DNA of 64,000 nt, from the NCBI RefSeq assembly GCF_029894425.1, contig NZ_JARXYJ010000001.1, positions 1,178,001 to 1,242,000 of the forward strand, written 5' to 3'. Each line of letters begins with the position of its first letter. The first letter of the stretch is position 1. The translations under genes were made by a program, and so were the position numbers. Origin of the DNA: Streptomyces sp. SAI-127 (GTDB lineage: Bacteria > Actinomycetota > Actinomycetes > Streptomycetales > Streptomycetaceae). Of this stretch, positions 1 through 64,000 are shown in pieces. Below the pieces are notes generated by a model. It saw nothing but the letters and a program-made list of their open reading frames with translations. It did not search any database and had not been told where the DNA came from.

Positions 1-302
1 CGGGCGGCAAGCCGGATCCGGGCGAGGACCTGGAGACGGCACTTCTGCGCGAGCTGCGGGAGGAGCTCGGTGTCGTCGCCGTGGCCTTCAGCCCCCTCCA
101 GGAGGTCCGGGCGCTCGCGGCGCTGGAGCGGATCCCGATGACGATGACGGTCTACGACACCACGATCACCGGCCTGCCCCGCCCCGCCGCAGAGCTGTCC
201 GCGATGCGCTGGATCACGGGCCAGGAGCCCGACCTGACGTTGGCCCCCGCCGTACGGGATCAGGTCCTGCCGCTTCTGCGGTCCCGGGGGCTGCTGGACT
301 GA
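1..302 (+). CDS. Nudix hydrolase, C-terminal part (cut by window start)
   Basis: The reading frame is open from base 3 to the TGA at 300-302, about 99 residues. A complete Nudix box is visible right at the left edge: G, five residues, E, seven residues, then REL-R-EE-L-G-V, matching the GX5EX7REUXEEXGU consensus that binds the metal and diphosphate. Nudix enzymes hydrolyse nucleoside diphosphates linked to another group; the short C-terminal part with a WITGQEPDLTLAP segment looks like the small ADP-ribose/8-oxo-dGTP (MutT-like) group, but substrate cannot be told. The start lies outside the window. A long repeat field follows with no obvious terminator. Confidence 0.88.
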   Translation, partial: GGKPDPGEDLETALLRELREELGVVAVAFSPLQEVRALAALERIPMTMTVYDTTITGLPRPAAELSAMRWITGQEPDLTLAPAVRDQVLPLLRSRGLLD

Positions 303-1054
303 TGTCCAGGGGCCGATCAACTGGTGTCCGGCTGATGTCCCGCCCGGCCGAAGCCTGCGGTATCGCGTGGCCGGAGTCGACGCGTCCTCGGCCGGAGGCT
401 GACGTGCCCCCTGGCAGGAGTCCGACGTGTCCCCCGGCCGAAGGCCAACGCATCGAACCGACCGGACGCCAACCTGCCCCTTGGCGGGAGCCCAAGGTGA
501 CCCCTGGCCGAAGACCGACCTGCCCCTGACGCGAGTCCGACGGACCCCCGGCCAAAGACCGACGCCCCCACCAGCTACAAGCCGCCTGCCCCGGCCGGAA
601 GGCCGACGCACCCACCGGCGACCCGCCCCTTGGCGGGAACCCAAGGTGACCCCTGACCGAAGACCGACCTGCCCCTGACGCGAGTCCGACGGACCCCCGG
701 CCAAAGACCGACGCCCCCACCAGCTACAAGCCGCCTGCCCCGGCCGGAAGGCCGACGCACCCACCGGCGACCCGCCCCTTGGCGGGAACCCAAGGTGACC
801 CCTGACCCAAGACCGACCTGCCCCTGACGCGAGTCCGACGGACCCCCGGCCAAAGACCGACGCCTCCACCAGCCACAAGCCGCCCGCCCCCGGCCGAAGA
901 CCGGCGCCTCCACCAGCCGGAAACCAACCTGCCCCCCGGCCGGAAGGCCGACCCGTCCAACCCCGGAAGCCGACCCCCTCCAGCCGGGGAACCGACAAAA
1001 TGCCGCTCCCGACGTAACGGAGTGGGCGTAGCGGCGTCAGCGGGCCGGGCAAGC
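303..1054. other. Gene-free GC-rich repeat field
   Basis: No credible gene is seen here. The stretch consists of degenerate copies of a short motif close to CCGGCCGAAGACCGAC followed by a C-rich spacer. Both strands stay open only because stop codons are rare in such sequence, and the translations are Pro/Arg/Gly-rich without domain character. Related motif copies reappear beyond the small secreted-protein gene, around 1510-1560, so that gene sits inside the repeat field. Confidence 0.7.
480..895. repeat. 149-bp tandem repeat, nearly three copies
   Basis: The landmark CCCAAGGTGACCCCTG occurs at 491, 640 and 789, an exact 149-bp period twice over. Copies 1 and 2 are almost identical. Copy 3 diverges after about 890. 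Each copy is itself built from the shorter CGGCCGAAGACCGAC-like motif, so this is a higher-order duplication on top of an older short repeat. The near identity of copies suggests recent expansion. Confidence 0.9.
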
Positions 1055-1098
1055 GTGTGGCGCTGCCCATCCCTGTAACGGGACGGGCAGCGCCACAC
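1055..1098 (-). terminator. Strong hairpin terminator
   Basis: A perfect 14-bp inverted repeat, GTGTGGCGCTGCCC at 1055-1068 and its complement at 1085-1098, encloses a short second stem (TCCC/GGGA) and a 6-nt loop. It lies 16 bp beyond the stop codon of the minus-strand secreted-protein gene, the expected place for its terminator, and may also block transcription arriving from the Nudix side. Confidence 0.85.
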
Positions 1099-1113
1099 AT
1101 CGGAACCGGAAAC

Positions 1114-1422
1114 TTATCCGGGGAACGGCTTGCTCGCGTCGTCGTCAGCCTTGATGCACGCGTCGAGCTTCTTCTGGAGGGCGGCCGCGTCGCTGAGCAC
1201 CTTCTTGGCCGCCGCGGTCTCCCCCAGCTGCTTCAGCTTCGCGGCCTTGGTCTTGAGGTTGGCGATCTGCTGGCGCAGCTCGCTCGTGTTGCAGGTGACG
1301 GAGGCCTTGATCGATACCTCGCCCCGGTCGGCCGACGTGGCGGCGTGAGCGGGCATCGAGGTGATGAAGAAACCTCCGACGATGGCCGCGGAGACGGCCA
1401 GGGCGGAAAAGCGCTTGGTCAT
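1114..1422 (-). CDS. Small secreted coiled-coil protein
   Basis: The 102-residue product starts at ATG 1422, preceded by GGGGGAAAC as a good ribosome binding site; a longer in-frame extension upstream runs through repeat sequence and is rejected. Residues 1-27 form a clear Sec signal peptide (basic start TKR, hydrophobic core, AHA-A cleavage site). The mature part has a helical heptad-like stretch rich in Leu, Lys and Ala (LKTKAAKLKQL) and two cysteines, near the start and the end of the mature chain, that could pair outside the cell. I do not recognise a named family. Being monocistronic with its own terminator suggests an independently expressed exported protein. Confidence 0.75.
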   Translation of the reverse strand: MTKRFSALAVSAAIVGGFFITSMPAHAATSADRGEVSIKASVTCNTSELRQQIANLKTKAAKLKQLGETAAAKKVLSDAAALQKKLDACIKADDDASKPFPG

Positions 1423-1630
1423 GAGTTGTTTCCCCCAGGTAGGGCTTGCGTTGGTCGAAGTGGATCTTACAGATCGATGTGACCCGCGAGTAACCGGAAC
1501 CGGGACTCGCCGACCAAGCGGGCCGACGCATCCACCGGCCGAAGGCCGCCGTGTCGACGGCGGTGCCCCGGGTACTCGGGCCTCGCCGTCACGGCCCCTC
1601 GGGTGCGGGCCGGTCAGGAAGGGGGCACTG

Positions 1631-2302
1631 ATGACGCAGCACGCCGACGACGACGTCGACCGCCACCGGGGCGTCGCCGGACTGCGACTGGCGACGGAGA
1701 GCGCCGACGCGCTCGCCTCGACGCTGCCGGTCGACCGCAACCAGGCGATCCTGGAGGCGGCCAAGCAGGTCGGCGCGATTCTGAAACGGGAAGGGCACCC
1801 GTTCGCGCTCGCGGGCAGCGTCGCCGTGTACGCCCATGGCGGCGCTCAGAACCTTCAGCACGACGTCGATTTCGCCGTCCTCCCCGAGGACGCGCAGTCC
1901 GTGGCCGAGACCCTCCGCGGGGCGGGTCTGGAGGTGCGGACGCCTCCGGAGGACTGGCTGCTGAAGGCCGACTGCATGGGCCAGCAGGTCGACCTGATCT
2001 TCGAGCTCGCGCACCAGCCCGTCACCACCGAACTGCTGGCACGGGCCGACGAACTCTCGGTGGACTCGGTGTTCATGCCGGTGCTGTCCCCGACCGACCT
2101 GCTGCACAGCCTGCTGTCCGCTTTCTCCGAGCACCACTGCGACTTCGGGGCGGTCCTGCCGATCGCCCGCACACTGCGGGAGAAGGTCGACTGGGAAGCC
2201 GTACGCAGGGACTGCGGGGACGCGCCGATGCCGGACGCGTTCTTCTACTTCCTGGAACGCCTGGAGGTCATCGAGCCGAGGACGAGGGAGGGACGGCCAT
2301 GA
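1631..2302 (+). CDS. Nucleotidyltransferase-fold protein
   Basis: This 223-residue protein starts at ATG 1631 behind AGGAAGGGGG. The segment AGSVAVYAHGG followed by DVDF carries the GS...DxD signature of the Pol-beta nucleotidyltransferase superfamily, in the arrangement used by AbiEii/MNT-like enzymes that read a Gly-Ser and two metal-binding Asp. Its substrate is unknown. It is the first gene of a tight three-gene operon: its TGA overlaps the ATG of the BON-domain gene (ATGA), and that gene overlaps the metallophosphoesterase (GTGA). The shared operon suggests a joint nucleotide- or phosphoester-related function, which is inference. Confidence 0.82.
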   Translation: MTQHADDDVDRHRGVAGLRLATESADALASTLPVDRNQAILEAAKQVGAILKREGHPFALAGSVAVYAHGGAQNLQHDVDFAVLPEDAQSVAETLRGAGLEVRTPPEDWLLKADCMGQQVDLIFELAHQPVTTELLARADELSVDSVFMPVLSPTDLLHSLLSAFSEHHCDFGAVLPIARTLREKVDWEAVRRDCGDAPMPDAFFYFLERLEVIEPRTREGRP

Positions 2303-2571
2303 GCGAGCCCGTGGCGCAACACTCCGAGGAGAACGTCGAGTACCGCGTCGCCCACCTGCGTGACCGGCTGGCCGCCGAGGAACTCGGCGAGCTGGGGGTC
2401 CGCGCCGAGGTGCGGGCCGGGGCGGTCGTGGTCAGCGGCACTGTGCCCTCCGCGCAGTGCCGGGAGACCGTGCTGCGGACCGTCCGCGAGGAGCTAGACG
2501 GCCTCGCCGTGCACACCGATGTGGTGGTGGCGGAGAACGTCACGCCCGATCATGCGGAGGAGCTGCCGTGA
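2299..2571 (+). CDS. BON-domain protein
   Basis: A 90-residue protein with the alternating alpha/beta pattern of a BON domain across residues about 15-85: a helix of charged residues (VEYRVAHLRDRLA), then ELGVRAEVRAGAVVVSGTVPS, the conserved central Gly, and a second helix leading into a final strand (VHTDVVVAEN). BON domains are thought to bind phospholipid or ligand. There is no signal peptide, so it is probably cytoplasmic. Start and stop overlap its neighbours by 4 bp each, indicating translational coupling inside the three-gene operon. Confidence 0.8.
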   Translation: MSEPVAQHSEENVEYRVAHLRDRLAAEELGELGVRAEVRAGAVVVSGTVPSAQCRETVLRTVREELDGLAVHTDVVVAENVTPDHAEELP

Positions 2572-3293
2572 TCCGCGTCGCCGCTGTGGGGGACATCCAC
2601 ATGGGCCCCGAGAGCCAGGGCCTGCTGCGTCCCGCCTTCGACACCCTGCCCGAGTGCGCCGACCTGCTGCTGCTGGCCGGCGACCTCACCCGCCACGGCA
2701 CGCCGGATGAGGCCCGGGTGGTGGCCCAGGAGGTGCGCGGGCTCGCGGTGCCCGTCGTGGCGGTCCTCGGCAACCACGACCACCACGACGAGCAGCCCGA
2801 GAAGGTCGCTGCGCTCCTGGAGGACGCCGGTGTGCGGGTGCTGGAGGGCGAGGGGACGGTCGTCGAGTGCGGCGACACGCGCGTGGGGGTCGCCGGGACC
2901 AAGGGGTTCGGCGGCGGGTTCGTGGGCCGCAGCGCGGGGGAGTTCGGCGAGCCGCTGATGAAGGAGTTCGTACGGTACTCACGGCGCTGCGCGGACGGAC
3001 TGCGCACCGCGCTGGAGGAACTGGACCGGCAGGACTGCGCGGCCCGGGTCGCGCTCACCCACTTCTCCCCCGTCGCCGACACCCTCGCCGGTGAGCCGCC
3101 GGAGATCTATCCGTTCCTCGGCACCTACCTGCTCGCCGAGGCGATCGACACCGCCGGAGCCGACCTGAGCGTGCACGGACACGCCCACGCCGGTACGGAG
3201 CACGGCATGACGGCCGGCGGGGTGCGGGTGCGCAACGTGGCCCAGCCGGTGATCCGGCGGGCCTTCAACGTGTACCACCTGCACGTCGACTGA
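2568..3293 (+). CDS. Metallophosphoesterase
   Basis: The 241-residue product begins at GTG 2568, overlapping the previous stop. All calcineurin-type motifs are present in order: GDIH near residue 9, GDLT near 40, GNHD near 65, a later H in THFSP, and GHAHAG near the C-terminus, giving the two-metal site for hydrolysing phosphoesters. It is compact, close to the minimal length of the family, with no export signal. A 13-bp minisatellite begins exactly at its stop codon. The operon partners (nucleotidyltransferase, BON) suggest nucleotide or phosphoester turnover, but the substrate is not evident. Confidence 0.9.
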   Translation: MIRVAAVGDIHMGPESQGLLRPAFDTLPECADLLLLAGDLTRHGTPDEARVVAQEVRGLAVPVVAVLGNHDHHDEQPEKVAALLEDAGVRVLEGEGTVVECGDTRVGVAGTKGFGGGFVGRSAGEFGEPLMKEFVRYSRRCADGLRTALEELDRQDCAARVALTHFSPVADTLAGEPPEIYPFLGTYLLAEAIDTAGADLSVHGHAHAGTEHGMTAGGVRVRNVAQPVIRRAFNVYHLHVD

Positions 3294-3342
3294 CCACATC
3301 GACTGACCACGTCGACTGACCACGTCGACTGACCACGTCGAC
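3282..3342. repeat. 13-bp minisatellite at a stop codon
   Basis: TGACCACGTCGAC is repeated in perfect register at 3291, 3304, 3317 and 3330 (the first copy has one A for G), preceded by a partial CACGTCGAC at 3282-3290 that belongs to the end of the metallophosphoesterase gene. The gene's TGA stop is the first three bases of the first unit. Each unit carries the GTCGAC palindrome. This looks like slippage expansion seeded from the coding 3' end. Confidence 0.95.
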
Positions 3343-3352
3343 TGACGGTGTC

Positions 3353-4543
3353 TCAAGTGCGGACGGACGCCCGGTCGTGGTCCTCCCACGCCTCGTCCCG
3401 CAGCTCAGGGCGGAGCAGGACCTCCACCGCGGTGCGGGCCAGTGCCTCGGCGGCGGCGAGCATCACCTGTCGGCCCCGTTCGGAACCGGCGGCGACGGCG
3501 AACTCGGGTGTGTGGTCGGAGCCGTCCTCCTCCATGATCGCCACGAACGGATGGATGGCGGGCACCCGGCCGCTGACGTTCCCGACATCGGAGGAACCCA
3601 GGTAGACGCCCGGTTCCGGCGGTGTCACCGAGATGCCCGTCGCCGCCAGGTGCCGGGCGAACCGAGCCGACAGGACCGTGCTGTTCCGGAAGTGCTCGTA
3701 CCGCGGTGTCGCGCGTTCCACGGTGACCGTGGTCCCCGTCGCTCGCGCCACCCCCTGGGCGCAGGTCAGCAGCTCCCCCGCCAGGTCCTCCAGAGCGGCC
3801 GTCGTCACCGCGCGCAGGCCGAACAGACCCTCCGCGTACTCGGGGACGATGTTGGTCGCCCTGCCGCCGTCCGTGACGATGCCCTGCACATGCGAGCCCT
3901 CGGGCAGCCTGCGCCCGATCACGGCGAGGGTGTTGAACAGCTGGATGAGCGCGGCGAGGGCGTCGATGCCCTCGGTGGGGTTGCCCGTGGGGTGGGCGGA
4001 GCGCCCGTGGAACCCGACCCGGTACTGGGCCTGCGCGGTCAGCGGCGCCCATTGCCAGCTGTGCACGCCGGGATGGAACATCAGCGCCGCGTCGAGGTCG
4101 TCGAACACCCCGGCCTCGGTCTCGGCGACCTTGCCTCCGCCGCCTTCCTCCGCGGGCGTGCCGATGGCCCACACGGTGCCCGCGTCCCGGTCGAGTACGG
4201 CTCGTGCGGCCAGGGCGGCGCCCAGGCCCGCCGCAGCGATCAGATTGTGCCCGCAGGCGTGGCCGAGACCGGGCAGGGCGTCGTACTCCAGCATCAGGGC
4301 CACCGCGGGCCGGGGCCTCGTACCGGACCGTGCGGTGAACGCGGTGGGCAGCCCGGCCACGTCCCGCTGCACCTTGAACCCGGCCCATTCGAGTTCCCCG
4401 CACAGCAGCGCCGCCGCCCGGTGCTCCTCGAAGGCGTACTCCGGGTCGGAGTGCAGCATCCGCGCCATGTCCCACAGCCGATCCGCCCGTGCGGCCACTT
4501 CCCCGCGCACCCGCGCGAGCACCTCGTCCACGGCGTCGGTCAC
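3353..4543 (-). CDS. M20-family amidohydrolase/peptidase
   Basis: The 396-residue protein starts at GTG 4543, five bases after AGGAGG; the longer in-frame extension to 4615 lacks such a site. It has the M20D layout of aminobenzoyl-glutamate or N-acyl-amino-acid hydrolases: LEYDALPGLGHACGHN supplies metal ligands (the ACGHN motif), TPAEEGGGGK carries the catalytic Glu pair, MFHPG and the lid domain with GRSAHP follow, and the C-terminal SSDVGNVSG and DHTPEF motifs complete the site. It cleaves an amide bond in a small cytoplasmic substrate; the exact one is unknown. It is transcribed away from the molybdopterin-oxidoreductase remnant. Confidence 0.9.
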   Translation of the reverse strand: MTDAVDEVLARVRGEVAARADRLWDMARMLHSDPEYAFEEHRAAALLCGELEWAGFKVQRDVAGLPTAFTARSGTRPRPAVALMLEYDALPGLGHACGHNLIAAAGLGAALAARAVLDRDAGTVWAIGTPAEEGGGGKVAETEAGVFDDLDAALMFHPGVHSWQWAPLTAQAQYRVGFHGRSAHPTGNPTEGIDALAALIQLFNTLAVIGRRLPEGSHVQGIVTDGGRATNIVPEYAEGLFGLRAVTTAALEDLAGELLTCAQGVARATGTTVTVERATPRYEHFRNSTVLSARFARHLAATGISVTPPEPGVYLGSSDVGNVSGRVPAIHPFVAIMEEDGSDHTPEFAVAAGSERGRQVMLAAAEALARTAVEVLLRPELRDEAWEDHDRASVRT

Positions 4544-4677
4544 ATCGGCCTCCTGGGAACGTCGTACGCCTGCGTCCTGGAGCGGGTTCCATCGAGCAGC
4601 CCGCCTTACACCCACCGTTACCGGCAGCGGCCTCCGGGTACTCAGGAGCGATCAGCGGCGTTGCCGGGGAGGCCTTC

Positions 4678-5437
4678 ATGAAGGCGGACCGGATCGCAGA
4701 TCCATGGGGTGCCCGGGTGCCGTACCGGCGCCACGAGGCCTGGCCGTCCAGGGTGGACTCGTATCTCACGGAGGGCGTGGAGCCCGGTGCGGTGCAGAGG
4801 TGGGTGGGGGCGGCGTCGCTCCTGCACTCGGGCGGGGACGCCATGGACATCGCCGTCGTCGACGGCCGTATGGTGGGCGTGCGGGGACGGGCGGCGGACC
4901 GCGTCAGCCGGGGCAGGCTCGGGCCCAAGGACCTGTTCGGGTGGCAGGCGAACGCCTCGTCGGACCGGCTGACCAGGCCGCTCGTACGGCGCGACGGGCA
5001 TCTCGTGGAGACGGACTGGGACACCGCGATGGAGCTGGTGGCCGCCCGCACCCGTGCGCTGCTCGACGAGCGCGGGCCCGGCTCGATCGGCTTCTACACC
5101 AGCGGGCAACTGTTCCTGGAGGAGTACTACACGCTCGCGGTGCTGGCCCGGGCGGGTATCGGCACGAACCCATCTCGACGGCAACACGCGGCTTCCCGAA
5201 CCCACGTCCGGCGAGGGACCGGAGGGGCTGCTGCTCCTGCACGATCTGCGGGCCCTGCACCTGGCCGCCACGGAGAACTCCCTGTACTGGGAGATGCTCG
5301 CGCAGGCCGCCCAGGCGACCCGGGACGAACGGCTGCTGGAGCTGGCGGCGGCGTGTCATCCGCAGACGCTGCGGCAGATGCGCTGGTCCAACACGCTGAT
5401 CAAACAATTGTCCCCCCAGGTGCTCACAAGCCTCTGA
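4678..5437 (+). pseudogene. Molybdopterin oxidoreductase remnant, frameshifted and deleted
   Basis: An ATG at 4678 with a GGGGAGG site begins an N-terminal piece of a large molybdopterin oxidoreductase (nitrate reductase/formate dehydrogenase type): PLVRRDGHLVETDWDTAMELV, then YTSGQLFLEEYY and ARAGIGTN. The family continues with (H/M)DGNTRL; here HLDGNTRL is found one frame over, so one extra C lies in the AACCCAT at 5168-5174. Immediately after, the bulk of the roughly 700-residue enzyme is missing and the frame runs into a helical 70-residue tail (LHDLRALHLAATENSLYW...) ending at 5437. The tail could be the C-terminus of the same enzyme or of a neighbouring gene. The Fe-S and molybdopterin core is gone, so no activity is expected. 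Confidence 0.85.
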
Positions 5438-5489
5438 CCAGGCATAGGGAATGCGGCCGAGGGCACCCGAGGGGCGGAGGTGAACGAAC

Positions 5490-6053
5490 ATGGGACACGG
5501 AGGAAACGTCATCGACGAGCTGGTGACCGATCACCGCGAGGTCGAGGAGCTGTTCGGGAAGATCGAGGCGCTGGCGCCCGGTGAGAAGAGCCGGAAGGTG
5601 TACGCCGATCAGGCCACCATGGAGCTGGTCCGGCACTCGGTCGCGGAGGAGGAGTACCTCTACCCTGCGGTGCGCAAGCACTTGGTCAACGGGGACACCA
5701 TGGCGGACCGGGAGATCGAGGACCACTCCAAGGCCGAGCGGCTCATGAAGGACCTGGAGGGCTGCGAGGCGGACGATCCCGAGTTCGACCGGATCGTGGG
5801 CGAGTTGATGAGCGAGGTCCGCTCCCACATCGCCGAGGAGGAGCAGACCCTCTTCCCGCAGCTGCGTGTCGCGTGCTCGGACAAGGAACTGAACGAGCTG
5901 GGCGAGAAGGTGCGCCGCGCCAAGAAGATGGCACCGACCCGCCCCCACCCGTCGGCCCCGGACACCCCTCCCGCGAACAAGCTGCTCGCCCCGGGGGCCG
6001 GCCTGGTCGACCGGCTGAGGGACGCCATGTCGGGACGGGGCAAGGAGGAGTGA
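5490..6053 (+). CDS. Hemerythrin HHE-domain protein
   Basis: The 187-residue protein starts at ATG 5490 after GGAGGTGA. It carries the HHE cation-binding layout: DHREVEELF (His15), VRHSVAEEEYLYP (His49 and Glu53), EDHSKAERLM, and HIAEEEQTLFP, giving the His and Glu set that binds a di-iron centre in a four-helix bundle (residues about 8-130). The Pro-rich C-terminus (residues 148-187) is a variable tail. Such cytoplasmic proteins sense or handle oxygen, NO or iron. It stands 52 bp behind the dead molybdoenzyme gene and may once have been co-transcribed with it. Confidence 0.92.
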   Translation: MGHGGNVIDELVTDHREVEELFGKIEALAPGEKSRKVYADQATMELVRHSVAEEEYLYPAVRKHLVNGDTMADREIEDHSKAERLMKDLEGCEADDPEFDRIVGELMSEVRSHIAEEEQTLFPQLRVACSDKELNELGEKVRRAKKMAPTRPHPSAPDTPPANKLLAPGAGLVDRLRDAMSGRGKEE

Positions 6054-6583
6054 GGGGCGGGACGGGGCGGCCGGGCGACTGAGGTTCGGGACGCGATGCC
6101 GGACGGCTGACATTCGGGACGCGGTCCGAAGGGCTTCGGCAGGACACGGCTGGCAGCTCGGCGTCACCAGCGGCCTCCGGCCGGACACAGCCGGCCCTCG
6201 GGCCTCATCGGAGGGCCCCAGCAAGGCACAGCGGGGCTCTCCGAACGTCACCGGAGGCCCCGGCAGACACAGCCGACGTCGGTCTCGCCAGAGGGCACCG
6301 GCAGAACACACCCAGCCCTCCGACATCACCGGAAGCCCCTGCAGAACACAGCCAGCCCCCGGGACATCACCAGAAGCCCCGGCAGGACACGGCTGGCCTC
6401 GGTCTCGCCAGAGGGCACCGGCAGAACACACCCAGCCCTCGGACGTCATCAGAAGGCACCGGCACGAAACGGTCTGCCCGGGGAGCGCGGGCGAATGGTC
6501 CGCACGACCGACGCACTCGCCCGGTCGGAGGGTGGGGCCAGGACGCGTCACCCTCCACCCTTCCGGGCCGCGAGGCGCCCGCC
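6054..6583. other. Gene-free repeat-rich intergenic region
   Basis: No gene is supported here. The sequence is dominated by a degenerate array of units of about 40 bp (6117-6480, listed separately), followed by 100 bp of unremarkable GC-rich sequence downstream of the minus-strand gene that ends at 6584. Confidence 0.7.
6117..6480. repeat. Degenerate array of units of about 40 bp
   Basis: Units resemble GGCACCGGCAGAACACA followed by a GCC-rich block and then GACATCACCAGAAGCC; roughly nine copies can be followed. A stretch of about 43 bases beginning CGGTCTCGCCAGAGGG is repeated almost unchanged 120 bp apart (6279 and 6399), showing that several units were duplicated together. The array differs in sequence from the 303-1054 repeat field. 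Confidence 0.8.
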
Positions 6584-7114
6584 TCAGGCGACGAGCGCCT
6601 CGTCCGACCCCAGTCGGTTGAGCAGCTCTCCCCGGTGCAGCCCGGCCACCGACGCGAGCAGGTCCGGGTGGCGGAGCAGGGCGGCGGCATGCTGGTCCGT
6701 CGCGTCGGGGGCGAGCAGGCGGCGGAACACGGTCGGTGTGCCCGTCGTGTGCTCGCCCTCCGCTATCTCGGCCACCGCCAGCTCGGCCAGGTCCGGGGCG
6801 GTGAGCAGACAAGCCGCCCAGCTGGCCACGACCTCGTCCACCCAGCTGCGCCAGGCATGCTCCTCGGCGTCCCGGTCGTCGTCGGCACTGTCCGCGCCGG
6901 TGACCCAGTCGAGGCGGGCGGAGCCTCCCGGGCCCGCCATGCCGACGAGCGCGGCATCCATCGCCGTGGGGTAGCGCAGCCACGCGGCGACCGTCACGGC
7001 CTGCCGCGCCTGCACCTCGCACAGCGCGGCGGCCAGTGCGCCGCCCGACGGTGGAAAGGCGCGCGTCAGCCAGTGCGCGGTCGCCGCGATGACCGGGGAG
7101 AGATCTGCTTGCAC
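6584..7114 (-). CDS. Uncharacterised Ala-rich helical protein
   Basis: I place the start at GTG 7114 (176 residues), where protein-like composition begins with ADLSPVIAATAHWLTRAF. The frame stays open to a GTG at 7225. The product is Ala/Leu/Trp-rich and helical, with an acidic run (TGADSADDDRDAEEHAW), and I recognise no domain or signal peptide. The region before the chosen start is odd: a strong GGGGGAGG site precedes an ATG at about 7190 in a different frame that reads into MSSWRDRGYRFAQSP before running out, so the true N-terminus may be frameshifted. It lies just downstream of the MDMPI-fold gene on the same strand and may share its transcript. Confidence 0.6.
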   Translation of the reverse strand: MQADLSPVIAATAHWLTRAFPPSGGALAAALCEVQARQAVTVAAWLRYPTAMDAALVGMAGPGGSARLDWVTGADSADDDRDAEEHAWRSWVDEVVASWAACLLTAPDLAELAVAEIAEGEHTTGTPTVFRRLLAPDATDQHAAALLRHPDLLASVAGLHRGELLNRLGSDEALVA

Positions 7115-7244
7115 TGCCGGGCCGCCCGAGATGCTGGTGGGAGAGGGGACTGCGCGAAACGGTAGCCGCGGTCCCGCCAGGAAGACATGGCTCAGGCCTC
7201 CCCCGGCACGTGGCTTCGGCCACACCGGCCCCGCTCGCGGGCGC

Positions 7245-8027
7245 CTATGCCTCCAGCCAGAACCGGGTGCGGCCGAGCCACAGGTCCACCAGGTCCGAGT
7301 CCCCTCGCGTGTCGACCCCGGGCGCGGGGCGGGCGTAGAGGAACAGGAGCAGGTCCGTCACCGGCCCGCGCACACTCACCGACGCCTCGCCGGACCCGCG
7401 CCGCCAGACCGGCCGCTCCCCGGAGAGGTCGAGCAGCCACTCCCCCGCCGACCCCGCGTCGAAGCGCAGGGCACGTCCGGGACCGAGCAGCTCCGGCACG
7501 CCCGGCAGGGGTGCGTAGGCCTCGGGGACGGTCGAGAACTCCAGCCACTCCTCCACGGCGTCCACCGCGAGGGACTCCTCGACGTCGAACTCCGCGCCGG
7601 TCACGAGTGCCGCGTCGGCGCGGTGCAGCAGGGTCTCGTACGTCATGCGCCGGGCCCAGAACATCGCGGACCGCTCGACCAGCTGCTCGTCGGCGGGCGT
7701 CCACACCGGCACGTCGGGTCCGGCCGCCCGCAGGGTGCCGGCCAGCCGCGTGGCGCCCTGGAGGAGCCAGCCGCCGAGCGCGGAGTCGTCGAGGTGGGCG
7801 TAGGCGGCCGGGTCGTTGACCATGCCGTCGTCGATCGGCTCGGTGGCCCGGGTCCTCACGATGTCCTCCGCCCACCGGTGGTCACCGCCCACGTGCCGCA
7901 GCAGCCGACCGAGGTCCCAGCCGGGGCAGGTGGGCACCGGAGCGGTCGGGTCCGCGCCCTTGACGTGCCGGGCGAGCAGGTCGGTCTGGGCGACGATCGC
8001 CTCGCAGTAGTCCTCGAAGCCCAACAA
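7245..8027 (-). CDS. Maleylpyruvate isomerase-fold (MDMPI/DinB-like) protein
   Basis: The start is a TTG at 8027 or 8024, five or eight bases after GAGGGGG; upstream in-frame sequence is intergenic. The 260-residue protein has the N-terminal MDMPI helical bundle: a leading helix FEDYCEAIVAQTDLLARHV, then TCPGWDLGRLLRHVGGDHRWAEDIV, which supplies the first two His of the metal triad, followed by MTYETLLHRADA for the third. The C-terminal part (residues about 165-260, SVSVRGPVTDLLLFLYARP) matches the MDMPI C-terminal domain. Members use mycothiol in actinobacteria; the substrate here is unknown. It is divergent from the lipoprotein gene at 8115. Confidence 0.85.
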   Translation of the reverse strand: MLGFEDYCEAIVAQTDLLARHVKGADPTAPVPTCPGWDLGRLLRHVGGDHRWAEDIVRTRATEPIDDGMVNDPAAYAHLDDSALGGWLLQGATRLAGTLRAAGPDVPVWTPADEQLVERSAMFWARRMTYETLLHRADAALVTGAEFDVEESLAVDAVEEWLEFSTVPEAYAPLPGVPELLGPGRALRFDAGSAGEWLLDLSGERPVWRRGSGEASVSVRGPVTDLLLFLYARPAPGVDTRGDSDLVDLWLGRTRFWLEA

Positions 8028-8114
8028 CGCTTCCCCCTCGCTGCACGATTCGTTATTCCTGCCACCTAATCTGACTCCTTCCAGTACCACCACTGAATTG
8101 AGGGAGACACGGCC

Positions 8115-8747
8115 ATGCTGGTCGGGGCGGGGAAGACATGGCTTGGCATGGCCCATGTGGCGTTGCTGGCGGGTGTGCTGACGGGCTGTTCGGAGGCCGC
8201 TGAGGGGGACGACTCGAAGGCGTCCGCGCACCCGTCGGGGACCGTCGAGACAACCGGTGCGGACGACCCCGCCGTGACCAGCGGCGGCACGATCGGCGCC
8301 GCCGGTTCGGCGTGCGAGCTGCCCGTCACCTTCGACATCGCCAAGAGCTGGAAGGCGGAGGCCGTAGAGGCGCCTCTGAGTCAGGGGCCCGTCTCCTTGG
8401 CCTGCGAGATCGACGCGAAGCCTGCGGGCAACATCGGCTTCCTGCGCGTATGGGCCGGGAAATCCGGTGCCGCCGACACACGGACCGTGCTGGAGGCGTT
8501 CATCGCGGACGAGGACGGGGTGACCAAGGAGAAGTACAGCACCTTCACGGCCGGCGGTGTCTCGGGTGTGGAGGTCGAGTACCTGTACTCCAGCGAGCTC
8601 CTGGGGGAGACGAAGAAGGAGAGCGCCTTCGCCGTCACCACCGCCGACGGGCCGGTGGTCGTGCACCTCGGCGGGCTCGACACCGAGGAGCACGAGGAGA
8701 TGCTCCCGGCGTACGAGCTCGCGCGCCGCACCCTGCGCACCGCCTGA
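8115..8747 (+). CDS. Putative lipoprotein
   Basis: The 210-residue product starts at ATG 8115 with AGGGAGA upstream. A short signal peptide ends in a lipobox, GVLTGC, making Cys25 the lipidated residue. An acidic and Ser/Thr-rich linker follows (residues 26-68), then a compact domain of about 140 residues starting SACELPVTFDIAKSWKAE, with two further cysteines (SACELP and LACEID) that could form a disulfide. It is a membrane-anchored extracytoplasmic protein of unknown role. It shares a divergent promoter region with the MDMPI-fold gene and converges on the SRPBCC gene with 15 bp between them. Confidence 0.85.
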   Translation: MLVGAGKTWLGMAHVALLAGVLTGCSEAAEGDDSKASAHPSGTVETTGADDPAVTSGGTIGAAGSACELPVTFDIAKSWKAEAVEAPLSQGPVSLACEIDAKPAGNIGFLRVWAGKSGAADTRTVLEAFIADEDGVTKEKYSTFTAGGVSGVEVEYLYSSELLGETKKESAFAVTTADGPVVVHLGGLDTEEHEEMLPAYELARRTLRTA

Positions 8748-8762
8748 GCGAGGGCCGCGGCG

Positions 8763-9401
8763 TCAGGCCTCCGTACCCGTGTAGAAGGCGAGCGTCGCGG
8801 CCGTCGTCCTCGTCGCCGTCTCCGGGTCGGCGCCGGAGGCGGCGTACGCCTCGCCCCACCCTTCGCTCGAGCCGGTGATGAACGCACTGCCCTCGGGCGT
8901 GGTGTGCCAGGTCGCGGCCTCCTCCTTGCTGATACCGCCGCCCGCCAGGTGCAGGGCGAGTCCGTAGAGCCCCAGGTCCCAGCCGACTCCGACGGCACCG
9001 GGCCCGAACTGGTCCCAGAAGTCGTCCGGTACGACGGCCACGTGCTCGAGTTCGAGGACCGTGCGCTCCCCGTTCTCGGGCGTGAGGCGCACTTCGACCT
9101 CGCTGAAGCCGGGGTCGGGGCCGTACAGCCAGCTCACCCGCAGCCGCTCGGGTTCCACGCACTCGAGGATCTCGCCGCCGGCGTTGCCCTCCAGCTGGTA
9201 GCGGCCGCCGACCTTGAGCTCGCCGCTGACCGGCATGAACCAGCGCGCGATCCGTTCGGGGGAGGTCACCGCGTCCCATACGTCGGCGACCTCGGCGTCG
9301 TACGTACGGCGCAGCAGGACCGTCCGGGCCTCGCCGGTCTCGACCTGCCGGGTGCCGACCCGCCGGTGCATACGGTTGATCTCGTCGGCGATCTCACTCA
9401 T
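8763..9401 (-). CDS. SRPBCC (AHSA1-like) protein
   Basis: This 212-residue protein carries the Activator-of-Hsp90-homologue/START-like fold: LLRRTYDAEVADVWDAVTSPERIARWFMPV at residues about 28-58, a beta-sheet run GELKVGGRYQLEGNAGGEIL, then RLRVSWLYG and TVLELEHVAV and the C-terminal helix region with WDLGLYGLALHL. The fold binds hydrophobic ligands. Its start overlaps the end of the ArsR gene by 8 bp, so the pair forms a regulator-effector operon; such ArsR-SRPBCC pairs are common in actinobacteria, with the regulator controlling its own operon. Confidence 0.9.
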   Translation of the reverse strand: MSEIADEINRMHRRVGTRQVETGEARTVLLRRTYDAEVADVWDAVTSPERIARWFMPVSGELKVGGRYQLEGNAGGEILECVEPERLRVSWLYGPDPGFSEVEVRLTPENGERTVLELEHVAVVPDDFWDQFGPGAVGVGWDLGLYGLALHLAGGGISKEEAATWHTTPEGSAFITGSSEGWGEAYAASGADPETATRTTAATLAFYTGTEA

Positions 9402-9768
9402 CCTCGCTCACCTCTCCTTGTGTCCTGCGCTCGCGCTTTCCCCGCGCGAGCTCCGTCCCGAGCGCGTCGAGCCGCTGGTCCCAGAAGGCCCGGAAGCGCT
9501 CCAGCCAGGCGTCCACCTCCCGGAGCGGCGCGGTCTCGACGGCGTACAGCCGCCGGGTGCCGTCGGCGCGGACGGAGGCGAAGCCGCTGTCCCGCAGCAC
9601 CTTCAGATGCTGCGAGACGGCCGGCTGGGAGATCCCGAACTCGTCCCGGATCACGGCACTGACCTCGCCCGACGCCTGCTCCCCGGAGGCGAGCAGCTCC
9701 AATATCCGGCGCCTGACCGGATCCCCGAGTACGTCGAACGCGTGCACGCGGCCCACTATGCCACCCAT
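9394..9768 (-). CDS. ArsR-family transcriptional regulator
   Basis: I choose ATG 9768 (124 residues); GTG 9771 and GTG 9747 are alternatives, and none has a strong Shine-Dalgarno, so leaderless translation is possible. The winged helix is textbook: FDVLGDPVRRRILELLASG, then SGEVSAVIRDEFGISQPAVSQHLKVLRDSGFASVRADGTRRLYAV, with ISQPAVSQHLKVL as the recognition helix. No metal-binding cysteine motif is present, so it belongs to the non-metal group that accompanies SRPBCC proteins. The C-terminal AWLERFRAFWDQRLDAL helix is a typical dimer or ligand segment. A 6-2-6 inverted repeat directly upstream is the likely autoregulatory operator. Confidence 0.92.
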   Translation of the reverse strand: MGGIVGRVHAFDVLGDPVRRRILELLASGEQASGEVSAVIRDEFGISQPAVSQHLKVLRDSGFASVRADGTRRLYAVETAPLREVDAWLERFRAFWDQRLDALGTELARGKRERRTQGEVSEDE

Positions 9769-9776
9769 CACTTATA

Positions 9777-9790
9777 TAAGCCAAGGCTTA
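9777..9790 (-). promoter_or_regulatory. Probable ArsR operator
   Basis: TAAGCC-AA-GGCTTA is an inverted repeat with 6-bp arms, nine bases upstream of the chosen ATG, next to an AT-rich TTATATAAG that could hold the -10 element. Position and symmetry suit autorepression by the ArsR dimer. Confidence 0.65.
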
Positions 9791-9797
9791 ATGAAGA

Positions 9798-9831
9798 GTC
9801 CGGGGCCGCGGAGTGTTCCGCGGCCCCGGAC
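9798..9831 (-). terminator. Hairpin terminator
   Basis: A perfect 15-bp stem (GTCCGGGGCCGCGGA and its complement) with a GTGT loop lies 34 bp beyond the stop of the acyl-CoA oxidase gene and just before the ArsR promoter region. It would end the acyl-CoA oxidase transcript. Confidence 0.85.
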
Positions 9832-9864
9832 ATCCGCCCGCGGGTCAGGACGTGCCGGAGAGGG

Positions 9865-11667
9865 TCACGCCGGTACCACCTCGGATCGCAGCATGGGGTG
9901 GTGCGCCGTGATCTCCTCCGGCACGGCGAAGGCATCGGTGAGCGTCAGGGCGTGCGGCGCCAACGCCGCGACGGTGGCCTCCAGCACCTCCGGCAGGTAT
10001 CGGACCTGCTCGGCGGTCATCCGCTCGTGAGCGAGCAGTTCACCGCTGTGCGCGGCCACGTAACGCAGGGCGAACAGCCGGTGGAGGTGGTCCAGCAGGA
10101 GGCCCACCTGCGGGTCGGCGGCCTGCGCGGCCGCGGCGAGCAGTTCCTCGGCGGCCAGCCGGTGGACATGGGCGTCGACCAGGGACAGCGCCGCGCCGGA
10201 GGCACCGTTCCAGCGGTCGAGGGGCGAGCCGACCCGTTTCGCGCGCAGTCGCACACGGGCCCGCTCGTGACGTATTCGCTCCAGGTCCCCCATCAGGTCG
10301 TGCAGGTGGGCCGGATCGTGCAGGGACCGGGTGGCCGGTGGCACCTCGCTGAGGGGGCGCGGGGTGAAACCGCCCAGCAGCATCTCCCCCGCCGCCTTGA
10401 CCCAGATGACGGTGTTGTCGCCCTCCGCGGTGATCGTGCCCTCGTTGGCCGCGAGCTGGCCCGCGATCCCGTTGGAGAGCAACAGGCCCTGTGCGCCGCA
10501 GCGTTCCCGGCACTCGGTCATCACGGCCCGGGCCTGCCAGGTGATCCAGCCCTTGGCGATGGCCACGAGCCGCTCGGCCTCCTCCCGCTCACCTTCCGCG
10601 GCCTGCGCCCACCTCCGCACGACCCCGCGCTGCAGCAAGGTGGCGGCGTAGGTCGTGGCGAGCGCCTCGACGAGCGGGGCGTGGTGGGTGCGATGGGTGA
10701 ACAGCGGCACGCGCTGTCCGCTGGTCATGCCCGTGGTGACCCGCTGGTGGGCGTGGCGTATCGCGACGGCCAGGGCGTGCCGCGTCACCCCGAGGCTGTA
10801 GGCGCTCATGCACAGCTTGCCCATGGTGACGCGGCCGATGGAGCGCAGGAACCGCTTGCGGGGACTCCCCAGCGAGGAGACGAGCTCACCCTCGGCCGTC
10901 AGCCGGCCGTGTTCGCCCTGGAGCATGGCCGTCCGTGGCAGCCGCACCCCGTGGAAGGAGGTGGCGCAGTGATCGACCGGGCTGCTGGCCGTCTGGGGCA
11001 GCAACTCCACCTCCACGCCCGGCAGATGACGGCCGTTGGCGTCCGTCAGCGAGGTCAGGAAGAGAAAGACGCCCTGATCCTTCCCGTCGATCACCAGACG
11101 GGCGGCGACCAGGGCGTCCTTCGGGCCGCCGGCCACGGAGGTGTTGGGCATCCACTTGCGTGCCCCCCGCGTCGGTGTGGTGAGCACGAAACCACCCGTG
11201 TCCCGGTCCAGGGTCGCGGTGGTCTCCAGCTGGGGGGCGTCGTTGCCGTGCGCCTGCTCGGTGCACAGGAAGGTGCCGATGCGTTCCATCCGCAGGTACG
11301 GCCCCAAGTCCCGCCCCTCGTGGTCGTGTTCGAGAAGGCTGCCGAGGAACAGGTTGTAGTGGATGCTGGCGATCGTGGTCATGCCGGCGTCCACCACCCC
11401 GGCCCATTCGTGCAGGGCGCTCAGGGCGACGGGGTCACGGGCCAGGGCCTGCGGGTCGGGCACCGCCGCGTTCACCACCCGTAGGCGTTGATAGGACAGT
11501 TCCGTGCGCTCCTGATGCGTCAGCCCCTCGTGGTAGGCGAAGACGTCGGAGCTGAACAGGCGGCGCCACGGCTCATGGATCTCGGCATGCGTACCGAAGA
11601 GCAGATGCCGCAGTGCGAAGGTCTCGGTCAGCGGGGGGGACGTTACGGGGAGTTGAGAGGTGATCAC
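9865..11667 (-). CDS. Acyl-CoA oxidase/dehydrogenase family protein
   Basis: The 600-residue protein starts at GTG 11667. Its length and layout fit the acyl-CoA oxidase type rather than the 380-residue dehydrogenases. An N-terminal helical region is followed by the middle beta domain with RIGTFLCTEQAHGND (flavin/acyl contact, near residue 130), GARKWMPNTSVAGGPKDALVAARLV, a helical domain with MGKLCMSAYSLGVTRHALAVAIRHAHQR, and a second flavin-contact motif, AEGDNTVIWVKAAGEMLL. Oxidases of this type convert acyl-CoA to 2-enoyl-CoA with oxygen as acceptor. It stands alone, without neighbouring beta-oxidation genes. TGATCA-containing palindromes surround its start and upstream region. Confidence 0.88.
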   Translation of the reverse strand: MITSQLPVTSPPLTETFALRHLLFGTHAEIHEPWRRLFSSDVFAYHEGLTHQERTELSYQRLRVVNAAVPDPQALARDPVALSALHEWAGVVDAGMTTIASIHYNLFLGSLLEHDHEGRDLGPYLRMERIGTFLCTEQAHGNDAPQLETTATLDRDTGGFVLTTPTRGARKWMPNTSVAGGPKDALVAARLVIDGKDQGVFLFLTSLTDANGRHLPGVEVELLPQTASSPVDHCATSFHGVRLPRTAMLQGEHGRLTAEGELVSSLGSPRKRFLRSIGRVTMGKLCMSAYSLGVTRHALAVAIRHAHQRVTTGMTSGQRVPLFTHRTHHAPLVEALATTYAATLLQRGVVRRWAQAAEGEREEAERLVAIAKGWITWQARAVMTECRERCGAQGLLLSNGIAGQLAANEGTITAEGDNTVIWVKAAGEMLLGGFTPRPLSEVPPATRSLHDPAHLHDLMGDLERIRHERARVRLRAKRVGSPLDRWNGASGAALSLVDAHVHRLAAEELLAAAAQAADPQVGLLLDHLHRLFALRYVAAHSGELLAHERMTAEQVRYLPEVLEATVAALAPHALTLTDAFAVPEEITAHHPMLRSEVVPA

Positions 11668-12058
11668 AGCGGCAACGTAGTCCCAGGCACCCCCTGATCA
11701 CATCATGATCATCACCACGATTGAACACCCCCGCGTGGTGGTAGTTACCCCTTAAACGGCCTCTCTAATACCAGAAGCCTCAATCTACACAAGGGTGATT
11801 CCCCTCCCACGCCGCACTTTACGCCTGCGCATCGGAGCAACACCGGCCACCCCCCTCGGCGTGTCGCCATGGCGGGTCCGCTCGACCAAAGGCCAGGGTG
11901 GCCGCCGGGCCGGCGCGCCCGCCGACTCCAACCGCCGCCCTCGCCAGCAACCTTGACCCGTCGCGCCCCCAAATGCCATGCGAAATCCCCTCAATTGACG
12001 GAGATGGCGGGGGGGCGACGGGGCCATGCGCGCTGCGGCACCTCGGCGTGCCGGCTGA
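11668..12058. other. Intergenic region, promoter of the oxidase gene
   Basis: No gene is supported. The left part carries repeated TGATCA motifs (TGATCACATCATGATCATCA at 11695-11714, and GTGATCAC at the oxidase start codon), a plausible regulator target. The right part is GC-rich sequence beyond the end of the D-amino-acid lyase gene, with no clear hairpin of terminator quality. Confidence 0.5.
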
Positions 12059-13255
12059 TCACCACCCGCTGACGCGGCTCCAGAAGGCCTGGACGACCGG
12101 CGCGCCCGCCGTCGGCCGCGTGCCGTCGACGACGTGGTAACCGTGGTGTTGGGCCGCTGTGGCACAGGCGTGGTTGGGCAGGATGCGCAGGCGGGTGCCG
12201 ATGGGCAGATCGGGCAGGCGGGCGCCGTCGCGGGCGGTGAGGGTGCCGTGTTCCTGGCTGGCGGCCGTCATCACCAGGTCCGGGACGAGGTTTCCGTCGA
12301 GGTCGCTGACCAGCCCGTACCCCTGGTCCTGGGCCTGGGCGGCGGTGCCGCGGTCGCGCGACATGGCCATCCAGCCGCCGTCGGTGAGGATCCACCCGAA
12401 CTCGGGGCGGTGACCGATGACGGTGACGACGACCGACAGGGCGAGGTCCTCGATGCGGCAGACACCGAGGCCGGCCATCACGAGATCGAAGAACACGTAG
12501 TTGCCCGCGCGCAGTTCGGTGACCCCGGTGAGATCCTCGGCGGCATGGGCGGTGGGGGTCGAACCGACGCTGACGGTGGACACCGGCAGGCCCGCCGCGC
12601 GCAACCGCTCGGCCGCGGCGACGGCACTGTCGCGTTCGTTCCTCGCGGCCTGGCGCTGTTCCTCGGCCGTGTGGGCGAAGTAGGACTCGCCGGCGTGGGT
12701 CAACACGCCGTCCAGGCAGCCCGCCTCGTGCAGGATGCGGCCGATCTCGGGGAGCCCGGGAGCATCGGGCCTGAGGCCGCCACGGTGGCCGTCGCAGTCG
12801 ATCTCGATCTGGGTGGGGACGGCAAGCCCCGCCCGACGCGAGGCCTCGGCGACGGACTCCGCCTGCTCCGCGCTGTCCAGCAGGACGCGCAGGGTGACAC
12901 CGCGTCGCAACAGGGCGACGACACGCGGGAGTTTGTGGGGATCGATACCGACGGCGTAGGTGATGTCGGTGTAACCGCCGTCGGCGAACGCCTCCGCCTC
13001 CGCCAGGGTGGACACGGTGACCGGGCACGGCACCTCGCCATCGTGGAGAAGGGCGGCGACGTCGAGGCTCTTGGCCGTCTTCACATGGGGCCGCAGGGTG
13101 ACACCGAGCCGGCCGGCCCTGGCCGCCAGCCGTTCCACGTTGCGCCCGGCCTTGCGGACGTCGACGACGGCGAACGGAGTGTCGGGGTCGGCCAGGGTGC
13201 GCGCGGTGGCGCTCTCGGGGGTGTGCACAAGACGCCCAGGACTCGTGGGGCTCAT
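12059..13255 (-). CDS. D-threonine aldolase/D-serine dehydratase-like PLP enzyme
   Basis: I start at ATG 13255 (398 residues); the frame extends upstream without a better site. The N-terminal fold-type III barrel begins with DTPFAVVDVRKAGRNVERLAA and has the PLP-binding lysine in RPHVKTAKS (Lys59), the hallmark of the alanine-racemase-like barrel in this family. The C-terminal beta domain ends with PNHAC, the His-Cys metal pair of the D-threonine aldolase/D-serine dehydratase group. The enzyme probably cleaves or dehydrates a D-hydroxy amino acid. The gene lies 108 bp downstream of a DauR-like regulator on the same strand, supporting a D-amino-acid catabolic role. Confidence 0.87.
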   Translation of the reverse strand: MSPTSPGRLVHTPESATARTLADPDTPFAVVDVRKAGRNVERLAARAGRLGVTLRPHVKTAKSLDVAALLHDGEVPCPVTVSTLAEAEAFADGGYTDITYAVGIDPHKLPRVVALLRRGVTLRVLLDSAEQAESVAEASRRAGLAVPTQIEIDCDGHRGGLRPDAPGLPEIGRILHEAGCLDGVLTHAGESYFAHTAEEQRQAARNERDSAVAAAERLRAAGLPVSTVSVGSTPTAHAAEDLTGVTELRAGNYVFFDLVMAGLGVCRIEDLALSVVVTVIGHRPEFGWILTDGGWMAMSRDRGTAAQAQDQGYGLVSDLDGNLVPDLVMTAASQEHGTLTARDGARLPDLPIGTRLRILPNHACATAAQHHGYHVVDGTRPTAGAPVVQAFWSRVSGW

Positions 13256-13363
13256 GGGGAGATGTCCATCTTCTCTAGCAGGGCCAGGCGCAGGTACAGG
13301 TCCTGCACACAGCAGAAACACCGAGTACGGGCTGTCGCGGCGGTCATGAGGGCGTGGCGTCCT

Positions 13364-14002
13364 TCACTTGCTGTAGTTGTAGACGGTCGCCCGGGACACA
13401 CCCAGCAGATCCGCGATGGTCTGCGCGGCGTCCCGCGAGTCGAAGTACCCGTCCTGGTGCAGCTGCCGTACTAGTGCCTTCTTGTCCTGTCTGCTCAGCG
13501 ACCGGGGCGTGGCGGCGCGCTCCGCGGCCAACTCCTCCACCGTCTGCCGCAGTTCGCGCGAGTTGCGGTCCCGCAGCGTCTCCAGGGGCTGCTCGCGGTG
13601 CTCGGTCTCCGTGGCGACCAGGTTGGACAGGGCGAGCGTGACCGGCGACAGCACGGAGACGTCCAGGTTCAGGCACAGGGCCGCGACGTACTCACCCGCG
13701 GCGTTCTTGAGACCGATGGACGTGCTCTTGACGGGGCGGCCGTCGGGGAACCGGTTCGGATAGTTCTGGATGACACTCGGGTACTCCGGATCGGCGATAC
13801 GGGCCAGCCCCAGCTCGGTCGCGGAGTCCCCGACCTGACGGCCCGAGAGGTTGTTCTCGATCGCCCGGATCGCGTGCCGCGGATCCCGCAGATCGTGCAG
13901 CACCACCTCGCACAGCCCGGGGAACATCCGCCCAAGGGCGACAGCGATCTTCTCGGCCTCACCGATGAGGTGCTCGTCCGCACCGCCAACGACGCCTTCC
14001 AC
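13364..14002 (-). CDS. YheO/DauR-like regulator (PAS_6 + HTH_22)
   Basis: The 212-residue protein starts at GTG 14002. The N-terminal half (about residues 10-125) is a YheO-like PAS domain: GRMFPGLCEVVLHDLRDPRHAIRAIENNLSGRQVGD, then YPNRFPDGRPVKSTSIGLKNAAGEYVAALCLNLDVS. The last 45 residues (LSRQDKKALVRQLHQDG to LGVSRATVYNYSK) form the HTH_22 DNA-binding helix-turn-helix. In DauR of Pseudomonas this architecture represses D-arginine catabolism. Here it precedes the D-amino-acid lyase gene, so it likely senses a related amino acid and controls that gene. It is divergent from the large phosphatase gene. Confidence 0.88.
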   Translation of the reverse strand: MEGVVGGADEHLIGEAEKIAVALGRMFPGLCEVVLHDLRDPRHAIRAIENNLSGRQVGDSATELGLARIADPEYPSVIQNYPNRFPDGRPVKSTSIGLKNAAGEYVAALCLNLDVSVLSPVTLALSNLVATETEHREQPLETLRDRNSRELRQTVEELAAERAATPRSLSRQDKKALVRQLHQDGYFDSRDAAQTIADLLGVSRATVYNYSK

Positions 14003-14194
14003 AACCGGCGCTCCGTCCCGGGACTCGAATGGACTGATTGTCCAGATCTAGATTTACAGCCTAAGAGTCTGACGGGCGGTTGTCCAGCAGGGCGACCGAG
14101 GTATACATATGAGCCGCCCGGGTGCGGGCCGGTGCCCTTGTGGCGCATTCTTGCTGTGTCGCCCGCGGGACGGCGCACGGACGAGGTAGGGCCG

Positions 14195-17032
14195 ATGACT
14201 GGGAGCGTCGAGGACCCAGACCCGACGGCCGGGCGGCTGGCGGCGCTGCTGATCGACGCTTCGACGGAGGCGATCAGTGCGGCCGGCGGCCACGCCGGAG
14301 GGGTCTATCTGCGCTCCCGCACGCCCGGGCTACTGCGGCTCGCCGCCCTGTCGGGGCTGCCCGGACCGCTGTTCCGCCCCTGGTGGCGGCTGCACTCCGA
14401 CCGCCCCTTCCCCGTCGCCGACGCCTACCGGCTCGGTGTCCAGGTGGTCCTGCCGAACGCCACCGAGACCATGCGCCGCTACCCGCAGTTCGCCGCCGGA
14501 CTGCCGTTCCAGTTCGGCTCGCTCTATGTGCCCGTCGTCGGCGGTTCCACGACCTACGGTGTGCTGACCGTGCTGCGCCCGGCCGTCGCCGACGCCGCCG
14601 AGGTACTGCCCGAGCACGACCGCGTCGTGCGCCTCGCCCAGGAGCTGGGGGCGGCGCTGCGGGGGCTGGAGGAGGCGAACCCGGACCAGGTCGCCTGGGA
14701 CGGCGAGCCCGTCTGTCTGCGGCCGCCGACCGCCTCCGCGTCCTTGGGACGCGCCGGACGCTTCGCCTGGGACCCCGAGACGGCCGACATCACCCTGGAC
14801 GAGGACCTGCACACCCTCCTGGGCGTGCCGCCCAGTGAGTTCCCCGGCACCGTCGAGGCGTTCGCCGAGGCCGTGGCCCCCAGCGACGCGCACCGCATTC
14901 TGGCCACCCTGCGGGACACCGCCGCCGGCCGCCCTCCCGCTCTGCCCCTCTACCTGCGGGCCGAGGACGGCGCGCTGCGCCTGCTGGACCTGTGGAACGC
15001 CTACGAGCCGCCCGCCGCACCCGCGGTCCGGGGCGTCGTCGTGGCCCCGGGCCCCGGCCCCACCGCGGACTCGGCGGCCGACCTGCTGCCCGACGGTGTG
15101 TTCTGCGTGGACCGGCTGGGTCTGGTCGTGTACGCGAATCCGCGCGCCGCCCAGCTCCTCGGCCGTCCCCGCGCCGAGCTCGTCGGCCGCGACCTGTGGG
15201 AAGCCGTGCCCTGGCTGGGCCGTCCCGACTTCGAGGACCACCTGCGGGCGGCGCTCCTCACACCGGACCCGGTCCACTTCCATCTCGTACGCCCGCCCGC
15301 GCAGGAGTCCGAGACACGGCCGGCTGCTCAGGGCACCGGGTCACCGCTGTCCGCTCAGGGCACCGGATCACCCCTAGCCGCCCAGGACGCCGGATCACCC
15401 CTAGCCGCTCGGGACGCTGGGTCACCCCTGACCGCTCGGGACGCCGGATCACCCCTGACCGCTCGGGACGCCGGATCACCCCTGACCGCTCGGGACGCCG
15501 GATCACCCCTGACCGCTCGGGACGCCGGATCACCCCTGACCGCTCGGGACGCCGGATCACCCCTGACCGCTCGGGACGCCGGATCGCCGCGGTCCGCCCA
15601 GGACACCCGGCCACCACCGTCCGCCCAGGACGCCGAGTCCGCCCAGCCGCCGTACGAAGGCGACTTGCTCGCGCTGTCGGTGCACCCCGGTCCGGATCGG
15701 CTGACCTGCACGGTGCGGCCCGCGAGCCGGGTGAAGGACAGTCCCGAGGGGCAGGAGACCGCCGAGTTGTCCGAGACGGGCATGAGCGCGCTCGCGCCCC
15801 TGTACCGTCCGATCGCGCTGGCCATCGCCCTGACCGAGGCGGTCACCGCCCGGCAGGTGTCCGCCGTCGTGATGCGGGAGCTGCTGCCCGCGTTCGGCGG
15901 CCGTCGGCTCGCGATCTACCTCCTCCAGGAACGGCACCTCTACCTGGAATGGGAGACCGGCTTCCCCAAGGGCTTCCTCGCGCCCTTCGAGGGAGTGGAC
16001 CTGGGCACCCACCTGCCCGGCGTGGAGACCCTCACCACCGGTCGTCCGCTGTTCTTCGACTCGATGGAGCAGCTGACGGCCGCCTACCCCGGTATCCCCC
16101 TGGACGCGACCGAGGGCGCCCGGGCCTTCCTGCCGCTGATCTCCTCGGGGCGGGCGGTCGGCTCCTGCATCCTCGGCTTCGACCGGCCGCGCAGCTTCAG
16201 CACCGAGGAGCGCACGGTGCTCACCGCGCTGGCCGGTCTCATCGCCCACGCCATGGAGAAGGCACAGCGCTACGAGTCGGAGACCGCGCTCGCCCGGGGC
16301 CTGCAGCAGGCGCTCCTCCCCCGACGCCTCGCGGCCCACCCACAGCTGGAGACCACCGGGCGCTATCTGCCGGGCACCGCGGGGATGGAGGTCGGCGGCG
16401 ACTGGTACGACGTCGTCGAGTCCGGTGACGGGCTGGCCCTGGTCATCGGGGACGTCCAGGGGCACGGCGTGCAGGCGGCGGCCACCATGGGCCAGCTGCG
16501 CAGCGCGGTCAGGGCGTTCGCGCTCGGCGACCGGCCGCCGGACGAGGTCATGAGCAGCACCAACCATCTCCTCACCGACCTCGATCCCGGCCTGTTCGCC
16601 AGTTGCTGCTACATCCGGCTCGACCCCGCCACCGGGGTGGCCAGGGCCGCCCGCGCCGGCCATCCGCCGCCCCTGCTGCGCAGCCCCGACGGCCGCACCC
16701 GGGTCCTGGACCTGCCCGGCGGGGTCGTCCTCGGCGTGGACCCGAGGGCCCGCTATCCGGTGACCGAGCTCCGGATGGAACCCGGCGCGATCCTGGCGCT
16801 CTACACGGACGGGCTGGTGGAACGGCCCGGCAGCGACATCGACGAGGGGATCACCGCCCTGCGGGTGGCCCTCGCGAAGGCCGGCGCTCCGGCGGCCCGC
16901 CCGGGCGGGCGGTTCCTGGCAGGCGTGGCGGACCGGCTCACGGCGACCGCCCGGCACGCCCTGGACCGCCCGGACGACATCGCACTGCTGCTCGCCACCC
17001 GGCGCGCGGCGCCCCCGCCCCAGCCGCACTGA
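14195..17032 (+). CDS. SpoIIE-type PP2C phosphatase with GAF and PAS sensors
   Basis: A 945-residue cytoplasmic phosphatase starting at ATG 14195 after GAGGTAGGG. Order of domains: GAF-like (about 10-150), a first PAS-like segment (165-265, FAWDPETADITLDEDLHTLLG), a second PAS (285-370, GVFCVDRLGLVVYANPRAAQLLG), a low-complexity minisatellite-encoded linker (378-482), a second GAF (540-690) and a PP2C/SpoIIE domain (700-935) with the metal-binding VGGDWYDVV and GDVQGHGVQAA motifs and LYTDGLVERPG. Such enzymes dephosphorylate anti-sigma-factor antagonists in partner switching. It has no kinase domain of its own. Its 3' end, including the stop, is tandemly duplicated downstream. Confidence 0.92.
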   Translation: MTGSVEDPDPTAGRLAALLIDASTEAISAAGGHAGGVYLRSRTPGLLRLAALSGLPGPLFRPWWRLHSDRPFPVADAYRLGVQVVLPNATETMRRYPQFAAGLPFQFGSLYVPVVGGSTTYGVLTVLRPAVADAAEVLPEHDRVVRLAQELGAALRGLEEANPDQVAWDGEPVCLRPPTASASLGRAGRFAWDPETADITLDEDLHTLLGVPPSEFPGTVEAFAEAVAPSDAHRILATLRDTAAGRPPALPLYLRAEDGALRLLDLWNAYEPPAAPAVRGVVVAPGPGPTADSAADLLPDGVFCVDRLGLVVYANPRAAQLLGRPRAELVGRDLWEAVPWLGRPDFEDHLRAALLTPDPVHFHLVRPPAQESETRPAAQGTGSPLSAQGTGSPLAAQDAGSPLAARDAGSPLTARDAGSPLTARDAGSPLTARDAGSPLTARDAGSPLTARDAGSPLTARDAGSPRSAQDTRPPPSAQDAESAQPPYEGDLLALSVHPGPDRLTCTVRPASRVKDSPEGQETAELSETGMSALAPLYRPIALAIALTEAVTARQVSAVVMRELLPAFGGRRLAIYLLQERHLYLEWETGFPKGFLAPFEGVDLGTHLPGVETLTTGRPLFFDSMEQLTAAYPGIPLDATEGARAFLPLISSGRAVGSCILGFDRPRSFSTEERTVLTALAGLIAHAMEKAQRYESETALARGLQQALLPRRLAAHPQLETTGRYLPGTAGMEVGGDWYDVVESGDGLALVIGDVQGHGVQAAATMGQLRSAVRAFALGDRPPDEVMSSTNHLLTDLDPGLFASCCYIRLDPATGVARAARAGHPPPLLRSPDGRTRVLDLPGGVVLGVDPRARYPVTELRMEPGAILALYTDGLVERPGSDIDEGITALRVALAKAGAPAARPGGRFLAGVADRLTATARHALDRPDDIALLLATRRAAPPPQPH
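15326..15640 (+). repeat. In-frame 27-bp minisatellite inside the phosphatase gene
   Basis: Eleven full 27-bp units plus one partial encode repeats of nine residues (ARDAGSPLT and variants). Units beginning at 15434, 15461, 15488, 15515 and 15542 are identical; outer units are diverged (AQGTGSPLS, AQDTRPPPS). The unit length is a multiple of three, so gain or loss of units keeps the reading frame and only changes linker length between the PAS and GAF domains. Confidence 0.97.
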
Positions 17033-17330
17033 GAACTCTGCGGGCTCCTCTCACCCTGCGACGCCCCCCGCCATCACGGGCGCCACAGCAGCGACCGCCC
17101 GGGACACCCCGGACCACCCGGACGACATCGCACTGCTGCTCGCCACCCGGCGCGCGGCACCCCCGCCCCAGCCGCACTGAGCCTCTGCGGCCTCCTCTCA
17201 CCCTGCGACACCCCCGCCACCACGGGCGCCACAGCAGCGACCGCCCGGGACACCCCGGACCACTCGGACGACACCGCACTACTGCTCGCCACCCGGCGCG
17301 CGGCAAACCCCCGCCCGGGCCGCACTGAGG
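16943..17330. repeat. Tandem duplication of the phosphatase 3' end
   Basis: The sequence starting GCGACCGCCCGG occurs at 16943 (inside the gene), 17091 and 17237, a period of 148 then 146 bp. Each copy carries the last part of the gene (GACATCGCACTGCTGCTCG, then the PQPH-stop region) and the following CTCACCCTGCGAC spacer. Copies 2 and 3 are therefore untranslated echoes of the C-terminus; copy 3 is the most diverged. Confidence 0.93.
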
Positions 17331-17403
17331 AGGGTCTGTGGCTGTTCTGTCACACCGTGTGACGCCCCTCGCCTCCTGGGGCGCGGCAGTGTAGACATGG
17401 CAC
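17033..17403. other. Intergenic region made mostly of gene-end duplicates
   Basis: Apart from the duplicated 3' ends of the upstream phosphatase (to about 17330), the remaining 70 bp should hold the promoter of the next phosphatase gene; GTGTAGACA at 17390-17398 resembles a -10 element very close to the start codon. No further gene is seen. Confidence 0.6.
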
Positions 17404-20196
17404 ATGGTCCGACTCCTGGGCCGCTCCGGGGGCGGGTCGGCCCGTCGCCCCGGCGGCCCCCGCTCACCGCAGACACCCGACGGCGCTCACGACCAGCACG
17501 AGGGCCCGCCGAGGGGCAGTTCGCCCACGCGGGTGGAGCGCGACGGGGCCCGGACGCGACGGCGGCCGGGAGCCCTGCGGGCGGCGGTCGGCGGACGCAG
17601 CGTGGCCGGACAGGTGTTCGTCCTGCAGGTCGTGATCGTCCTGCTGCTGGTCGTGGCCGCGGTGGTCACGCTGGTGCTCCAGGTGCGGCACGACAGCACA
17701 GTGGAGGCCCGCAACCGTTCCGTGGCCGTGGCCGAGGCCTTCGCCAACGCTCCGGGCACCGCGGAGGCCCTCAGCTCCCCCAACCCGTCGGCGGTGCTCC
17801 AGCCGCGCGCCGAGGCGGCCCGCCGGGCGACCGACGTGGACTTCATCGTCGTCATGGACACCGACGGCATCCGCTACACGCACCCCAAGAAGGACCGCAT
17901 CGGAAAGAAGTTCGTCGGGAACATCGAGCCCGCCCTGGCCGGGCGCGTCGTGACCGAGGACATCACGGGAACCATCGGACCGCTCGTGCAGGCCGTCGTC
18001 CCCGTCAAGGCGGACGACGGGAAGGTCGTCGGCCTGGTGTCGGCCGGTATCACCACGGCGAAGGTGGGCGGCACCGCGAACCAGCAGCTGCCGCTGCTCC
18101 TGATGGCCGGCGCCGTGGGACTCGCCCTCGCCACCGGCGGCACCGCGCTGGTCAGCAGACGGCTGCTGCGCCAGACGCACGGTCTGGGGCCGCACGAGAT
18201 GACCCGCATGTACGAGCACCACGACGCGGTCCTGCACGCCGTACGGGAGGGCGTGCTCATCGTCGGCGGCGAGGGGCGGCTGCTGCTCGCCAACGACGAG
18301 GCCCACCGGCTGCTCGACCTGCCCGCCGACGCAGAGGGCCGGCACGTCCTCGACCTCGCCCTGCCCGCCGACACCGCCGGGCTGCTGGCCTCCGGGCGGG
18401 TGGCCACCGACGAGGTGCACCGGGTCAAGGACCGGCTCCTGGCGGTCAACCAGCGGCCCACCGACATCCAGGGCGGCCCACCCGGCAGCGTCGCCACCCT
18501 GCGCGACTCGACCGAGCTGCGCGCCCTGTCCGGGCGCGCCGAGGCGGCCCGCGAACGCCTCGACATGCTGTACGACGCCACGGTGGGCATCGGGACGAGC
18601 CTGGACGTCACCCGCACCGCCGAGGAACTGGCCGAGCTCTCCGTGCCGCGGTTCTCGGACTTCGCCACCGTCGACCTGTTCGACGCGGTGCTCAGCGGCG
18701 GCCAGCCGGAGGCGGCGACCGCCCTGCGCCGCACCGCGCTCAGCGGGATCCGCGAGGACGCCCCGCTGTACAAGGTCGGTGAGCGGATCCCCCTGGCCGA
18801 CGCCGCTCCCCAGGCCCGCGGCATCACCAGCGGCCGGGCCGTCCTGGAGCCCCGTCTCGCCGAGGCCACCGGGTGGCGCGCGCAGGACCTGGAGCGCTCC
18901 ACCCAGGTCATCGAGTACGGCATCCACTCGCTGATCGCCGTCCCCCTGCGGGTCGGCGATCTCGTCCTGGGCACCGTCAGCTTCTGGCGCTCGGACAAGC
19001 CCCAGCCCTTCGACACCGACGAGGTCGCCCTCGCCGAGGAGCTCGTGACCCGGGCCGCGGTCTCCATCGACAACGCCCGCCGCTACACCCGCGAGCACAC
19101 CATGGCGGTCACGCTCCAGCGCAGTCTGCTGCCGCGCCGGCTGCCCGAGCAGGACGCCCTGGACATCGCCTACAAGTACCTGCCGGCGCAGGCCGGGGTG
19201 GGCGGCGACTGGTTCGACGTACTGCCGCTGTCCGGTGCGCGGGTCGCGCTCGTGGTCGGCGACGTCGTGGGGCACGGGCTGCACGCCGCGGCCACGATGG
19301 GGCGGCTGCGCACGGCGGTGCACAACTTCTCCGCGCTCGACCTGCCGCCCGACGAACTGCTCGCGCTGCTCGACGAGTTGGTCGCCCGGATCGACCAGGA
19401 CGAGGCGGAGGAGAGCGGCAACTCCCCCGTCACCGGCGCGACCTGTCTGTACGCCGTCTACGACCCGGTCTCGCGGCTGTGCACGATCGCCCGGGCCGGC
19501 CATCCGCCGCCCGCCCTCATCCACCCCGACGGCAGCGTCGAGTACCCCGACGTGCCCGCCGGTCCTCCGCTCGGCCTCGGCGGCCTGCCGTTCGAGACGG
19601 CCGACCTGGAACTCGCCGAGGGCAGCCGCCTGGTGCTCTACACGGACGGGCTCGTGGAGGACCGCGAGCGCGACATCGACGTGGGCCTCGAGCTGCTCCG
19701 CACAGCCCTGGAGCAGGCGGGACCCTCGCCCGAGGACACCTGCCGGGCGGTACTGGACGCGCGGCTGCCGGCCCGCGCCACCGACGACATCGCGCTGATC
19801 GTGGCCCGCACCCGGGCGCTCGCCGCCGACCGGATGGCCGAGTGGCAGGTGCCCGCCGACCCGGCGGCCGTGTCAGACGTCCGGGCGGCGGTGTCCCGAC
19901 AGCTGGCCCTCTGGGACCTGGACGAGCTCGCGTTCACGTCGGAGCTGATCCTGAGCGAGCTCGTCACCAACGCCATCCGCTACGGCGGCGACCCCATCCA
20001 TGTGCGCATGCTGTGCGACCGCACCCTGATCTGCGAGGTCTTCGACAGCAGCAGCACTTCACCGCATCTGCGATACGCGGCGATGACCGACGAGGGCGGC
20101 CGCGGCCTGTTCCTCGTCGCCCAGCTCAGCGACCGCTGGGGCACCCGGTACACCCCGGAGGGCAAGGTCATCTGGGCCGAACAGCCGTTGCCGTGA
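17404..20196 (+). CDS. Membrane SpoIIE phosphatase with Cache, PAS, GAF and kinase domains
   Basis: The 930-residue protein (start ATG 17404; no clear ribosome site, so the exact N-terminus is uncertain) has a basic cytoplasmic leader, a transmembrane helix at about 66-88, an extracytoplasmic single-Cache sensor (90-225, with FIVVMDTDGIRYTHP and SAGITTAKV as in CitA-type sensors), a second transmembrane helix (about 230-252), PAS (275-375), GAF (388-562), PP2C/SpoIIE (575-795, VGGDWFDVLPL, GDVVGHGLHAA, LYTDGLVEDRE) and a C-terminal HATPase_c domain (805-930, ELVTNAIRYGGD, GRGLFLVAQLSDRWG). Phosphatase and anti-sigma kinase in one chain suggest a self-contained partner-switching sensor for an external ligand. 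Confidence 0.93.
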   Translation: MVRLLGRSGGGSARRPGGPRSPQTPDGAHDQHEGPPRGSSPTRVERDGARTRRRPGALRAAVGGRSVAGQVFVLQVVIVLLLVVAAVVTLVLQVRHDSTVEARNRSVAVAEAFANAPGTAEALSSPNPSAVLQPRAEAARRATDVDFIVVMDTDGIRYTHPKKDRIGKKFVGNIEPALAGRVVTEDITGTIGPLVQAVVPVKADDGKVVGLVSAGITTAKVGGTANQQLPLLLMAGAVGLALATGGTALVSRRLLRQTHGLGPHEMTRMYEHHDAVLHAVREGVLIVGGEGRLLLANDEAHRLLDLPADAEGRHVLDLALPADTAGLLASGRVATDEVHRVKDRLLAVNQRPTDIQGGPPGSVATLRDSTELRALSGRAEAARERLDMLYDATVGIGTSLDVTRTAEELAELSVPRFSDFATVDLFDAVLSGGQPEAATALRRTALSGIREDAPLYKVGERIPLADAAPQARGITSGRAVLEPRLAEATGWRAQDLERSTQVIEYGIHSLIAVPLRVGDLVLGTVSFWRSDKPQPFDTDEVALAEELVTRAAVSIDNARRYTREHTMAVTLQRSLLPRRLPEQDALDIAYKYLPAQAGVGGDWFDVLPLSGARVALVVGDVVGHGLHAAATMGRLRTAVHNFSALDLPPDELLALLDELVARIDQDEAEESGNSPVTGATCLYAVYDPVSRLCTIARAGHPPPALIHPDGSVEYPDVPAGPPLGLGGLPFETADLELAEGSRLVLYTDGLVEDRERDIDVGLELLRTALEQAGPSPEDTCRAVLDARLPARATDDIALIVARTRALAADRMAEWQVPADPAAVSDVRAAVSRQLALWDLDELAFTSELILSELVTNAIRYGGDPIHVRMLCDRTLICEVFDSSSTSPHLRYAAMTDEGGRGLFLVAQLSDRWGTRYTPEGKVIWAEQPLP

Positions 20197-20220
20197 CCCG
20201 GTTCGAGGGCCTTCGCCACC

Positions 20221-20237
20221 CATAAGGTGATCTTATG
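20221..20237. promoter_or_regulatory. Inverted repeat upstream of fprA
   Basis: CATAAG-GTGAT-CTTATG has perfect 6-bp arms with a 5-bp spacer, 93 bp before fprA and 24 bp after the upstream stop. It is AT-richer than its surroundings, as expected of an operator; it is too weak for a terminator. Confidence 0.45.
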
Positions 20238-20265
20238 AGCCCATAGACCGGACCCGCGTACCGAC

Positions 20266-20284
20266 TTAGGCTTGCCTTAGCTTA
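20266..20284. promoter_or_regulatory. Candidate iron box (DmdR/IdeR type)
   Basis: TTAGGCTTGCCTTAGCTTA agrees at 14 of 19 positions with the DtxR-family consensus TTAGGTTAGCCTAACCTAA, and a further CTTAGGCTT overlaps its right end. It lies 46 bp before fprA, in the promoter zone. Iron-dependent repression of a ferredoxin reductase would make sense, but the assignment is by eye. Confidence 0.55.
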
Positions 20285-20329
20285 GGCTTCCCTCGAGTTG
20301 ATCTGTCGCCGCTCGAAGGGAACCTGATC

Positions 20330-21694
20330 ATGCCCCGCCCCCTGCGGGTAGCCATCGTCGGAGCCGGCCCCGCCGGGATCTACGCCGCCGACGCGCTGCT
20401 CAAGTCCGATGTGGCCACCGAACCCGGTGTCTCCATCGACCTCTTCGAGCGGATGCCGGCCCCGTTCGGACTGATCCGTTACGGAGTGGCTCCGGACCAC
20501 CCCCGGATCAAGGGCATCATCACGGCCCTGCACCAGGTGCTCGACAAGCCGCAGATCCGCCTCTTCGGCAACGTCGACTACCCGACCGACATCAGCCTGG
20601 ACGACCTGCGCGCGTTCTACGACGCCGTGATCTTCTCCACGGGCGCGACCGCCGACCGCGAACTGCGCATACCGGGCATCGAGCTCGATGGCTCGTACGG
20701 CGCCGCCGACTTCGTCTCCTGGTACGACGGCCACCCGGACGTGCCGCGCACCTGGCCCCTGGAGGCCGAGAAGGTCGCCGTCCTCGGCGTCGGCAACGTC
20801 GCGCTCGACGTGGCGCGCGTCCTGGCCAAAACGGCCGACGAACTCCTGCCGACGGAGATCCCGCCGAACGTCTACGAGGGCCTCAAGGCCAACAAGGCGC
20901 TGGAGGTCCACGTCTTCGGCCGCCGTGGCCCGGCGCAGGCGAAGTTCTCCCCGATGGAACTGCGCGAGCTGGACCACTCCCCCAACATCGAGGTCATCGT
21001 CGACCCCGAGGACATCGACTACGACGAGGGCTCGATCGAGACCCGGCGCGGCAACAAGCAGGCCGACATGGTCGCCAAGACCCTGGAGAACTGGGCGATC
21101 CGCGATGTCGGCGACCGTCCGCACAAACTGTTCCTGCACTTCTTCGAGTCGCCCACCGAGATCCTCGGCGAGGACGGCAAGGTCGTCGGTCTGCGCACCG
21201 AGCGCACCGCCCTCGACGGCACCGGCAACGTCAAGGGCACCGGCGAGTTCAAGGACTGGGACGTCAGCGCGGTCTACCGCGCGGTCGGCTACCTCTCCGA
21301 CAAGCTGCCCAAGCTGCCCTGGGACATCGACTCGGGCACGGTCCCGGACGAGGGCGGCCGGGTCATGCAGGAGAGCGGCGAGCACCTGCAGTCGACGTAC
21401 GTCACCGGCTGGATCCGGCGCGGCCCGGTGGGCCTGATCGGCCACACCAAGGGCGATGCCAACGAGACGGTCTCGAACCTCCTGGACGACTTCGCGAACG
21501 ACCGCCTGCAGACCCCGGGTTCGCCCGAGCCGGAGGCCGTGGACGCGTTCCTCGGTGAGCGTGGCGTCCGCTTCACCACCTGGGAGGGCTGGTACAAGCT
21601 GGACGCCGCCGAGAAGGCGCTGGGCGAGCCGCAGGGCCGCGCGCGCGTGAAGCTCGTCGAGCGCGAGGACATGCTGCGCGAGAGCGGCGCCTGA
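20330..21694 (+). CDS. fprA: Ferredoxin--NADP+ reductase, FprA/adrenodoxin-reductase type
   Basis: A 454-residue flavoenzyme aligned in outline with mycobacterial FprA. The FAD site is AIVGAGPAGIYAADAL at residues 8-23, followed by FERMPAPFGLIRYGVAPDHPRIK; the NADPH site is LGVGNVALDVARVLA near residue 155, with FGRRGPAQAKFS; and the C-terminal TGWIRRGPVGLIGHTKGDANETV is characteristic. It passes electrons from NADPH to small ferredoxins, for example those serving cytochromes P450. It is monocistronic, with a candidate iron box upstream and a strong terminator downstream. Confidence 0.96.
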   Translation: MPRPLRVAIVGAGPAGIYAADALLKSDVATEPGVSIDLFERMPAPFGLIRYGVAPDHPRIKGIITALHQVLDKPQIRLFGNVDYPTDISLDDLRAFYDAVIFSTGATADRELRIPGIELDGSYGAADFVSWYDGHPDVPRTWPLEAEKVAVLGVGNVALDVARVLAKTADELLPTEIPPNVYEGLKANKALEVHVFGRRGPAQAKFSPMELRELDHSPNIEVIVDPEDIDYDEGSIETRRGNKQADMVAKTLENWAIRDVGDRPHKLFLHFFESPTEILGEDGKVVGLRTERTALDGTGNVKGTGEFKDWDVSAVYRAVGYLSDKLPKLPWDIDSGTVPDEGGRVMQESGEHLQSTYVTGWIRRGPVGLIGHTKGDANETVSNLLDDFANDRLQTPGSPEPEAVDAFLGERGVRFTTWEGWYKLDAAEKALGEPQGRARVKLVEREDMLRESGA

Positions 21695-21700
21695 TCCGCA

Positions 21701-21752
21701 CGCGACGCCGGTCGTGCCGCAGCCTCGCAGGGGCGGCGCGACCGGCGTCGCG
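21701..21752 (+). terminator. Strong hairpin terminator after fprA
   Basis: A 20-bp stem with a single G-T wobble (CGCGACGCCGGTCGTGCCGC at 21701-21720 pairing with 21733-21752) and a 12-nt loop begins 6 bp after the fprA stop codon. Confidence 0.92.
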
Positions 21753-21851
21753 CTGTTCGGTCGTGCTGTTCACGGAACCCTCCCCGCCGTCCGGTCGTTC
21801 CTTCCGTGTCCGTACGACCGTGCGGGCGGAGGCGGGACGAACGGGGCGGGT

Positions 21852-23024
21852 GTGGCACGCGTACTGGTCATCGGCGGGGGCATCGCCGGTACGGCCGCGG
21901 CCCTGGCGCTGCACAAGGCGGGCTTCGAGGCCGAGGTGCACGAGGCCCATCCGGACTCGGCCGAGGACATCGGCGCGTTCCTCACCCTGGCGAGCAACGG
22001 CATGCGCGCCCTGGCCCAGTTGGACGCCTCCGCGGTGGTGACGGCGGTCGGCTTCCCGCTGACCTCGCTGCGGGTCATGGACGACACCGGCACCGAGATG
22101 GCGCACGCGCCCATGGGCGCGGCCTCCGACCCGCTGCTGCGCTACCGGTGCCTGCGCCGCGGCGACCTCAACACCGCGCTCCAGGCCGAGGCCGCGCGCC
22201 GGGGCATCACCGTCCGGCACGGCGCACGGCTCGCCTCGGTCGAGGACGGCCCCGACGGCGTCACCGCGCGCTTCGCCGACGGCACCGCCGCGACCGGCGA
22301 CCTGCTGATCGGCGCCGACGGCCTGAACTCCGCCGTACGACAGTCGATCTCGCCCGGGACGCGGCCGTTCTACGCCGGCCAGTACGTCTTCTACGGCTAC
22401 ACACGCGCCGCGTCTGCTCCCGGCACGGACGCGTGCATCACCATGGTCCGCGGCAGCGGGGCCGCCTTCGGCTACGCGGTGTCGCCCGACGGGGAGACGT
22501 ACTGGTTCGCCCGGGTGACCGGAGGCCCGCTGCCCGCCGAGGAGTTGGCGCAGGGCACGCCCGCGCACTGGCGCGATCTGCTGCTGCCGCTGCTGCGCAA
22601 GGACACCACCCCGGCCGCCGGCCTGGTCGCGGCCACCGGCGACGACCTCATGGTCACCCATGCCACCGAGATCCCCACCGGCACCCAGTGGCGCTCCGGG
22701 CGGACTCTGCTCATCGGTGATGCCGCCCACGCCGCCTCCCCCGCGACCGGCCAGGGCGCCTCGATGGCACTGGAGGACGCCGTGGTCCTCGCCAAGTCCC
22801 TGCGGGACGCGCCGGACACGGATGCCGCCCTCGCCCTCTACGAGACGCTCCGCCGCCCGCGCGTGGAGCACAACATCACCGTCAGCGGCAACATCTCCCG
22901 GGGCACCCCCACCCCCTCGGCCGCCGCCCGCCCCTCCGACGAGGACCTCGTCCGGCTCCTGGAGTGGGGCGGGGACCTCTGGGCCGAGCATCAGGTGGAG
23001 AAGGGTCAGCGCTTCGGAATTTGA
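21852..23024 (+). CDS. FAD-dependent monooxygenase
   Basis: The 390-residue protein starts at GTG 21852. It shows the aromatic-hydroxylase (class A flavin monooxygenase) signature: GGGIAGTAAALALHKAG with the following acidic residue for ADP binding, the DG-type motif LLIGADGLNSAVRQ near residue 155, and GDAAHAASPATGQGASMALEDAVVLA near residue 295 that contacts the flavin. It hydroxylates or epoxidises a small organic substrate using NAD(P)H and oxygen. The MarR-type gene directly downstream in the same orientation could have regulated it, but that gene is broken. Confidence 0.9.
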   Translation: MARVLVIGGGIAGTAAALALHKAGFEAEVHEAHPDSAEDIGAFLTLASNGMRALAQLDASAVVTAVGFPLTSLRVMDDTGTEMAHAPMGAASDPLLRYRCLRRGDLNTALQAEAARRGITVRHGARLASVEDGPDGVTARFADGTAATGDLLIGADGLNSAVRQSISPGTRPFYAGQYVFYGYTRAASAPGTDACITMVRGSGAAFGYAVSPDGETYWFARVTGGPLPAEELAQGTPAHWRDLLLPLLRKDTTPAAGLVAATGDDLMVTHATEIPTGTQWRSGRTLLIGDAAHAASPATGQGASMALEDAVVLAKSLRDAPDTDAALALYETLRRPRVEHNITVSGNISRGTPTPSAAARPSDEDLVRLLEWGGDLWAEHQVEKGQRFGI

Positions 23025-23059
23025 GCCCGAGCGACCTGTGCCCGACGAAGGAGCCGCCC

Positions 23060-23632
23060 GTGCCCGGCCGGCGATCCATCACCCAAGCCGAGAAGCTCGC
23101 GGCCGAGAAGCTCGGTGGCTTCCCGATCCGCCGGGACCAGATGGCGGCCGTGGCGAACATCTACCGGGCGCGTCCGCGGTGCGCCAGCACCTGGAGAACT
23201 CCGTGCTGCGAGGCTCCGACCTGACCTGGGACGGCGTTCGTCGTGCTGTGGGTCGTCCGGGTGTGGGGCGAGTCCGAGACCCGGCACGTGGCGGAGGAGG
23301 CCGGGATCTCCAAGGGCACGCTTACCGGTGTCTCGCGGACCCTGGAGTCGCGCGGGCTGCTGAGCCGGGCCGGGCACCCCACCGACGGGCGGCTCGTCCT
23401 GCTCAGGCTCACCGATGAGGGCGAGGAGCTGATGCGGCGGGTGTTCCCGGCGTTCAACGAGGAGGAGGCCTTCGTGACGGCCGGCCTCAGCGACACCGAG
23501 TGCCGGGGCCTCGCGGAAGGGCTGCGGAAGGTCGTGCTCCAGGTGGAGGAGCACGGCGAGGAGCGCCGCCGCGACCTGCTGGGCGGCTCCGAGCCCGCTC
23601 CGCGGCGCAGCGGGCGGCGCCCCAAGGCCTGA
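23060..23632 (+). pseudogene. MarR-family regulator interrupted by two compensating frameshifts
   Basis: Starting at GTG 23060 (CGAAGGAG upstream), the frame encodes GRRSITQAEKLAAEKLGG and IRRDQMAAVANIYRA, then leaves the family at about 23170, where one C appears to be missing. The next frame then reads SAVRQHLENSVLRGSDLTW, and at TGGGACG (about 23228-23234) an extra G restores the first frame, giving the winged-helix part (SETRHVAEEAGISKGTLTGVSRTLESRGLL). Between the two, the original frame has a TGA at 23222. The wing and C-terminal helices are intact. Either this is a real null allele or there are two assembly errors. Confidence 0.8.
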
Positions 23633-23638
23633 CCCCCC

Positions 23639-24616
23639 TCAGGAGAACAGCGCCTGGATGTCCGGCTTCCTGCCGCCGAAGATGCCGTCCTCCTCACCGA
23701 GGGCGGCGAGCTTCTCCAGCGAGGCCGTGTCGACCTGGGGCGGCCAGGCCGGGAGGATGAGCTTGGTCAGCACGTCGCCGCTGATCTTGGTGTAGACGGT
23801 GAGGATCTGCCGGGCCTCGTCCGGGTGGCCGGTCGCGTACTTCAGCGACTCCGTCATGGCCTCGGTGAACTTCTTCACCAGATCGGGGTTCTGCTGTGCG
23901 ATCTTCGTCGAGGTGAACCAGGTCGCGACCGTGAGCTTCGGGTCGGTCTCGGCGAAGGGCGAGGCGATGACCCTTGCGCCCTGCGCCTTGGCGACCGTCT
24001 GGGCCGGCTCGCCCATCCACGCGGCATCCACACGGCCGCCGTCCAGCGCGGCCGGCATCTGGTCGAAGGGGATCTCGACGAACTTCACCTTCGCCGGGTC
24101 GCCGCCGTCCTCGCGCACCGACTCGCGGACCGTGGTGTCCCCGATGTTCTGGAGGGTGTTCACGGCGACCGAGCGTCCGGCCAGGTCCTTCGCGGACTTC
24201 ACCGGGCTGTCCTTCTTCACCAGGACGCCGGTGACGTCGGCCCCCACCTTGCCGTTGGAAGCAGCCCCGTTGACCACCGACTTCACGGGGACGCCCTTGG
24301 TCTGCGCGAGCATCAGGGACGTGGTGTTGCTGAAGCCGAACTGGAACTGGCCGCTCACCACTCCGGGAATGATCGCCGCACCGCCCTGCGCGGTCACCAT
24401 CTCCAGCTCGATCCCGCGACTGGCGAAGAACCCCTTCTTCTGCCCGAGATAGAGCGGCGCCACGTCGACGATGGGGATGACACCGACCGTGACCTGGGTT
24501 TTCTTCGCTCCGCCCGCGGACGAGGTGCCGCCGCTCCCGGAGTCCGACGATCCGCATCCGGCGGCACCCGCGAGGGTCACCACCGCAACGGCAAGTCCGA
24601 GCACACGCCTTTGCAT
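23639..24616 (-). CDS. NMT1/SsuA-type substrate-binding lipoprotein
   Basis: A 325-residue periplasmic-type binding protein. Residues 1-21 are a lipoprotein signal with lipobox LAGAAGC (Cys21). A Gly/Ser linker leads to the type-2 binding fold of the NMT1/ABC aliphatic-sulfonate family: VTVGVIPIVDVAPLYLGQKKGFFASRGIELEMV, QFGFSNTTSLMLAQ and the hinge AVNTLQNIGDTTVRE. It would bind a small ligand (sulfonate, nitrate, pyrimidine precursor or similar) and hand it to an ABC permease. No permease or ATPase gene lies on either side, so it is an orphan within this window. A near-perfect palindrome lies upstream. Confidence 0.9.
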   Translation of the reverse strand: MQRRVLGLAVAVVTLAGAAGCGSSDSGSGGTSSAGGAKKTQVTVGVIPIVDVAPLYLGQKKGFFASRGIELEMVTAQGGAAIIPGVVSGQFQFGFSNTTSLMLAQTKGVPVKSVVNGAASNGKVGADVTGVLVKKDSPVKSAKDLAGRSVAVNTLQNIGDTTVRESVREDGGDPAKVKFVEIPFDQMPAALDGGRVDAAWMGEPAQTVAKAQGARVIASPFAETDPKLTVATWFTSTKIAQQNPDLVKKFTEAMTESLKYATGHPDEARQILTVYTKISGDVLTKLILPAWPPQVDTASLEKLAALGEEDGIFGGRKPDIQALFS

Positions 24617-24663
24617 GGGGCCCTCCTGACGAGGCGTCAGAGCGCCTCACGACCCGCCCACTG

Positions 24664-24679
24664 ATGTTGTGCACATCAT
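24664..24679. promoter_or_regulatory. 16-bp palindrome between divergent genes
   Basis: ATGTTGTGCACATCAT is symmetric around TGTGCACA, with one mismatched pair. It is 48 bp from the binding-protein start and about 95 bp from the hydrolase start, so it could serve either divergent gene. The form resembles GntR-type operators. Confidence 0.5.
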
Positions 24680-24772
24680 TGACGCCCGCAATGTACACGC
24701 CTACTTTCGCCGGTGTCAGTCCCCCCGACCGCAGGAAAATACGGACTGCCCCCAAGGAGCCCACGTCTCGTG

Positions 24773-26197
24773 ATGCACCGCATCCGCACCCGTACGCTCG
24801 TCGCCGTCGCGGCACTGCTGCTCGCCGCCCCCCTCACCCCGGCCGCCCACGCCGCCGAGGACGTCCATGTCGAGGGCCGGCTGCCGTCCGGCGCGACCTA
24901 CCTCATGGATGTGCCGGCCGGCTGGAACGGCACGGTCCTCCTCTACAGCCACGGCTACACACCGCCCGGCGTCCCCAACGCGGCACGCAACGCGCCCGAC
25001 GACACCACGAAGTCGCTGCTGCTGAACCAGGGTTACGCGCTCGTCGGGTCCTCGTACGCCACCACCGGCTGGGCCGTGACCGACGCCGTACCCGACCAGC
25101 TCGCCACCCTCGACACCTTCACCGCCCGCTTCGGACGCGCCGGGCGCACCATCGCCTGGGGCACGTCCTACGGCGGCCTCGTCACGACCGCCCTCGCGGA
25201 GCGCCACGCGAACCGTCTCGCCGGTTCGCTGTCGATGTGCGGGCTGGTCCAGGGCGGCGTCGCCAACTGGAACAGCACGCTGGACCCGGTCTTCGCGCTG
25301 AAGACGCTCCTCGCACCCGGCTCCGGCATCCGGCTGACCGGACTGCCGAGCCCGGCCGCCGCGACCCAGGCGTCCGACGCCATGGCCGCCGTTCTCACCG
25401 AGGCGCAGCAGACCGCCGACGGGCGGGCCCGCATCGCGCTCGCCGCGGCCCTGCACAACATCCCCGGCTGGAACGACCCTTCACAGCCCCGGCCCGCGCC
25501 CACCGACTGGGAAGCCCAGCAGTCCGGCCAGTACCAGGCCGTCGTCGGGCTGGTGAAGTTCCCCGCCTTCGTCTGGCGCCAGGAGGCCGAGTCCCGGGCG
25601 GGCGGCAACATGTCGTGGAACACCGGGGTCGACTACCACGCGATGCTCCGCAACTCCCCCTACCTCAAAGAGGTCAAGGAGCTGTACGCGAAGGCCGGCC
25701 TCTCCCTGAAGTCCGACCTCAACACGCTCGACAAGGCCCCCCGCACCCGCGCCGACACGAAGGCCGTCGAGTGGATGAGCCGTACCAGCTCCTTCACCGG
25801 CCGCCTCAGCAAGCCCCAGCTCGACATCCACACCACTGGCGACGCGCTGATCCCGGTGCAGTCCGAGAGCGCCTACCGCCGGGCCGCCACGGCCGCGGGC
25901 TCGGCACCACTGCTGCGCCGGCGCTATGTCGACAACGCGGGCCACTGCACCTTCAGCCCCGGCGAGCAGATCGCCGCCCTGCACGCGCTGGAGGACCGGA
26001 TCGCGACCGGCCACTGGGCAGGCAGCGATCCCGCCGCGCTCAACTCACGTGCCACCGAAGCCGATCCGGGGTCACCGTCCCGCTATCTCCCCTACTCCCC
26101 CGCCGGTTACCCCCGCCCCTACGACCGGGCGCACCCTTCCGACGGCCACCGGAACCAGCCGTCGCTGTCACGGCTCCGTGGTCTCGGACTCGAGTGA
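24773..26197 (+). CDS. Secreted alpha/beta hydrolase
   Basis: A 474-residue product from ATG 24773 (an in-frame GTG at 24770 fits AAGGAG spacing slightly better). Residues 1-28 form a Sec signal peptide ending AAHAA. The hydrolase fold is recognisable: VLLYSHGY as oxyanion strand, GTSYGG with nucleophile Ser132 near residue 132, the acid in HTTGDALIPVQSE, and the His in VDNAGHCTF. It is probably an esterase or peptidase acting outside the cell. The last 50 residues (Pro/Ser/Arg-rich) look like an appended tail, and the 3' end overlaps the convergent neighbouring gene by 30 bp. Confidence 0.87.
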   Translation: MHRIRTRTLVAVAALLLAAPLTPAAHAAEDVHVEGRLPSGATYLMDVPAGWNGTVLLYSHGYTPPGVPNAARNAPDDTTKSLLLNQGYALVGSSYATTGWAVTDAVPDQLATLDTFTARFGRAGRTIAWGTSYGGLVTTALAERHANRLAGSLSMCGLVQGGVANWNSTLDPVFALKTLLAPGSGIRLTGLPSPAAATQASDAMAAVLTEAQQTADGRARIALAAALHNIPGWNDPSQPRPAPTDWEAQQSGQYQAVVGLVKFPAFVWRQEAESRAGGNMSWNTGVDYHAMLRNSPYLKEVKELYAKAGLSLKSDLNTLDKAPRTRADTKAVEWMSRTSSFTGRLSKPQLDIHTTGDALIPVQSESAYRRAATAAGSAPLLRRRYVDNAGHCTFSPGEQIAALHALEDRIATGHWAGSDPAALNSRATEADPGSPSRYLPYSPAGYPRPYDRAHPSDGHRNQPSLSRLRGLGLE

Positions 26198-27076
26198 GGC
26201 GCGCGTCGCCTTGCCGTACACGCCGGGCTCGTCCTGAAGGACGAAGCGGGTGACCTGGTAGGTGCGCACCGCGCTCTCGACCTGCTGGTCGAAGTCGCCG
26301 TCGGCTTCCCCGTCGTACATGCCGACCTGCCGGAGGCGGAGCTGGAGTTCGACGACCTCGGGCCCCTGGTCGCCGAGACCGAGGACAGGGGGCCGGCTGC
26401 TCGACGCAGTCGGGCCCGGGGCCGACGTGGCGGTGGCGGCCGCGCTCGACGGGATCCCGGTCGGGGTGGCGGTGTCCGTCGGGGACGCGCTGTCGCCGGC
26501 CTCCGCGCTCGGCGAGGAGGAGGGCGGCTGCGACGACTGTGCCGAGGTAGCCGTAGCAGAAGAAGAAGCGGTGACGGACGGGCCGCTCGACGACGGCTGC
26601 GCCTCAGGTACACCGGCGCGCACGCCGCCGGCCACGGAACCGTCCCGTGAAGGGCCGTCGTAGGTGAAGAACCCGCCGACGAAGCCACCCGTGACCAGGA
26701 CGGCGGCGGCCGCTCCCGCCGCGGCGACGACGACCGTCCGCCGTCTCCGACGGTCCGGCGTGCCGTCGGCCGGGGGCTCCACGGGCGGCTGCGGAGAAGG
26801 CTCCTGTTCCGCGCCCTTCCCGGCCTCGATGACCTCGCTCAAGTCCCCTGTCAGGCCCGCCGGTTCGGGATCGCCGGCCGGATCCGCCGGTTTGTCGCCG
26901 ACCTCCACGAAGGGCCGTATGCGCACCGGGTCGAAGTCCTCCGCGGCCGCCGCCTCGGCCGTACGGGACTCGAGGTGGGCCTCGGAGGCGCGGTGCGCGC
27001 AGGTGCATGAGGGAGTGCCGTCCGCCGCCCTGGGCGCCCCGCACTCCGGGCAGACGAGGACTGGTGGTTCACTCAC
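26168..27076 (-). CDS. Membrane-anchored peptidoglycan-binding protein with zinc-ribbon N-terminus
   Basis: The 302-residue protein starts at GTG 27076 after GGAGAGGGA. Residues 1-30 carry CPECG and a later CTC, a zinc-ribbon-like knuckle. A linker leads to a basic stop-transfer RRRRR and one transmembrane helix (about 115-137), then a long Ser/Thr/Pro-rich spacer suited to crossing the wall, and a C-terminal PG_binding_1 domain (235-300: GDQGPEVVELQLRLRQVGMYDGEADG...YQVTRFVLQDEPGVYG). Topology is cytoplasmic zinc ribbon, wall-binding domain outside, so it may sense or tether the cell wall. Convergent overlap with the hydrolase gene is 30 bp. Confidence 0.88.
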   Translation of the reverse strand: MSEPPVLVCPECGAPRAADGTPSCTCAHRASEAHLESRTAEAAAAEDFDPVRIRPFVEVGDKPADPAGDPEPAGLTGDLSEVIEAGKGAEQEPSPQPPVEPPADGTPDRRRRRTVVVAAAGAAAAVLVTGGFVGGFFTYDGPSRDGSVAGGVRAGVPEAQPSSSGPSVTASSSATATSAQSSQPPSSSPSAEAGDSASPTDTATPTGIPSSAAATATSAPGPTASSSRPPVLGLGDQGPEVVELQLRLRQVGMYDGEADGDFDQQVESAVRTYQVTRFVLQDEPGVYGKATRASLESETTEP

Positions 27077-27360
27077 GCGCGTTCCCTCTCCGTACGATCT
27101 TCATATCGTAGGCAGATATGCCGCGCGGAAATTCCACAACTCTTATCGATCTGGTGCCACGGCATCCGCAGGGCCGAGATTCGGCCAAAGCGCGTGAAGG
27201 AGAGATGAACGGTGGCGGGCGCGGGGTCCCAACAGCCGGTCAGGAGCAGGGGCTTGGCGACAGTGGGGCACACGAGACCGCGACAACATGGGGTAACCGG
27301 CGGTAACTTCTGTCCCGCTCGCTCCATTCACCCGCGCCACTCCGTCAGGAGACACTCCCC

Positions 27361-28719
27361 ATGCGCAGACTTTTCGCCGCTCTGGCGGCGACCACCGCCG
27401 TCCTCGGCGGACTCACCGCGGCCGCCCCCTCCGCCACGGCCGCCCCCTCCGCCACGGCCGCCGACTCGGGCAGCTTCAGCGTCCTCAGCTACAACGTGGC
27501 CGGCCTGCCCGAGGCCATCTCCAGCGCGCCGACGCCCCGCGAGTCGAGCACGACGGCGATCGGCCAGCGCATAGCGCCCTACGACATCGTCCATGTGGAA
27601 GAGGACTTCAACTACCACGCCTACCTCTACGCGGGCGACACGAACCACGCCTACCGCACCCCCACCAGCGGCGGCGCCGGCATCGGCAGCGGCCTCAACA
27701 CCCTCTCGAAGATCCCCTACGACGAGGCCGACTTCGAACGGGTGCGCTGGAACTCCTGCCAGGTGGACTCGGGTGACTGCCTGACCCCCAAGGGCTTCAC
27801 CTTCATGCGCGAGCGCCTCGCCGAGGGCGTCTACGTCGACTTCTACAACCTGCACACCAACGCCGGCACCAACGACGGCGACCTCGCCTCCCGCGCCGAC
27901 AACCTCAACCAGCTCACCGCCTTCATCCAGACGCACTCCGCAGGCAACGCGGTCGTGGTCATGGGCGACACCAACACCCGCTACACCCGCTCCGGCGACA
28001 CCATCGCCGAGTTCGCCGCCGCCAACGGCCTCACCGACCCCTGGGTCCAGCTCATCCGCGGCGGCACCCCGCCCGCCAAGGGCAGCGACGCCCTGGTCTG
28101 CGACCAGACGGGTCCCACGGTCCCCAACACCTGCGAGGTCGTCGACAAGGTCCTCTACCGCAGCAGCAGACTCGTCTCGCTGAACGCCACCTCGTACAAC
28201 AACGAGCACGCCAAGTTCCTCACCGACACCGGGCTCATGCTCTCCGACCACGACCCGATCAGCGTCGGCTTCACCTGGTCGCGCAACGCCGCCTACCAGC
28301 TCAGCGACCAGTACGGCGGCCCGCACGGCGACTACTACAACGACATCAGCAGCGTCCCCGCCGGCGCCCGCGCCACCACCCTCGCCCTGCGGGCCGGCTC
28401 CCGCATCGACCAGCTGAGCCTCACCCTCGCCAACGGCACCACCCTCACCCACGGCGGCACGGGCGGCACCGCGGCCTCCCTCACGCTCGGCAGTGGCGAG
28501 TACGTGACCACGGCGAACCTGTGCCAGGCCGAAAAAGACGGCCACACACGGATCTTCTACGCCAGGTTCACCACCAACCTCGGCCGCACCCTGACCGGCG
28601 GCACCACCACCTCCGACTGCGTGACCCGCACCGCACCGGCCGGCCGGCAGATCGCCGGGTTCCACGGCCGTGGCGGCGACGAGGTCGACAAGGTCGGCTT
28701 CATCTACACCCAGCGTTGA
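27361..28719 (+). CDS. Secreted sphingomyelinase-like phosphodiesterase with jacalin-type lectin domain
   Basis: A 452-residue exported protein. Signal peptide residues 1-33 (Ala-rich, ending SATAA). The endonuclease/exonuclease/phosphatase fold spans about 37-305: FSVLSYNVAGLP, YDIVHVEEDF, DFYNLHTNAG, VVVMGDTNTRY, and LSDHDPISVGF near the end, giving the metal-binding Asn, Glu, His and Asp set of bacterial sphingomyelinase C and related phospholipases. The last 130 residues (YGGPHGDYYNDI onwards) form a jacalin-like beta-prism that would bind glycans. Likely substrates are membrane phospholipids. It has its own terminator. Confidence 0.9.
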   Translation: MRRLFAALAATTAVLGGLTAAAPSATAAPSATAADSGSFSVLSYNVAGLPEAISSAPTPRESSTTAIGQRIAPYDIVHVEEDFNYHAYLYAGDTNHAYRTPTSGGAGIGSGLNTLSKIPYDEADFERVRWNSCQVDSGDCLTPKGFTFMRERLAEGVYVDFYNLHTNAGTNDGDLASRADNLNQLTAFIQTHSAGNAVVVMGDTNTRYTRSGDTIAEFAAANGLTDPWVQLIRGGTPPAKGSDALVCDQTGPTVPNTCEVVDKVLYRSSRLVSLNATSYNNEHAKFLTDTGLMLSDHDPISVGFTWSRNAAYQLSDQYGGPHGDYYNDISSVPAGARATTLALRAGSRIDQLSLTLANGTTLTHGGTGGTAASLTLGSGEYVTTANLCQAEKDGHTRIFYARFTTNLGRTLTGGTTTSDCVTRTAPAGRQIAGFHGRGGDEVDKVGFIYTQR

Positions 28720-28725
28720 CCCACC

Positions 28726-28757
28726 CACCCCGGGGCGCGCTTCCGCGCCCCGGGGTG
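28726..28757 (+). terminator. Hairpin terminator
   Basis: CACCCCGGGGCGCG at 28726-28739 pairs perfectly with 28744-28757 around a CTTC loop, 7 bp beyond the phosphodiesterase stop codon. Confidence 0.92.
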
Positions 28758-28889
28758 CACAGGAATCACAAAAGAGTGGCAGGACGATTGACGCGCTCAT
28801 GGCCAGGCCCTACTTTCTGATCGATTTGCCGAACTCCGTTCGAAATACCGGTCATTGAGGTGCCCCCGCACGCCACCTTGGAGAGCAAG

Positions 28890-30266
28890 ATGAGCGCAAA
28901 CCCCCACCTGTCCCGCCGCGGCCTCCTGGGCATGACGGCCGCCGTGCCACTCGCCCTGACCCTCGGCGCGGGCACCGCGCAGGCCGCCGACTCGGCGTAC
29001 GCGATGGTGTACTTCACCGAGTCGACCAACCTCGGCGACGGCACCGACTACGGCCTGCACCTGGCCGTCAGCCCCGACGGGCTGAACTGGACGCCGCTCA
29101 ACCAGAACAACCCCCTGGTCACCCCCACCGCCGGCGCCCTGGGCCTGCGCGACCCGTTCCTGATGCGCAAGCAGGACGGCACGTTCGTCGTGCTCGCCAC
29201 CGACCTCAAGGGCACCGACTGGAGCTACAACAGCCAGTACATCCACGTCTGGGACTCCGCCGACCTGCGCACCTTCACCGGCTACCGGCGCCTGAAGCTG
29301 CACGACATGACGACCCACAGCTGGGCGCCCGAGGCGTTCTGGGACGCGGGGCGCGGCCAGTACGCGGTCATCTACTCCTCGGTCAACTCCAGCGGCCACA
29401 ACGTGATCATGGTCAACTACACCAGTGACTTCGTCACCGCCTCGGCCCCGCAGGTCTTCTTCGACCCCGGCTACGACGTCATCGACGGCGACATGGCCGT
29501 GGGCGTGAACGGCTACAACTACCTCTTCTTCAAGAAGAACCAGACCCTGGTGAGCGCCAGATCCACCACCCTGAACCCGGGCAGCTTCACCGAGTACAGC
29601 GCGGGTGTGGCCCACGGCGGCACCGAAGCCCCCACCGTGGTCAAGTCCCTCAGCTCCGGCACCTGGTGGCTCTGGGGAGACACCTACACGCCCAACGGCG
29701 TCTTCTACGCCTGGCAGGCCGGCAGCCTCGCCTCCGGCACCTGGACCGCCCTCGACCAGAAGACCTACACCCAGCCGGTCAACTCCAAGCACTGCGGCAT
29801 CGCGACGATCACCACGGCCGAGTACAACAACCTGCTCACCAAGTGGGGCGCCCCGGCCTGGAACCGGCTCAAGTCCTACAACTACCCGGCCCGTTACGTC
29901 CGCCACTCCGACTACGCGGGCCGCATCGACGAGTACCCGGTCGAGCCGTACAAGGACTCCCTGTGGACCCTCGTCCCGGGCCTGGCAGACAGCTCCGGGG
30001 TCTCGTTCCGGTCGGTCAACTACCCCGACCGCTACCTGCGCCACTACAACTACGCCCTCCGGCTCGACGTCAACGACGGCACGTCGACGTTCGCCGGTGA
30101 CGCGACCTTTTACCGCACGGCGGGCCTCGCGGACGCGAGCTGGGCCTCCTTCCGCTCGTACAACAACCCGACCCGCTACATCCGCCACTCCAACTACGTC
30201 CTGCGTATCGACCCCGTCTCCACCACCACCGAGAAGCAGGACGCCACATTCCGAGTAGGTTTCTGA
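28890..30266 (+). CDS. Secreted GH43-like glycoside hydrolase with AbfB domain
   Basis: The 458-residue protein starts at ATG 28890 behind GGAGAG. A twin-arginine signal is evident (SRRGLLGM, cleavage after AQAA). The N-terminal 290 residues form a five-bladed propeller of GH43 type: GLHLAVSPDGLNW, LRDPFLMRK (an Asp of the active site), SWAPEAFWDAG, VIDGDMA. The C-terminal 140 residues are an AbfB/CBM42 beta-trefoil with three matching repeats (RYVRHSDY, RYLRHYNY, RYIRHSNY) that binds arabinofuranose side chains. It probably removes arabinose or xylose from plant polysaccharide. A 13-bp inverted repeat begins 8 bp after its stop and pairs with the ribosome site of the next gene. Confidence 0.92.
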   Translation: MSANPHLSRRGLLGMTAAVPLALTLGAGTAQAADSAYAMVYFTESTNLGDGTDYGLHLAVSPDGLNWTPLNQNNPLVTPTAGALGLRDPFLMRKQDGTFVVLATDLKGTDWSYNSQYIHVWDSADLRTFTGYRRLKLHDMTTHSWAPEAFWDAGRGQYAVIYSSVNSSGHNVIMVNYTSDFVTASAPQVFFDPGYDVIDGDMAVGVNGYNYLFFKKNQTLVSARSTTLNPGSFTEYSAGVAHGGTEAPTVVKSLSSGTWWLWGDTYTPNGVFYAWQAGSLASGTWTALDQKTYTQPVNSKHCGIATITTAEYNNLLTKWGAPAWNRLKSYNYPARYVRHSDYAGRIDEYPVEPYKDSLWTLVPGLADSSGVSFRSVNYPDRYLRHYNYALRLDVNDGTSTFAGDATFYRTAGLADASWASFRSYNNPTRYIRHSNYVLRIDPVSTTTEKQDATFRVGF

Positions 30267-30273
30267 TTCAACC

Positions 30274-30348
30274 GAAAAGCCCCCCTTGGCGCTCCGCGTT
30301 GTATACGCTCCAGGTCTTCTTCACGAGACCTTCACAGGGGGGCTTTTC
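30274..30348 (+). promoter_or_regulatory. Long inverted repeat that would mask a ribosome binding site
   Basis: GAAAAGCCCCCCT (30274-30286) is perfectly complementary to AGGGGGGCTTTTC (30336-30348). The right arm contains the Shine-Dalgarno AGGGGGG of the lamin-tail gene and ends 1 bp before its ATG. The 49-nt loop holds a second hairpin (AGGTCT/AGACCT at 30312-30317 and 30326-30331). In transcripts read through from the glycosidase gene the structure would hide the site; it could also act as a terminator. Confidence 0.7.
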
Positions 30349-30349
30349 C

Positions 30350-30841
30350 ATGCGCGGAGGACACATAGCCGTGGTCGCGGCCGCAGGTGCGCTGACCGTG
30401 CTGACCGCGGTCCCGGCCCACGCCGCCGAGTACTCGTCGGCACTGAAGATCAAGGGCGTCCAGTACGACGCCCCGGGCCGGGACTCCAACAGCTGCGCCA
30501 CCGGCAACACCGACGAGGAGTACCTGACGATCAAGAACTATTCGCGGACCGCGACGGTGAACCTCAAGGGGTACGTCGTGAAGGACGCGGCGGGCAACAA
30601 GTTCACCTTCACCGCCAGTCACTCCCTCCAGCCCGGCGACTACGTCAAGCTCCGCGGCGGGCGCGGTGACGACTCGGACGCGAGGAACGTCGTGTACCGC
30701 GACAACTGCAACTTCATGTGGAACAACGACAAGGACACGATCTACCTGTACAAGCCGTCGGGCAGCCACGCCGACACCCACGCGTACACCAAGAGCGCCA
30801 ACGACCGGGACGGCAACGGGTACATCACGTACCACGGCTGA
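30350..30841 (+). CDS. Secreted lamin-tail-domain protein
   Basis: The 163-residue protein starts at ATG 30350, seven bases after AGGGGGG; an upstream TTG extension would add a non-signal-like leader and is rejected. Residues 1-25 form a signal peptide (VPAHAAEY). The rest is a compact lamin-tail (LTD) beta-sandwich: LKIKGVQYDAPGRDS, EEYLTIKNYSRTATVNLKGYVVKDAAGNKFTF, LQPGDYVKLRGGRG, and NDKDTIYLYKPSG. Extracellular LTD proteins are common in Streptomyces; their role in surface or nucleic-acid binding is unsettled. Its end overlaps the convergent membrane-protein gene by 17 bp. Confidence 0.9.
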   Translation: MRGGHIAVVAAAGALTVLTAVPAHAAEYSSALKIKGVQYDAPGRDSNSCATGNTDEEYLTIKNYSRTATVNLKGYVVKDAAGNKFTFTASHSLQPGDYVKLRGGRGDDSDARNVVYRDNCNFMWNNDKDTIYLYKPSGSHADTHAYTKSANDRDGNGYITYHG

Positions 30842-31829
30842 GCAGGTCGCGTCCGCTCACGACGGCCAGCGCGGCGGTCAGTGCGACGAGGGCCGCCACC
30901 TGGGTCAGGACACCCACGCGCAATGCCCCGGGCAGGACGTCGAGCCACGGGTGGACCGCGGTGATCCGGACCGCCAGGAGGAGCAGACCCAGCGCCGCGA
31001 GGGCCGCCGCCTCCTCTGCGGGGACGCGGTTCTCGCCCCGCGCGCGGTACAGCACCCAGGCGAGGGCCGTCACGAGGTAGCACGTGACGAGCGCCCAGAC
31101 GGTGTCGACCCCGCCGGGCAGTGCCACCACGGAGCCGCCCATCAGCACACAGCAGGCGGCGAAGACCAGGCCGGGCGCGCCCGCGGGTAGAGCCGCCGGG
31201 GGCGCGTCCCGGTGATGGGCCGCGCAGAGTGCCAGCGCCGACGACCAGGCCAGCACGGCGGCCGCGACGACATAGGCGGAGTCCGAGGGGGCGAAGTCGA
31301 GGGCCCAGAGATCGACCAGCGGCAGGAGCGTCGGCAGCGCCGCCACGAGCGCGGACGCCTGGGCGAGACGGCGGCGGTCGCGCACGAGGGCGAAGTAGGC
31401 GACCGCCCACAGCAGCGGCAGGAACCACTGGGCGGCCGCTTCCGCACCGGCCCATACGCCGTGGCCGGTGAAGCCGTCCGCGAACATGTCCCATTGACTC
31501 CCGCCACGGGTCGACGCCCAGGTCAGCCCCAGAACCCGGTCGACCACGGCGGACGCCGCCTGCAGCAGGACGGCGAAGAGCGCGAAGAGGCGGACGGCCG
31601 AGCCGAGCACGGCGTAGCGGCGGGGCACGCCGCCCGCGCCGAGCCTGCTGCGCACGGCCAGCGCGACGATACTCGCCACCTCGCCGAGGGTGGGCCGGCT
31701 CTGGTCCTGGGTCTCCTGGTCGACGTCCCAGAGGTAGGTCTCGACCATCTCCTCCTCGCGCTCGCGCCGGTAGTAGGCGGGCAGCAGCCGCAGGACGGCG
31801 CGGTACCGCGCTTCGAGCAGCGTCGTCAT
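30825..31829 (-). CDS. Polytopic membrane protein, PadR-associated
   Basis: A 334-residue integral membrane protein with about eight hydrophobic helices, e.g. LGSAVRLFALFAVLLQAASAVV, WFLPLLWAVAYFALV, YVVAAAVLAWSSALALCAA, LVFAACCVLMGGSVVAL and LTQVAALVALTAALAVV. The cytoplasmic N-terminus (LLEARYRAVLRLLPAYYRREREEEMVETYLWD) resembles the leader of proteins encoded next to PadR regulators, where it is followed by a membrane region of unknown function. Its ATG overlaps the PadR stop (ATGA), with GGAGG inside the PadR gene, so translation is coupled. Expected to be repressed by PadR. Confidence 0.85.
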   Translation of the reverse strand: MTTLLEARYRAVLRLLPAYYRREREEEMVETYLWDVDQETQDQSRPTLGEVASIVALAVRSRLGAGGVPRRYAVLGSAVRLFALFAVLLQAASAVVDRVLGLTWASTRGGSQWDMFADGFTGHGVWAGAEAAAQWFLPLLWAVAYFALVRDRRRLAQASALVAALPTLLPLVDLWALDFAPSDSAYVVAAAVLAWSSALALCAAHHRDAPPAALPAGAPGLVFAACCVLMGGSVVALPGGVDTVWALVTCYLVTALAWVLYRARGENRVPAEEAAALAALGLLLLAVRITAVHPWLDVLPGALRVGVLTQVAALVALTAALAVVSGRDLLSRGT

Positions 31830-32221
31830 GCCAGGCCTCCGGCGAGTCCGCGCCCCGTGGCGGGCGTGCCGGTCGTTCCAGGAGCACTTCCGGGGGTACG
31901 CCGTCCCTCGGCGATGCGCTTCTTCGCGGCGCTCGCTCCGGCGGCCAGCCGCTCCGCCTCGGCGTCCAGGGCCGCGGTGCCCTCGTCGGTGAGGCGGTAG
32001 TAGCGCCGGAGCCGGCCCTGCTGCACCTCCTCGCGGTCCAGCACGATCAGTTCGTCGGCGGTGAGCCGGTCCAGTACGCCGTAGAGGGTGCCGACGCGCA
32101 TCTGTACGGCCCCTTCGGACAGTTCCTCGACCTCGCGCAGGATGCCGTAGCCGTGCCGCGGCTGGTCGGCGAGGGCGGTCAGAACGAAGAACGCCGCCTG
32201 TGTCATGTTCCTCGGTGCCAT
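31826..32221 (-). CDS. PadR-family transcriptional regulator
   Basis: The 131-residue protein has the PadR winged helix: MTQAAFFVLTALADQPRHGYGILREVEELSEGAVQMRVGTLYGVLDRLTADELIVLDREEVQQGRLRRYYRLTDEGTAALDAEAERL, residues 6-95, with the conserved HGYGI and GTLYGVLDRL. It represses its own two-gene operon in most known cases. A perfect 11-bp inverted repeat lies eight bases upstream of the start. No Shine-Dalgarno is found close to the ATG and TATATTC lies just upstream, so the transcript may be leaderless. Confidence 0.93.
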   Translation of the reverse strand: MAPRNMTQAAFFVLTALADQPRHGYGILREVEELSEGAVQMRVGTLYGVLDRLTADELIVLDREEVQQGRLRRYYRLTDEGTAALDAEAERLAAGASAAKKRIAEGRRTPGSAPGTTGTPATGRGLAGGLA

Positions 32222-32228
32222 GAAACAA

Positions 32229-32253
32229 GAATATATCGGCTCCCGATATATTC
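32229..32253 (-). promoter_or_regulatory. PadR operator, perfect inverted repeat
   Basis: GAATATATCGG-CTC-CCGATATATTC has 11-bp perfect arms around a 3-bp centre. It is strikingly AT-rich in a genome of this composition and occupies the position where the -10 element of the PadR operon should be, so binding would block transcription. Confidence 0.85.
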
Positions 32254-32287
32254 AGCGAGCCGAAACGCGCGATCGGGTGGGAACGGC

Positions 32288-32330
32288 GAACAGGGCCCGC
32301 CCCAATGCGGATGGTGGGCGGGCCCTGTTC
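32288..32330 (+). terminator. Orphan hairpin between divergent genes
   Basis: GAACAGGGCCCGCCC (32288-32302) and its perfect complement (32316-32330) form a 15-bp stem with a 13-nt loop; ATTTT follows 10 bases later on the plus strand. No annotated gene ends here: PadR is transcribed away to the left and the next gene starts at 32547. It may end a small RNA or leader transcript, or attenuate the downstream gene. Confidence 0.7.
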
Positions 32331-32546
32331 GGGAGGTCATTTTGGCGTGCGGGGTCCCGAACCGGGCACGAGTGAAGCGCGGTTGCTCTGTGCGGAGCGT
32401 GTGCGCCCCGTGTGCGCGGGGCAGATCATGGGTCGGCGGGTATCGCACACCGAACGTGTCCGCCTGCCGGACCCGCCTGGTCCGTACGGGTCGGCGGCGA
32501 CGATACTTGGCCCCGGCACGCACCACTCCTTCTCACAGATGGACCC

Positions 32547-33659
32547 ATGTCAAGCACTCCCAAGGCAGACCCCACGGCACCTTCCACCGTCTGGCTGGCC
32601 CGCGGCCGCCATCTCGGATCCGACGCGGCCGACGTCCTGCGGCAGAACCTGGAGCGACTGAAGGAGAGCGGGGCCCTCGACGACTTCCGGGAGCCGTCCG
32701 GGACCGGGGAAGACCCGGACCGGATCTTCGAGGCCCGCTGGCGGGTCGCCGACGAGGTGACCGTCCGGGCCCGGCTCTCGCTCGCCCCCGTGTCGAGCGG
32801 CGGACAGGAGTGGGTGCTGGCGGCCGAGGCGGAGCAGCCCTGGGATCTGCGGTGGCCGTCGCCCGCGACCATGTTCTGGCCCGACAGCGCGGACGTCTTC
32901 TGGGACCGTGACGCCGCCACGGGGCTGCGTCTGAGGGACCTGAGTGTGCTGCCCGAGGAGGACAAGGACGTACGGCGGCTGCTCCGGCAGGCCGTGCGGG
33001 GCAGTTGGGCCGTACATGTCGTCGTCCACGAGGCCATGACCACCGACCAGCGCGGCCGTCGCCCGCTGGCGGACATGGTGCCGCCCGGTCTGCGCCACCG
33101 CGTGGTCGAGCACCGGGCGCAGCCGCACCAGCTGCGGGTCCTGAACTGGGCCGTGAAGGACTTCGGTGTGGAGGTGCCGCGCGGCGGTGCCGTGGTGCTG
33201 CCCGGGACGCCGGTGCCGCCCGGCTACGACGGCCAGGACTTCTCCGTACGCAGTGTGTTCCTCGACGGCTCGGAGCCCACCGAGCTCATCGCGACCGTGA
33301 CGCGCTACGCCATGATGCCCAAGCCGCTGCCGGACGACGCCTGGGCGGCGGTGACCTCTCTGCGGGAGCAGTGGCAGTTGCTGACGATGCAGGAGGAACT
33401 CGCACGCGAGCGCGCGCTCGTGACGATGTACGCCGATGCGCTCGAGGCCATGACGAAGTCCCGGGACCTGTACCGGGAGGCCGCCGAGCGGGCGAACGAG
33501 GCGCTGGCCATCTACCGCGAGAACGCCCCGGCACCGGAGCCCCGTGCGGATGCGGAGGCCACCTCGCCGTTGCAGCAGCTGTCCCGGACGTTCGGGCGCT
33601 GGAAGGGCACCTTGAAGCCCCCGGCCCGCGACGAGGACTCGGACCAGCAGATCAGCTGA
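32547..33659 (+). CDS. Uncharacterised protein with C-terminal coiled coil
   Basis: A 370-residue soluble protein from ATG 32547 (no strong ribosome site). I recognise no family. The N-terminal 270 residues are a mixed alpha/beta region with Trp-rich patches (WVLAAEAEQPWDLRWPSPATMFWPDSADVFWD) and a possible beta-rich core around VRSVFLDGSEPTELIATVTRY. Residues about 285-340 form a charged coiled coil (LREQWQLLTMQEELARERALV, YREAAERANEALAIY), followed by a short acidic tail. No signal or membrane segment. It converges closely on the MDMPI-fold gene. A 14-bp direct duplication (CAGATCAGCTGAA) spans its stop codon. Confidence 0.75.
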   Translation: MSSTPKADPTAPSTVWLARGRHLGSDAADVLRQNLERLKESGALDDFREPSGTGEDPDRIFEARWRVADEVTVRARLSLAPVSSGGQEWVLAAEAEQPWDLRWPSPATMFWPDSADVFWDRDAATGLRLRDLSVLPEEDKDVRRLLRQAVRGSWAVHVVVHEAMTTDQRGRRPLADMVPPGLRHRVVEHRAQPHQLRVLNWAVKDFGVEVPRGGAVVLPGTPVPPGYDGQDFSVRSVFLDGSEPTELIATVTRYAMMPKPLPDDAWAAVTSLREQWQLLTMQEELARERALVTMYADALEAMTKSRDLYREAAERANEALAIYRENAPAPEPRADAEATSPLQQLSRTFGRWKGTLKPPARDEDSDQQIS

Positions 33660-33668
33660 AGAGGCAGA

Positions 33669-34328
33669 TCAGCTGAACAGCGGGAAGCGGTCCGCGTCGG
33701 CCCCGAGGGCGCGGCGTTCGGGGTCCGTGAGCGGCGTACGTCCGGTGGCGGCGCGAGCGTAGTGCTCGTCACTCCAGTCGAGCGGAACGGGCCGGCCGAG
33801 GAGACCGTCGAGGGTGGCGCGCACCGCGGCCAGGCCCTCCGGGGACGGTCCGACGGCCTCCGGCAGGTCGGTGACGAGGTCGAGGTGGTGGATGGTGGCC
33901 TCGACGGCGAGGGTGAGCATGAGGTCCCCGGCCGTCAGCACATGGCCCTGGGTGGCGACCAGCAGATCCGGCCGGGCGTCCGCGGCGGCGTTCACAGTGG
34001 CCGCGGTGGTCTCCAGGCAGAGGTCCCGCAGCTGGGGGAAGTCGAGGAACATGCTGGCGCTCACCCGGTTCCAGCGCCGTCCGTTCGCCGCGCCGGCGGG
34101 GTCGGGCGCCCAGTCCCGCCAGTAGGTCACGGCGTCCCGGTCGGACGGTCCCGCCGCGGGCGTGTGCAGGGCGACCAGGGCCCGCTGGGCGTCCCCCGCG
34201 CAGTGGAAGACCAGGTCGCGCACCGCCCAGCCCGCGCAGCCGGTGGGCCGCCAGGACTCCTCGTCCCCGAGGGGGCGTACGACGACCGCGAAGGCCTCGT
34301 AGGCGGCGCGCAAGACGTCTGCGTTCAT
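33669..34328 (-). CDS. MDMPI N-terminal-domain protein
   Basis: The 219-residue protein starts at ATG 34328. The first 160 residues match the mycothiol-dependent maleylpyruvate isomerase N-terminal domain: YEAFAVVVRPLGDEESWRPTGCAGWAVRDLVFHCAGDAQRALVAL and the later VEATIHHLDLVTDL, which supply the His metal ligands in a DinB-like bundle. It is shorter than the second MDMPI-fold protein in this window (7245-8027) and lacks that protein's C-terminal domain. Substrate unknown; probably a mycothiol-linked transferase or isomerase. It is divergent from the molybdoenzyme operon. Confidence 0.85.
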   Translation of the reverse strand: MNADVLRAAYEAFAVVVRPLGDEESWRPTGCAGWAVRDLVFHCAGDAQRALVALHTPAAGPSDRDAVTYWRDWAPDPAGAANGRRWNRVSASMFLDFPQLRDLCLETTAATVNAAADARPDLLVATQGHVLTAGDLMLTLAVEATIHHLDLVTDLPEAVGPSPEGLAAVRATLDGLLGRPVPLDWSDEHYARAATGRTPLTDPERRALGADADRFPLFS

Positions 34329-34440
34329 GGCGCCAGCGTAGGCGGGGCCCTTTTCCCGGGGTGACGGGAGGTGTCGGAGGGCCCGCTGTGGATACGCGGT
34401 GGGGACAGCACCTCGGCCCGTCCGGAAGGTCACCGTCAAC

Positions 34441-34980
34441 ATGAGCGGCGAGAACAGCGACAACGCCACCTGCTCGGAGACGACGCTCACGGTCAACGGC
34501 AAACCCCACACCCTCCTCGTGGACCACCGGCGCGTCCTGCTCGACGTCCTGCGCGAGGATCTGGACCTGTGGGGTGCCAGGAAGGGCTGCGACCACGGAC
34601 AGTGCGGGGCCTGCACGGTCCTGGTGGACGGGCGCCGCGTCAACAGCTGTCTGCTGCTCGCGGTCGCCCTGGACGGCAGCGAGGTCCGGACCGTCGAGGG
34701 CCTCGGTGGCGACGGGGAGGAACTGCACCCCCTGCAACAGGCCTTCCTCGACCGCGACGCCTTCCAGTGCGGCTACTGCACCCCCGGCCAGCTCTGCTCG
34801 GCGCTCGGCATGCTCGACGAGGCCGCGGCGGGCCACCCCTCGCGCGTCACCGGCGAGACACCCGCAGGCCGTCCCGTACCGCTGGACCGGGACGAGATCC
34901 GCGAGCGGCTCAGCGGCAACCTGTGCCGCTGCGGCGCCTATCCACGCATCGTCGACGCGGTCGAGGACGTGATCCGGTGA
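34441..34980 (+). CDS. paoA: Aldehyde oxidoreductase, 2Fe-2S subunit (PaoA/YagT type)
   Basis: A 179-residue iron-sulfur subunit of the xanthine-oxidase family. Cysteines of the plant-type 2Fe-2S cluster lie in GCDHGQCGACTVLVDG with a later Cys in VNSCLLLA (about residues 50-80); the second cluster is in FQCGYCTPGQ and LCRCGAYPRI. Unlike E. coli PaoA, there is no Tat signal in the first 40 residues, so the complex is probably cytoplasmic. First gene of a three-gene operon; the next gene overlaps its stop (GTGA). I place the start at ATG 34441, while an in-frame upstream start at 34399 cannot be excluded. Confidence 0.9.
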   Translation: MSGENSDNATCSETTLTVNGKPHTLLVDHRRVLLDVLREDLDLWGARKGCDHGQCGACTVLVDGRRVNSCLLLAVALDGSEVRTVEGLGGDGEELHPLQQAFLDRDAFQCGYCTPGQLCSALGMLDEAAAGHPSRVTGETPAGRPVPLDRDEIRERLSGNLCRCGAYPRIVDAVEDVIR

Positions 34981-35969
34981 AGACCTTCGACTACGTACGG
35001 GCCACCAGCCCCGAAGAGGCGGCCGAGCTCTTCGCCGCCCGTCCCGGCGCCCGCTACCTCGGCGGCGGCACCAACCTGGTCGACCTGATGAAGCTCGGCG
35101 TCGAACGGCCCGACCTGCTCGTCGACATCGGCCGGCTGCCCCTGGACGAGGTCCAGGAGCTCCCGGACGGTTCGCTGCGCGTCGGCGCCACGGTCCGCAA
35201 CAGCGACCTGGCGGCCCATCCGGCCGTCCGCGCCCGCTACCCCGCCCTCTCCCAGGCCCTGCTCGCGGGCGCCTCGGGGCAGCTGCGCAATGCGGCCACC
35301 ACGGGCGGCAACCTGCTCCAGCGCACCCGCTGCCCCTACTTCCAGGACGTCTCCAAACCCTGCAACAAGCGGTCGCCGGGCAGTGGTTGCGGCGCACGTG
35401 AGGGCGTGCACCGGGACCACGCGGTGCTCGGGCACTCCCCGCACTGCATCGCCACCCACCCCTCGGACATGGCCGTCGCGCTCGCCGCGCTGGACGCCCG
35501 CGTCGAGTTGTACGGCACCGAGGGCGCCCGGAGCGTGCCCGTGGCCGAATTCCACCGCCTGCCGGGGGAACACCCGGAGCGGGACACCGAGATCCTCCCC
35601 GGCGAACTCGTCACCGGCGTGCTGCTGCCGGCTGCCCCCGCCGGGTTGCCGTCCGCCTATCGCAAGGCCAGGGACCGGGCGTCGTACGCCTTCGCCCTCG
35701 CCTCGGTGGCCGCCGTACTGCGGGTGACGGACGGGGTGGTCGACCATGCCGGGATCGCTTTCGGCGCGCTGGCGCACCGGCCGTGGCGGGCGCGGCGGGC
35801 CGAGCAGGCGCTGGTGGGCGCCGCGCCCACGGCGGCCGCGTTCGAGCACGCGGTCGACCTGGAGCTCTCCGCCGCCGAGCCGTTGCGGGACAACGCCTAC
35901 AAGCTGCCCCTGGCGCGCTCGCTCGCGCTGGACGTCCTGACCCGGCTCACCGCCGCCGCCCGGACCTGA
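34977..35969 (+). CDS. paoB: Aldehyde oxidoreductase, FAD/4Fe-4S subunit (PaoB/YagS type)
   Basis: The 330-residue FAD subunit begins at GTG 34977 inside the previous gene. GARYLGGGTNLVDLMKLGV and ASGQLRNAATTGGNLLQ are the FAD-binding motifs of the VAO-type fold. The cysteine cluster RCPYFQDVSKPCNKRSPGSGCGAREG ... HCIATHPSDMAVALAAL (about residues 120-170) is the extra 4Fe-4S insertion specific to the PaoB branch, absent from ordinary xanthine dehydrogenase FAD subunits. It passes electrons from the molybdenum centre via the Fe-S clusters to FAD. The C-terminal CO_deh_flav_C domain follows (YAFALASVAAVL). Confidence 0.92.
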   Translation: MKTFDYVRATSPEEAAELFAARPGARYLGGGTNLVDLMKLGVERPDLLVDIGRLPLDEVQELPDGSLRVGATVRNSDLAAHPAVRARYPALSQALLAGASGQLRNAATTGGNLLQRTRCPYFQDVSKPCNKRSPGSGCGAREGVHRDHAVLGHSPHCIATHPSDMAVALAALDARVELYGTEGARSVPVAEFHRLPGEHPERDTEILPGELVTGVLLPAAPAGLPSAYRKARDRASYAFALASVAAVLRVTDGVVDHAGIAFGALAHRPWRARRAEQALVGAAPTAAAFEHAVDLELSAAEPLRDNAYKLPLARSLALDVLTRLTAAART

Positions 35970-35979
35970 GGAGGACGCC

Positions 35980-38097
35980 GTGGACGCCACTTCCGCTACC
36001 GTTCTGGGCGCTCCCGTCGAGCGCCGCGAAGGCCGGCAGAAGGTCACCGGCACCGCTCGCTACGCCGCCGAACAGCCCTGCCTGGGCCGGGCACACGCCT
36101 GGCCCGTGCCCGCCTCGGTCCCCCGGGGCCGGGTCACCGGCATCGACACCGCGGCCGCCCTGGCCGTGCCCGGCGTCCTGGCGGTGCTCACCCACCAGAA
36201 CGCGCCGAGGCTGTCCGAGCCGGAGGACCCCACGCTCGGCGTCCTGCGCGACTCCCGTGTCCCGCACCGCGGTTGGTTCGTCGCCCTGGTGGTGGGCGAG
36301 ACCCTGGAGGCCGCCCGCGCCGGTGCCGCCGCCGTGCGCGTCGACTACGCCGTGGAGGACCACGACGTCACCCTCACCGCCACGCACCCGGACGCGTACG
36401 CCCCCGAGCAGGCCAACGGCGGATACCCCGGAAGCCGTGAACACGGCGACCCCGAGGGCGTGTTCGCGTCCGCCGAGGTCCGGGTCGACGTCGACTACCG
36501 GGTGCCCCCGCTGCACAACCACCCGATGGAACCGCACGCCACGACGGCCGAGTGGCACGACGGCCGGCTCACGGTGCACACCTCCACACAGGGCTCCACG
36601 GTCGTACGCGCCGTCCTGGCCGGCCTGTTCGGCCTGCCGGAGGAACACGTCACCGTTCTCGCCGAGCACGTGGGCGGCGGTTTCGGGTCCAAGGGCACAC
36701 CCCGTCCGGACGTGGTGCTCGCCGCGATGGCGGCCCGGCACACCGGACGGCCTGTCACCCTGGCACTCCCCCGCCGCTTCCTGCCCGCCGTCGTCGGACA
36801 CCGGGCCCCCACCCTGCACCGACTGCGCCTCGGGGCCCACCCCGACGGGCGGCTCACCTCCCTGCTCCACGAGGTCACCACCCACACCTCGCGGATCAAG
36901 GAGTTCGTGGAGCAGGCCGCCGTGCCCGCACGCGTGATGTACGCCGCCCCCGACTCCCGTACGACGCACCGCGTGGCGCCGCTCGACGTGCCCACCCCGT
37001 CCTGGATGCGGGCCCCCGGCGAGGCTCCCGGCATGTACGCCCTGGAGTCGGCCATGGACGAACTGGCCGCCGAACTCGGCATGGATCCGGTGGAGTTGCG
37101 GATCGTCAACGAGCCGGGCACCGAGCCCGACAGCGGCAAGCCCTTCAGCAGCAGGCACCTGGTGGAGTGTCTGCGCGAGGGCGCCCGGCGCTTTTCCTGG
37201 GCCGAGCGGGATCCACGGCCGCGTTCCCGCGCCGAGGGCCCGCTGCTGGTGGGGTCGGGGGTGGCGGCCGCCATGTATCCCGTTCTGGTGCAGCCGTCCA
37301 CGGCGGCGGCACGGGCGCTGCCCGACGGGACCTTCCTCGTACGGATCAACGCCACCGACATCGGCACGGGCGCCCGGACCGTGCTCGCACAGATCGCCGC
37401 GGACGCGCTCGCCGTGCCGGTGGCCCGCGTGCGGACCGAGGTGGGCAGCAGCGAGCTGCCCGCCGCGTCACTGGCCGGCGGCTCGTCGGGCACCGCCTCC
37501 TGGGGCTGGGCGGTGCACGAGGCGTGCACCCGGCTCGCGGAACGCCTGGCCGAAGGGCCGCCGCCGGCTGAAGGGATCGAGGTTCGTGCCGACACGGCCG
37601 GCCGGGCGGACGCCGACAGCCCGTTCGCCCGGCACGCCTTCGGCGCCCACTTCGCGGAGGTCGCCGTCGACACGGTCACCGGCGAGACCCGGGTCCGAAG
37701 GCTGTTGGGGGTGTATGCCGCCGGGCACATACTCAACTCACGTACCGCCCGCTCCCAGTTCGTCGGCGGCATGACCATGGGGCTCGGCATGGCACTGACC
37801 GAGGGCAGCACACTGGACTCCGCGTTCGGTGACTTCGCCGAGTCCGATCTGGCCACGTACCACGTGCCCACACACGCCGACGTGCCCGACATCGAGGCGC
37901 ACTGGATAGACGAGGACGACACCCGCCTCAACCCCATGGGCAGCAAGGGCATCGGCGAGATCGGCATCGTGGGGACGGCGGCCGCGATCGGCAACGCCGT
38001 CTTCCACGCCACCGGCGTGCGCCTGCGCGAGCTGCCCCTCACACCGGACCGCGTGCTCGGCGGCATCCGGGAGAGGGGCGGCTCTTCAGCGGGTTAG
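35980..38097 (+). CDS. paoC: Aldehyde oxidoreductase, molybdopterin subunit (PaoC/YagR type)
   Basis: A 705-residue catalytic subunit starting at GTG 35980, after GAGGAGGAC. It has the xanthine-oxidase hammerhead domain (RREGRQKVTGTARYAAE, residues 15-130) and molybdopterin-binding domain (VEVDYRVPPLHNHPMEPHATTAEW, then GGGFGSKGTPRPDVVLAAM and MRAPGEAPGMYALESAMDELA). The catalytic base is the Glu in GSKGIGEIGIVG near the C-terminus. With the two upstream subunits it would oxidise aldehydes or N-heterocycles; natural substrate unknown. No MocA/PaoD-type maturation gene follows in this window, so the cofactor must be finished by a product encoded elsewhere. The stop overlaps the convergent neighbour by 4 bp. 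Confidence 0.93.
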   Translation: MDATSATVLGAPVERREGRQKVTGTARYAAEQPCLGRAHAWPVPASVPRGRVTGIDTAAALAVPGVLAVLTHQNAPRLSEPEDPTLGVLRDSRVPHRGWFVALVVGETLEAARAGAAAVRVDYAVEDHDVTLTATHPDAYAPEQANGGYPGSREHGDPEGVFASAEVRVDVDYRVPPLHNHPMEPHATTAEWHDGRLTVHTSTQGSTVVRAVLAGLFGLPEEHVTVLAEHVGGGFGSKGTPRPDVVLAAMAARHTGRPVTLALPRRFLPAVVGHRAPTLHRLRLGAHPDGRLTSLLHEVTTHTSRIKEFVEQAAVPARVMYAAPDSRTTHRVAPLDVPTPSWMRAPGEAPGMYALESAMDELAAELGMDPVELRIVNEPGTEPDSGKPFSSRHLVECLREGARRFSWAERDPRPRSRAEGPLLVGSGVAAAMYPVLVQPSTAAARALPDGTFLVRINATDIGTGARTVLAQIAADALAVPVARVRTEVGSSELPAASLAGGSSGTASWGWAVHEACTRLAERLAEGPPPAEGIEVRADTAGRADADSPFARHAFGAHFAEVAVDTVTGETRVRRLLGVYAAGHILNSRTARSQFVGGMTMGLGMALTEGSTLDSAFGDFAESDLATYHVPTHADVPDIEAHWIDEDDTRLNPMGSKGIGEIGIVGTAAAIGNAVFHATGVRLRELPLTPDRVLGGIRERGGSSAG

Positions 38098-39122
38098 GGG
38101 GCCAGCGGAGCGTCGGCCGCCTCGCGGACCGGCTCGGCCGTCCGCCGCTCCGTCAGGACGCCGTTCGGCGGTGTCGGCGACGCGAGGTGCACCACCAACG
38201 CGGTCAGCGCGGCCAGCGAAGCGCACGCGGCCACCGTCCCCGCGAGCCAGGCCGGCGCGAGCGGCAACGCCAGGGCCCGGGCGAGCCCCTCGGAGCGGAA
38301 CCGACCGTAGAGCAACTGGCCCGCGGCCACCCCGGCCGGCACGACGACCGCGAAGACCAGAACCGGGAGGGTGGGGCGGATCATCAGCACGGCGAGCAGG
38401 ACGCACAGGAACGACACCCCGAGCGCGAATCCGTACACCTGCAGGGATGCCCCGTCCTGGTGGACGGGGAAGCACAGGACACCGCAGACCAGCAGTGCCA
38501 GGGCGGCGAGCCTGCCCGGCCACGCGGGTGCCTTTTGGGGCCACCTCGGTGCGGGGGGATGCGGTGGCGGGGCCGGGAACACACTCAGACCCGGCATCCA
38601 GGGCAGCTCCGGTCCGAGCCGTCCCTCGCCGTCGCACGCCTCGTACGACGGCTGCGGGGGCGGCGGAGGCCTTTCCGTCGCCAGCCGCCCGATGAGCTCG
38701 ACGAGTTCCTCCACGGGCCGGCCGGTCGCCGCCGCGCGCATCGCCTCCTGACCGCAGTGGGGCTGCAGTTCGGACCGGTTCAGCAGGGCCACCAGGCGGG
38801 TCACCTCCTCCACCGGACGGGACTCGGCGGCGGCCCGGATCGCCTCGTCGGCGCTGCCCGGGTCCCGTGGCGGCCGGGTCAGCAGGGCGACGAGCCGGGT
38901 GACATCCTCCACGGACCGGTCCACGCCGACGGCACGCAGGGCCGCACCCGTGGCCTGCGCGTACTGGGGCGACTCTTCCAGCAGGGTGATGAGGTGGACG
39001 ACCTCCTCCAGGGGACGGTCGGCCACGGCGGCACGCACCAGGTCGCCGACGGGATCGCCGTACGAGCCGTCCATCGGTATGGCGGAATCGTTCGGGTTAA
39101 CTGCAGACGGGCCGGTGGTCAT
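38094..39122 (-). CDS. Membrane protein with four 33-residue helical repeats
   Basis: A 342-residue protein with an unusual cytoplasmic part: four repeats of about 33 residues, each centred on a (R/S)(P/S)(L/V)E(E/D)V..L(I/V).LL core, as in VADRPLEEVVHLITLL, VDRSVEDVTRLVALL, ESRPVEEVTRLVALL and TGRPVEELVELIGRL (residues 28-150). A Pro-rich stretch follows, then four transmembrane helices (about 205-320) and a short tail. I recognise no family name. The repeats look like paired short helices, a likely protein-binding platform on the inner face of the membrane. It shares a divergent region with the DUF1232 gene and overlaps paoC at its 3' end. Confidence 0.8.
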   Translation of the reverse strand: MTTGPSAVNPNDSAIPMDGSYGDPVGDLVRAAVADRPLEEVVHLITLLEESPQYAQATGAALRAVGVDRSVEDVTRLVALLTRPPRDPGSADEAIRAAAESRPVEEVTRLVALLNRSELQPHCGQEAMRAAATGRPVEELVELIGRLATERPPPPPQPSYEACDGEGRLGPELPWMPGLSVFPAPPPHPPAPRWPQKAPAWPGRLAALALLVCGVLCFPVHQDGASLQVYGFALGVSFLCVLLAVLMIRPTLPVLVFAVVVPAGVAAGQLLYGRFRSEGLARALALPLAPAWLAGTVAACASLAALTALVVHLASPTPPNGVLTERRTAEPVREAADAPLAP

Positions 39123-39334
39123 GCTCTGCTCCAGACAAAGAGTGCGGTCCTCCTACGCGCCCCCGTCGTGCGACCGCGACATTGAGATGACCCATTCGTA
39201 AGCGGGTACACGACGGCGTGCCACTCGGATGAGCCATGGGTGTGAGTGCCGCCCCTCGGCAGGCCTTAGCGGGACCGGATGCGGGAATCCGTCAGACAGT
39301 GCGCCGCACGGCGCCCGGAGGAGGAGGTCGGCCC

Positions 39335-39652
39335 GTGGATTCGACCACAGCACTGATCGTCGTCGCCGCTGTGCTCGCGGCGCTGGCGCTGGCGGTGGCC
39401 GTGGGACTGCTGGTGCGGCTCGTGAGAACCCGGCGCGGTCTGCGACGGGCGGGACTTCCCACCGGGCCCCGCTGGGTCTTCTGGGGCGCCCTGTTGTACT
39501 TCGTCCTGCCCACCGATCTGATGCCGGACCCGGTGTACCTCGACGACATCGGCGTCCTGCTGCTCGCCCTGCGCACCCTGCGCGGCTCCCCCGCCGACCG
39601 GGCGGCGCTGCGACTCGACCGGCGGGACCGGGAGACGTCCCGCCGAGCGTGA
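39335..39652 (+). CDS. YkvA/DUF1232-family membrane protein
   Basis: I start at GTG 39335, seven bases after GGAGGAGG, giving 105 residues; the longer in-frame extension is Arg/Pro-rich and unlikely. One N-terminal transmembrane helix (TALIVVAAVLAALALAVAVGLLVRLV, about 4-29), then a basic loop and the DUF1232 segment WGALLYFVLPTDLMPDPVYLDDIGVLLLALRTL, with the conserved L-P-x-D...P-D...D-D pattern. The biochemical role of YkvA proteins is unknown. It lies 131 bp upstream of the graspetide precursor; the intervening sequence looks like a separate promoter, so co-transcription is uncertain. Confidence 0.85.
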   Translation: MDSTTALIVVAAVLAALALAVAVGLLVRLVRTRRGLRRAGLPTGPRWVFWGALLYFVLPTDLMPDPVYLDDIGVLLLALRTLRGSPADRAALRLDRRDRETSRRA

Positions 39653-39783
39653 TTACGCAGTGTAAGGAAACCAATCACTCGTTCGATTCGTATAAGTCTC
39701 TGGAAGCCGAAGGAAGTCGGCTGACCTGACGGCGTCGTGGGGAGATGCCGTCTGCGAGAGGCAGTACCGGCGAGGGAGAGACG

Positions 39784-39975
39784 ATGCAACCGTTCGCGCT
39801 CAACTACGCACGTCCGGCAGCGACGTTGGAGGCGACCACTCCGTACGTCTACGACTCCGGGCTGCAGTTGAACGTGCTCATGGACGGCCGGGTCGCGGCC
39901 CGCGACCACGCGCTGATGAGGGAACTGGGGACCACCACCTCCACGGCGGGCTCCAAGACTCACTTCGACGACTGA
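39784..39975 (+). CDS. tgmA: Graspetide (ATP-grasp-modified RiPP) precursor peptide
   Basis: A 63-residue precursor starting at ATG 39784 after GAGGGAGA. The leader has the conserved FALNYARP block (residues 4-11) and a Y-D...L-N-V-L-M-D-G-R segment (23-36). The C-terminal core, from about residue 48, reads LGTTTSTAGSKTHFDD: Thr/Ser acceptors (50-54, 57, 59), Lys58 and two terminal Asp donors, with Glu47 just before. This is the pattern of the putative ATP-grasp target RiPPs paired with the SAV_5884-type maturase. The next gene, 17 bp on, is that ATP-grasp ligase. The modified peptide would carry side-chain ester (or amide) crosslinks; its activity is unknown. Confidence 0.93.
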   Translation: MQPFALNYARPAATLEATTPYVYDSGLQLNVLMDGRVAARDHALMRELGTTTSTAGSKTHFDD

Positions 39976-39992
39976 ACACAGGTCGCCGACCG

Positions 39993-40967
39993 ATGACCGT
40001 GTTGATTCTTACCTGCGAAGAGGACGTGACGGCCGACATGGTCGTCGTGCACCTCAACGCCACGGGGGTACCGGTGGTCCGGCTCGACCCGGCCGACCTG
40101 ACCGACGGTGTCGCACTGTCCGGGGAGTACGTGCACGGCACGTTCCGCGGCCACCTGTCGGCCGGCGGCCGTCTGGTGGGCATCTCCGGGCTGCGTTCGA
40201 TCTGGGTGCGCCGCCCGGGCACCCCCGCGGCGCGGGCGGCCGCGCCCTCGGAGTGGTTGACCGAGGAGTCCGCCCAAGCGCTGTACGGCATGCTCCGGGG
40301 CAGCGACGCCCGCTGGATGAACCACCCCGACGCGGCCCGCCGGGCCCGTCACAAGCCCTGGCAGCTACGGCTCGCCCAGCGCTGCGGACTGCCCGTCCCG
40401 GCCACGATCGTGACGACGTTCCCGCAGGCCGCCCGCGAGTTCGCCGAGCGCTATCCCGATCTGGTGGTCAAGCCGGTCTCCGGCGCGCACCCCCAGGACC
40501 CGCCGCGGGCGGTGCCGACCAGCCGGGTCGCGCCGGACACCGACTTCTCGGCTGTCGCGTTCGGGCCCACGCTGCTGCAACGGCGGGTCGCCAAACGGGC
40601 CGACATACGCCTGACCGTCGTGGGCGAGACCATGCTGGCGGCCCGGAAGGTGACCGGGCCCGATGACGAGGTGGACGTCCGTTTCGCCCCGCCCACCTCC
40701 TCCTGGGAGCCCACCGAGGTACCGCCGCGGGTGGCCGCGGCCGTCCGGGACTATCTCCGGGTGGCCGAACTGGCATACGGCGCCTTCGACTTCGCCGAGG
40801 ACGGGGACGGGACCTGGTGGTTCCTGGAGTGCAACCAGTCGGGTCAGTTCGGCTTCGTCGAGGTCGAGACGGGCCAGCCGATCGCGCGCAGCATCGCCGA
40901 GTGGCTGGCCCGGCCCGGTCCGGACCCGCGCTCGCACGCCGACGGGGCGAACACCACAGTTTCCTGA
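39993..40967 (+). CDS. tgmB: Graspetide ATP-grasp ligase
   Basis: The 324-residue ligase starts at ATG 39993. The first 110 residues are the MvdD-like pre-ATP-grasp domain (VLILTCEEDVTADMVVVHLN, LRSIWVRRPGTP). The ATP-grasp fold follows: VVKPVSGAHPQDP with the nucleotide-binding Lys, LLQRRVAKRADIRLTVVGETMLAAR, and the terminal metal-binding YGAFDFAEDGDGTWWFLECNQSGQFGF (Glu-x-Asn motif). It should activate acidic side chains of the TgmA core as acyl-phosphates and close macrolactone rings on Thr/Ser. No protease, transporter or PIMT-type methyltransferase is adjacent. The next gene converges, 7 bp away. Confidence 0.95.
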   Translation: MTVLILTCEEDVTADMVVVHLNATGVPVVRLDPADLTDGVALSGEYVHGTFRGHLSAGGRLVGISGLRSIWVRRPGTPAARAAAPSEWLTEESAQALYGMLRGSDARWMNHPDAARRARHKPWQLRLAQRCGLPVPATIVTTFPQAAREFAERYPDLVVKPVSGAHPQDPPRAVPTSRVAPDTDFSAVAFGPTLLQRRVAKRADIRLTVVGETMLAARKVTGPDDEVDVRFAPPTSSWEPTEVPPRVAAAVRDYLRVAELAYGAFDFAEDGDGTWWFLECNQSGQFGFVEVETGQPIARSIAEWLARPGPDPRSHADGANTTVS

Positions 40968-40974
40968 GGCCGGG

Positions 40975-41190
40975 TCAGTAGGGCCGCGGGGCGGCGGGCG
41001 GAAGGGCCGGCACCCATCCCTGACCGGGCGAGGCCGGTCGCTCGGGGACGGGCGGGGGCATGAGGGACTGCAGTGGCCGCATGACGTACTCCAGTTCCCT
41101 GCGTACGCGCTCGGCCTCCCTGCGGGTCAGAGCGGGGACGTCGCCGCGCTCGGCGACGAGTCGGTCGTAGATGGGGGAATCCTGGAACAC
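40975..41190 (-). CDS. Small conserved helical protein
   Basis: A 71-residue protein starting at GTG 41190. The helical N-terminal half (FQDSPIYDRLVAERGDVPALTRREAERVRRELEYVM, amphipathic and charged) is followed by a Pro-rich tail. I do not know a function. The composition and codon positions look genuine, unlike the opposite strand. It converges on tgmB with only 7 bp between stops, so no terminator fits there. Nothing indicates a role in peptide maturation. Confidence 0.65.
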   Translation of the reverse strand: MFQDSPIYDRLVAERGDVPALTRREAERVRRELEYVMRPLQSLMPPPVPERPASPGQGWVPALPPAAPRPY

Positions 41191-41307
41191 CCGTCAACGC
41201 GCCTTTCGTTTTCGCGGGCCCACGCGCATGGGCACGGTTGACGAGTCTAGGCGCCTCCACGCACCGGCGTACGAATTCCGACGTCGGGCTTGACGGCTCG
41301 CGGGCGG

Positions 41308-41763
41308 TCATGCGCCGGTGGTGGACCCCGGGCGGACGATCATCAGGACGGTCACGGTCGCCCACAGAAGGTTGAAGATGCCGGTGAACATGGCGAGTTG
41401 GACGGTGCCGCGGCGTTCGACGCTCCCCTGTCCGGTCAGCTCCTCGAGCAGTTCGCCCTGCCGGGGCAGGACGAAGGCGGCGAGGACTCCGGCGGCCGCG
41501 GCGGTCAGGGCCATGGACGTGGTCAGCCATGCGTCGCCCAGGACGCCCATCGCGGCACCGGTGGCGATGCCGAGGACCGGGACCGCGACGCCGACACCGG
41601 CGTAGACCCGGCAGATGCGGTGCAGCAGCCGTACCGTGCCGACCCCGGCCTCCTCCGCGTGGGCCCGGCGGGCCGCCGGCGGGAACATGCTGGCCGCGAC
41701 GGTCACCGGCCCCACGGCGACGATGGCGACGAGGACGTGCAGGGTCAACAGGAACTTGGTCAT
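41308..41763 (-). CDS. Small four-helix membrane protein
   Basis: A 151-residue integral membrane protein from ATG 41763 with four transmembrane segments: FLLTLHVLVAIVAVGPVTVAAS, ICRVYAGVGVAVPVLGIATG, SMALTAAAAGVLAAFVL and MFTGIFNLLWATVTVLMIV. The first helix carries the single His of LTLHVLVAI; the spacing resembles DUF2269-type proteins. Role unknown. The gene is divergent from the AraC/GlxA-type regulator, which is a candidate controller because several matching motifs lie between them. Confidence 0.8.
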   Translation of the reverse strand: MTKFLLTLHVLVAIVAVGPVTVAASMFPPAARRAHAEEAGVGTVRLLHRICRVYAGVGVAVPVLGIATGAAMGVLGDAWLTTSMALTAAAAGVLAAFVLPRQGELLEELTGQGSVERRGTVQLAMFTGIFNLLWATVTVLMIVRPGSTTGA

Positions 41764-41859
41764 GGGGTGGCGGGTCCTTCTCCGGTGCGGTCGGCGGTGC
41801 CCGCTCACCCTAGGAACCCGCCGAGTGATCACACAGGGGCTGAAACGACAGGTTCCAAC

Positions 41860-41928
41860 GGATTCCCGCCAAGGCGCCTCGCCGGGAATTCCCGCCTGAC
41901 CCCGTGGTCGTGGCTCTGGCGGGAATCC
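41860..41928. promoter_or_regulatory. Cluster of GGCGGGAAT/ATTCCCGCC elements
   Basis: GGATTCCCGCC at 41860-41870 is mirrored exactly by GGCGGGAATCC at 41918-41928. Between them the 12-bp palindrome CGGGAATTCCCG (41883-41894) extends into another ATTCCCGCC. Three copies of one motif in two orientations between divergent genes suggest a multi-site operator, most simply for the AraC-type regulator encoded at 41945. Confidence 0.6.
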
Positions 41929-41944
41929 ACCTATCGTGGCGGTC

Positions 41945-42919
41945 ATGCACTCCGTGGTGATCCTGGTTCTCGACGATGTGGTGCCGTTCGACATGGCGGC
42001 GCCCATGCAGGTGTTCGACTGGACACAGCTGCCCGACGGCCGCTCCGCCTACCGCGTCCGGCTGTGCGCCGAGTCGCCGGAGGTCCGCGCGGACGGCGGT
42101 TTCACCCTGCGGGTCGAGCACGGACTCGATGCCCTCGCGGAGGCGGACACGGTCATCGTGCCGGGCTGCTCCCCCACCGCGGGACCGCCCTCCCCGCGCG
42201 CGCTGGCCGCACTGCGGGAGGCCGCGGCGGCCGGCACCCGGATCGCGTCCGTGTGCGTGGGCGCGTTCGTGCTGGCGGAGGCCGGGCTCCTGGACGGGCT
42301 GCGTGCCACCACGCACTGGGTGGCCGCGGACGAACTGGCTCGGCGCTTCCCCGCCGTCGAGGTCCAGCCGGACGTGCTGTACGTCGACAACGGTCAGATC
42401 CTGACCTCCGCGGGTGCGGCGGCGGCCCTCGACATGTGTCTGCACATGATCCGCCGGGACCTGGGCTCGGCGGTGGCCGCGCACGCCGCCCGGATGTCGG
42501 TGATGCCCCTCGAACGGGAGGGCGGACAGGCTCAGTTCATCGTGCACGACCACCCGCCGGTGCCCCGTGGGTCGACGCTGGAGCCGCTCCTGGAGTGGGT
42601 CGAGGACAACCTGGCCCACGAGATCACCCTCGGGGCGATGGCCGCCCGTTCGGGGATGAGCGAGCGCACCTTCAGCCGCCGATTCCGCGAACAGACGGGC
42701 AGCACGCCTCTGCAGTGGCTGCTGCGAGCCCGGGTGCGGCGCGCCCAGTACCTGCTGGAGAACACCGGCCACCCCGTCGAACGGATCGCGCGGCAGGCGG
42801 GGTTCGGCTCCCCCACGGCGTTCAGGGAACGCTTCCGCCGGGTCGTCGGCACCACTCCGCAGGCGTACCGCGCGGCCTTTCACGCGAAGGAGGCCGTCCC
42901 GGCGGGGGCGCGCTCCTGA
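41945..42919 (+). CDS. GlxA-type AraC-family regulator
   Basis: A 324-residue regulator from ATG 41945 (GTG 41936 is an alternative; neither has a good ribosome site). The N-terminal DJ-1/PfpI-like domain spans about 3-175: VVILVLDDVVPFDMAAPMQVFDW, ADTVIVPGCSP and RIASVCVGAFVLAEAGLLDG, where the nucleophile-elbow Cys is kept in SVCVGAF. The C-terminal AraC domain (about 215-310) has two helix-turn-helix units: ITLGAMAARSGMSERTFSRRFREQTG and VERIARQAGFGSPTAFRERFRRVVGTTPQAYR. It likely controls the divergent membrane-protein gene and itself through the motif cluster upstream. Confidence 0.92.
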   Translation: MHSVVILVLDDVVPFDMAAPMQVFDWTQLPDGRSAYRVRLCAESPEVRADGGFTLRVEHGLDALAEADTVIVPGCSPTAGPPSPRALAALREAAAAGTRIASVCVGAFVLAEAGLLDGLRATTHWVAADELARRFPAVEVQPDVLYVDNGQILTSAGAAAALDMCLHMIRRDLGSAVAAHAARMSVMPLEREGGQAQFIVHDHPPVPRGSTLEPLLEWVEDNLAHEITLGAMAARSGMSERTFSRRFREQTGSTPLQWLLRARVRRAQYLLENTGHPVERIARQAGFGSPTAFRERFRRVVGTTPQAYRAAFHAKEAVPAGARS

Positions 42920-42943
42920 CCGCCCGCCGGGTCCGGCCTGGTG

Positions 42944-43186
42944 TCACCCGGCCAGTGGCAGGCTGTTCTCGCCGTCCGGGTCCGCACATCCGGCGGCCGG
43001 CAGCAGGGCGTCGGCCCTGGCGACCGCTTCACGGACGTCGGTGGTGCCCATCATCACGCACAGTGTGTAACTGACGTCCTCCAGCTCACGAGCCGTCGCC
43101 GGTCTCTCCCTTTCCGCCTGCGCGATCCTCAATGACGCGTACCGGGTCAGCAGGGTTCTGACGGTCTTCGGGTCCGGAACGAGCAC
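42944..43186 (-). CDS. DUF5133-family protein
   Basis: An 80-residue protein starting at GTG 43186, six bases after GAGGGG. The order LVPDPKTVRTLLTRYASLRIAQ, then LEDVSYTLCVMMGTTDVREAVARADALL matches DUF5133, a small family frequent in Streptomyces genomes. No enzymatic motif is known. It is convergent with the AraC-type gene and divergent from the small membrane-protein gene. Confidence 0.85.
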   Translation of the reverse strand: MLVPDPKTVRTLLTRYASLRIAQAERERPATARELEDVSYTLCVMMGTTDVREAVARADALLPAAGCADPDGENSLPLAG

Positions 43187-43360
43187 GAAGCGCCCCTCTC
43201 TCGAATTTTTCGCTGCGTATGCCCCATCTGCACCGGCTCAATCCCATCCGCTGCCGCCCGGCACGCGATTGGCGCAATACCGTGCGGCCGCACCCGCTTC
43301 CCCAAGCGCCGCAAACCGTTGAACAAGGGGCATCCCTCGCACCATGAACGGTATACGCCC

Positions 43361-43717
43361 ATGAACCGCTCCGCAGGCCTCCCCAGCGCCCTCTACCTCG
43401 CGACGAGCACCGGACTGGCCTGGACCGCGGTCCTCGCTCTGCGTCACGGCCCTCCGTGGGCCGTATGCCTGTTCGCCGCCGCGAGCCTGGTCCCGGTCAT
43501 CGCGGTGGTACGGGAGAGCGTGCTCTGCGACCAACGGCGTGCCCTGGCCGAAATGTGGAGGCGGGCGGCGGGTCCGGGCGGGCCCGGTGCGGGGGCCGCC
43601 GAGGACATCGTCCGCGCCGAGCTCGACACCGCGTGCTGTGAACGCTGGTGGACGAGCTGCGGCACCGACCACGACTCGGCGTGCCCCCGCCGGGTGCCCC
43701 GGAGCAGCGCGGCGTGA
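43361..43717 (+). CDS. Small membrane protein, uncharacterised
   Basis: A 118-residue protein from ATG 43361. Two hydrophobic helices (LYLATSTGLAWTAVLAL and WAVCLFAAASLVPVIAVV, residues about 11-50) are followed by a soluble tail with the Cys-rich ELDTACCERWWTSCGTDHDSACPRR. Four cysteines in the tail could bind metal or form disulfides. No family recognised. It converges on the ABC exporter gene with 22 bp between stops. Confidence 0.7.
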   Translation: MNRSAGLPSALYLATSTGLAWTAVLALRHGPPWAVCLFAAASLVPVIAVVRESVLCDQRRALAEMWRRAAGPGGPGAGAAEDIVRAELDTACCERWWTSCGTDHDSACPRRVPRSSAA

Positions 43718-43739
43718 CGCCTGGCAGGCGGGCCCGGCC

Positions 43740-45506
43740 TCAGGCGACCTGTCCGGCGTGCAGCGCGGTGTAGGCCCCGCCGCGGCGCAGGAGTTCCTCG
43801 TGGGTGCCGGTCTCCAGGATCCGGCCCTCCCCCATCACCACGATGCGGTCGGCGCCCCGCACGGTCGACAGCCGGTGCGCGACCACGAAGGTCGTGCGTC
43901 CGCGCAGCAGCCGGGCCAGCGCCTGCTGGACGAGCGCCTCGGAGCGGGTGTCCAGGGCGGAGGTCGCCTCGTCGAGGACCAGCACCCGCGGATCGCGGAT
44001 CAGGGCCCGGGCGATGGCCAGGCGCTGGCGCTGCCCGCCGGACAGCCGGGCGCCGCGCTCGCCGACCAGGGTGTCGAGGCCCTGCGGCAGCCGGTCCACG
44101 AACTCCAGTGCGTTCGCGTCGCGCAGCGCCGTGCGTACCGTCTCCTCGTCGGCGTCGTCCATGCCGTAGGCGACGTTCTCCCGGATCGTGCCGTCGAAGA
44201 GGATGGACTCCTGCGGTACGACGGACACGAAGCGCCGGTAGGTGCGCAGGTCGAGGGTGTTCATGTCGGTCCCGTCGAGCAGCAGCCGTCCCGCGGTGGG
44301 CCGGATGAAACCGATGACGAGGTTGAGGACGGTGGACTTGCCCGCACCGGACGCACCGACCAGGGCGACGGTCTCGCCGGGGGTGACGGACAGGGTGAAG
44401 TCCCGTACCGCGGGCCGTCCGTTGTCGTACGCGTGGCCCACGCCCTGGAATTCGACGGCCCCGCGCACCGAGTCGACCCGGGCCTTGCCCTCGTTGTCCT
44501 CGAGTTCGGGCGCCTGGAGCACCTCGCCGACGGAGCGGACGGACTCCAGGCCCTTGGTGATGACCGGGGCGAGTCCTGCCAACGTTGTCGTGGAGTTGGT
44601 GAGCGTGGTCAGGAACGCGCTGAGCATCACGACGTCGCCGGGGGTGACGCCCCAGACGCCGTAGTACGACACCAGCGCGGCCGCGGCGAGGACGAGCACG
44701 CCGACCACGTTGAGGACGACCCAGGCCAGCGAGCCGAAGCGGCCGTTGACCAGGTCGAGACGCATCCCGGACGTCAGCAGGCGGCGCAGGGTGCCGTCCA
44801 TGCGGCGCAGCGCCTTGCCCTCCAGGCCGTGGGCGCGGGTGACCGGAATGAGGCGGGTCATCTCCGTGACGCGGGACGACAGGGTCTCGACCTCGTGCCG
44901 GAAGTGTTCGTTGTGGGTGCGCAGTCGGGCCCTGAGGCGGGCCACGACGAGGGCGGCGGCGGGCACGACGACGAGGAAGACCGGCACGAACTCCGGTGTC
45001 CGTACGGCGATGATGACGAGGCCGCCGACGAGCACGGTGATCGCGCCCAGGCCGGTCTCAGCGGTCTGCTGCACCATCTGTTCGACCGTCTCGACGTCCC
45101 GCACCACCTTCGCCTGCAGCACACCGGCGCTGACCCGCGAGTGGTAGCCGATGGACAGCTGCTGCATGCGGGTGCACAGGGCGGAGCGCAGGGTGGTGCC
45201 CATGCGACGGACGCTGCCGTACAGGAGGCGGACGTAGAGAAGGTGCAGTGGGTAGTTGACCAGAAGGATGAACAGGATGATGCCCGTGCTGGTCCAGAGC
45301 CGGGCGATCGGCTGATGCTGGACGACGGTGTCGATGATGGACGCGGTGATCAGGGGCAGCAGCCACACCGGGCTGTGCTTGACGGTGAACACCGTGGCGG
45401 CCGCGGCCAGTCGGCGGCGGTCGGCACGGAACAGGTAGGTGAGCGTGCGTATCGGGTGTTCGCCCCGATAGCGGTGGTCGAGCGGTTTCTCCAGCGACGA
45501 TGCCAT
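43740..45506 (-). CDS. ABC exporter half-transporter
   Basis: A 588-residue fused permease-ATPase, starting at ATG 45506. Six transmembrane helices in the first 330 residues (FTVKHSPVWLLPLITASIIDTVV, GIILFILLVNYPLHLLYV and so on), then the nucleotide-binding domain: Walker A GASGAGKST (about 380), Q-loop VVPQESILFDGTIRENVAY, signature LSGGQRQRLAIARALI, Walker B RVLVLDEATSALD and H-loop VVAHRLSTV. It must dimerise; no partner half-transporter gene is adjacent, so a homodimer is likely. Substrate unknown (lipid, drug or peptide). A LacI-type palindrome lies 34 bp upstream of the start. Confidence 0.93.
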   Translation of the reverse strand: MASSLEKPLDHRYRGEHPIRTLTYLFRADRRRLAAAATVFTVKHSPVWLLPLITASIIDTVVQHQPIARLWTSTGIILFILLVNYPLHLLYVRLLYGSVRRMGTTLRSALCTRMQQLSIGYHSRVSAGVLQAKVVRDVETVEQMVQQTAETGLGAITVLVGGLVIIAVRTPEFVPVFLVVVPAAALVVARLRARLRTHNEHFRHEVETLSSRVTEMTRLIPVTRAHGLEGKALRRMDGTLRRLLTSGMRLDLVNGRFGSLAWVVLNVVGVLVLAAAALVSYYGVWGVTPGDVVMLSAFLTTLTNSTTTLAGLAPVITKGLESVRSVGEVLQAPELEDNEGKARVDSVRGAVEFQGVGHAYDNGRPAVRDFTLSVTPGETVALVGASGAGKSTVLNLVIGFIRPTAGRLLLDGTDMNTLDLRTYRRFVSVVPQESILFDGTIRENVAYGMDDADEETVRTALRDANALEFVDRLPQGLDTLVGERGARLSGGQRQRLAIARALIRDPRVLVLDEATSALDTRSEALVQQALARLLRGRTTFVVAHRLSTVRGADRIVVMGEGRILETGTHEELLRRGGAYTALHAGQVA

Positions 45507-45539
45507 CGTCGGCGGTCCTCCCCGGTTGCCGATGTGAGG

Positions 45540-45551
45540 GCAAGCGCTTTC
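45540..45551 (-). promoter_or_regulatory. LacI-type palindrome upstream of the exporter
   Basis: GCAAGCGCTTTC contains the AAGCGCTT core of LacI/GalR operators (GAAAGCGCTTTC form) with one mismatch in the outer arm. It sits in the exporter promoter region. No LacI-family gene is in the window. Confidence 0.45.
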
Positions 45552-45595
45552 TCCCCCTCGTCGGCGAGGGATACACCAGGCGGTGGAGAGGACTC

Positions 45596-46138
45596 CTACT
45601 CGTCCAGAGTGCGGGCGAGTTCCGTGGTGGCGTGGGCGATCTCGGTGTCGTCGTCGGCCATCAGCAGACTGAGGGCGCCGCTCTTGGCGCGGACGGCCTG
45701 ACGGGCCTGACGCTCCCACACCACGGGGTTCTCGCGGTGGTTGAGCAACTTGGGGTAGACGGCCGCCGTGCTCTCCCACTGGCGGGCGCCGGCGATGCTC
45801 CGAAGCAGCTGGATGATCTCCGCCCGGCAGGTCACCTGCGGGAGTTGGGCGAGTTCCCAGAGGAAGGGGACGGTGGCGGCGGTGGCCTGCTCCACGACGA
45901 AGCCGTACTGGCAGATGCGCTTGCGCAGGTCGCCGAGTGCGGCGCTTGCGGTGTCGGGGTCACCCCAGGCCACGCTGTTGAGGAGCAGCGGGATGGCCGC
46001 GGCGCAGCCGGTGGAGTCCTGGATCTCGGCCCAGGGCACCCGGCTCAGCGCCGCGAGGGGCGTGGTCGGCGCCACCCCGGTCGTGGGCACGGGGCGGCTG
46101 GTGCGCTCGTTGCTCGGCTGGTCCGGAGCGGTGCGCAT
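45596..46138 (-). CDS. Uncharacterised helical-repeat protein
   Basis: A 180-residue protein from ATG 46138 (an in-frame ATG at 46165 has no ribosome site). After a flexible N-terminus, residues about 45-180 are regularly helical: AIPLLLNSVAWGDPDTASAALGDLRKRICQ, ATAATVPFLWELAQLPQVTCRAEIIQLLRSIAG and QARQAVRAKSGALSLL, suggestive of HEAT-like repeats. No catalytic motif. It lies 28 bp downstream of the RsbW-like kinase on the same strand, so it may be co-transcribed with that regulatory gene. Confidence 0.7.
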   Translation of the reverse strand: MRTAPDQPSNERTSRPVPTTGVAPTTPLAALSRVPWAEIQDSTGCAAAIPLLLNSVAWGDPDTASAALGDLRKRICQYGFVVEQATAATVPFLWELAQLPQVTCRAEIIQLLRSIAGARQWESTAAVYPKLLNHRENPVVWERQARQAVRAKSGALSLLMADDDTEIAHATTELARTLDE

Positions 46139-46166
46139 GGCGTGAGACCTTTCCACGGCAGTCATG

Positions 46167-46709
46167 TCAGGGAGGAGGGGCGGTCGACAGCTTGGCCCAG
46201 ACGGACTTGCCGGCCGGGGGCCGCGAGGTCCAGCCCCACTCCTGAGCCAGGGCGTCGACGATGTACAGGCCACGGCCGTGCTCCCGCAGGGCGGTGACGT
46301 CGGCGGGCGTGTACGCGGGTGGCTCGTCTGCGGGGTCGGAGACGGTCACCAGCAGATGGGCGGGGTTCAGGGACAACGCCAGCCACACCTCGGCCGCACC
46401 GCCCGCCGCGGGCCGGCTCACCGCGTGCGCCACGGCGTTGGCCGCGAGTTCGGTGATCACGAGGGTGGCGTCGTCGCTGCGGTGGTCGAGGGACCAGCAG
46501 CTCAGAGTCTCGCGGGTGAAGGCGCGGGCCCGGGCGAAACCCTCCCCGCTGCAGCTGACGAGCAGTGCGGCGGTGTCGAGGGAGCCCGGTCGCGGTTGTG
46601 CGCCGGCGGGACCCGGACGCCGCACGCTCTCACCGGCCGGGCCCGCATCACCCGCCTCCGGCACAGCCTGGCTCGGCGGCCGGATCGCATGGTTCGCAGG
46701 TGACGACAC
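46167..46709 (-). CDS. RsbW-like anti-sigma ATPase (HATPase_c_2)
   Basis: The 180-residue protein starts at GTG 46709, five bases after AAGGAG. After a disordered N-terminus of 55 residues comes a GHKL ATPase domain: ATLVITELAANAVAHAV is the N-box, VTVSDPADEPP the G1 box, and EHGRGLYIVDALAQEWGW the G2 region. Such proteins bind ATP and phosphorylate anti-anti-sigma factors or act directly as regulators. It is divergent from the DUF397 and XRE genes, forming the three-gene set known from whiJ/abaA-type developmental loci. Confidence 0.9.
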   Translation of the reverse strand: MSSPANHAIRPPSQAVPEAGDAGPAGESVRRPGPAGAQPRPGSLDTAALLVSCSGEGFARARAFTRETLSCWSLDHRSDDATLVITELAANAVAHAVSRPAAGGAAEVWLALSLNPAHLLVTVSDPADEPPAYTPADVTALREHGRGLYIVDALAQEWGWTSRPPAGKSVWAKLSTAPPP

Positions 46710-46791
46710 GGCATCTCCTTGATGCGACGTCAAGACGGGGCGCAACCGCAGGGGTTGACGCTGGAGCTATTATCCACGCTGAAGGCGCCCG

Positions 46792-46820
46792 CGTGCAATT
46801 GCACGAGAAATTGCGCGAAG
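46792..46820. promoter_or_regulatory. Palindrome and direct repeat between kinase and DUF397 genes
   Basis: CGTGCAATTGCACG (46792-46805) is a perfect 14-bp palindrome. Its right half plus the following sequence gives a direct repeat, ATTGCACGA and ATTGCGCGA (46798 and 46809), spaced 11 bp apart, one helical turn. It lies in the divergent promoter region and is a good candidate binding site for the XRE regulator encoded at 47280. Confidence 0.65.
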
Positions 46821-46920
46821 ATTGGGTGGGGCCACGGAGGTTGCTGTTGTGCACCCCTGTCCCATCCCGCACGGCCGGGCACGGCGCCCGGCGAAGAACG
46901 TGAACAGCAAGGAGACTGCA

Positions 46921-47151
46921 GTGCCACCAGTGCAGAACGGAGTGCGGGCGAGTTTGCTCGACGCCCGCTGGGTCAAGAGCCGGCACAGCAACGCCGAGGG
47001 CAACTGCGTCGAAGTGGCCACACTCGTCGACGGCGGCGTCGCCCTGCGCAACTCCCGTGATCCCGACGGTCCCGCGCTGGTCTACACACCGGCCGAGGTC
47101 GCGGCGTTCCTCGCCGGCGCGAAGGACGGTGAGTTCGACCACCTCCTGTGA
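46921..47151 (+). CDS. DUF397 small regulator
   Basis: A 76-residue protein starting at GTG 46921, behind AAGGAG. It has the DUF397 pattern: ARWVKSRHSNAEGNCVEVATL, VALRNSRDPDGPALVYTPAEVAAFL and GAKDGEFDHL. DUF397 proteins are encoded next to XRE-DUF5753 regulators and are thought to act as their antagonist partners in Streptomyces development and antibiotic control. The XRE gene follows after 128 bp with a terminator-like hairpin between them, so the two are not simply one operon. Confidence 0.93.
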   Translation: MPPVQNGVRASLLDARWVKSRHSNAEGNCVEVATLVDGGVALRNSRDPDGPALVYTPAEVAAFLAGAKDGEFDHLL

Positions 47152-47164
47152 GGTGCGGGATCCG

Positions 47165-47205
47165 AGGTGCCGGTGGTCCCAACTCCCGTGCCACCACCGG
47201 CACCT
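47165..47205 (+). terminator. Hairpin terminator after the DUF397 gene
   Basis: AGGTGCCGGTGGT (47165-47177) pairs perfectly with ACCACCGGCACCT (47193-47205) around a 15-nt loop, 14 bp after the DUF397 stop. It would separate the DUF397 transcript from the XRE gene. Confidence 0.85.
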
Positions 47206-47279
47206 ACGGAATGATGCCGAACGGCCACCCTGCGTGCGATAGTGTGAGTCGTCTCTGTGCCGGTTTACTGGGAGTCAGG

Positions 47280-48197
47280 ATGTCTGCCGCGTCGCATCGC
47301 ACCTCCCGTCTGGAACCTTATCTGGACCGGTCCGAACCGGCTCCCACCCTGCTGAAGATGCTGGTCGGCGTCCAGTTGGCGGGATTCCGCGAGGATGCCG
47401 GGCTCGCCCAGGACCAGGCGGCGCGAGCCCTCGGGTTCAGCCCGGCGAAGCTGTCCCGCATCGAGTCGGGCAAGGGCCGCAAGCCCCCGTCGGAGAGCGA
47501 CGTACGCGCCCTCCTCCAGCTGTACGGCACCGACGACTACGAGGCCTCGGTGCTGCTCAAGCTGTTGCAGCGGGCCGGTGAGCCGGGCTGGTGGCAGCGG
47601 TACGACAAGCGGCTGATGCCCGAGTGGTTCGACCGCCTGGTCGGGCTCCAGGAGGCGGCCGCGGCGATCCGTACCTTCGAGATCCAGTACGTCCCCGGCC
47701 TGCTGCAGACCCCGGACTACACACGGGCGGTGGTGGAACGCGGCCTGCCGACCGCGGCGGCCGGCGAGGTGGCGCGACGCGTCGAACTGCGCACGCGGCG
47801 TGCGCAGTTGCTGCAGCGCGCGGACCCGCCTCAGCTGTGGGCGGTGATCGACGAGTCGGTGCTGCTGCGGGTGCTGGGCGGCCGCGAGGTCATGCGGGCC
47901 CAGCTGGCGCACCTCGTAGAGATGGCCCAGCGCCCCCATGTGACGGTGCAGGTCGTCCCCCTGGACGTGACCAACGCGTCCGCCCCGGCCATACCGATCA
48001 CCTACCTCCGCTTCGGGGGCCTGGATCTGCCGGACGTCGTCTATCTGGAGCACATCAAGAGCGCGAACTTCCTGGAGGACCGGGACGAGACGGAGGAGTA
48101 CCGGCTCGCCCTGGACCGGCTGGCGGACGACGCGCTCGAACCCCGGGACTCGCTGCGGCTGTTGCGGCAGACGATGGAGCAGCGTTACGGCGGCTGA
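47280..48197 (+). CDS. XRE-family regulator with DUF5753
   Basis: The 305-residue regulator starts at ATG 47280. The N-terminal helix-turn-helix is at about 28-85: VGVQLAGFREDAGLAQDQAARALGFSPAKLSRIESGKGRKPP. The C-terminal DUF5753 domain (about 115-300) has the usual IQYVPGLLQTPDYTRAVVERG and VQVVPLDVTN motifs. Proteins of this class pair with DUF397 and RsbW-like partners (WhiJ family) and control sporulation or antibiotic genes. The same three partners are grouped here, so this is a complete module. Confidence 0.94.
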   Translation: MSAASHRTSRLEPYLDRSEPAPTLLKMLVGVQLAGFREDAGLAQDQAARALGFSPAKLSRIESGKGRKPPSESDVRALLQLYGTDDYEASVLLKLLQRAGEPGWWQRYDKRLMPEWFDRLVGLQEAAAAIRTFEIQYVPGLLQTPDYTRAVVERGLPTAAAGEVARRVELRTRRAQLLQRADPPQLWAVIDESVLLRVLGGREVMRAQLAHLVEMAQRPHVTVQVVPLDVTNASAPAIPITYLRFGGLDLPDVVYLEHIKSANFLEDRDETEEYRLALDRLADDALEPRDSLRLLRQTMEQRYGG

Positions 48198-48241
48198 GTG
48201 GCATACGGCCACTTCGACTTCGGTCACGGCGGCGCAGGCTC

Positions 48242-48973
48242 TCAGTTGCCACGGCCGAACAGGCCTGCCCAGAGGAAGGGTTCGCCGAAGCAGGAGGAGT
48301 CGGGCGGCTCGTCGCGCATCCGCCGCAGTTCGATCTCGGTCAGGTCGCAGAAGATCCGGCGCAGGGACCGGGCCGAGTAGGCGAGACCGCCCTCGAGGCG
48401 GCCCCGGCGATACAACTCCGCGTCCGGCAGGTCCGATCCCACGGCCCCGTCGGCGAAGCAGACGATGCCGAAGCGGCCGCCGGGTGCGAGGTGCCGTTCC
48501 AGGAGTGCCAGGTAGCTGACACGACGGTGCGGCGGCAGATGGTGGAAGCAGCCGGAGTCGTAGATCAGGTCGTAGGGGCCGCTGAGTCCGGTGTCCGGCA
48601 GTGAGAAGGCATCGCCGCACGCGAAGCGGATGTCGGCCGCCGTCTCGTGCGCACGCTCCCTGGCCCAGGCGATGGCGGCAGGTGAGAGATCGACGGCGTC
48701 GACCTCGAAGCCGAGGGAGGCGAGGTGCAGCGCGTTGCGGCCCGGCCCGCAGCCCAGATCGAGGGCGCGGCCCGGGGTGATGAGACCGCGGTCGAGGTAC
48801 GAGACCAGGTTCTCGTCCGGCTTCGGCACGAAGAAGGGAACGGGCTTGGAGCGGTCCGCGTAGAAGCCGTCCCACCAGGAACCGGCGTCCGCGCTCCAGC
48901 GATCGGCCTGGGGAGCGAACAGGCCGTCGAGCAGCTGGAGGACGTCCTCCACCGTGCGCACGGTGCGTTCCAT
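48242..48973 (-). CDS. Class I SAM-dependent methyltransferase
   Basis: A 243-residue methyltransferase from ATG 48973. The SAM-binding motif I is RALDLGCGPGRNALHLASLG (residues about 69-88), followed by VDAVDLSPAAIAWARERA with the acidic residue for the ribose, IRFACGDAFSLP, and YDLIYDSGCFHHLPPHRR. It belongs to the generic Methyltransf_25/11 group; substrate unknown. It sits between the XRE gene (convergent) and the DUF574 gene (same strand, 42 bp apart), so the two methyltransferases may be co-transcribed. Confidence 0.9.
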   Translation of the reverse strand: MERTVRTVEDVLQLLDGLFAPQADRWSADAGSWWDGFYADRSKPVPFFVPKPDENLVSYLDRGLITPGRALDLGCGPGRNALHLASLGFEVDAVDLSPAAIAWARERAHETAADIRFACGDAFSLPDTGLSGPYDLIYDSGCFHHLPPHRRVSYLALLERHLAPGGRFGIVCFADGAVGSDLPDAELYRRGRLEGGLAYSARSLRRIFCDLTEIELRRMRDEPPDSSCFGEPFLWAGLFGRGN

Positions 48974-49015
48974 TCGCTCCCCTTCCCGGCCGCGTCAGGG
49001 GCGTTCGGTTCCGGG

Positions 49016-49834
49016 TCAGACGAGTCGGGCGACGCCGCCGAACTCGATCCACTCGTGGGTGAGCTGGCGGGGGGCCACCTCGGAGTCGGGGCGCCAGGTG
49101 GAGACCTCCACGAGCCCCGGGTCGAGGATCTCCAGTCCCTCGAACCACTCGGCGACGTCCTTCTCCTCACGCACCCGGCCCCAGTGACCCTGGGTCGCCT
49201 GGTCCATGAAGTTGGTGACGAAGTCGCGGACTTCGGGGTCCTCGCTGACCAGCTGGCACATCACCATGAAGCTGCCCGGCGCGAGCCGCTCGCGGACCCG
49301 GCGGGCCACCGCGGCCGGCCCGTCCGTCTCGCTGTCGGGGATGCAGTGCATCACCGAGTTGAACAGCACGGCGACGGGCTGCGAGAAGTCGATCAGCCGC
49401 TGGGTGTCCTCGTGGTCGAAGATCTCATCGGTCTCCCGCATGTCCGCGTGGATGACGGCGGTGCGCTCGTCCTGCTCGAGCAGCGCCCGGCCGTGGACGA
49501 GGACCATCGGGTCGTTGTCGACGTAGACCACATGCGTGGTGGGGTCGATGCGCTGGGCCACCTGGTGGACGTTGTCCTGGGTGGGCAGGCCGGAGCCGTG
49601 GTCCAGGTACTGCCGGATGCCGTACTCCGTCGAGAGGGTCCGCACCACCCGCTGGAGGAAACGCCGGTTGTTCACGGCGAGCCTGCGGGTACTGGGGACG
49701 ACCTTGTCGAGTTCCTCGCAGGCCGCCCGGTCGGCCGCGTAGTTGTCCTTGCCGCCCAGATAGTGGTCGTACATACGCGCGGCCGTGGGTACGGAGGCGT
49801 CGATCTCCGTGGACAGCTTCTTACCGGTGCTCAT
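49016..49834 (-). CDS. DUF574-family SAM-dependent methyltransferase
   Basis: The 272-residue protein starts at ATG 49834 after GGGGGAAAG. It carries the DUF574 (Methyltransf_19) hallmarks: SVPTAARMYDHYLGGKDNYAADR near the N-terminus, QYLDHGSGLPTQDNVHQVAQ as the SAM-binding glycine loop, VVYVDNDPMVLVHGRALL, and AVLFNSVMHCIPD. Hundreds of these occur in actinobacteria, often near XRE-DUF5753/DUF397 genes; targets are unknown. Here it is about 1 kb from such a regulator. Confidence 0.93.
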   Translation of the reverse strand: MSTGKKLSTEIDASVPTAARMYDHYLGGKDNYAADRAACEELDKVVPSTRRLAVNNRRFLQRVVRTLSTEYGIRQYLDHGSGLPTQDNVHQVAQRIDPTTHVVYVDNDPMVLVHGRALLEQDERTAVIHADMRETDEIFDHEDTQRLIDFSQPVAVLFNSVMHCIPDSETDGPAAVARRVRERLAPGSFMVMCQLVSEDPEVRDFVTNFMDQATQGHWGRVREEKDVAEWFEGLEILDPGLVEVSTWRPDSEVAPRQLTHEWIEFGGVARLV

Positions 49835-49987
49835 CTTTCCCCCAGCTTGTGCCGCCAACTGGCCTGGCAGGACAGGGAGTCCATCCTAGAGACACCACGA
49901 TCGCCGGTGCCAGTCCGCATGCGGGCCGGGCCACGGAAGAGCGATGTGGCGGACGCGGCGGAAGGCACCGGCGGGGCGGGCGGAGGT

Positions 49988-50845
49988 TCAGGCGGCGTCC
50001 AGCTCCGCGAGTTCGTCCGCGCCGAGAACGAGGTCGGTGGCGGCGAGCGAGTCGCGGATGGTCGCCGGGCGGCTCGCGCCCGGGATCGGCACGACCACCG
50101 GCGACTTGGCGAGCATCCAGGCCAGGCAGACCCGCTGCGGGCTCACCCCGTATTTCTCGGCGATCCGCGCGAACGGGGCGTGCGCCGAGCCCAGTTCACC
50201 CGCCCGGGAGATGCCGCCCAGGGGGCTCCAGGGCAGGAAGGCGATGCCCAGTTCGTCGCACAGCCGCAGTTCCGGTTCGCTGGAGCGGAAGGCCGGGGAG
50301 AACTGGTTCTGCACGGAGACCAGTCGGCCGCCGAGGACCTCGTTGGCCAGCCGGATCTGGTCGGGGTTCGCGTTGGAGATGCCCGCCTTGAGGATCTTGC
50401 CCTCGTCGAGGAGGTCGCGCACGGCGCCGACGGACTCCTCGTAGGGGACCCGGGGGTCGGGGCGGTGGAACTGGTAGAGCCCGATCGCCTCCACACCCAG
50501 CCGGCTCAGCGAGGCCTCGCAGGCCTCCTTCAGATGCCGGGGGCTGCCGTCGAGCGTCCAACTGCCGTCCCCGGGGCGCAGATGCCCGCCCTTCGTGGCG
50601 ACGAGGACGTCACCTCCCCGGTCGTGGGAGGCGAGGGCCTTGGCGATCAGGGTCTCGTTGTGGCCGACCTCGTCGGCGTCCCGGTGGTAGGCGTCGGCGG
50701 TGTCGATCAGGGTCACGCCCGCGTCGAGCGCGGCGTGGATGGTGGCGATGGAGCGTTCCTCGTCCGGCCGTCCCTCGATGGACATGGGCATGGCGCCCAG
50801 ACCGATCGAGCTCACTTCGACATCACCGATGCGGCGGGTGTGCAT
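49988..50845 (-). CDS. Aldo/keto reductase
   Basis: A 285-residue TIM-barrel reductase from ATG 50845. VSSIGLGAMPMSI opens the barrel; the catalytic tetrad is visible as Asp and Tyr in LIDTADAYHRDADEVG, Lys in VLVATKGGHLRPG and His in YQFHRPDPRVPYEE. The C-terminal NADPH-binding segment is VVPIPGASRPATIRDSL. It reduces aldehydes or ketones, or oxidises sugars, with NADP(H). The gene is divergent from the Gfo/Idh oxidoreductase, with a 7-bp-arm inverted repeat in the shared region. Confidence 0.93.
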   Translation of the reverse strand: MHTRRIGDVEVSSIGLGAMPMSIEGRPDEERSIATIHAALDAGVTLIDTADAYHRDADEVGHNETLIAKALASHDRGGDVLVATKGGHLRPGDGSWTLDGSPRHLKEACEASLSRLGVEAIGLYQFHRPDPRVPYEESVGAVRDLLDEGKILKAGISNANPDQIRLANEVLGGRLVSVQNQFSPAFRSSEPELRLCDELGIAFLPWSPLGGISRAGELGSAHAPFARIAEKYGVSPQRVCLAWMLAKSPVVVPIPGASRPATIRDSLAATDLVLGADELAELDAA

Positions 50846-50938
50846 GACCTTGGACCTCTTTCGCCTGTCACGCGGATCTGGGCTCTCATCAGCCTGGCCG
50901 CCGCACACACCTGAGGTCCAATAGAAGAATGAGAACGC

Positions 50939-50961
50939 ATTCAGCGAAGGAAGTGCTGAAT
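50939..50961. promoter_or_regulatory. Inverted repeat between divergent oxidoreductase genes
   Basis: ATTCAGC (50939-50945) and GCTGAAT (50955-50961) form a perfect inverted repeat with a 9-bp spacer, about 93 bp upstream of the aldo/keto reductase start. A regulator site is more likely than a terminator because of the short stem and divergent setting. Confidence 0.4.
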
Positions 50962-51103
50962 CCCGGACCGTGCCGCACCCGAGCCGACCGGGTGGCGAGA
51001 CGCGGTTGCGGGTCCGCCGTGTCCGTGTGACACCCTCGCCTCGACCGGCAGATGATCCAGTCCGGTCGTCGTGAGGTTCCGCAGTATGACGAGAGGCGGC
51101 GGC

Positions 51104-52003
51104 ATGCGTATCGGACTGCTCGGCACCGGTCCCTGGGCCAGGATGGCCCACGCCCCCGCGCTCGGCGCGCATCCGGAGCTGGACTTCGCCGGGGTGTGGG
51201 GCCGTCGCCCGGAGGCCGCCGAGGCGCTGGCCGCCGAGCACGGCACGCGCGCGTACGCCGATGTCGACGCGCTGCTCGCCGATGTGGACGCCGTGGCGGT
51301 CGCCCTGCCGCCCGCCGTGCAGGCCGAACTCGCGGCGCGGGCCGCGCGGGCGGGCTGCCATCTTCTGCTGGACAAGCCCCTTGCGACGACGGTCGAGCAG
51401 GGGCGGGCGGTGGTCGAGGCCGTCCGCGAGGCCAAGGTCGCTTCGGTGGTGTTCTTCACCTCACGCTTCCTCACCGAGACCGAGGCGTGGATCGGTGCAC
51501 AGGCGGGCGTGGAGGGCTGGTTCACGGCGCGGGCGGAATGGCTGGGGTCGGTGTTCACCGAAAACAGCCCCTTCGCCGACTCGCCGTGGCGGCAGGAGAA
51601 GGGCGCCCTGTGGGACGTGGGTCCCCATGCTCTGTCGGTGCTGCTGCCGGTGCTGGGCGAGGTGCGTGAAGTGGCGGCGGCCGCGCACGGTCCCGGGGAC
51701 ACCGTCCATCTGGTCCTGAGGCACACCGGCGGCGCGTCGAGCACCCTGACGCTGAGTCTCACGGCTCCGCCCGCGGCCGCGGGAGTCGGCCTCGAACTGC
51801 GGGGCGCGGGCGGAGTCGTCCAGCTCCCGGAGTCGTCCGAGGGTGTCGTGCCCGCCGTGCTCCGGGCCGCCGACGGACTGCTCGCCGCCGCCCGCACCGG
51901 GCAGGCACACCCGTGCGACGCCGCGTTCGGTCTGCGGGTCACCGAGATCCTCGTGGCGGCGGAGGCCCTGCTGGACGCCGGGACCGGCGCGCCCACGGCG
52001 TAG
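51104..52003 (+). CDS. Gfo/Idh/MocA-family oxidoreductase
   Basis: A 299-residue protein from ATG 51104 after GAGAGGCGG. The N-terminal Rossmann domain begins RIGLLGTGPWARMAHAPAL, followed by the family motif HLLLDKPLATTVEQG near residue 90 (the EKP-like Asp-Lys-Pro with the catalytic Lys). The C-terminal alpha/beta domain carries LWDVGPHALSVLLPVLGE, equivalent to the GxHxxD-type segment. It oxidises or reduces a sugar or cyclitol with NAD(P). The converging 55-residue ORF ends 8 bp downstream. Confidence 0.92.
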   Translation: MRIGLLGTGPWARMAHAPALGAHPELDFAGVWGRRPEAAEALAAEHGTRAYADVDALLADVDAVAVALPPAVQAELAARAARAGCHLLLDKPLATTVEQGRAVVEAVREAKVASVVFFTSRFLTETEAWIGAQAGVEGWFTARAEWLGSVFTENSPFADSPWRQEKGALWDVGPHALSVLLPVLGEVREVAAAAHGPGDTVHLVLRHTGGASSTLTLSLTAPPAAAGVGLELRGAGGVVQLPESSEGVVPAVLRAADGLLAAARTGQAHPCDAAFGLRVTEILVAAEALLDAGTGAPTA

Positions 52004-52011
52004 CCTGCGGC

Positions 52012-52179
52012 TCAGTCTCCGGGCACGGCGCCCTCGTCGAACGGCTCGTCGCTCCACCGGAACCAGGCCCGGTCGCCCTCGATGTGCAGCAGGAACTCCG
52101 GCACGGGACCGCCCGGCGCGTGCAGCGACACACGTCGCCGGACCTCGTCGTAGGCCTCCTCCCCGACGATCACCAACAT
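52012..52179 (-). CDS. Short acidic protein of 55 residues
   Basis: A short frame from ATG 52179 to TGA 52012 encodes LVIVGEEAYDEVRRRVSLH, GGPVPEFLLHIEGDRAWF and a last stretch RWSDEPFDEGAVPGD. It begins 12 bp after the GNAT stop codon on the same strand, with CGGGGGCG just ahead of the ATG. Codon positions show the usual GC3 bias, and the composition (Trp, Phe, acidic) is protein-like rather than a shadow. It would be translated from the GNAT transcript. Family unknown. Confidence 0.6.
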   Translation of the reverse strand: MLVIVGEEAYDEVRRRVSLHAPGGPVPEFLLHIEGDRAWFRWSDEPFDEGAVPGD

Positions 52180-52191
52180 CGCCCCCGGGTC

Positions 52192-53088
52192 TCAGCCGGT
52201 GTGCAGGGGCCGGTAGTTCAGCCGTTCCCGTACGACGGGATAGCCCGCCTTGGCGAAGTTCGCGGCCATGGGGAAGTTCCCCCGGTCCGTCGCGGCGGAG
52301 ACGAACTCGGCGCCCCGCTCGACCAGATAGTGGGTGCACTCGGCGAGCAGGTCGTAGGCGTAGCCGTGACCCCGCTGTTCCGGCACCACCCCGATGAACC
52401 CGATGCAGGGCCCCGACGGGTTGTGCGCGGGAATGTGGATTCCGGCCACGTCTCCCTGCGGGGTGTGGGCGATCTGCCACCACTCGCGCGGCGAGGGACA
52501 CCAGTGGAAGAAGTCGAGTTCCTCCTGGGCGGCCCGGTCGAGTCCGTCCTCCTCGATGGCCTTGAGGGCGTGCGCGTCAAGGGTGGCGGAATGGATGCGC
52601 CGCAGCAGCTCGAAGAAGACCGCGTCGTCCGGTTCGGGCCGGAACTCCAGGCGTCCGGGCCGCTCGGGCAGTCCGTTCTCCGGCGTCCAGCGGTAGAGGA
52701 ACCGCTCGACCAGGAGCTCGTATCCGGCCTTCTGTACGGCGGTGAAGCGGGCCTTGGCGGCGGCCCGCAGCTCCGGATCCTCGCGCCAGCCGGCGGGCAG
52801 GTTCATCTCGAGCTCGACCTGCCAGGGGGCGGTGCGCAGGAGTTCGGCGCCGGCCTCCTCCTCGCCCTCGGCCACGTCGAACCAGTTGACGTTGACGGGT
52901 GCGGTGTCGTCGGCGCCGCCCCACCAGGCGCCGCGTGCCACGACCTTGCCGTCACGCAGGGCGACGCGCTTCCAGTCGGGGCGGTGCCGGGTGAGCCGGT
53001 GGGACTCACGGGCGCCGAGAGGGTCGGGCAGTGCGTCGAAGAGATGGGCTTCGCGCTCGTCGAGCGCGCGGATGACCAGATCGGTCAT
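52192..53088 (-). CDS. GNAT-family N-acetyltransferase
   Basis: A 298-residue acetyltransferase starting at ATG 53088 with AGGAAT upstream. The GNAT core is in the C-terminal half: DVAGIHIPAHNPSGPCIGFIGVVPEQRGHGYAYDLLAECTHYLVERGAEFVSAATDRGNFPMAANFAKAGY, where RGHGYA is the acetyl-CoA pyrophosphate-binding loop. The N-terminal half (about 1-170) is a divergent second GNAT-like lobe. Substrate unknown. A small leader ORF lies 42 bp upstream, and a 55-residue ORF follows. Confidence 0.88.
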   Translation of the reverse strand: MTDLVIRALDEREAHLFDALPDPLGARESHRLTRHRPDWKRVALRDGKVVARGAWWGGADDTAPVNVNWFDVAEGEEEAGAELLRTAPWQVELEMNLPAGWREDPELRAAAKARFTAVQKAGYELLVERFLYRWTPENGLPERPGRLEFRPEPDDAVFFELLRRIHSATLDAHALKAIEEDGLDRAAQEELDFFHWCPSPREWWQIAHTPQGDVAGIHIPAHNPSGPCIGFIGVVPEQRGHGYAYDLLAECTHYLVERGAEFVSAATDRGNFPMAANFAKAGYPVVRERLNYRPLHTG

Positions 53089-53130
53089 GGGTGGATTCCT
53101 CCGGGATGCGACTACGTGGAGCGCTCCCGG

Positions 53131-53187
53131 TCAGGCGAAGCACGCCGGGGCGACGGAGAGGGAGCGCTGAACGACGGTGAACTGCAC
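53131..53187 (-). CDS. Possible 18-residue leader peptide upstream of the GNAT gene
   Basis: GTG 53187 is preceded at 8 bp by AAGGAGG (53196-53202), the strongest Shine-Dalgarno in the neighbourhood. The frame encodes MQFTVVQRSLSVAPACFA and stops at TGA 53131, 42 bp before the GNAT ATG. It is too short for family evidence. It may be a regulatory leader, and a GGAGCGCTCC palindrome lies between its stop and the GNAT start. Confidence 0.45.
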   Translation of the reverse strand: MQFTVVQRSLSVAPACFA

Positions 53188-53390
53188 GGCACTCGCCTCC
53201 TTCCGCTGGTCTCCGGGCGTGGCGGCTGACGCTACGGGATCCTCGGGACCGGCGTCCATCGGTTTTCGCGGCACACGTCCGGTCCGGCCCCCTGGCCGCC
53301 GCTTAAACGGTCCTCAAGGCCGGATTAAACGCTGTCCGCTCTGTATGCCGTGGAGCCCGCCGTCCGTAGCATCGGGCCTCGTCCACATCG

Positions 53391-53404
53391 TGAGAGCGCT
53401 CTCA
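53391..53404 (+). promoter_or_regulatory. LacI-family operator (CebR-like) upstream of the glucanase gene
   Basis: TGAGAGCGCTCTCA is a perfect 14-bp palindrome, 22 bp before the start codon. It differs at two symmetric positions from the known CebR box TGGGAGCGCTCCCA that controls cellobiose and glucan use in Streptomyces. Repression by a LacI-type sugar regulator is a natural reading for a glucanase gene. Confidence 0.8.
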
Positions 53405-53426
53405 ATTCTCCGAGGAGACCCCCCAC

Positions 53427-54617
53427 ATGACGCCTCGTCACCAGCGCCACCTCGGCCGCCGCAAAGTCCTCTTCGCCCTCGGTGGGGTGATGGCGGCCGC
53501 ACCCGCCGTCGCCGCACTGGCCCCCCACGCCCTCGCCGAGGGCAACCGCACCACGGCGGCCGGAGCCCTGCCGCTGACCGTCGTCAACAACACCGGCGCC
53601 TTCGACAACGCGAACGTCCACGTCTACATCGTGGGCAACCAGGACGGCAGGCAGGTCCGCGTCACCCCCGACGGCACCCTCGCCCCGGTCGCCCTCTCCG
53701 ACAACGGCCCCGACGGCTACACCGACTACGCGATAGGCCTGGCGGGCAGCGGCGGGACCAGCCTGTCCCTTCCCTATCTGTCGGGCCGTATCTACGTGTC
53801 CCTGGGCGCGAAGCTGAAGTTCAAGGTCGTCACCGACGGCAACGGCAACCCCGCCCTCCAGTACCCGGCCGGCTGGGTGAGCTCGGACCCCAACTACCCG
53901 GTGCTGCACGACTGCGCCGAGTTCACGTACAACCCGGCGGGCATGTTCTGCAACACCACCATGGTGGACATGTTCAGCGTGCCGCTGAGCATCCGGCTGA
54001 CCGGGGCGCGGGACCAGACGACGGGCACCGTGCGCGCCTCCGGGCGGGCCGGTGCCTTCGACGCCGTACGCCGGGTCGAGGAGTTCGCGCCCCTCGTGGT
54101 GGACGACACGCGGGTCATCGCGCCGGGTCACGGGCTGGACGCCGGCCGGTTCCCGGCGGACTACTTCGCGCCGTACATCGACGAGGTGTGGAGCACGTAC
54201 ACGGGCAAGGACCTGACGATCACCACGAACGCGGGCACCTTCACCGGCCGGGTGCGCGGCGGGCAGCTCGTCTTCGAGGGGCCCGCGCAGGTGTCCTTCG
54301 CCCGGCCGTCGACACGGGACGTGCTCTTCTGCGACGGTGCGCTGGCCGCTCCCAACGACGGCACGACCGGGCCGGTCGCCGCGGTGCTCGGTGCCGGGTT
54401 CAACCGGTCGACGCTGGTGAGCACCGCCACCCAGCCGACCACCGACCCCGCCTCCTTCTACCGGACCGCGCTCACCAACCACTACGCCGAGGCCATGCAC
54501 GCGGCCACGGAGGACGGCAAGGCGTACGGGTTCGCCTTCGACGACGTGGCCGACTTCGCCTCCTACGTCCAGGACACGGCGCCGACGGGGATCCGGCTGA
54601 CGCTGACGCCGTTCTAG
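53427..54617 (+). CDS. Secreted GH64 beta-1,3-glucanase
   Basis: A 396-residue protein beginning at ATG 53427 after GAGGAG. A Tat-type signal is seen (GRRKVLFALGGVMAAAPAVAAL, cleavage near residue 38). The mature protein shows the GH64 thaumatin-like fold: LPLTVVNNTGAFDNANVHVYIVGNQDG, GRIYVSLGAKLKFKV, HDCAEFTYNPAGMFCNTTMVDMFSVPLSIRLTG, and YIDEVWSTYTGKDLTI. GH64 enzymes release laminaripentaose from beta-1,3-glucan, such as fungal cell walls. A CebR-like palindrome sits directly upstream, tying it to sugar control. Confidence 0.95.
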   Translation: MTPRHQRHLGRRKVLFALGGVMAAAPAVAALAPHALAEGNRTTAAGALPLTVVNNTGAFDNANVHVYIVGNQDGRQVRVTPDGTLAPVALSDNGPDGYTDYAIGLAGSGGTSLSLPYLSGRIYVSLGAKLKFKVVTDGNGNPALQYPAGWVSSDPNYPVLHDCAEFTYNPAGMFCNTTMVDMFSVPLSIRLTGARDQTTGTVRASGRAGAFDAVRRVEEFAPLVVDDTRVIAPGHGLDAGRFPADYFAPYIDEVWSTYTGKDLTITTNAGTFTGRVRGGQLVFEGPAQVSFARPSTRDVLFCDGALAAPNDGTTGPVAAVLGAGFNRSTLVSTATQPTTDPASFYRTALTNHYAEAMHAATEDGKAYGFAFDDVADFASYVQDTAPTGIRLTLTPF

Positions 54618-54676
54618 AGGCGACCGGACGAGCGGTTCGGGGTGCGGGGCCGGTCGGGTCGTAGCAGCGTAGTGGT

Positions 54677-55765
54677 GTGAGCGGAGTGCGCGACCGGGAC
54701 CGGCGGAGCTGGCTGCAGGGCGCGCCGCCGCCGGGCTGGGTGCGGGTGCTGCCCGCCGTACTGCTGGTGGGGGTCTGCGTGGCCACCCTCGTCAGCCCCG
54801 ATCCGCTCGACATCGGGTTCCTGCTGGGCGCCATCCCCCCGCTGGCCGTGCTGTCGTACGCACCGGCGGCGACCGCGGTGCTCGGCGCGCTCGTCCTGCT
54901 CGTCCTGAACGTGCCGGCCTTCCGGCTGAACGATCCCGGCAGCACGGATGTGCTGACCGTGGGCTTCGTCGCGGCGCTCAGTGTGTTCGTGTCGTTCGTA
55001 CGGAGTCGGCGTGACGCCCAGCTGGTGACCGAGCGTGCCGTCGCGGAGGCGGCGCAGCGGGCCGTCGCACCGCCGCTGCCGGGGCGGGTGGGAGGCGTGC
55101 GGTGTGCGGGGCTGTACCGGGCCGCGCAGAGCGGGACGCTGGTCGGGGGTGACTTCTTCGACGTCCGGGAGGGGCCGTGCGGGGTGCGGGTGGTGATGGG
55201 TGATGTGCAGGGGCACGGGCTGTCGGCCGTCTCGACCGTCGCCTCGCTGCTGGGGGCCTTCCGGGAGGCGGTGCTGGACCGGCCGGATCCCGAGTCGGTG
55301 GCCGAGCGGCTGGACCGCAGGCTGGTGGTGGACTCCGCGGGCGTACGGCATTCGGAGCTGTTCGCGACGGCGGTGGTGCTGGACTTCGACGTCGGAGGTA
55401 CGGCCGTGCGGATCGTGGCGTGCGGGCAGCCCGGCCCGGTACTGCTGCGCGACGGGCGGGCCGTGGAGCTCGACGTCCCGGTGGGCACCCCGCTCGGCAT
55501 GGGCCTGTCCGGCGCCTCGCCGCCGACCGGGGTCACGGTCCCACTGCGCCCGGGCGACCGGCTCTTTCTGGCCTCGGACGGGGTCTGGGAGGCGCGCGAC
55601 GCCGCGGGAGCCTTCTATCCGTTGCTCGACCGGATCACCGGGTTCGCGGGTGACCTCCCGGATCTCGTCGAGGGGGTGTGGGCCGACCTCGTGCGCTACG
55701 CCCCGGCGCTCCAGGACGACGTCACGATGCTCGTTCTCGCGCCGGGGAAGCCGGAGCCTCGCTGA
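54677..55765 (+). CDS. Membrane-anchored SpoIIE-type phosphatase
   Basis: A 362-residue protein from GTG 54677. Three or four transmembrane helices fill residues about 20-108 ([64 protein letters not shown]). The cytoplasmic PP2C/SpoIIE domain follows: [35 protein letters not shown], and [16 protein letters not shown]. It differs from the two phosphatases at 14-20 kb in having no PAS, GAF or kinase domain. The last 44 bp overlap the convergent MMPL gene. Confidence 0.93.
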
Positions 55766-57959
55766 CCGCCCCGTTCCCCTCGGCGTCGATGTGCGGAAGC
55801 ATCCGGTCGAGCCAGTGGGGTGTCCACCAGGCGTGCCGTCCCAGCAGGGTCATGACGGCGGGGACCATGAGCAGCCGCACGACGGTCGCGTCGATCAGCA
55901 CGCTCACCGCCAGGCCCAGTCCGAGCATCTTGACCACGATGTTGTCGCTGACGATGAAGGCCGCGAAGACGCTCACCATGATCAGGGCCGCGCAGGTGAT
56001 GACCCGGGCGGTGATCTCCAGCGCGTGTGCGACGGAGGCCTTGGCGTCCCCGGTGCGCAGCCACGCCTCGTGGATCCGGGACAGCAGGAAGATCTCGTAG
56101 TCCATGCTCAGCCCGAAGATGATCGCGAACATCATCATCGGCACATAGCTCTCGATGGGCACCTTGCCGGAGACGCCGAGCGCCGGACCGCCCCAGCCCC
56201 ACTGGAAGACGGCGACGACAACGCCGTAGGAGGCGGCGATGGACAGGACGTTGAGGACGGCCGCCTTGACGGCGACGAGCAGTCCGCGGAAGACGGCGAG
56301 GATGATCAGGAAGGCGAGGGCGACGACCACACCGATGATCAGCGGCAGCCGGCTGGAGACGATGTCGCGGAAGTCGACCTGGGCCGCGGTCGTGCCGGTG
56401 ACGTATCCCTTGGCGTCCGTGCCGGTGACCGCGGCGGGCAGGGTGGTGTCGACCAGGCGGTTGGTGAGGTCGGTGGTGGTGGCGCTCTGCGGGGACTGCT
56501 TGGAGTAGACGGTGGCGAGCAGGACGTCCCCGTCCGTGGTGGGGGTCAGCTGGGTGACCGTGGCGGCGCCGGACACGCCGTCGAGGGATTTCTGCGCCTG
56601 GGTGGTGAGGGCGGAGCGCTGGGAGGACGTCACGGAGGTCTGGTCGATGACGACGGTGAGAGGGCCGTTGGAGCCGGGGCCGAAGGCGTCGGTCATCAGG
56701 TCGTAGGCGCGCCGGTCGGTGAAGGACGTGGGGTCGGCGCCGTCGCCGATGTGACCGAGCTGGATGGAGAGGACCGGGATGGCGAGGACGACGACGGCTG
56801 TCACGCCCGCGGCCAGGTAACGCCACGGCCGCCGCTCGACCCGCTGGGCGTAGCGGTGCCACGTCCCCTGCGCCGTCTCGCCCTCGGCAGGGTCGGTCTC
56901 GGCGACCGGGCGGCGCACCCGGTAGCGGTCGATCCGGGTGCCGATCAGTCCCAGCAGGGCCGGGACCAGGGTCAGGGCGCCCAGGACGGCGGAGACGACC
57001 GTGACGGCGGCGGCGACCCCGAGTTTCGCGATGAACGAGACTCCGGACACGGACAGCCCCGCCAGGGCGATGATCACCGTGCAGCCGGAGACCAGGACGG
57101 CCCGTCCGCTGGTGGCGGTGGCGCCGCCCGCCGCGCGCACCGGGTCCTTCCCGTCCATCAGGCTCTGCCGGTGGCGGGTGAGCTGGAAGAGCGCGTAGTC
57201 GATGCCGACGCCCAGGCCGATCATCGTGGCCAGGGTGGGCGAAACGGTCGCGAAGGTGAACGCCGAGGCCAGCAGACCGAGGCAGGCGAGCCCTCCGATC
57301 ACACTGATCAATGCGGTCAGCAGGGGGATTCCGGCGGCGATCACACTGCCGAAGCCGACGAGCAGGACAACGATCGCGACCGCGAATCCGATCAGCTCGC
57401 TCACCCGGTCGTCGGCGGCGGGCCGCGCGAGTTCGCCGAGCGGTCCGCCGTACTCGACGTCGACGCCGGCCGCCCGCAGGGGCTGTACGGCGTCGTCGAC
57501 ACCGTGGAGGTAGCCGTCGCCCAGGGTGGAGGGCTGCACGTCGAAGCGGACGGTGATGTAGGCCGTCTTCGCGTCCGACGACAGCGGCCCGACCTTCGAG
57601 GCGGGCGCGGACAGCGGGTTCTGCGCCGACAGGACGTGCGGCAGCTTCTGGAGATCGGTGACGGTCGTGGAGACCTGCGAGTCGAGCGAGGTGAGCGCCT
57701 TGTCACCGTCGTGGAGGACGATCTGGCTGCCGTAACCCCCGGCCGCCGGGTCGTGCTGTTTCAGGACGTCCAGGCCCTCCTGGGACTGGACGCCGGGCAG
57801 GGAGAAGTTGTCGGAGTAGTCCCCGCCGAAGGAGCGGTTCAGGGTCTGCAGGGCGACCAGGGCCACGAGCCAGGCCACCAGGACGATCACGAAATGCCGG
57901 GCGCACCATTCCCCCAGCCTGCGCAGGGCGCCCTTAGGCCTGTTTCGGGTAGTGGACAT
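55722..57959 (-). CDS. MMPL/RND-family transporter
   Basis: A 745-residue membrane protein from ATG 57959. Two homologous halves each hold one transmembrane helix, an extracytoplasmic loop domain and a five-helix sterol-sensing-like bundle: TM1 [18 protein letters not shown], then [60 protein letters not shown], and in the second half [27 protein letters not shown]. The GVGIDYALF and GLSMDYEIF motifs carry the proton-relay residues typical of MMPL proteins. It exports lipids, glycolipids or drugs. No regulator is adjacent. Confidence 0.94.
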
Positions 57960-58175
57960 GATGTCGTCTTCCCTGACGGCCCCGAGAGATCAGTACTCCC
58001 ATTACACGCCTGCCGCATCATCCGGGCATCCCGGCATCCGTCCCGCCGAGACCCGCGGACGGGGCCCGCTCCGGACGCCTCCGGATGCAAGGTCGGCCCG
58101 GGCGTTGAATGGTGATAGCGGACCCGTTGACACCACCGGGACCGCACAGCGATCCGGATCCGAGGAGCAGACATC

Positions 58176-58382
58176 ATGCCGACGTCACAGCCCGACGCGT
58201 CCCGGTCGTCCGAGGACCGCACCACCCCGGACGACCTGCTCCACACCCGTACCGGCACCGAGGTGTCGCCGGAGGACCTCGTCCTTGCCTCGGGGAAGGA
58301 CATCACCCCGCACACTCTCGAATGGGCCCGGCGCAAGCTGGAGGCGGAGGGCCCGGCGGCGCTCGACAAGATGCTGCCCTGA
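58176..58382 (+). CDS. Small conserved protein of 68 residues
   Basis: A 68-residue protein from ATG 58176 behind GAGGAG. Disordered N-terminus, then VSPEDLVLASGKDITPHTLEWARRKLEAEGPAALDKMLP, a short helical motif with conserved look. No known function. It is divergent from the MMPL gene (216 bp between starts) and convergent with the sulfite-oxidase-family gene, with a bidirectional hairpin between them. Confidence 0.75.
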   Translation: MPTSQPDASRSSEDRTTPDDLLHTRTGTEVSPEDLVLASGKDITPHTLEWARRKLEAEGPAALDKMLP

Positions 58383-58402
58383 CCTCGGCCCAGTGACCCG
58401 AG

Positions 58403-58450
58403 GGCCGCGTGGATCTACGGCGACGGCGGCGCCGTAGGTCGGACGCGGCC
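58403..58450. terminator. Two-tier hairpin between convergent genes
   Basis: An outer stem (GGCCGCGT at 58403-58410 with ACGCGGCC at 58443-58450) encloses an inner perfect stem (CTACGGCG at 58415-58422 with CGCCGTAG at 58430-58437). It lies 20 bp after the small gene and 5 bp from the sulfite-oxidase-family stop, so it can serve both. Confidence 0.8.
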
Positions 58451-58455
58451 GTACG

Positions 58456-59586
58456 TCAGCCCCCGGACTCCTCGTCCAGGCACAGCACTTCGACCCGCTG
58501 TACGAGGTTGTTGGCGAAGCCGCCCCGGTTCCATGGCTGTTCCAGTGGCTGGGTGTGCCCCTCGGCGTCGGTGGCCCGTGCGCTGAGTTCGTACTCGCCG
58601 GGCTCCGCGCGCCAGTTGAAGCGCCAGCGCCGCCACGCCCAGCGGTGACCGGCGTCCGGTTCGAGCTCCGCCTCGTGCCAGGACCGTCCCGCGTCCGTGC
58701 TGACCTCGGCCCGGGTCACCGGCGCCCGCCCCGACCAGGCGCGCCCCTCCAGCGTCAGGGCCCCTGGCCGGACCACGCGGGCCCGGGACATGAAGTCCGG
58801 GAATCCGGGCGGGACGAGCAGGGCGCGCGGCGCGATCCGGGTGACCGGCTCGCCCTCGTCGCCGGGGTGCTGCCGGAGCCGGTAGGCGACCGTCTGCTGG
58901 AACCCGGTGAACGGCGTGTCGGTGACGGTGATCTCGCGCAGCCACTTCACATGGGCCATGCCGTACCAGCCGGGCACGACGAGCCGGAGCGGGTGGCCGT
59001 GCTGCGGGGGCAGCGGGGCGCCGTTCATCTCGTAGACGACCAGTACGTCGGGTTCGGTACCCGTGGCCACGCCGAGGGGCAGGGCCCGTTGGTAGTCCTG
59101 TTCGACGCCGCGCTCCACTCCGTGGTCGGCGCCGGTGCACACCACGTCGACGGCGTCGGCCTCCACTCCGGCCTCGGCGAGCAGCAGCCGCAGCGGTACG
59201 CCGGTCCACTCTGCGGTGCCGACGGCCTCGACCAGCCAGGGCTGGCTGACCGGGCGGGGCGTGAGCAGGGCCCGGCCGTTGCCCGCGCACTCCATCGTCA
59301 CCCTGGTGGTGACCCGCGGCAGGGAACGCAGCTCGGCCGGGGTCAGGGTGAGCGGGCGGCGGACCCTGCCTCCGACCCCGAGCTGCCAGGGGGCGTCCTC
59401 GGGGACGTACGGGATGTCGTAGTGCGTGAGGACGTAGTGCAGGCCGGGCGGGGTGAGGTCGTGGCGCATCGCCTCGAGCGGCAGACCGTGGTTGCGGGTG
59501 GCGAGCGCCAGTTCGTCCCGGCCGATGCCCTCGTCGGGGGCGGCGAGCCGGGCCGGGGTGCTCGTGTCGGCGAGTCGGTGGCCCAT
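58456..59586 (-). CDS. Sulfite-oxidase-family molybdopterin enzyme
   Basis: A 376-residue protein from ATG 59586. The oxidoreductase molybdopterin domain includes [19 protein letters not shown], whose Cys is the molybdenum ligand, then [39 protein letters not shown]-terminal Mo-co dimerisation domain follows ([27 protein letters not shown]). No signal peptide or haem domain, so it is a cytoplasmic sulfite-oxidase homologue of uncertain substrate. It is divergent from sthA. Confidence 0.93.
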
Positions 59587-59725
59587 GGCCGTATTGTCCC
59601 GCGGTCCGCCTGAGCTGTCGCGGTCCGCGCCACTTCTCCGAAAGCCCGGGGGCGGCTTTCCCGTAAGCGACCGGTTTACTGCACACCCTTTCGAAAGAGA
59701 CCCTGCGGCTGTCAGACTCCCGAGG

Positions 59726-61129
59726 GTGCCCGACTTCGACATGCTCGTCATCGGATCCGGTCCGGGTGGCCAGAAGGCCGCCATCGCCGCGGCCAAGCTG
59801 GGCCACCGGGTCGCCGTCGTAGACCGCCCCGACATGGTCGGCGGGGTCTCCATCCACACCGGCACCATCCCCTCCAAGACCCTGCGCGAGGCGGTGCTGT
59901 ACCTGACCGGCCTCACCCAGCGCGACCTGTACGGACAGAGCTACCGGCTCAAAGAGGACATCACGGTCTCCGATCTCACCGCGCGCACGCAGCACGTGGT
60001 CGGCCGCGAGGTCGACGTGATCCGCAGTCAGCTCTCCCGTAACCAGATCGCCCTCCACGCCGGCACCGGCCGCTTCGTCGACCCGCACACCGTCGCCCTG
60101 CGCGAGGTCACCGGTCACGAACGCCTGCTCAGCGCGGAGAACATCGTCATCGCCACGGGCACGCGCCCGGCGCGGCCGGACAGTGTCGAGTTCGACGGCC
60201 GCACGATCATGGACTCCGACAACGTGCTCGCCCTGGAACGCGTCCCGCGCTCCATGGTCATCGTCGGCGCCGGGGTCATCGGCATGGAGTACGCCTCCAT
60301 GTTCGCCGCGCTCGGCAGCAAGGTGACGGTCGTCGAGAAGCGGGCCGGGATGCTCGACATCTGCGACGTCGAGGTCATCGAGGCGCTGAAGTACCACCTG
60401 CGCGACCTGGCCGTGACGTTCCGCTTCGGTGAGACCGTCGCCGCGGTCGAGCGCCATCCCCGCGGCACGCTGACCATCCTGGAGAGCGGCAAGAAGATAC
60501 CCGCCGACGCCGTGATGTACTCGGCCGGCCGACAGGGCCTGACCGACGAACTCGACCTGGACAAGGCCGGGTTGACCGCCGACCGGCGCGGCCGGATCAC
60601 GGTCGACGAGTTCTACCGCACCGAGGTGCCGCACATCTACGCCGTGGGAGACGTGATCGGCTTCCCGGCGCTGGCGGCGACGGCCATGGAACAGGGCAGG
60701 TCGGCCGCCTACCACGCCTTCGGTGAGCCGGTCGGACAGATGCACCATCTCCAGCCCATCGGCATCTACACCATCCCGGAGATCAGCTTCGTCGGGCGTA
60801 CCGAGGACCAACTCACCGAGGACAGCGTGCCCTTCGAGGTCGGCATCTCCCGGTACCGCGAACTCGCCCGCGGCCAGATCATCGGTGACTCCCACGGGAT
60901 GCTGAAACTGCTGGTCTCCCCGGGGGACCGCACCCTGCTGGGCGTGCACTGCTTCGGCACCGGGGCCACCGAACTGATCCACATCGGGCAGACCGTGATG
61001 GGCTGTGGCGGCACGGTCGATTATCTGGTCGACGCGGTGTTCAACTACCCGACCCTCGCGGAGTCCTACAAGGTCGCGGCCCTGGACGCCACGAACAAAC
61101 TCCGCCAGATCGACCGGATCGGGGACTGA
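59726..61129 (+). CDS. sthA: Soluble pyridine nucleotide transhydrogenase (SthA type)
   Basis: A 467-residue flavoprotein from GTG 59726. FAD site [24 protein letters not shown](P) site [30 protein letters not shown] (about residue 175); second FAD motif [24 protein letters not shown]-terminal dimerisation domain with [13 protein letters not shown] and [28 protein letters not shown]. It equilibrates NADH and NADPH. The segment that carries the redox cysteines in related disulfide reductases reads [15 protein letters not shown], with no Cys, so it cannot act as a disulfide reductase. No strong ribosome site; possible leaderless start. Confidence 0.93.
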
Positions 61130-61136
61130 ACTTCCG

Positions 61137-61622
61137 TCAGGGTTCCTCGGAGGGCTCCTCGACGATGTGCACGGCGGCCTCCTCCGCGCCTGCCGCGCCC
61201 GCGTCGATGCCCACGTCGGTGGCGACCTCGTCCTTCGTGGTGGTGGGGTGGGCGCCCTCGTCGGGGGCGACGAGGCGTCCGGCGCGGTCGGTACCGGCCT
61301 CCGGGTCGATCGGTTCGCCCTCGCCGTCGGGCAGGTCGCCGATCTCGTCGCCGAGCGGCGCGGTCGCCTCGGGGACCTCCTGGGCGAGACGTTCGTCGAG
61401 GCTCTCCCCGTCGTGCTGTTCGGCTGCGGTGGTGCCGTGCCGGGTGACACCGAGGGGCTTCTCCGGTGGCGAGTAGCCCTCGTCAAGGGTGTCGTCGTAG
61501 GTCCGTTCGTCGACGGCGTCCTGAAGGTCGAGCGGTGCCGCGTCCTCCTGCTCCTCGTTGGTTCCGGTGGGCTGGTAGGCGTCGTCGGCCGGCGGCTCGG
61601 CGGGTGTCGGTTCGGTGCCCAT
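61137..61622 (-). CDS. DUF5709-family acidic protein
   Basis: A 161-residue, strongly acidic and Pro/Gly-rich protein, largely disordered, from ATG 61622. The segment TLDEGYSPPEKPLGVTRHGTT and the following ESLDERLAQE are the DUF5709 signature. The C-terminal part repeats Asp/Glu-rich patches, with VHIVEE near the end. Function unknown; common in Streptomyces. Convergent with sthA, 7 bp between stops. Confidence 0.88.
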   Translation of the reverse strand: MGTEPTPAEPPADDAYQPTGTNEEQEDAAPLDLQDAVDERTYDDTLDEGYSPPEKPLGVTRHGTTAAEQHDGESLDERLAQEVPEATAPLGDEIGDLPDGEGEPIDPEAGTDRAGRLVAPDEGAHPTTTKDEVATDVGIDAGAAGAEEAAVHIVEEPSEEP

Positions 61623-61979
61623 GGGCTGCCTCCCTCGCGCGTCGCGTGCGGTTCGATGCGTGTCCTGATCCGCGTTTCCCCGTATGCGCTCCCCAACCTC
61701 AAAAGGCTGCCGGAGTAAGGCATTCCACGGCCGGAAGGTTACCCCCCAGTTAATCTTGAAGGGTCAAGGAATAGGGCTATCATCACTCGCATACACGGAG
61801 TGACCGGCCGTCCACGCAGCGGTCGTACGGTCCCCCGCGCACCCCCTTCGGTCCCTCTCTTCACCGCCCCTGCCCGAGGCCATCCCTCTCAGCGCCCGGG
61901 GCGGAGCCACCCCCCACCCCTTTTGCGCCGTACGGTCCCCCTTCGCCGTGCGTCGTGCCCTACCGAAAGCAGCGCAACC
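61623..61979. other. Intergenic region of 357 bp before the permease gene
   Basis: It contains the promoter at 61756-61783 (listed separately) and, from 61800, a Pro/Arg/Ser-rich stretch in frame with the permease but without protein character, taken here as a long 5' leader. No gene or clear riboswitch seen. Confidence 0.55.
61756..61783 (+). promoter_or_regulatory. Probable housekeeping promoter of the permease gene
   Basis: TTGAAG at 61756-61761 and TATCAT at 61778-61783 are separated by 16 bp, a good fit to a sigma-70 (HrdB) promoter in an unusually AT-rich patch. Transcription would start about 190 bases before the permease ATG, giving a long untranslated leader. Confidence 0.55.
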
Positions 61980-63452
61980 ATGAGCATCAGCAGGGGCAGA
62001 GGGCTGCAGGCCAATGCCCTCGGTACCTTCGACACCGTGGTGATGGCCGTCGCGGGCAGCGCGCCGGCGTACTCGATCGCCGCGACCACCGCGGTCCTGG
62101 TCGGCTCGGTGGGCCTGGCCAGTCCGGCGGCTCTGCTGTACTGCGCGATACCCATGCTGGGCATCGCACTCGCGTTCAGCTATCTCAGCCGGATCGACGT
62201 CAACGCGGGCGCCAGTTACTCCTGGGTGGGCCGCACGCTCCACCCCTTTCTGGGCTTCGTCAGCGGCTGGGCGCTGGTGATCTCGGCGACCATCTTCATG
62301 GTGGCCGGCTCGCTGCCCGCCGGTTCGATGACACTGGCTCTCTTCGACCAGGACCTCGCGGACAACACCGCGCTGTCGACACTCGTGGGCGCGGCCTGGT
62401 TCGTGCTGATGCTCCTCGTGGTGCTCGGCGGCGCCCGACTGACCGTGCGCGCCCAGCTCGTCATGTCCGGTGTGGAGCTCGCGATACTGGCCCTGTTCGC
62501 GGTGCTGGCGTTCTTCCACACGGGCCACGCGCGCGCCTTCGACTGGTCCTGGCTCGGCTTCAGCCACTTCGACGGCATGCAGGGCTTCGCCTCGGGCGCG
62601 CTGATCGCCGCGTTCTACTACTGGGGCTGGGACGTCACCAGCAACCTGAGCGAGGAGACCCGCAACAGCCGCCGCACGACGGGACTCGCGGGGCTCATCG
62701 GGGTCGGCATCGTCTTCCTGCTGTTCGAGGTGTTCACCATCGCGGTGAACGTCATCCTCACCTCGAAGCAGATCGAGGAGAACGACGCCAACGTGCTCGC
62801 CGTGCTCGGTGAGGAGGTCTGGCCGGGCTGGGGCGGCAAGCTGCTGATCGTCGCGGTGATGCTGTCGACCATCGCCACGCTGGAGACCACGCTGATCCAG
62901 GTCACGCGCTCGCTGTTCGCGATGGGCCGGGACCGTACGATGCCGTCCGCGCTGGGCCGGGTGCACCGCCGCTGGAACACGCCGTGGGTGGCGATCGTGG
63001 TGGTCGGCGCGGTGGCGCTGATGATGTTCATCGCCTCCAACGCCCTGGGCTCGGTGGGCGACATCCTCTCCGACGCGATCTCGGCGATCGGGCTGCAGAT
63101 CGCCGTCTACTACGGCCTGAGCGGCCTCGCGGTCGTCGTCGCGTACCGCAAGATGCTGCTGAAGTCCCCGGCCGACTTCCTGCTCGGCGGGCTGTGGCCG
63201 TTGCTGGGCGCCCTGTTCATGTTCTGGATATTCGTCGAGTCGCTGGGCGAGCTGAGTACGGCCGCGATCACGATCGGCGTCGGCGGGCTCGCCGTGGGCC
63301 TGATCCCGATGCTCTGGTACTGGCGGCGGGGCAGCGACTACTACCGGCCCGCGAGGCTTGACGCGAGCCGTACTGTCGAGGCGGACTACGTTCCCGACGA
63401 CGGGGCGTCCGGGCCCTCACTCGTCCACGAGGGTCTCCCCACCGACTTCTGA
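61980..63452 (+). CDS. APC-family amino acid/polyamine permease
   Basis: A 490-residue membrane protein from ATG 61980 (GAAAG upstream). Twelve transmembrane helices in the APC arrangement; TM1 is ALGTFDTVVMAVAGSAPAYSIAATTAVLVG with the unwound G-S-x-P substrate segment, and FASGALIAAFYYWGWDVTSNLSEETRNSRRTT is the conserved TM6/loop motif. It imports amino acids or related amines by cation symport or exchange. The next gene starts 12 bp after its stop and is probably in the same operon. Confidence 0.92.
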   Translation: MSISRGRGLQANALGTFDTVVMAVAGSAPAYSIAATTAVLVGSVGLASPAALLYCAIPMLGIALAFSYLSRIDVNAGASYSWVGRTLHPFLGFVSGWALVISATIFMVAGSLPAGSMTLALFDQDLADNTALSTLVGAAWFVLMLLVVLGGARLTVRAQLVMSGVELAILALFAVLAFFHTGHARAFDWSWLGFSHFDGMQGFASGALIAAFYYWGWDVTSNLSEETRNSRRTTGLAGLIGVGIVFLLFEVFTIAVNVILTSKQIEENDANVLAVLGEEVWPGWGGKLLIVAVMLSTIATLETTLIQVTRSLFAMGRDRTMPSALGRVHRRWNTPWVAIVVVGAVALMMFIASNALGSVGDILSDAISAIGLQIAVYYGLSGLAVVVAYRKMLLKSPADFLLGGLWPLLGALFMFWIFVESLGELSTAAITIGVGGLAVGLIPMLWYWRRGSDYYRPARLDASRTVEADYVPDDGASGPSLVHEGLPTDF

Positions 63453-63463
63453 GGGGTTGTGCG

Positions 63464-64000
63464 ATGGCGAGAGACCGTTTCGCCCCCGAGTTCGACCCCG
63501 ACTGCGGGGACGTCCCGCTCACCACGGCCCGCCAGGACATCGTCATCGGCCGCTGGCAGGGTCTGCGGGAGCTGTTGCGCGCCACCGGACCCGATTGGCT
63601 CTCCCGGGGGCACCGGGTGCGCACGCTCGCCCAGGCCTGCGCGAGCAGTTCGACGGTGGAGTCGTGGCTGGCGGCCGAGCCGCACAACGGCGACGCGCTG
63701 GTGCTGCGGGCTGCCACGGAGACGGCCAGGGCGTTCAACCTGGCCATCACCGCGGGCCGGGGTGTGCCGATCGACCAGCGCCGCATCGACGCCGCGGTGA
63801 TGGCCTGTCTGCAGGCTGCCGAGGCATTCGTGGACGACCCCACGCCGTGGATCTCCCTGATCTCGGTGGCGCGGCTGTACCCGGCCGGGGTGCGGCGGCA
63901 GGAACTGGGGCGCTGGTGGGACGAACTGCACGGGCGTGACCCGTACAGCGTCGAGGGCCACCTCCAGGTGCTGCACTACTACTCGTCCCGCTGGCACGGC
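63464..64000 (+). CDS. Uncharacterised protein, N-terminal part (cut by window end)
   Basis: The frame opens at ATG 63464, six bases after GAGGGG, and stays open to the end of the window (179 residues seen, no stop). Text such as TTARQDIVIGRWQGLRELL, VRTLAQACASSSTVESWLAAEPHNGDALVLRAATETARAF and DPTPWISLISVARLY shows a repetitive helical protein resembling TPR-like helical pairs. I recognise no family and the C-terminus is missing. Tight spacing after the permease suggests co-transcription. Confidence 0.75.
   Translation, partial: MARDRFAPEFDPDCGDVPLTTARQDIVIGRWQGLRELLRATGPDWLSRGHRVRTLAQACASSSTVESWLAAEPHNGDALVLRAATETARAFNLAITAGRGVPIDQRRIDAAVMACLQAAEAFVDDPTPWISLISVARLYPAGVRRQELGRWWDELHGRDPYSVEGHLQVLHYYSSRWHG

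Follow-up and report, generated by a model that had tools for sequence, protein, structure and literature searches.

The question raised by this locus is whether a small precursor gene and an ATP-grasp ligase gene that stand alone in Streptomyces sp. SAI-127 encode an undescribed natural product or a member of a known peptide family, and whether the absence of a methyltransferase gene beside them is a peculiarity or the normal state. All positions refer to the window, the 64,000 nt stretch of DNA that was analysed.

The gene pair and its relatives

An earlier note, made from the sequence without database searches, had described a stand-alone precursor/maturase pair between a DUF1232 gene and a convergent small ORF. 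Profile searches bore out this layout, in which the genes are arranged as follows.

39236-39652, DUF1232 gene upstream of tgmA (PF06803, 28.7 bits against a cut-off of 23; start codon uncertain)
39774-39783, + strand, ribosome-binding-site region of tgmA, GGGAGAGACG (from an alignment of 22 loci)
39784-39975, + strand, tgmA (pruA-type), 63 aa graspetide precursor (TIGR04186 and PF14404)
39993-40967, + strand, tgmB (pruB-type), ATP-grasp macrocyclase of 324 aa (TIGR04187, match to PDB 9BOU)
40975-41190, − strand, 71 aa ORF, convergent, downstream of tgmB
43743-45779, ABC transporter (domain search)

The earlier note had staked its reading on TgmA passing TIGR04186, which it does over residues 1-63 with 47.8 bits (cut-off 25, E 1.2e-12). 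PF14404 (‘Strep_pep’) is matched over positions 1-63 of 63 with 128.5 bits, against a cut-off of 25. Likewise, TgmB passes TIGR04187 (GRASP_SAV_5884), the second model that the note had proposed, with 390.3 bits against a cut-off of 350 (E 6.2e-117). The pair has the makeup of a graspetide locus; the precursor adjoins an ATP-grasp ligase, and its core carries Ser/Thr/Lys donors and Asp/Glu-type acceptors. Both TIGR04187 and PF14404 have one match each in the 10.7 Mb genome.

Both ORFs are intact in the window. The tgmA gene starts with an ATG at 39784 and runs for 63 codons to a stop at 39973-39975, leaving an intergenic gap of 17 nt before tgmB. A mechanical ORF list puts the start of tgmA at 39745 (76 aa); the start at 39784 was adopted because GGGAGAGACGATG is conserved in 22 aligned loci and the Pfam match begins at that Met. 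Nine of the ten ribosome-binding-site positions are invariant in the same 22 loci, and the tenth is at least 90 % conserved. The locus showed no gene for a protease or an exporter, which counts against the explanation preferred below. The ABC transporter further downstream was detected in 51 of the best 80 of at least 348 loci; no peptidase domain was found in it.

Two sets of related loci were compared. The first comprises the best 80 of at least 348 loci ranked by similarity to the query. The second (L088-L117 and L126-L169, 74 loci) serves as a counterweight and may overlap the first; five spurious matches without tgmB (L140-L143, L145) were left out, giving 69 genuine precursors. Proportions in this second set are not to be read as frequencies, because the best matches were mixed with purposely chosen weak ones. 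In all of the best 80 of at least 348 loci tgmB adjoins tgmA, with 14-26 nt between the end of the tgmA match and the start of tgmB (the three 26 nt spacings belong to tgmA matches that stop at residue 61). Additionally, a tgmB match lies within the same locus of about 3 kb for 69 of the 69 precursors of the second set. Diverged copies retain just tgmA and tgmB, and searches there for the genes that flank the pair in the window gave nothing but two weak hits. The DUF1232 gene was considered as a functional partner and set aside; it is found in 74 of the best 80 of at least 348 loci and is undetected in the 1.5 kb flanks of the diverged copies. Two relatives are apparently damaged: in L139 the tgmA frame departs before the core, and at G217:C1:1292652-1293559 tgmB is matched as two pieces.

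Within the genus, 214 of 392 sampled genomes (the strain's own counted) have a PF14404 match above the cut-off; in a class-wide sample 22 of 394 genomes do, all within one of 137 genera. Among the best 80 of at least 348 loci, Streptomyces is the title genus of 79; the remaining one (L031) is labelled Kitasatospora aureofaciens, which is a point against the explanation preferred below. The Strep_pep family is linked to a 2009 survey in the available part of PMC8939145, which also assigns graspetide motif groups 8, 9 and 11 to one common leader cluster. Nothing sets TgmA apart from the other PF14404/TIGR04186 precursors, with which it shares a full-length match and, among the best 80 of at least 348 relatives, an identical core.

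The closest solved structure to TgmB by sequence search is PDB 9BOU chain A, with 566.7 bits over residues 1-312 and 257 of 312 aligned residues identical (82 %). Its title in the Foldseek listing reads ‘ATP-grasp ligase PruB from Streptomyces coelicolor A3(2)’, released 2024-12-18. Foldseek gives an identity of 78 %, where the sequence alignment instead gives 257/312. An AlphaFold2 model of TgmB, built from a shallow alignment of 30 sequences, reached a mean pLDDT of just 47.2 and is poor; thus only the PDB titles of entries already matched by sequence were taken from Foldseek, and no evidence on the fold. ‘Pru’ is read here as the prefix of prunipeptin, which makes 9BOU by name the prunipeptin enzyme (PruA/PruB; MIBiG BGC0002725), and TgmB, the sole TIGR04187 match in the genome, a close relative of it. 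Homologues up to 95 % identical are named ‘putative ATP-grasp-modified RiPP’ by NCBI among the matches listed. A title in the reference list of PMC13097080 describes prunipeptin, from S. prunicolor, as novel and bicyclic, and the two acceptor Asp residues of TgmA agree with a bicyclic product. The accessible text of PMC11888242 gives its cluster family 3,589 members, of which 3,572 (99.53 %) are in Streptomyces; PF14404 occurs in one genus of the class-wide sample. S. prunicolor itself is absent from the best 80 of at least 348 loci.

On enzyme similarity and the name of the PDB entry, the product is probably of the prunipeptin type. The earlier note had placed the locus first as a possible undescribed natural product; this does not hold, because an enzyme 82 % identical is already deposited as PruB and the prunipeptin family has been recorded from thousands of Streptomyces genomes. 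A literature search found no paper that names the code 9BOU or gives the core sequence GTTTSTAGSKTHFDD, and a search by annotation names found no functional study of the locus recognizable from titles and opening lines of abstracts among the matches listed. The locus belongs to a kind already known, and the chemistry of its peptide is probably not new. Other characterized enzymes are remote. Microviridin-type MdnB/MdnC, AMdnB, CdnC and plesiocin PsnB share the enzyme superfamily with TgmB at 46-93 bits; however, their precursors and ring patterns differ.

The precursor core and its predicted linkages

The precursor is divided as follows.

39787-39819, + strand, leader motif QPFALNYARPA, residues 2-12 (conserved by pN/pS; putative recognition role)
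39928-39972, + strand, core GTTTSTAGSKTHFDD, residues 49-63 (invariance and pN/pS; linkages predicted), with acceptors Asp62 and Asp63 and candidate donors Thr51, Ser53, Ser57, Lys58 and Thr59

Residues 2-12 resemble the graspetide leader motif Phhx(1,2)h set out in the available part of PMC8939145. The core is identical in all of the best 80 of at least 348 loci despite variation in the leader, an identity that is biased upwards because these loci were picked by similarity. Over the 78 distinct DNA alleles among 81, pN/pS is 0.016 for the core, at a synonymous divergence of 0.375, and 0.041 for residues 2-12, compared with 0.443 for residues 13-25 and 0.199 for residues 26-48. The core is under purifying selection, which indicates that the locus is in use.

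In the second set the core is unchanged in 41 of the 69 genuine precursors. Setting aside L139, where the core is out of frame, and two strongly diverged precursors (L138 and L144) leaves 66 cores, in which positions 49, 50, 52, 54 and 58 are variable while Thr51, Ser53, Ala55, Gly56, Ser57, Thr59, His60, Phe61, Asp62 and Asp63 are invariant. At position 58, 15 of the 66 have Ala or Gln instead of Lys. The Ala variants occur in L088-L091, L106, L114, L115, L167 and L168, five of which also carry Thr54 to Lys. By hand alignment, L138 and L144 retain Asp62 and Asp63 as well as a hydroxyl at each of positions 51, 53 and 57, with Phe61 lost in both and Thr59 lost in L144. These two precursors are adjacent to each other with one tgmB beside them (G302:C15:300638-301047), and their C-termini read DDDTD and DDDDHEYVH. 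This pattern points to Asp62 and Asp63 as the probable acceptors and to position 51, together with 53 or 57, as the likely source of the essential donors.

In all likelihood, this is a two-gene prunipeptin-type graspetide locus in which TgmB forms two linkages at Asp62 and Asp63 of TgmA to give a bicyclic peptide. In the proposed mechanism, a promoter-like element precedes tgmA-tgmB, and TgmB would bind TgmA through the leader motif PFALNYARP. By analogy with graspetide synthetases, which according to the accessible text of PMC13097080 phosphorylate the acceptor carboxylate and guide the donor side chains to attack it, TgmB would phosphorylate the side-chain carboxylates of Asp62 and Asp63, and side-chain nucleophiles of the 15-residue core would attack these activated groups. 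With two acceptors, two linkages would be expected, and thus a bicyclic C-terminal peptide with a mass change of about −36.02 Da. The hydroxyls of Thr51, Ser53 or Ser57 are the likely donors, and in this species Lys58 is a further possible donor. The scheme would require neither methylation nor an aspartimide step. Leader removal and export, if any, would fall to proteins encoded elsewhere.

A more specific pattern would consist of one Thr/Ser-Asp ester and one Lys58-Asp amide, with another pattern in lineages that lack Lys58. Lys58 is invariant in the best 80 of at least 348 loci, and the prunipeptin to which the enzyme points is bicyclic by title. Prunipeptin reportedly contains one ester and one Lys amide. 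However, Ala or Gln stands at position 58 in 15 of the 66 intact, not strongly diverged cores; such variants show that the family as a whole does not depend on a Lys amide. For this strain, the combination of ester and amide is a quite possible arrangement, to be held tentatively. The natural Lys58 variants amount to a natural experiment, and they allow the ring-forming residues to be predicted.

Absence of a methyltransferase

The earlier note had pointed out that no PIMT-like methyltransferase is adjacent, that loci of the SAV_5884 type often carry one, and that the product would be unmethylated or would depend on distant genes. No such gene lies between or beside the DUF1232 gene, tgmA, tgmB and the convergent ORF, as the note had stated. 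A genome-wide search with TIGR04188, which the note had proposed, gave a best match of 258.5 bits (267.7 bits when searched as a protein) against a cut-off of 380. This PIMT-like protein is encoded at L001 (G000:C1:6709956-6710648), next to what by eye resembles a globin gene, and is also the best of nine matches to PF01135 in the genome. It is possibly a housekeeping or pamtide-type enzyme.

The same protein (L001:1426-2418) was used as a probe on relatives. It has a match in 6 of 12 TIGR04187-type loci from five multi-copy genomes; these loci (L170-L181) are part of 23 places, and one of them (L181) falls below the TIGR04187 cut-off. Near the PF14404 loci it has a match in none of the best 80 of at least 348, 73 of which span at least 4 kb on both sides. 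Two weak matches were treated as chance, one in L017 (E 0.38) and the other a second piece in L175. The claim that such loci often carry the methyltransferase is thus partly right, with 6 of these 12 TIGR04187-type loci in its favour and none of the 80 close relatives. Identity to the TgmB of the query follows the same division, with L179-L181 left out of the comparison: 34-35 % in the 4 comparable of the 6 PIMT-bearing loci, 59-68 % in 5 PIMT-free loci and 77-97 % in the best 80 of at least 348 loci. Absence of the methyltransferase is the rule in this lineage.

The locus likewise differs from those of the graspimiditides (group 13; fuscimiditide, amycolimiditide), which also use an ATP-grasp macrocyclase on a leader-core precursor; some PIMT-bearing loci (L170, L171) likewise exceed the TIGR04187 cut-off. 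Group 13 clusters are ‘almost always’ accompanied by a PIMT according to the accessible text of PMC13097080, and the characterized graspimiditides are methylated on a loop Asp in the portion available of PMC13001092. The tgmAB locus has neither; no PIMT lies beside the pair, and the only Asp residues of the core are the C-terminal ones at 62 and 63. It is very improbable that the peptide is modified further in trans by the distant PIMT-like methyltransferase to become a graspimiditide. The genome does encode one such protein; however, it scores below the TIGR04188 cut-off, its neighbour resembles a globin gene, none is found nearby in 80 of 80 close loci (best 80 of at least 348) as against 6 of the 12 TIGR04187-type loci, and the core offers Asp62 and Asp63 where a loop Asp would be methylated. 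Dependence on distant genes was rejected on these grounds, and the missing methyltransferase is normal for the lineage.

The upstream element and a possible role

A short conserved sequence and, further downstream, a group of regulator-like genes bear on how a prunipeptin-type locus of this kind might be controlled.

39662-39697, + strand, promoter-like element GTAAGGAAACCAATCACTCGTTCGATTCGTATAAGT, with a -10-like TATAAG at 39691-39696 (putative promoter function)
46170-48194, HATPase_c_2 ATPase gene (− strand), DUF397 gene (+ strand) and XRE-type regulator gene (+ strand) (domain search)

The 36 bp element is nearly invariant in 81 aligned upstream regions, and its flanks drift. At up to 3 mismatches it has a single site in the genome, with none for the reversed control; its right 22 bp return the same single site, and its left 17 bp have a second genome site with 2 mismatches. 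At up to 2 mismatches, the 22 bp part occurs in 67 of 199 genomes of the genus, in exactly one copy each, with none for the reversed-pattern control. All 67 genomes carry PF14404; the site is thus present in 67 of 104 carriers, and the 95 genomes without PF14404 all lack it. The 37 carriers without the 22 bp part at this threshold speak against a clean promoter story. In the second locus set the element is present in 39 of 69 loci and absent from 30 at up to 7 mismatches, mainly diverged copies.

Sites could be paired with tgmA coordinates in 62 of the 67 genomes; in all 62 the site is upstream of tgmA and in its orientation, at a distance of 27-97 nt that falls into two classes, 27-30 and 85-97 nt. 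One further site (G133) was paired by hand at 87 nt, and the remaining 4 are in PF14404 carriers. The element is also present in relatives without a detectable DUF1232 gene, e.g. L147, L154 and L156. A simple scan found no classical sigma-70 promoter at the locus. A structured 5′ leader was rejected, as RNAalifold returned no compensatory change in 16 pairs and Rfam no matches. The natural reading is that, in the main lineage, the element may serve tgmAB as a promoter or operator.

That the locus is a relic out of use, as its small size, its lack of accessory genes and the two apparently damaged relatives might suggest, is most implausible given a core pN/pS of 0.016 at a synonymous divergence of 0.375, the conserved ribosome-binding site and promoter-like element, and two intact ORFs in the window.

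The ATPase, DUF397 and XRE genes form a putative abaA/bldB/whiJ-like trio. The XRE-type regulator resembles the SCO1979 family, below its cut-off. Relatives of the DUF397 and XRE genes are found 2.9-7.6 kb from tgmA in 45 of the best 80 of at least 348 loci, a count that leaves out the ATPase and in which 76 of the 80 loci have at least 7.9 kb downstream. Clusters of the abaA/bldB/whiJ type are described in the available part of PMC10294661, in which a WhiJ protein binds direct repeats. The BldB/WhiJ-like pair is one candidate regulator of tgmAB, a lead rather than a result. Beyond this, the peptide could have a conserved role in the physiology or development of Streptomyces, and not be a strain-specific weapon. 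Its nearly fixed core would then be made, at least in the main lineage, from a dedicated 36 bp promoter, single-copy and almost invariant, that is read by a specific regulator; this reading is a speculative one and rather unlikely to be right in full.

For the choice of targets, a false lead has been removed, and the cluster need not be prioritized as an undescribed product. What is new is the near-fixed core, the replaceability of Lys58 in the wider family and the 36 bp element beside PF14404 loci. The locus is ordinary as chemistry and mildly interesting as a conserved peptide; S. coelicolor offers a place to test why 214 of 392 genomes of the genus keep it, with a nearly unchanged core and a promoter-like element that has no other site in the genome.
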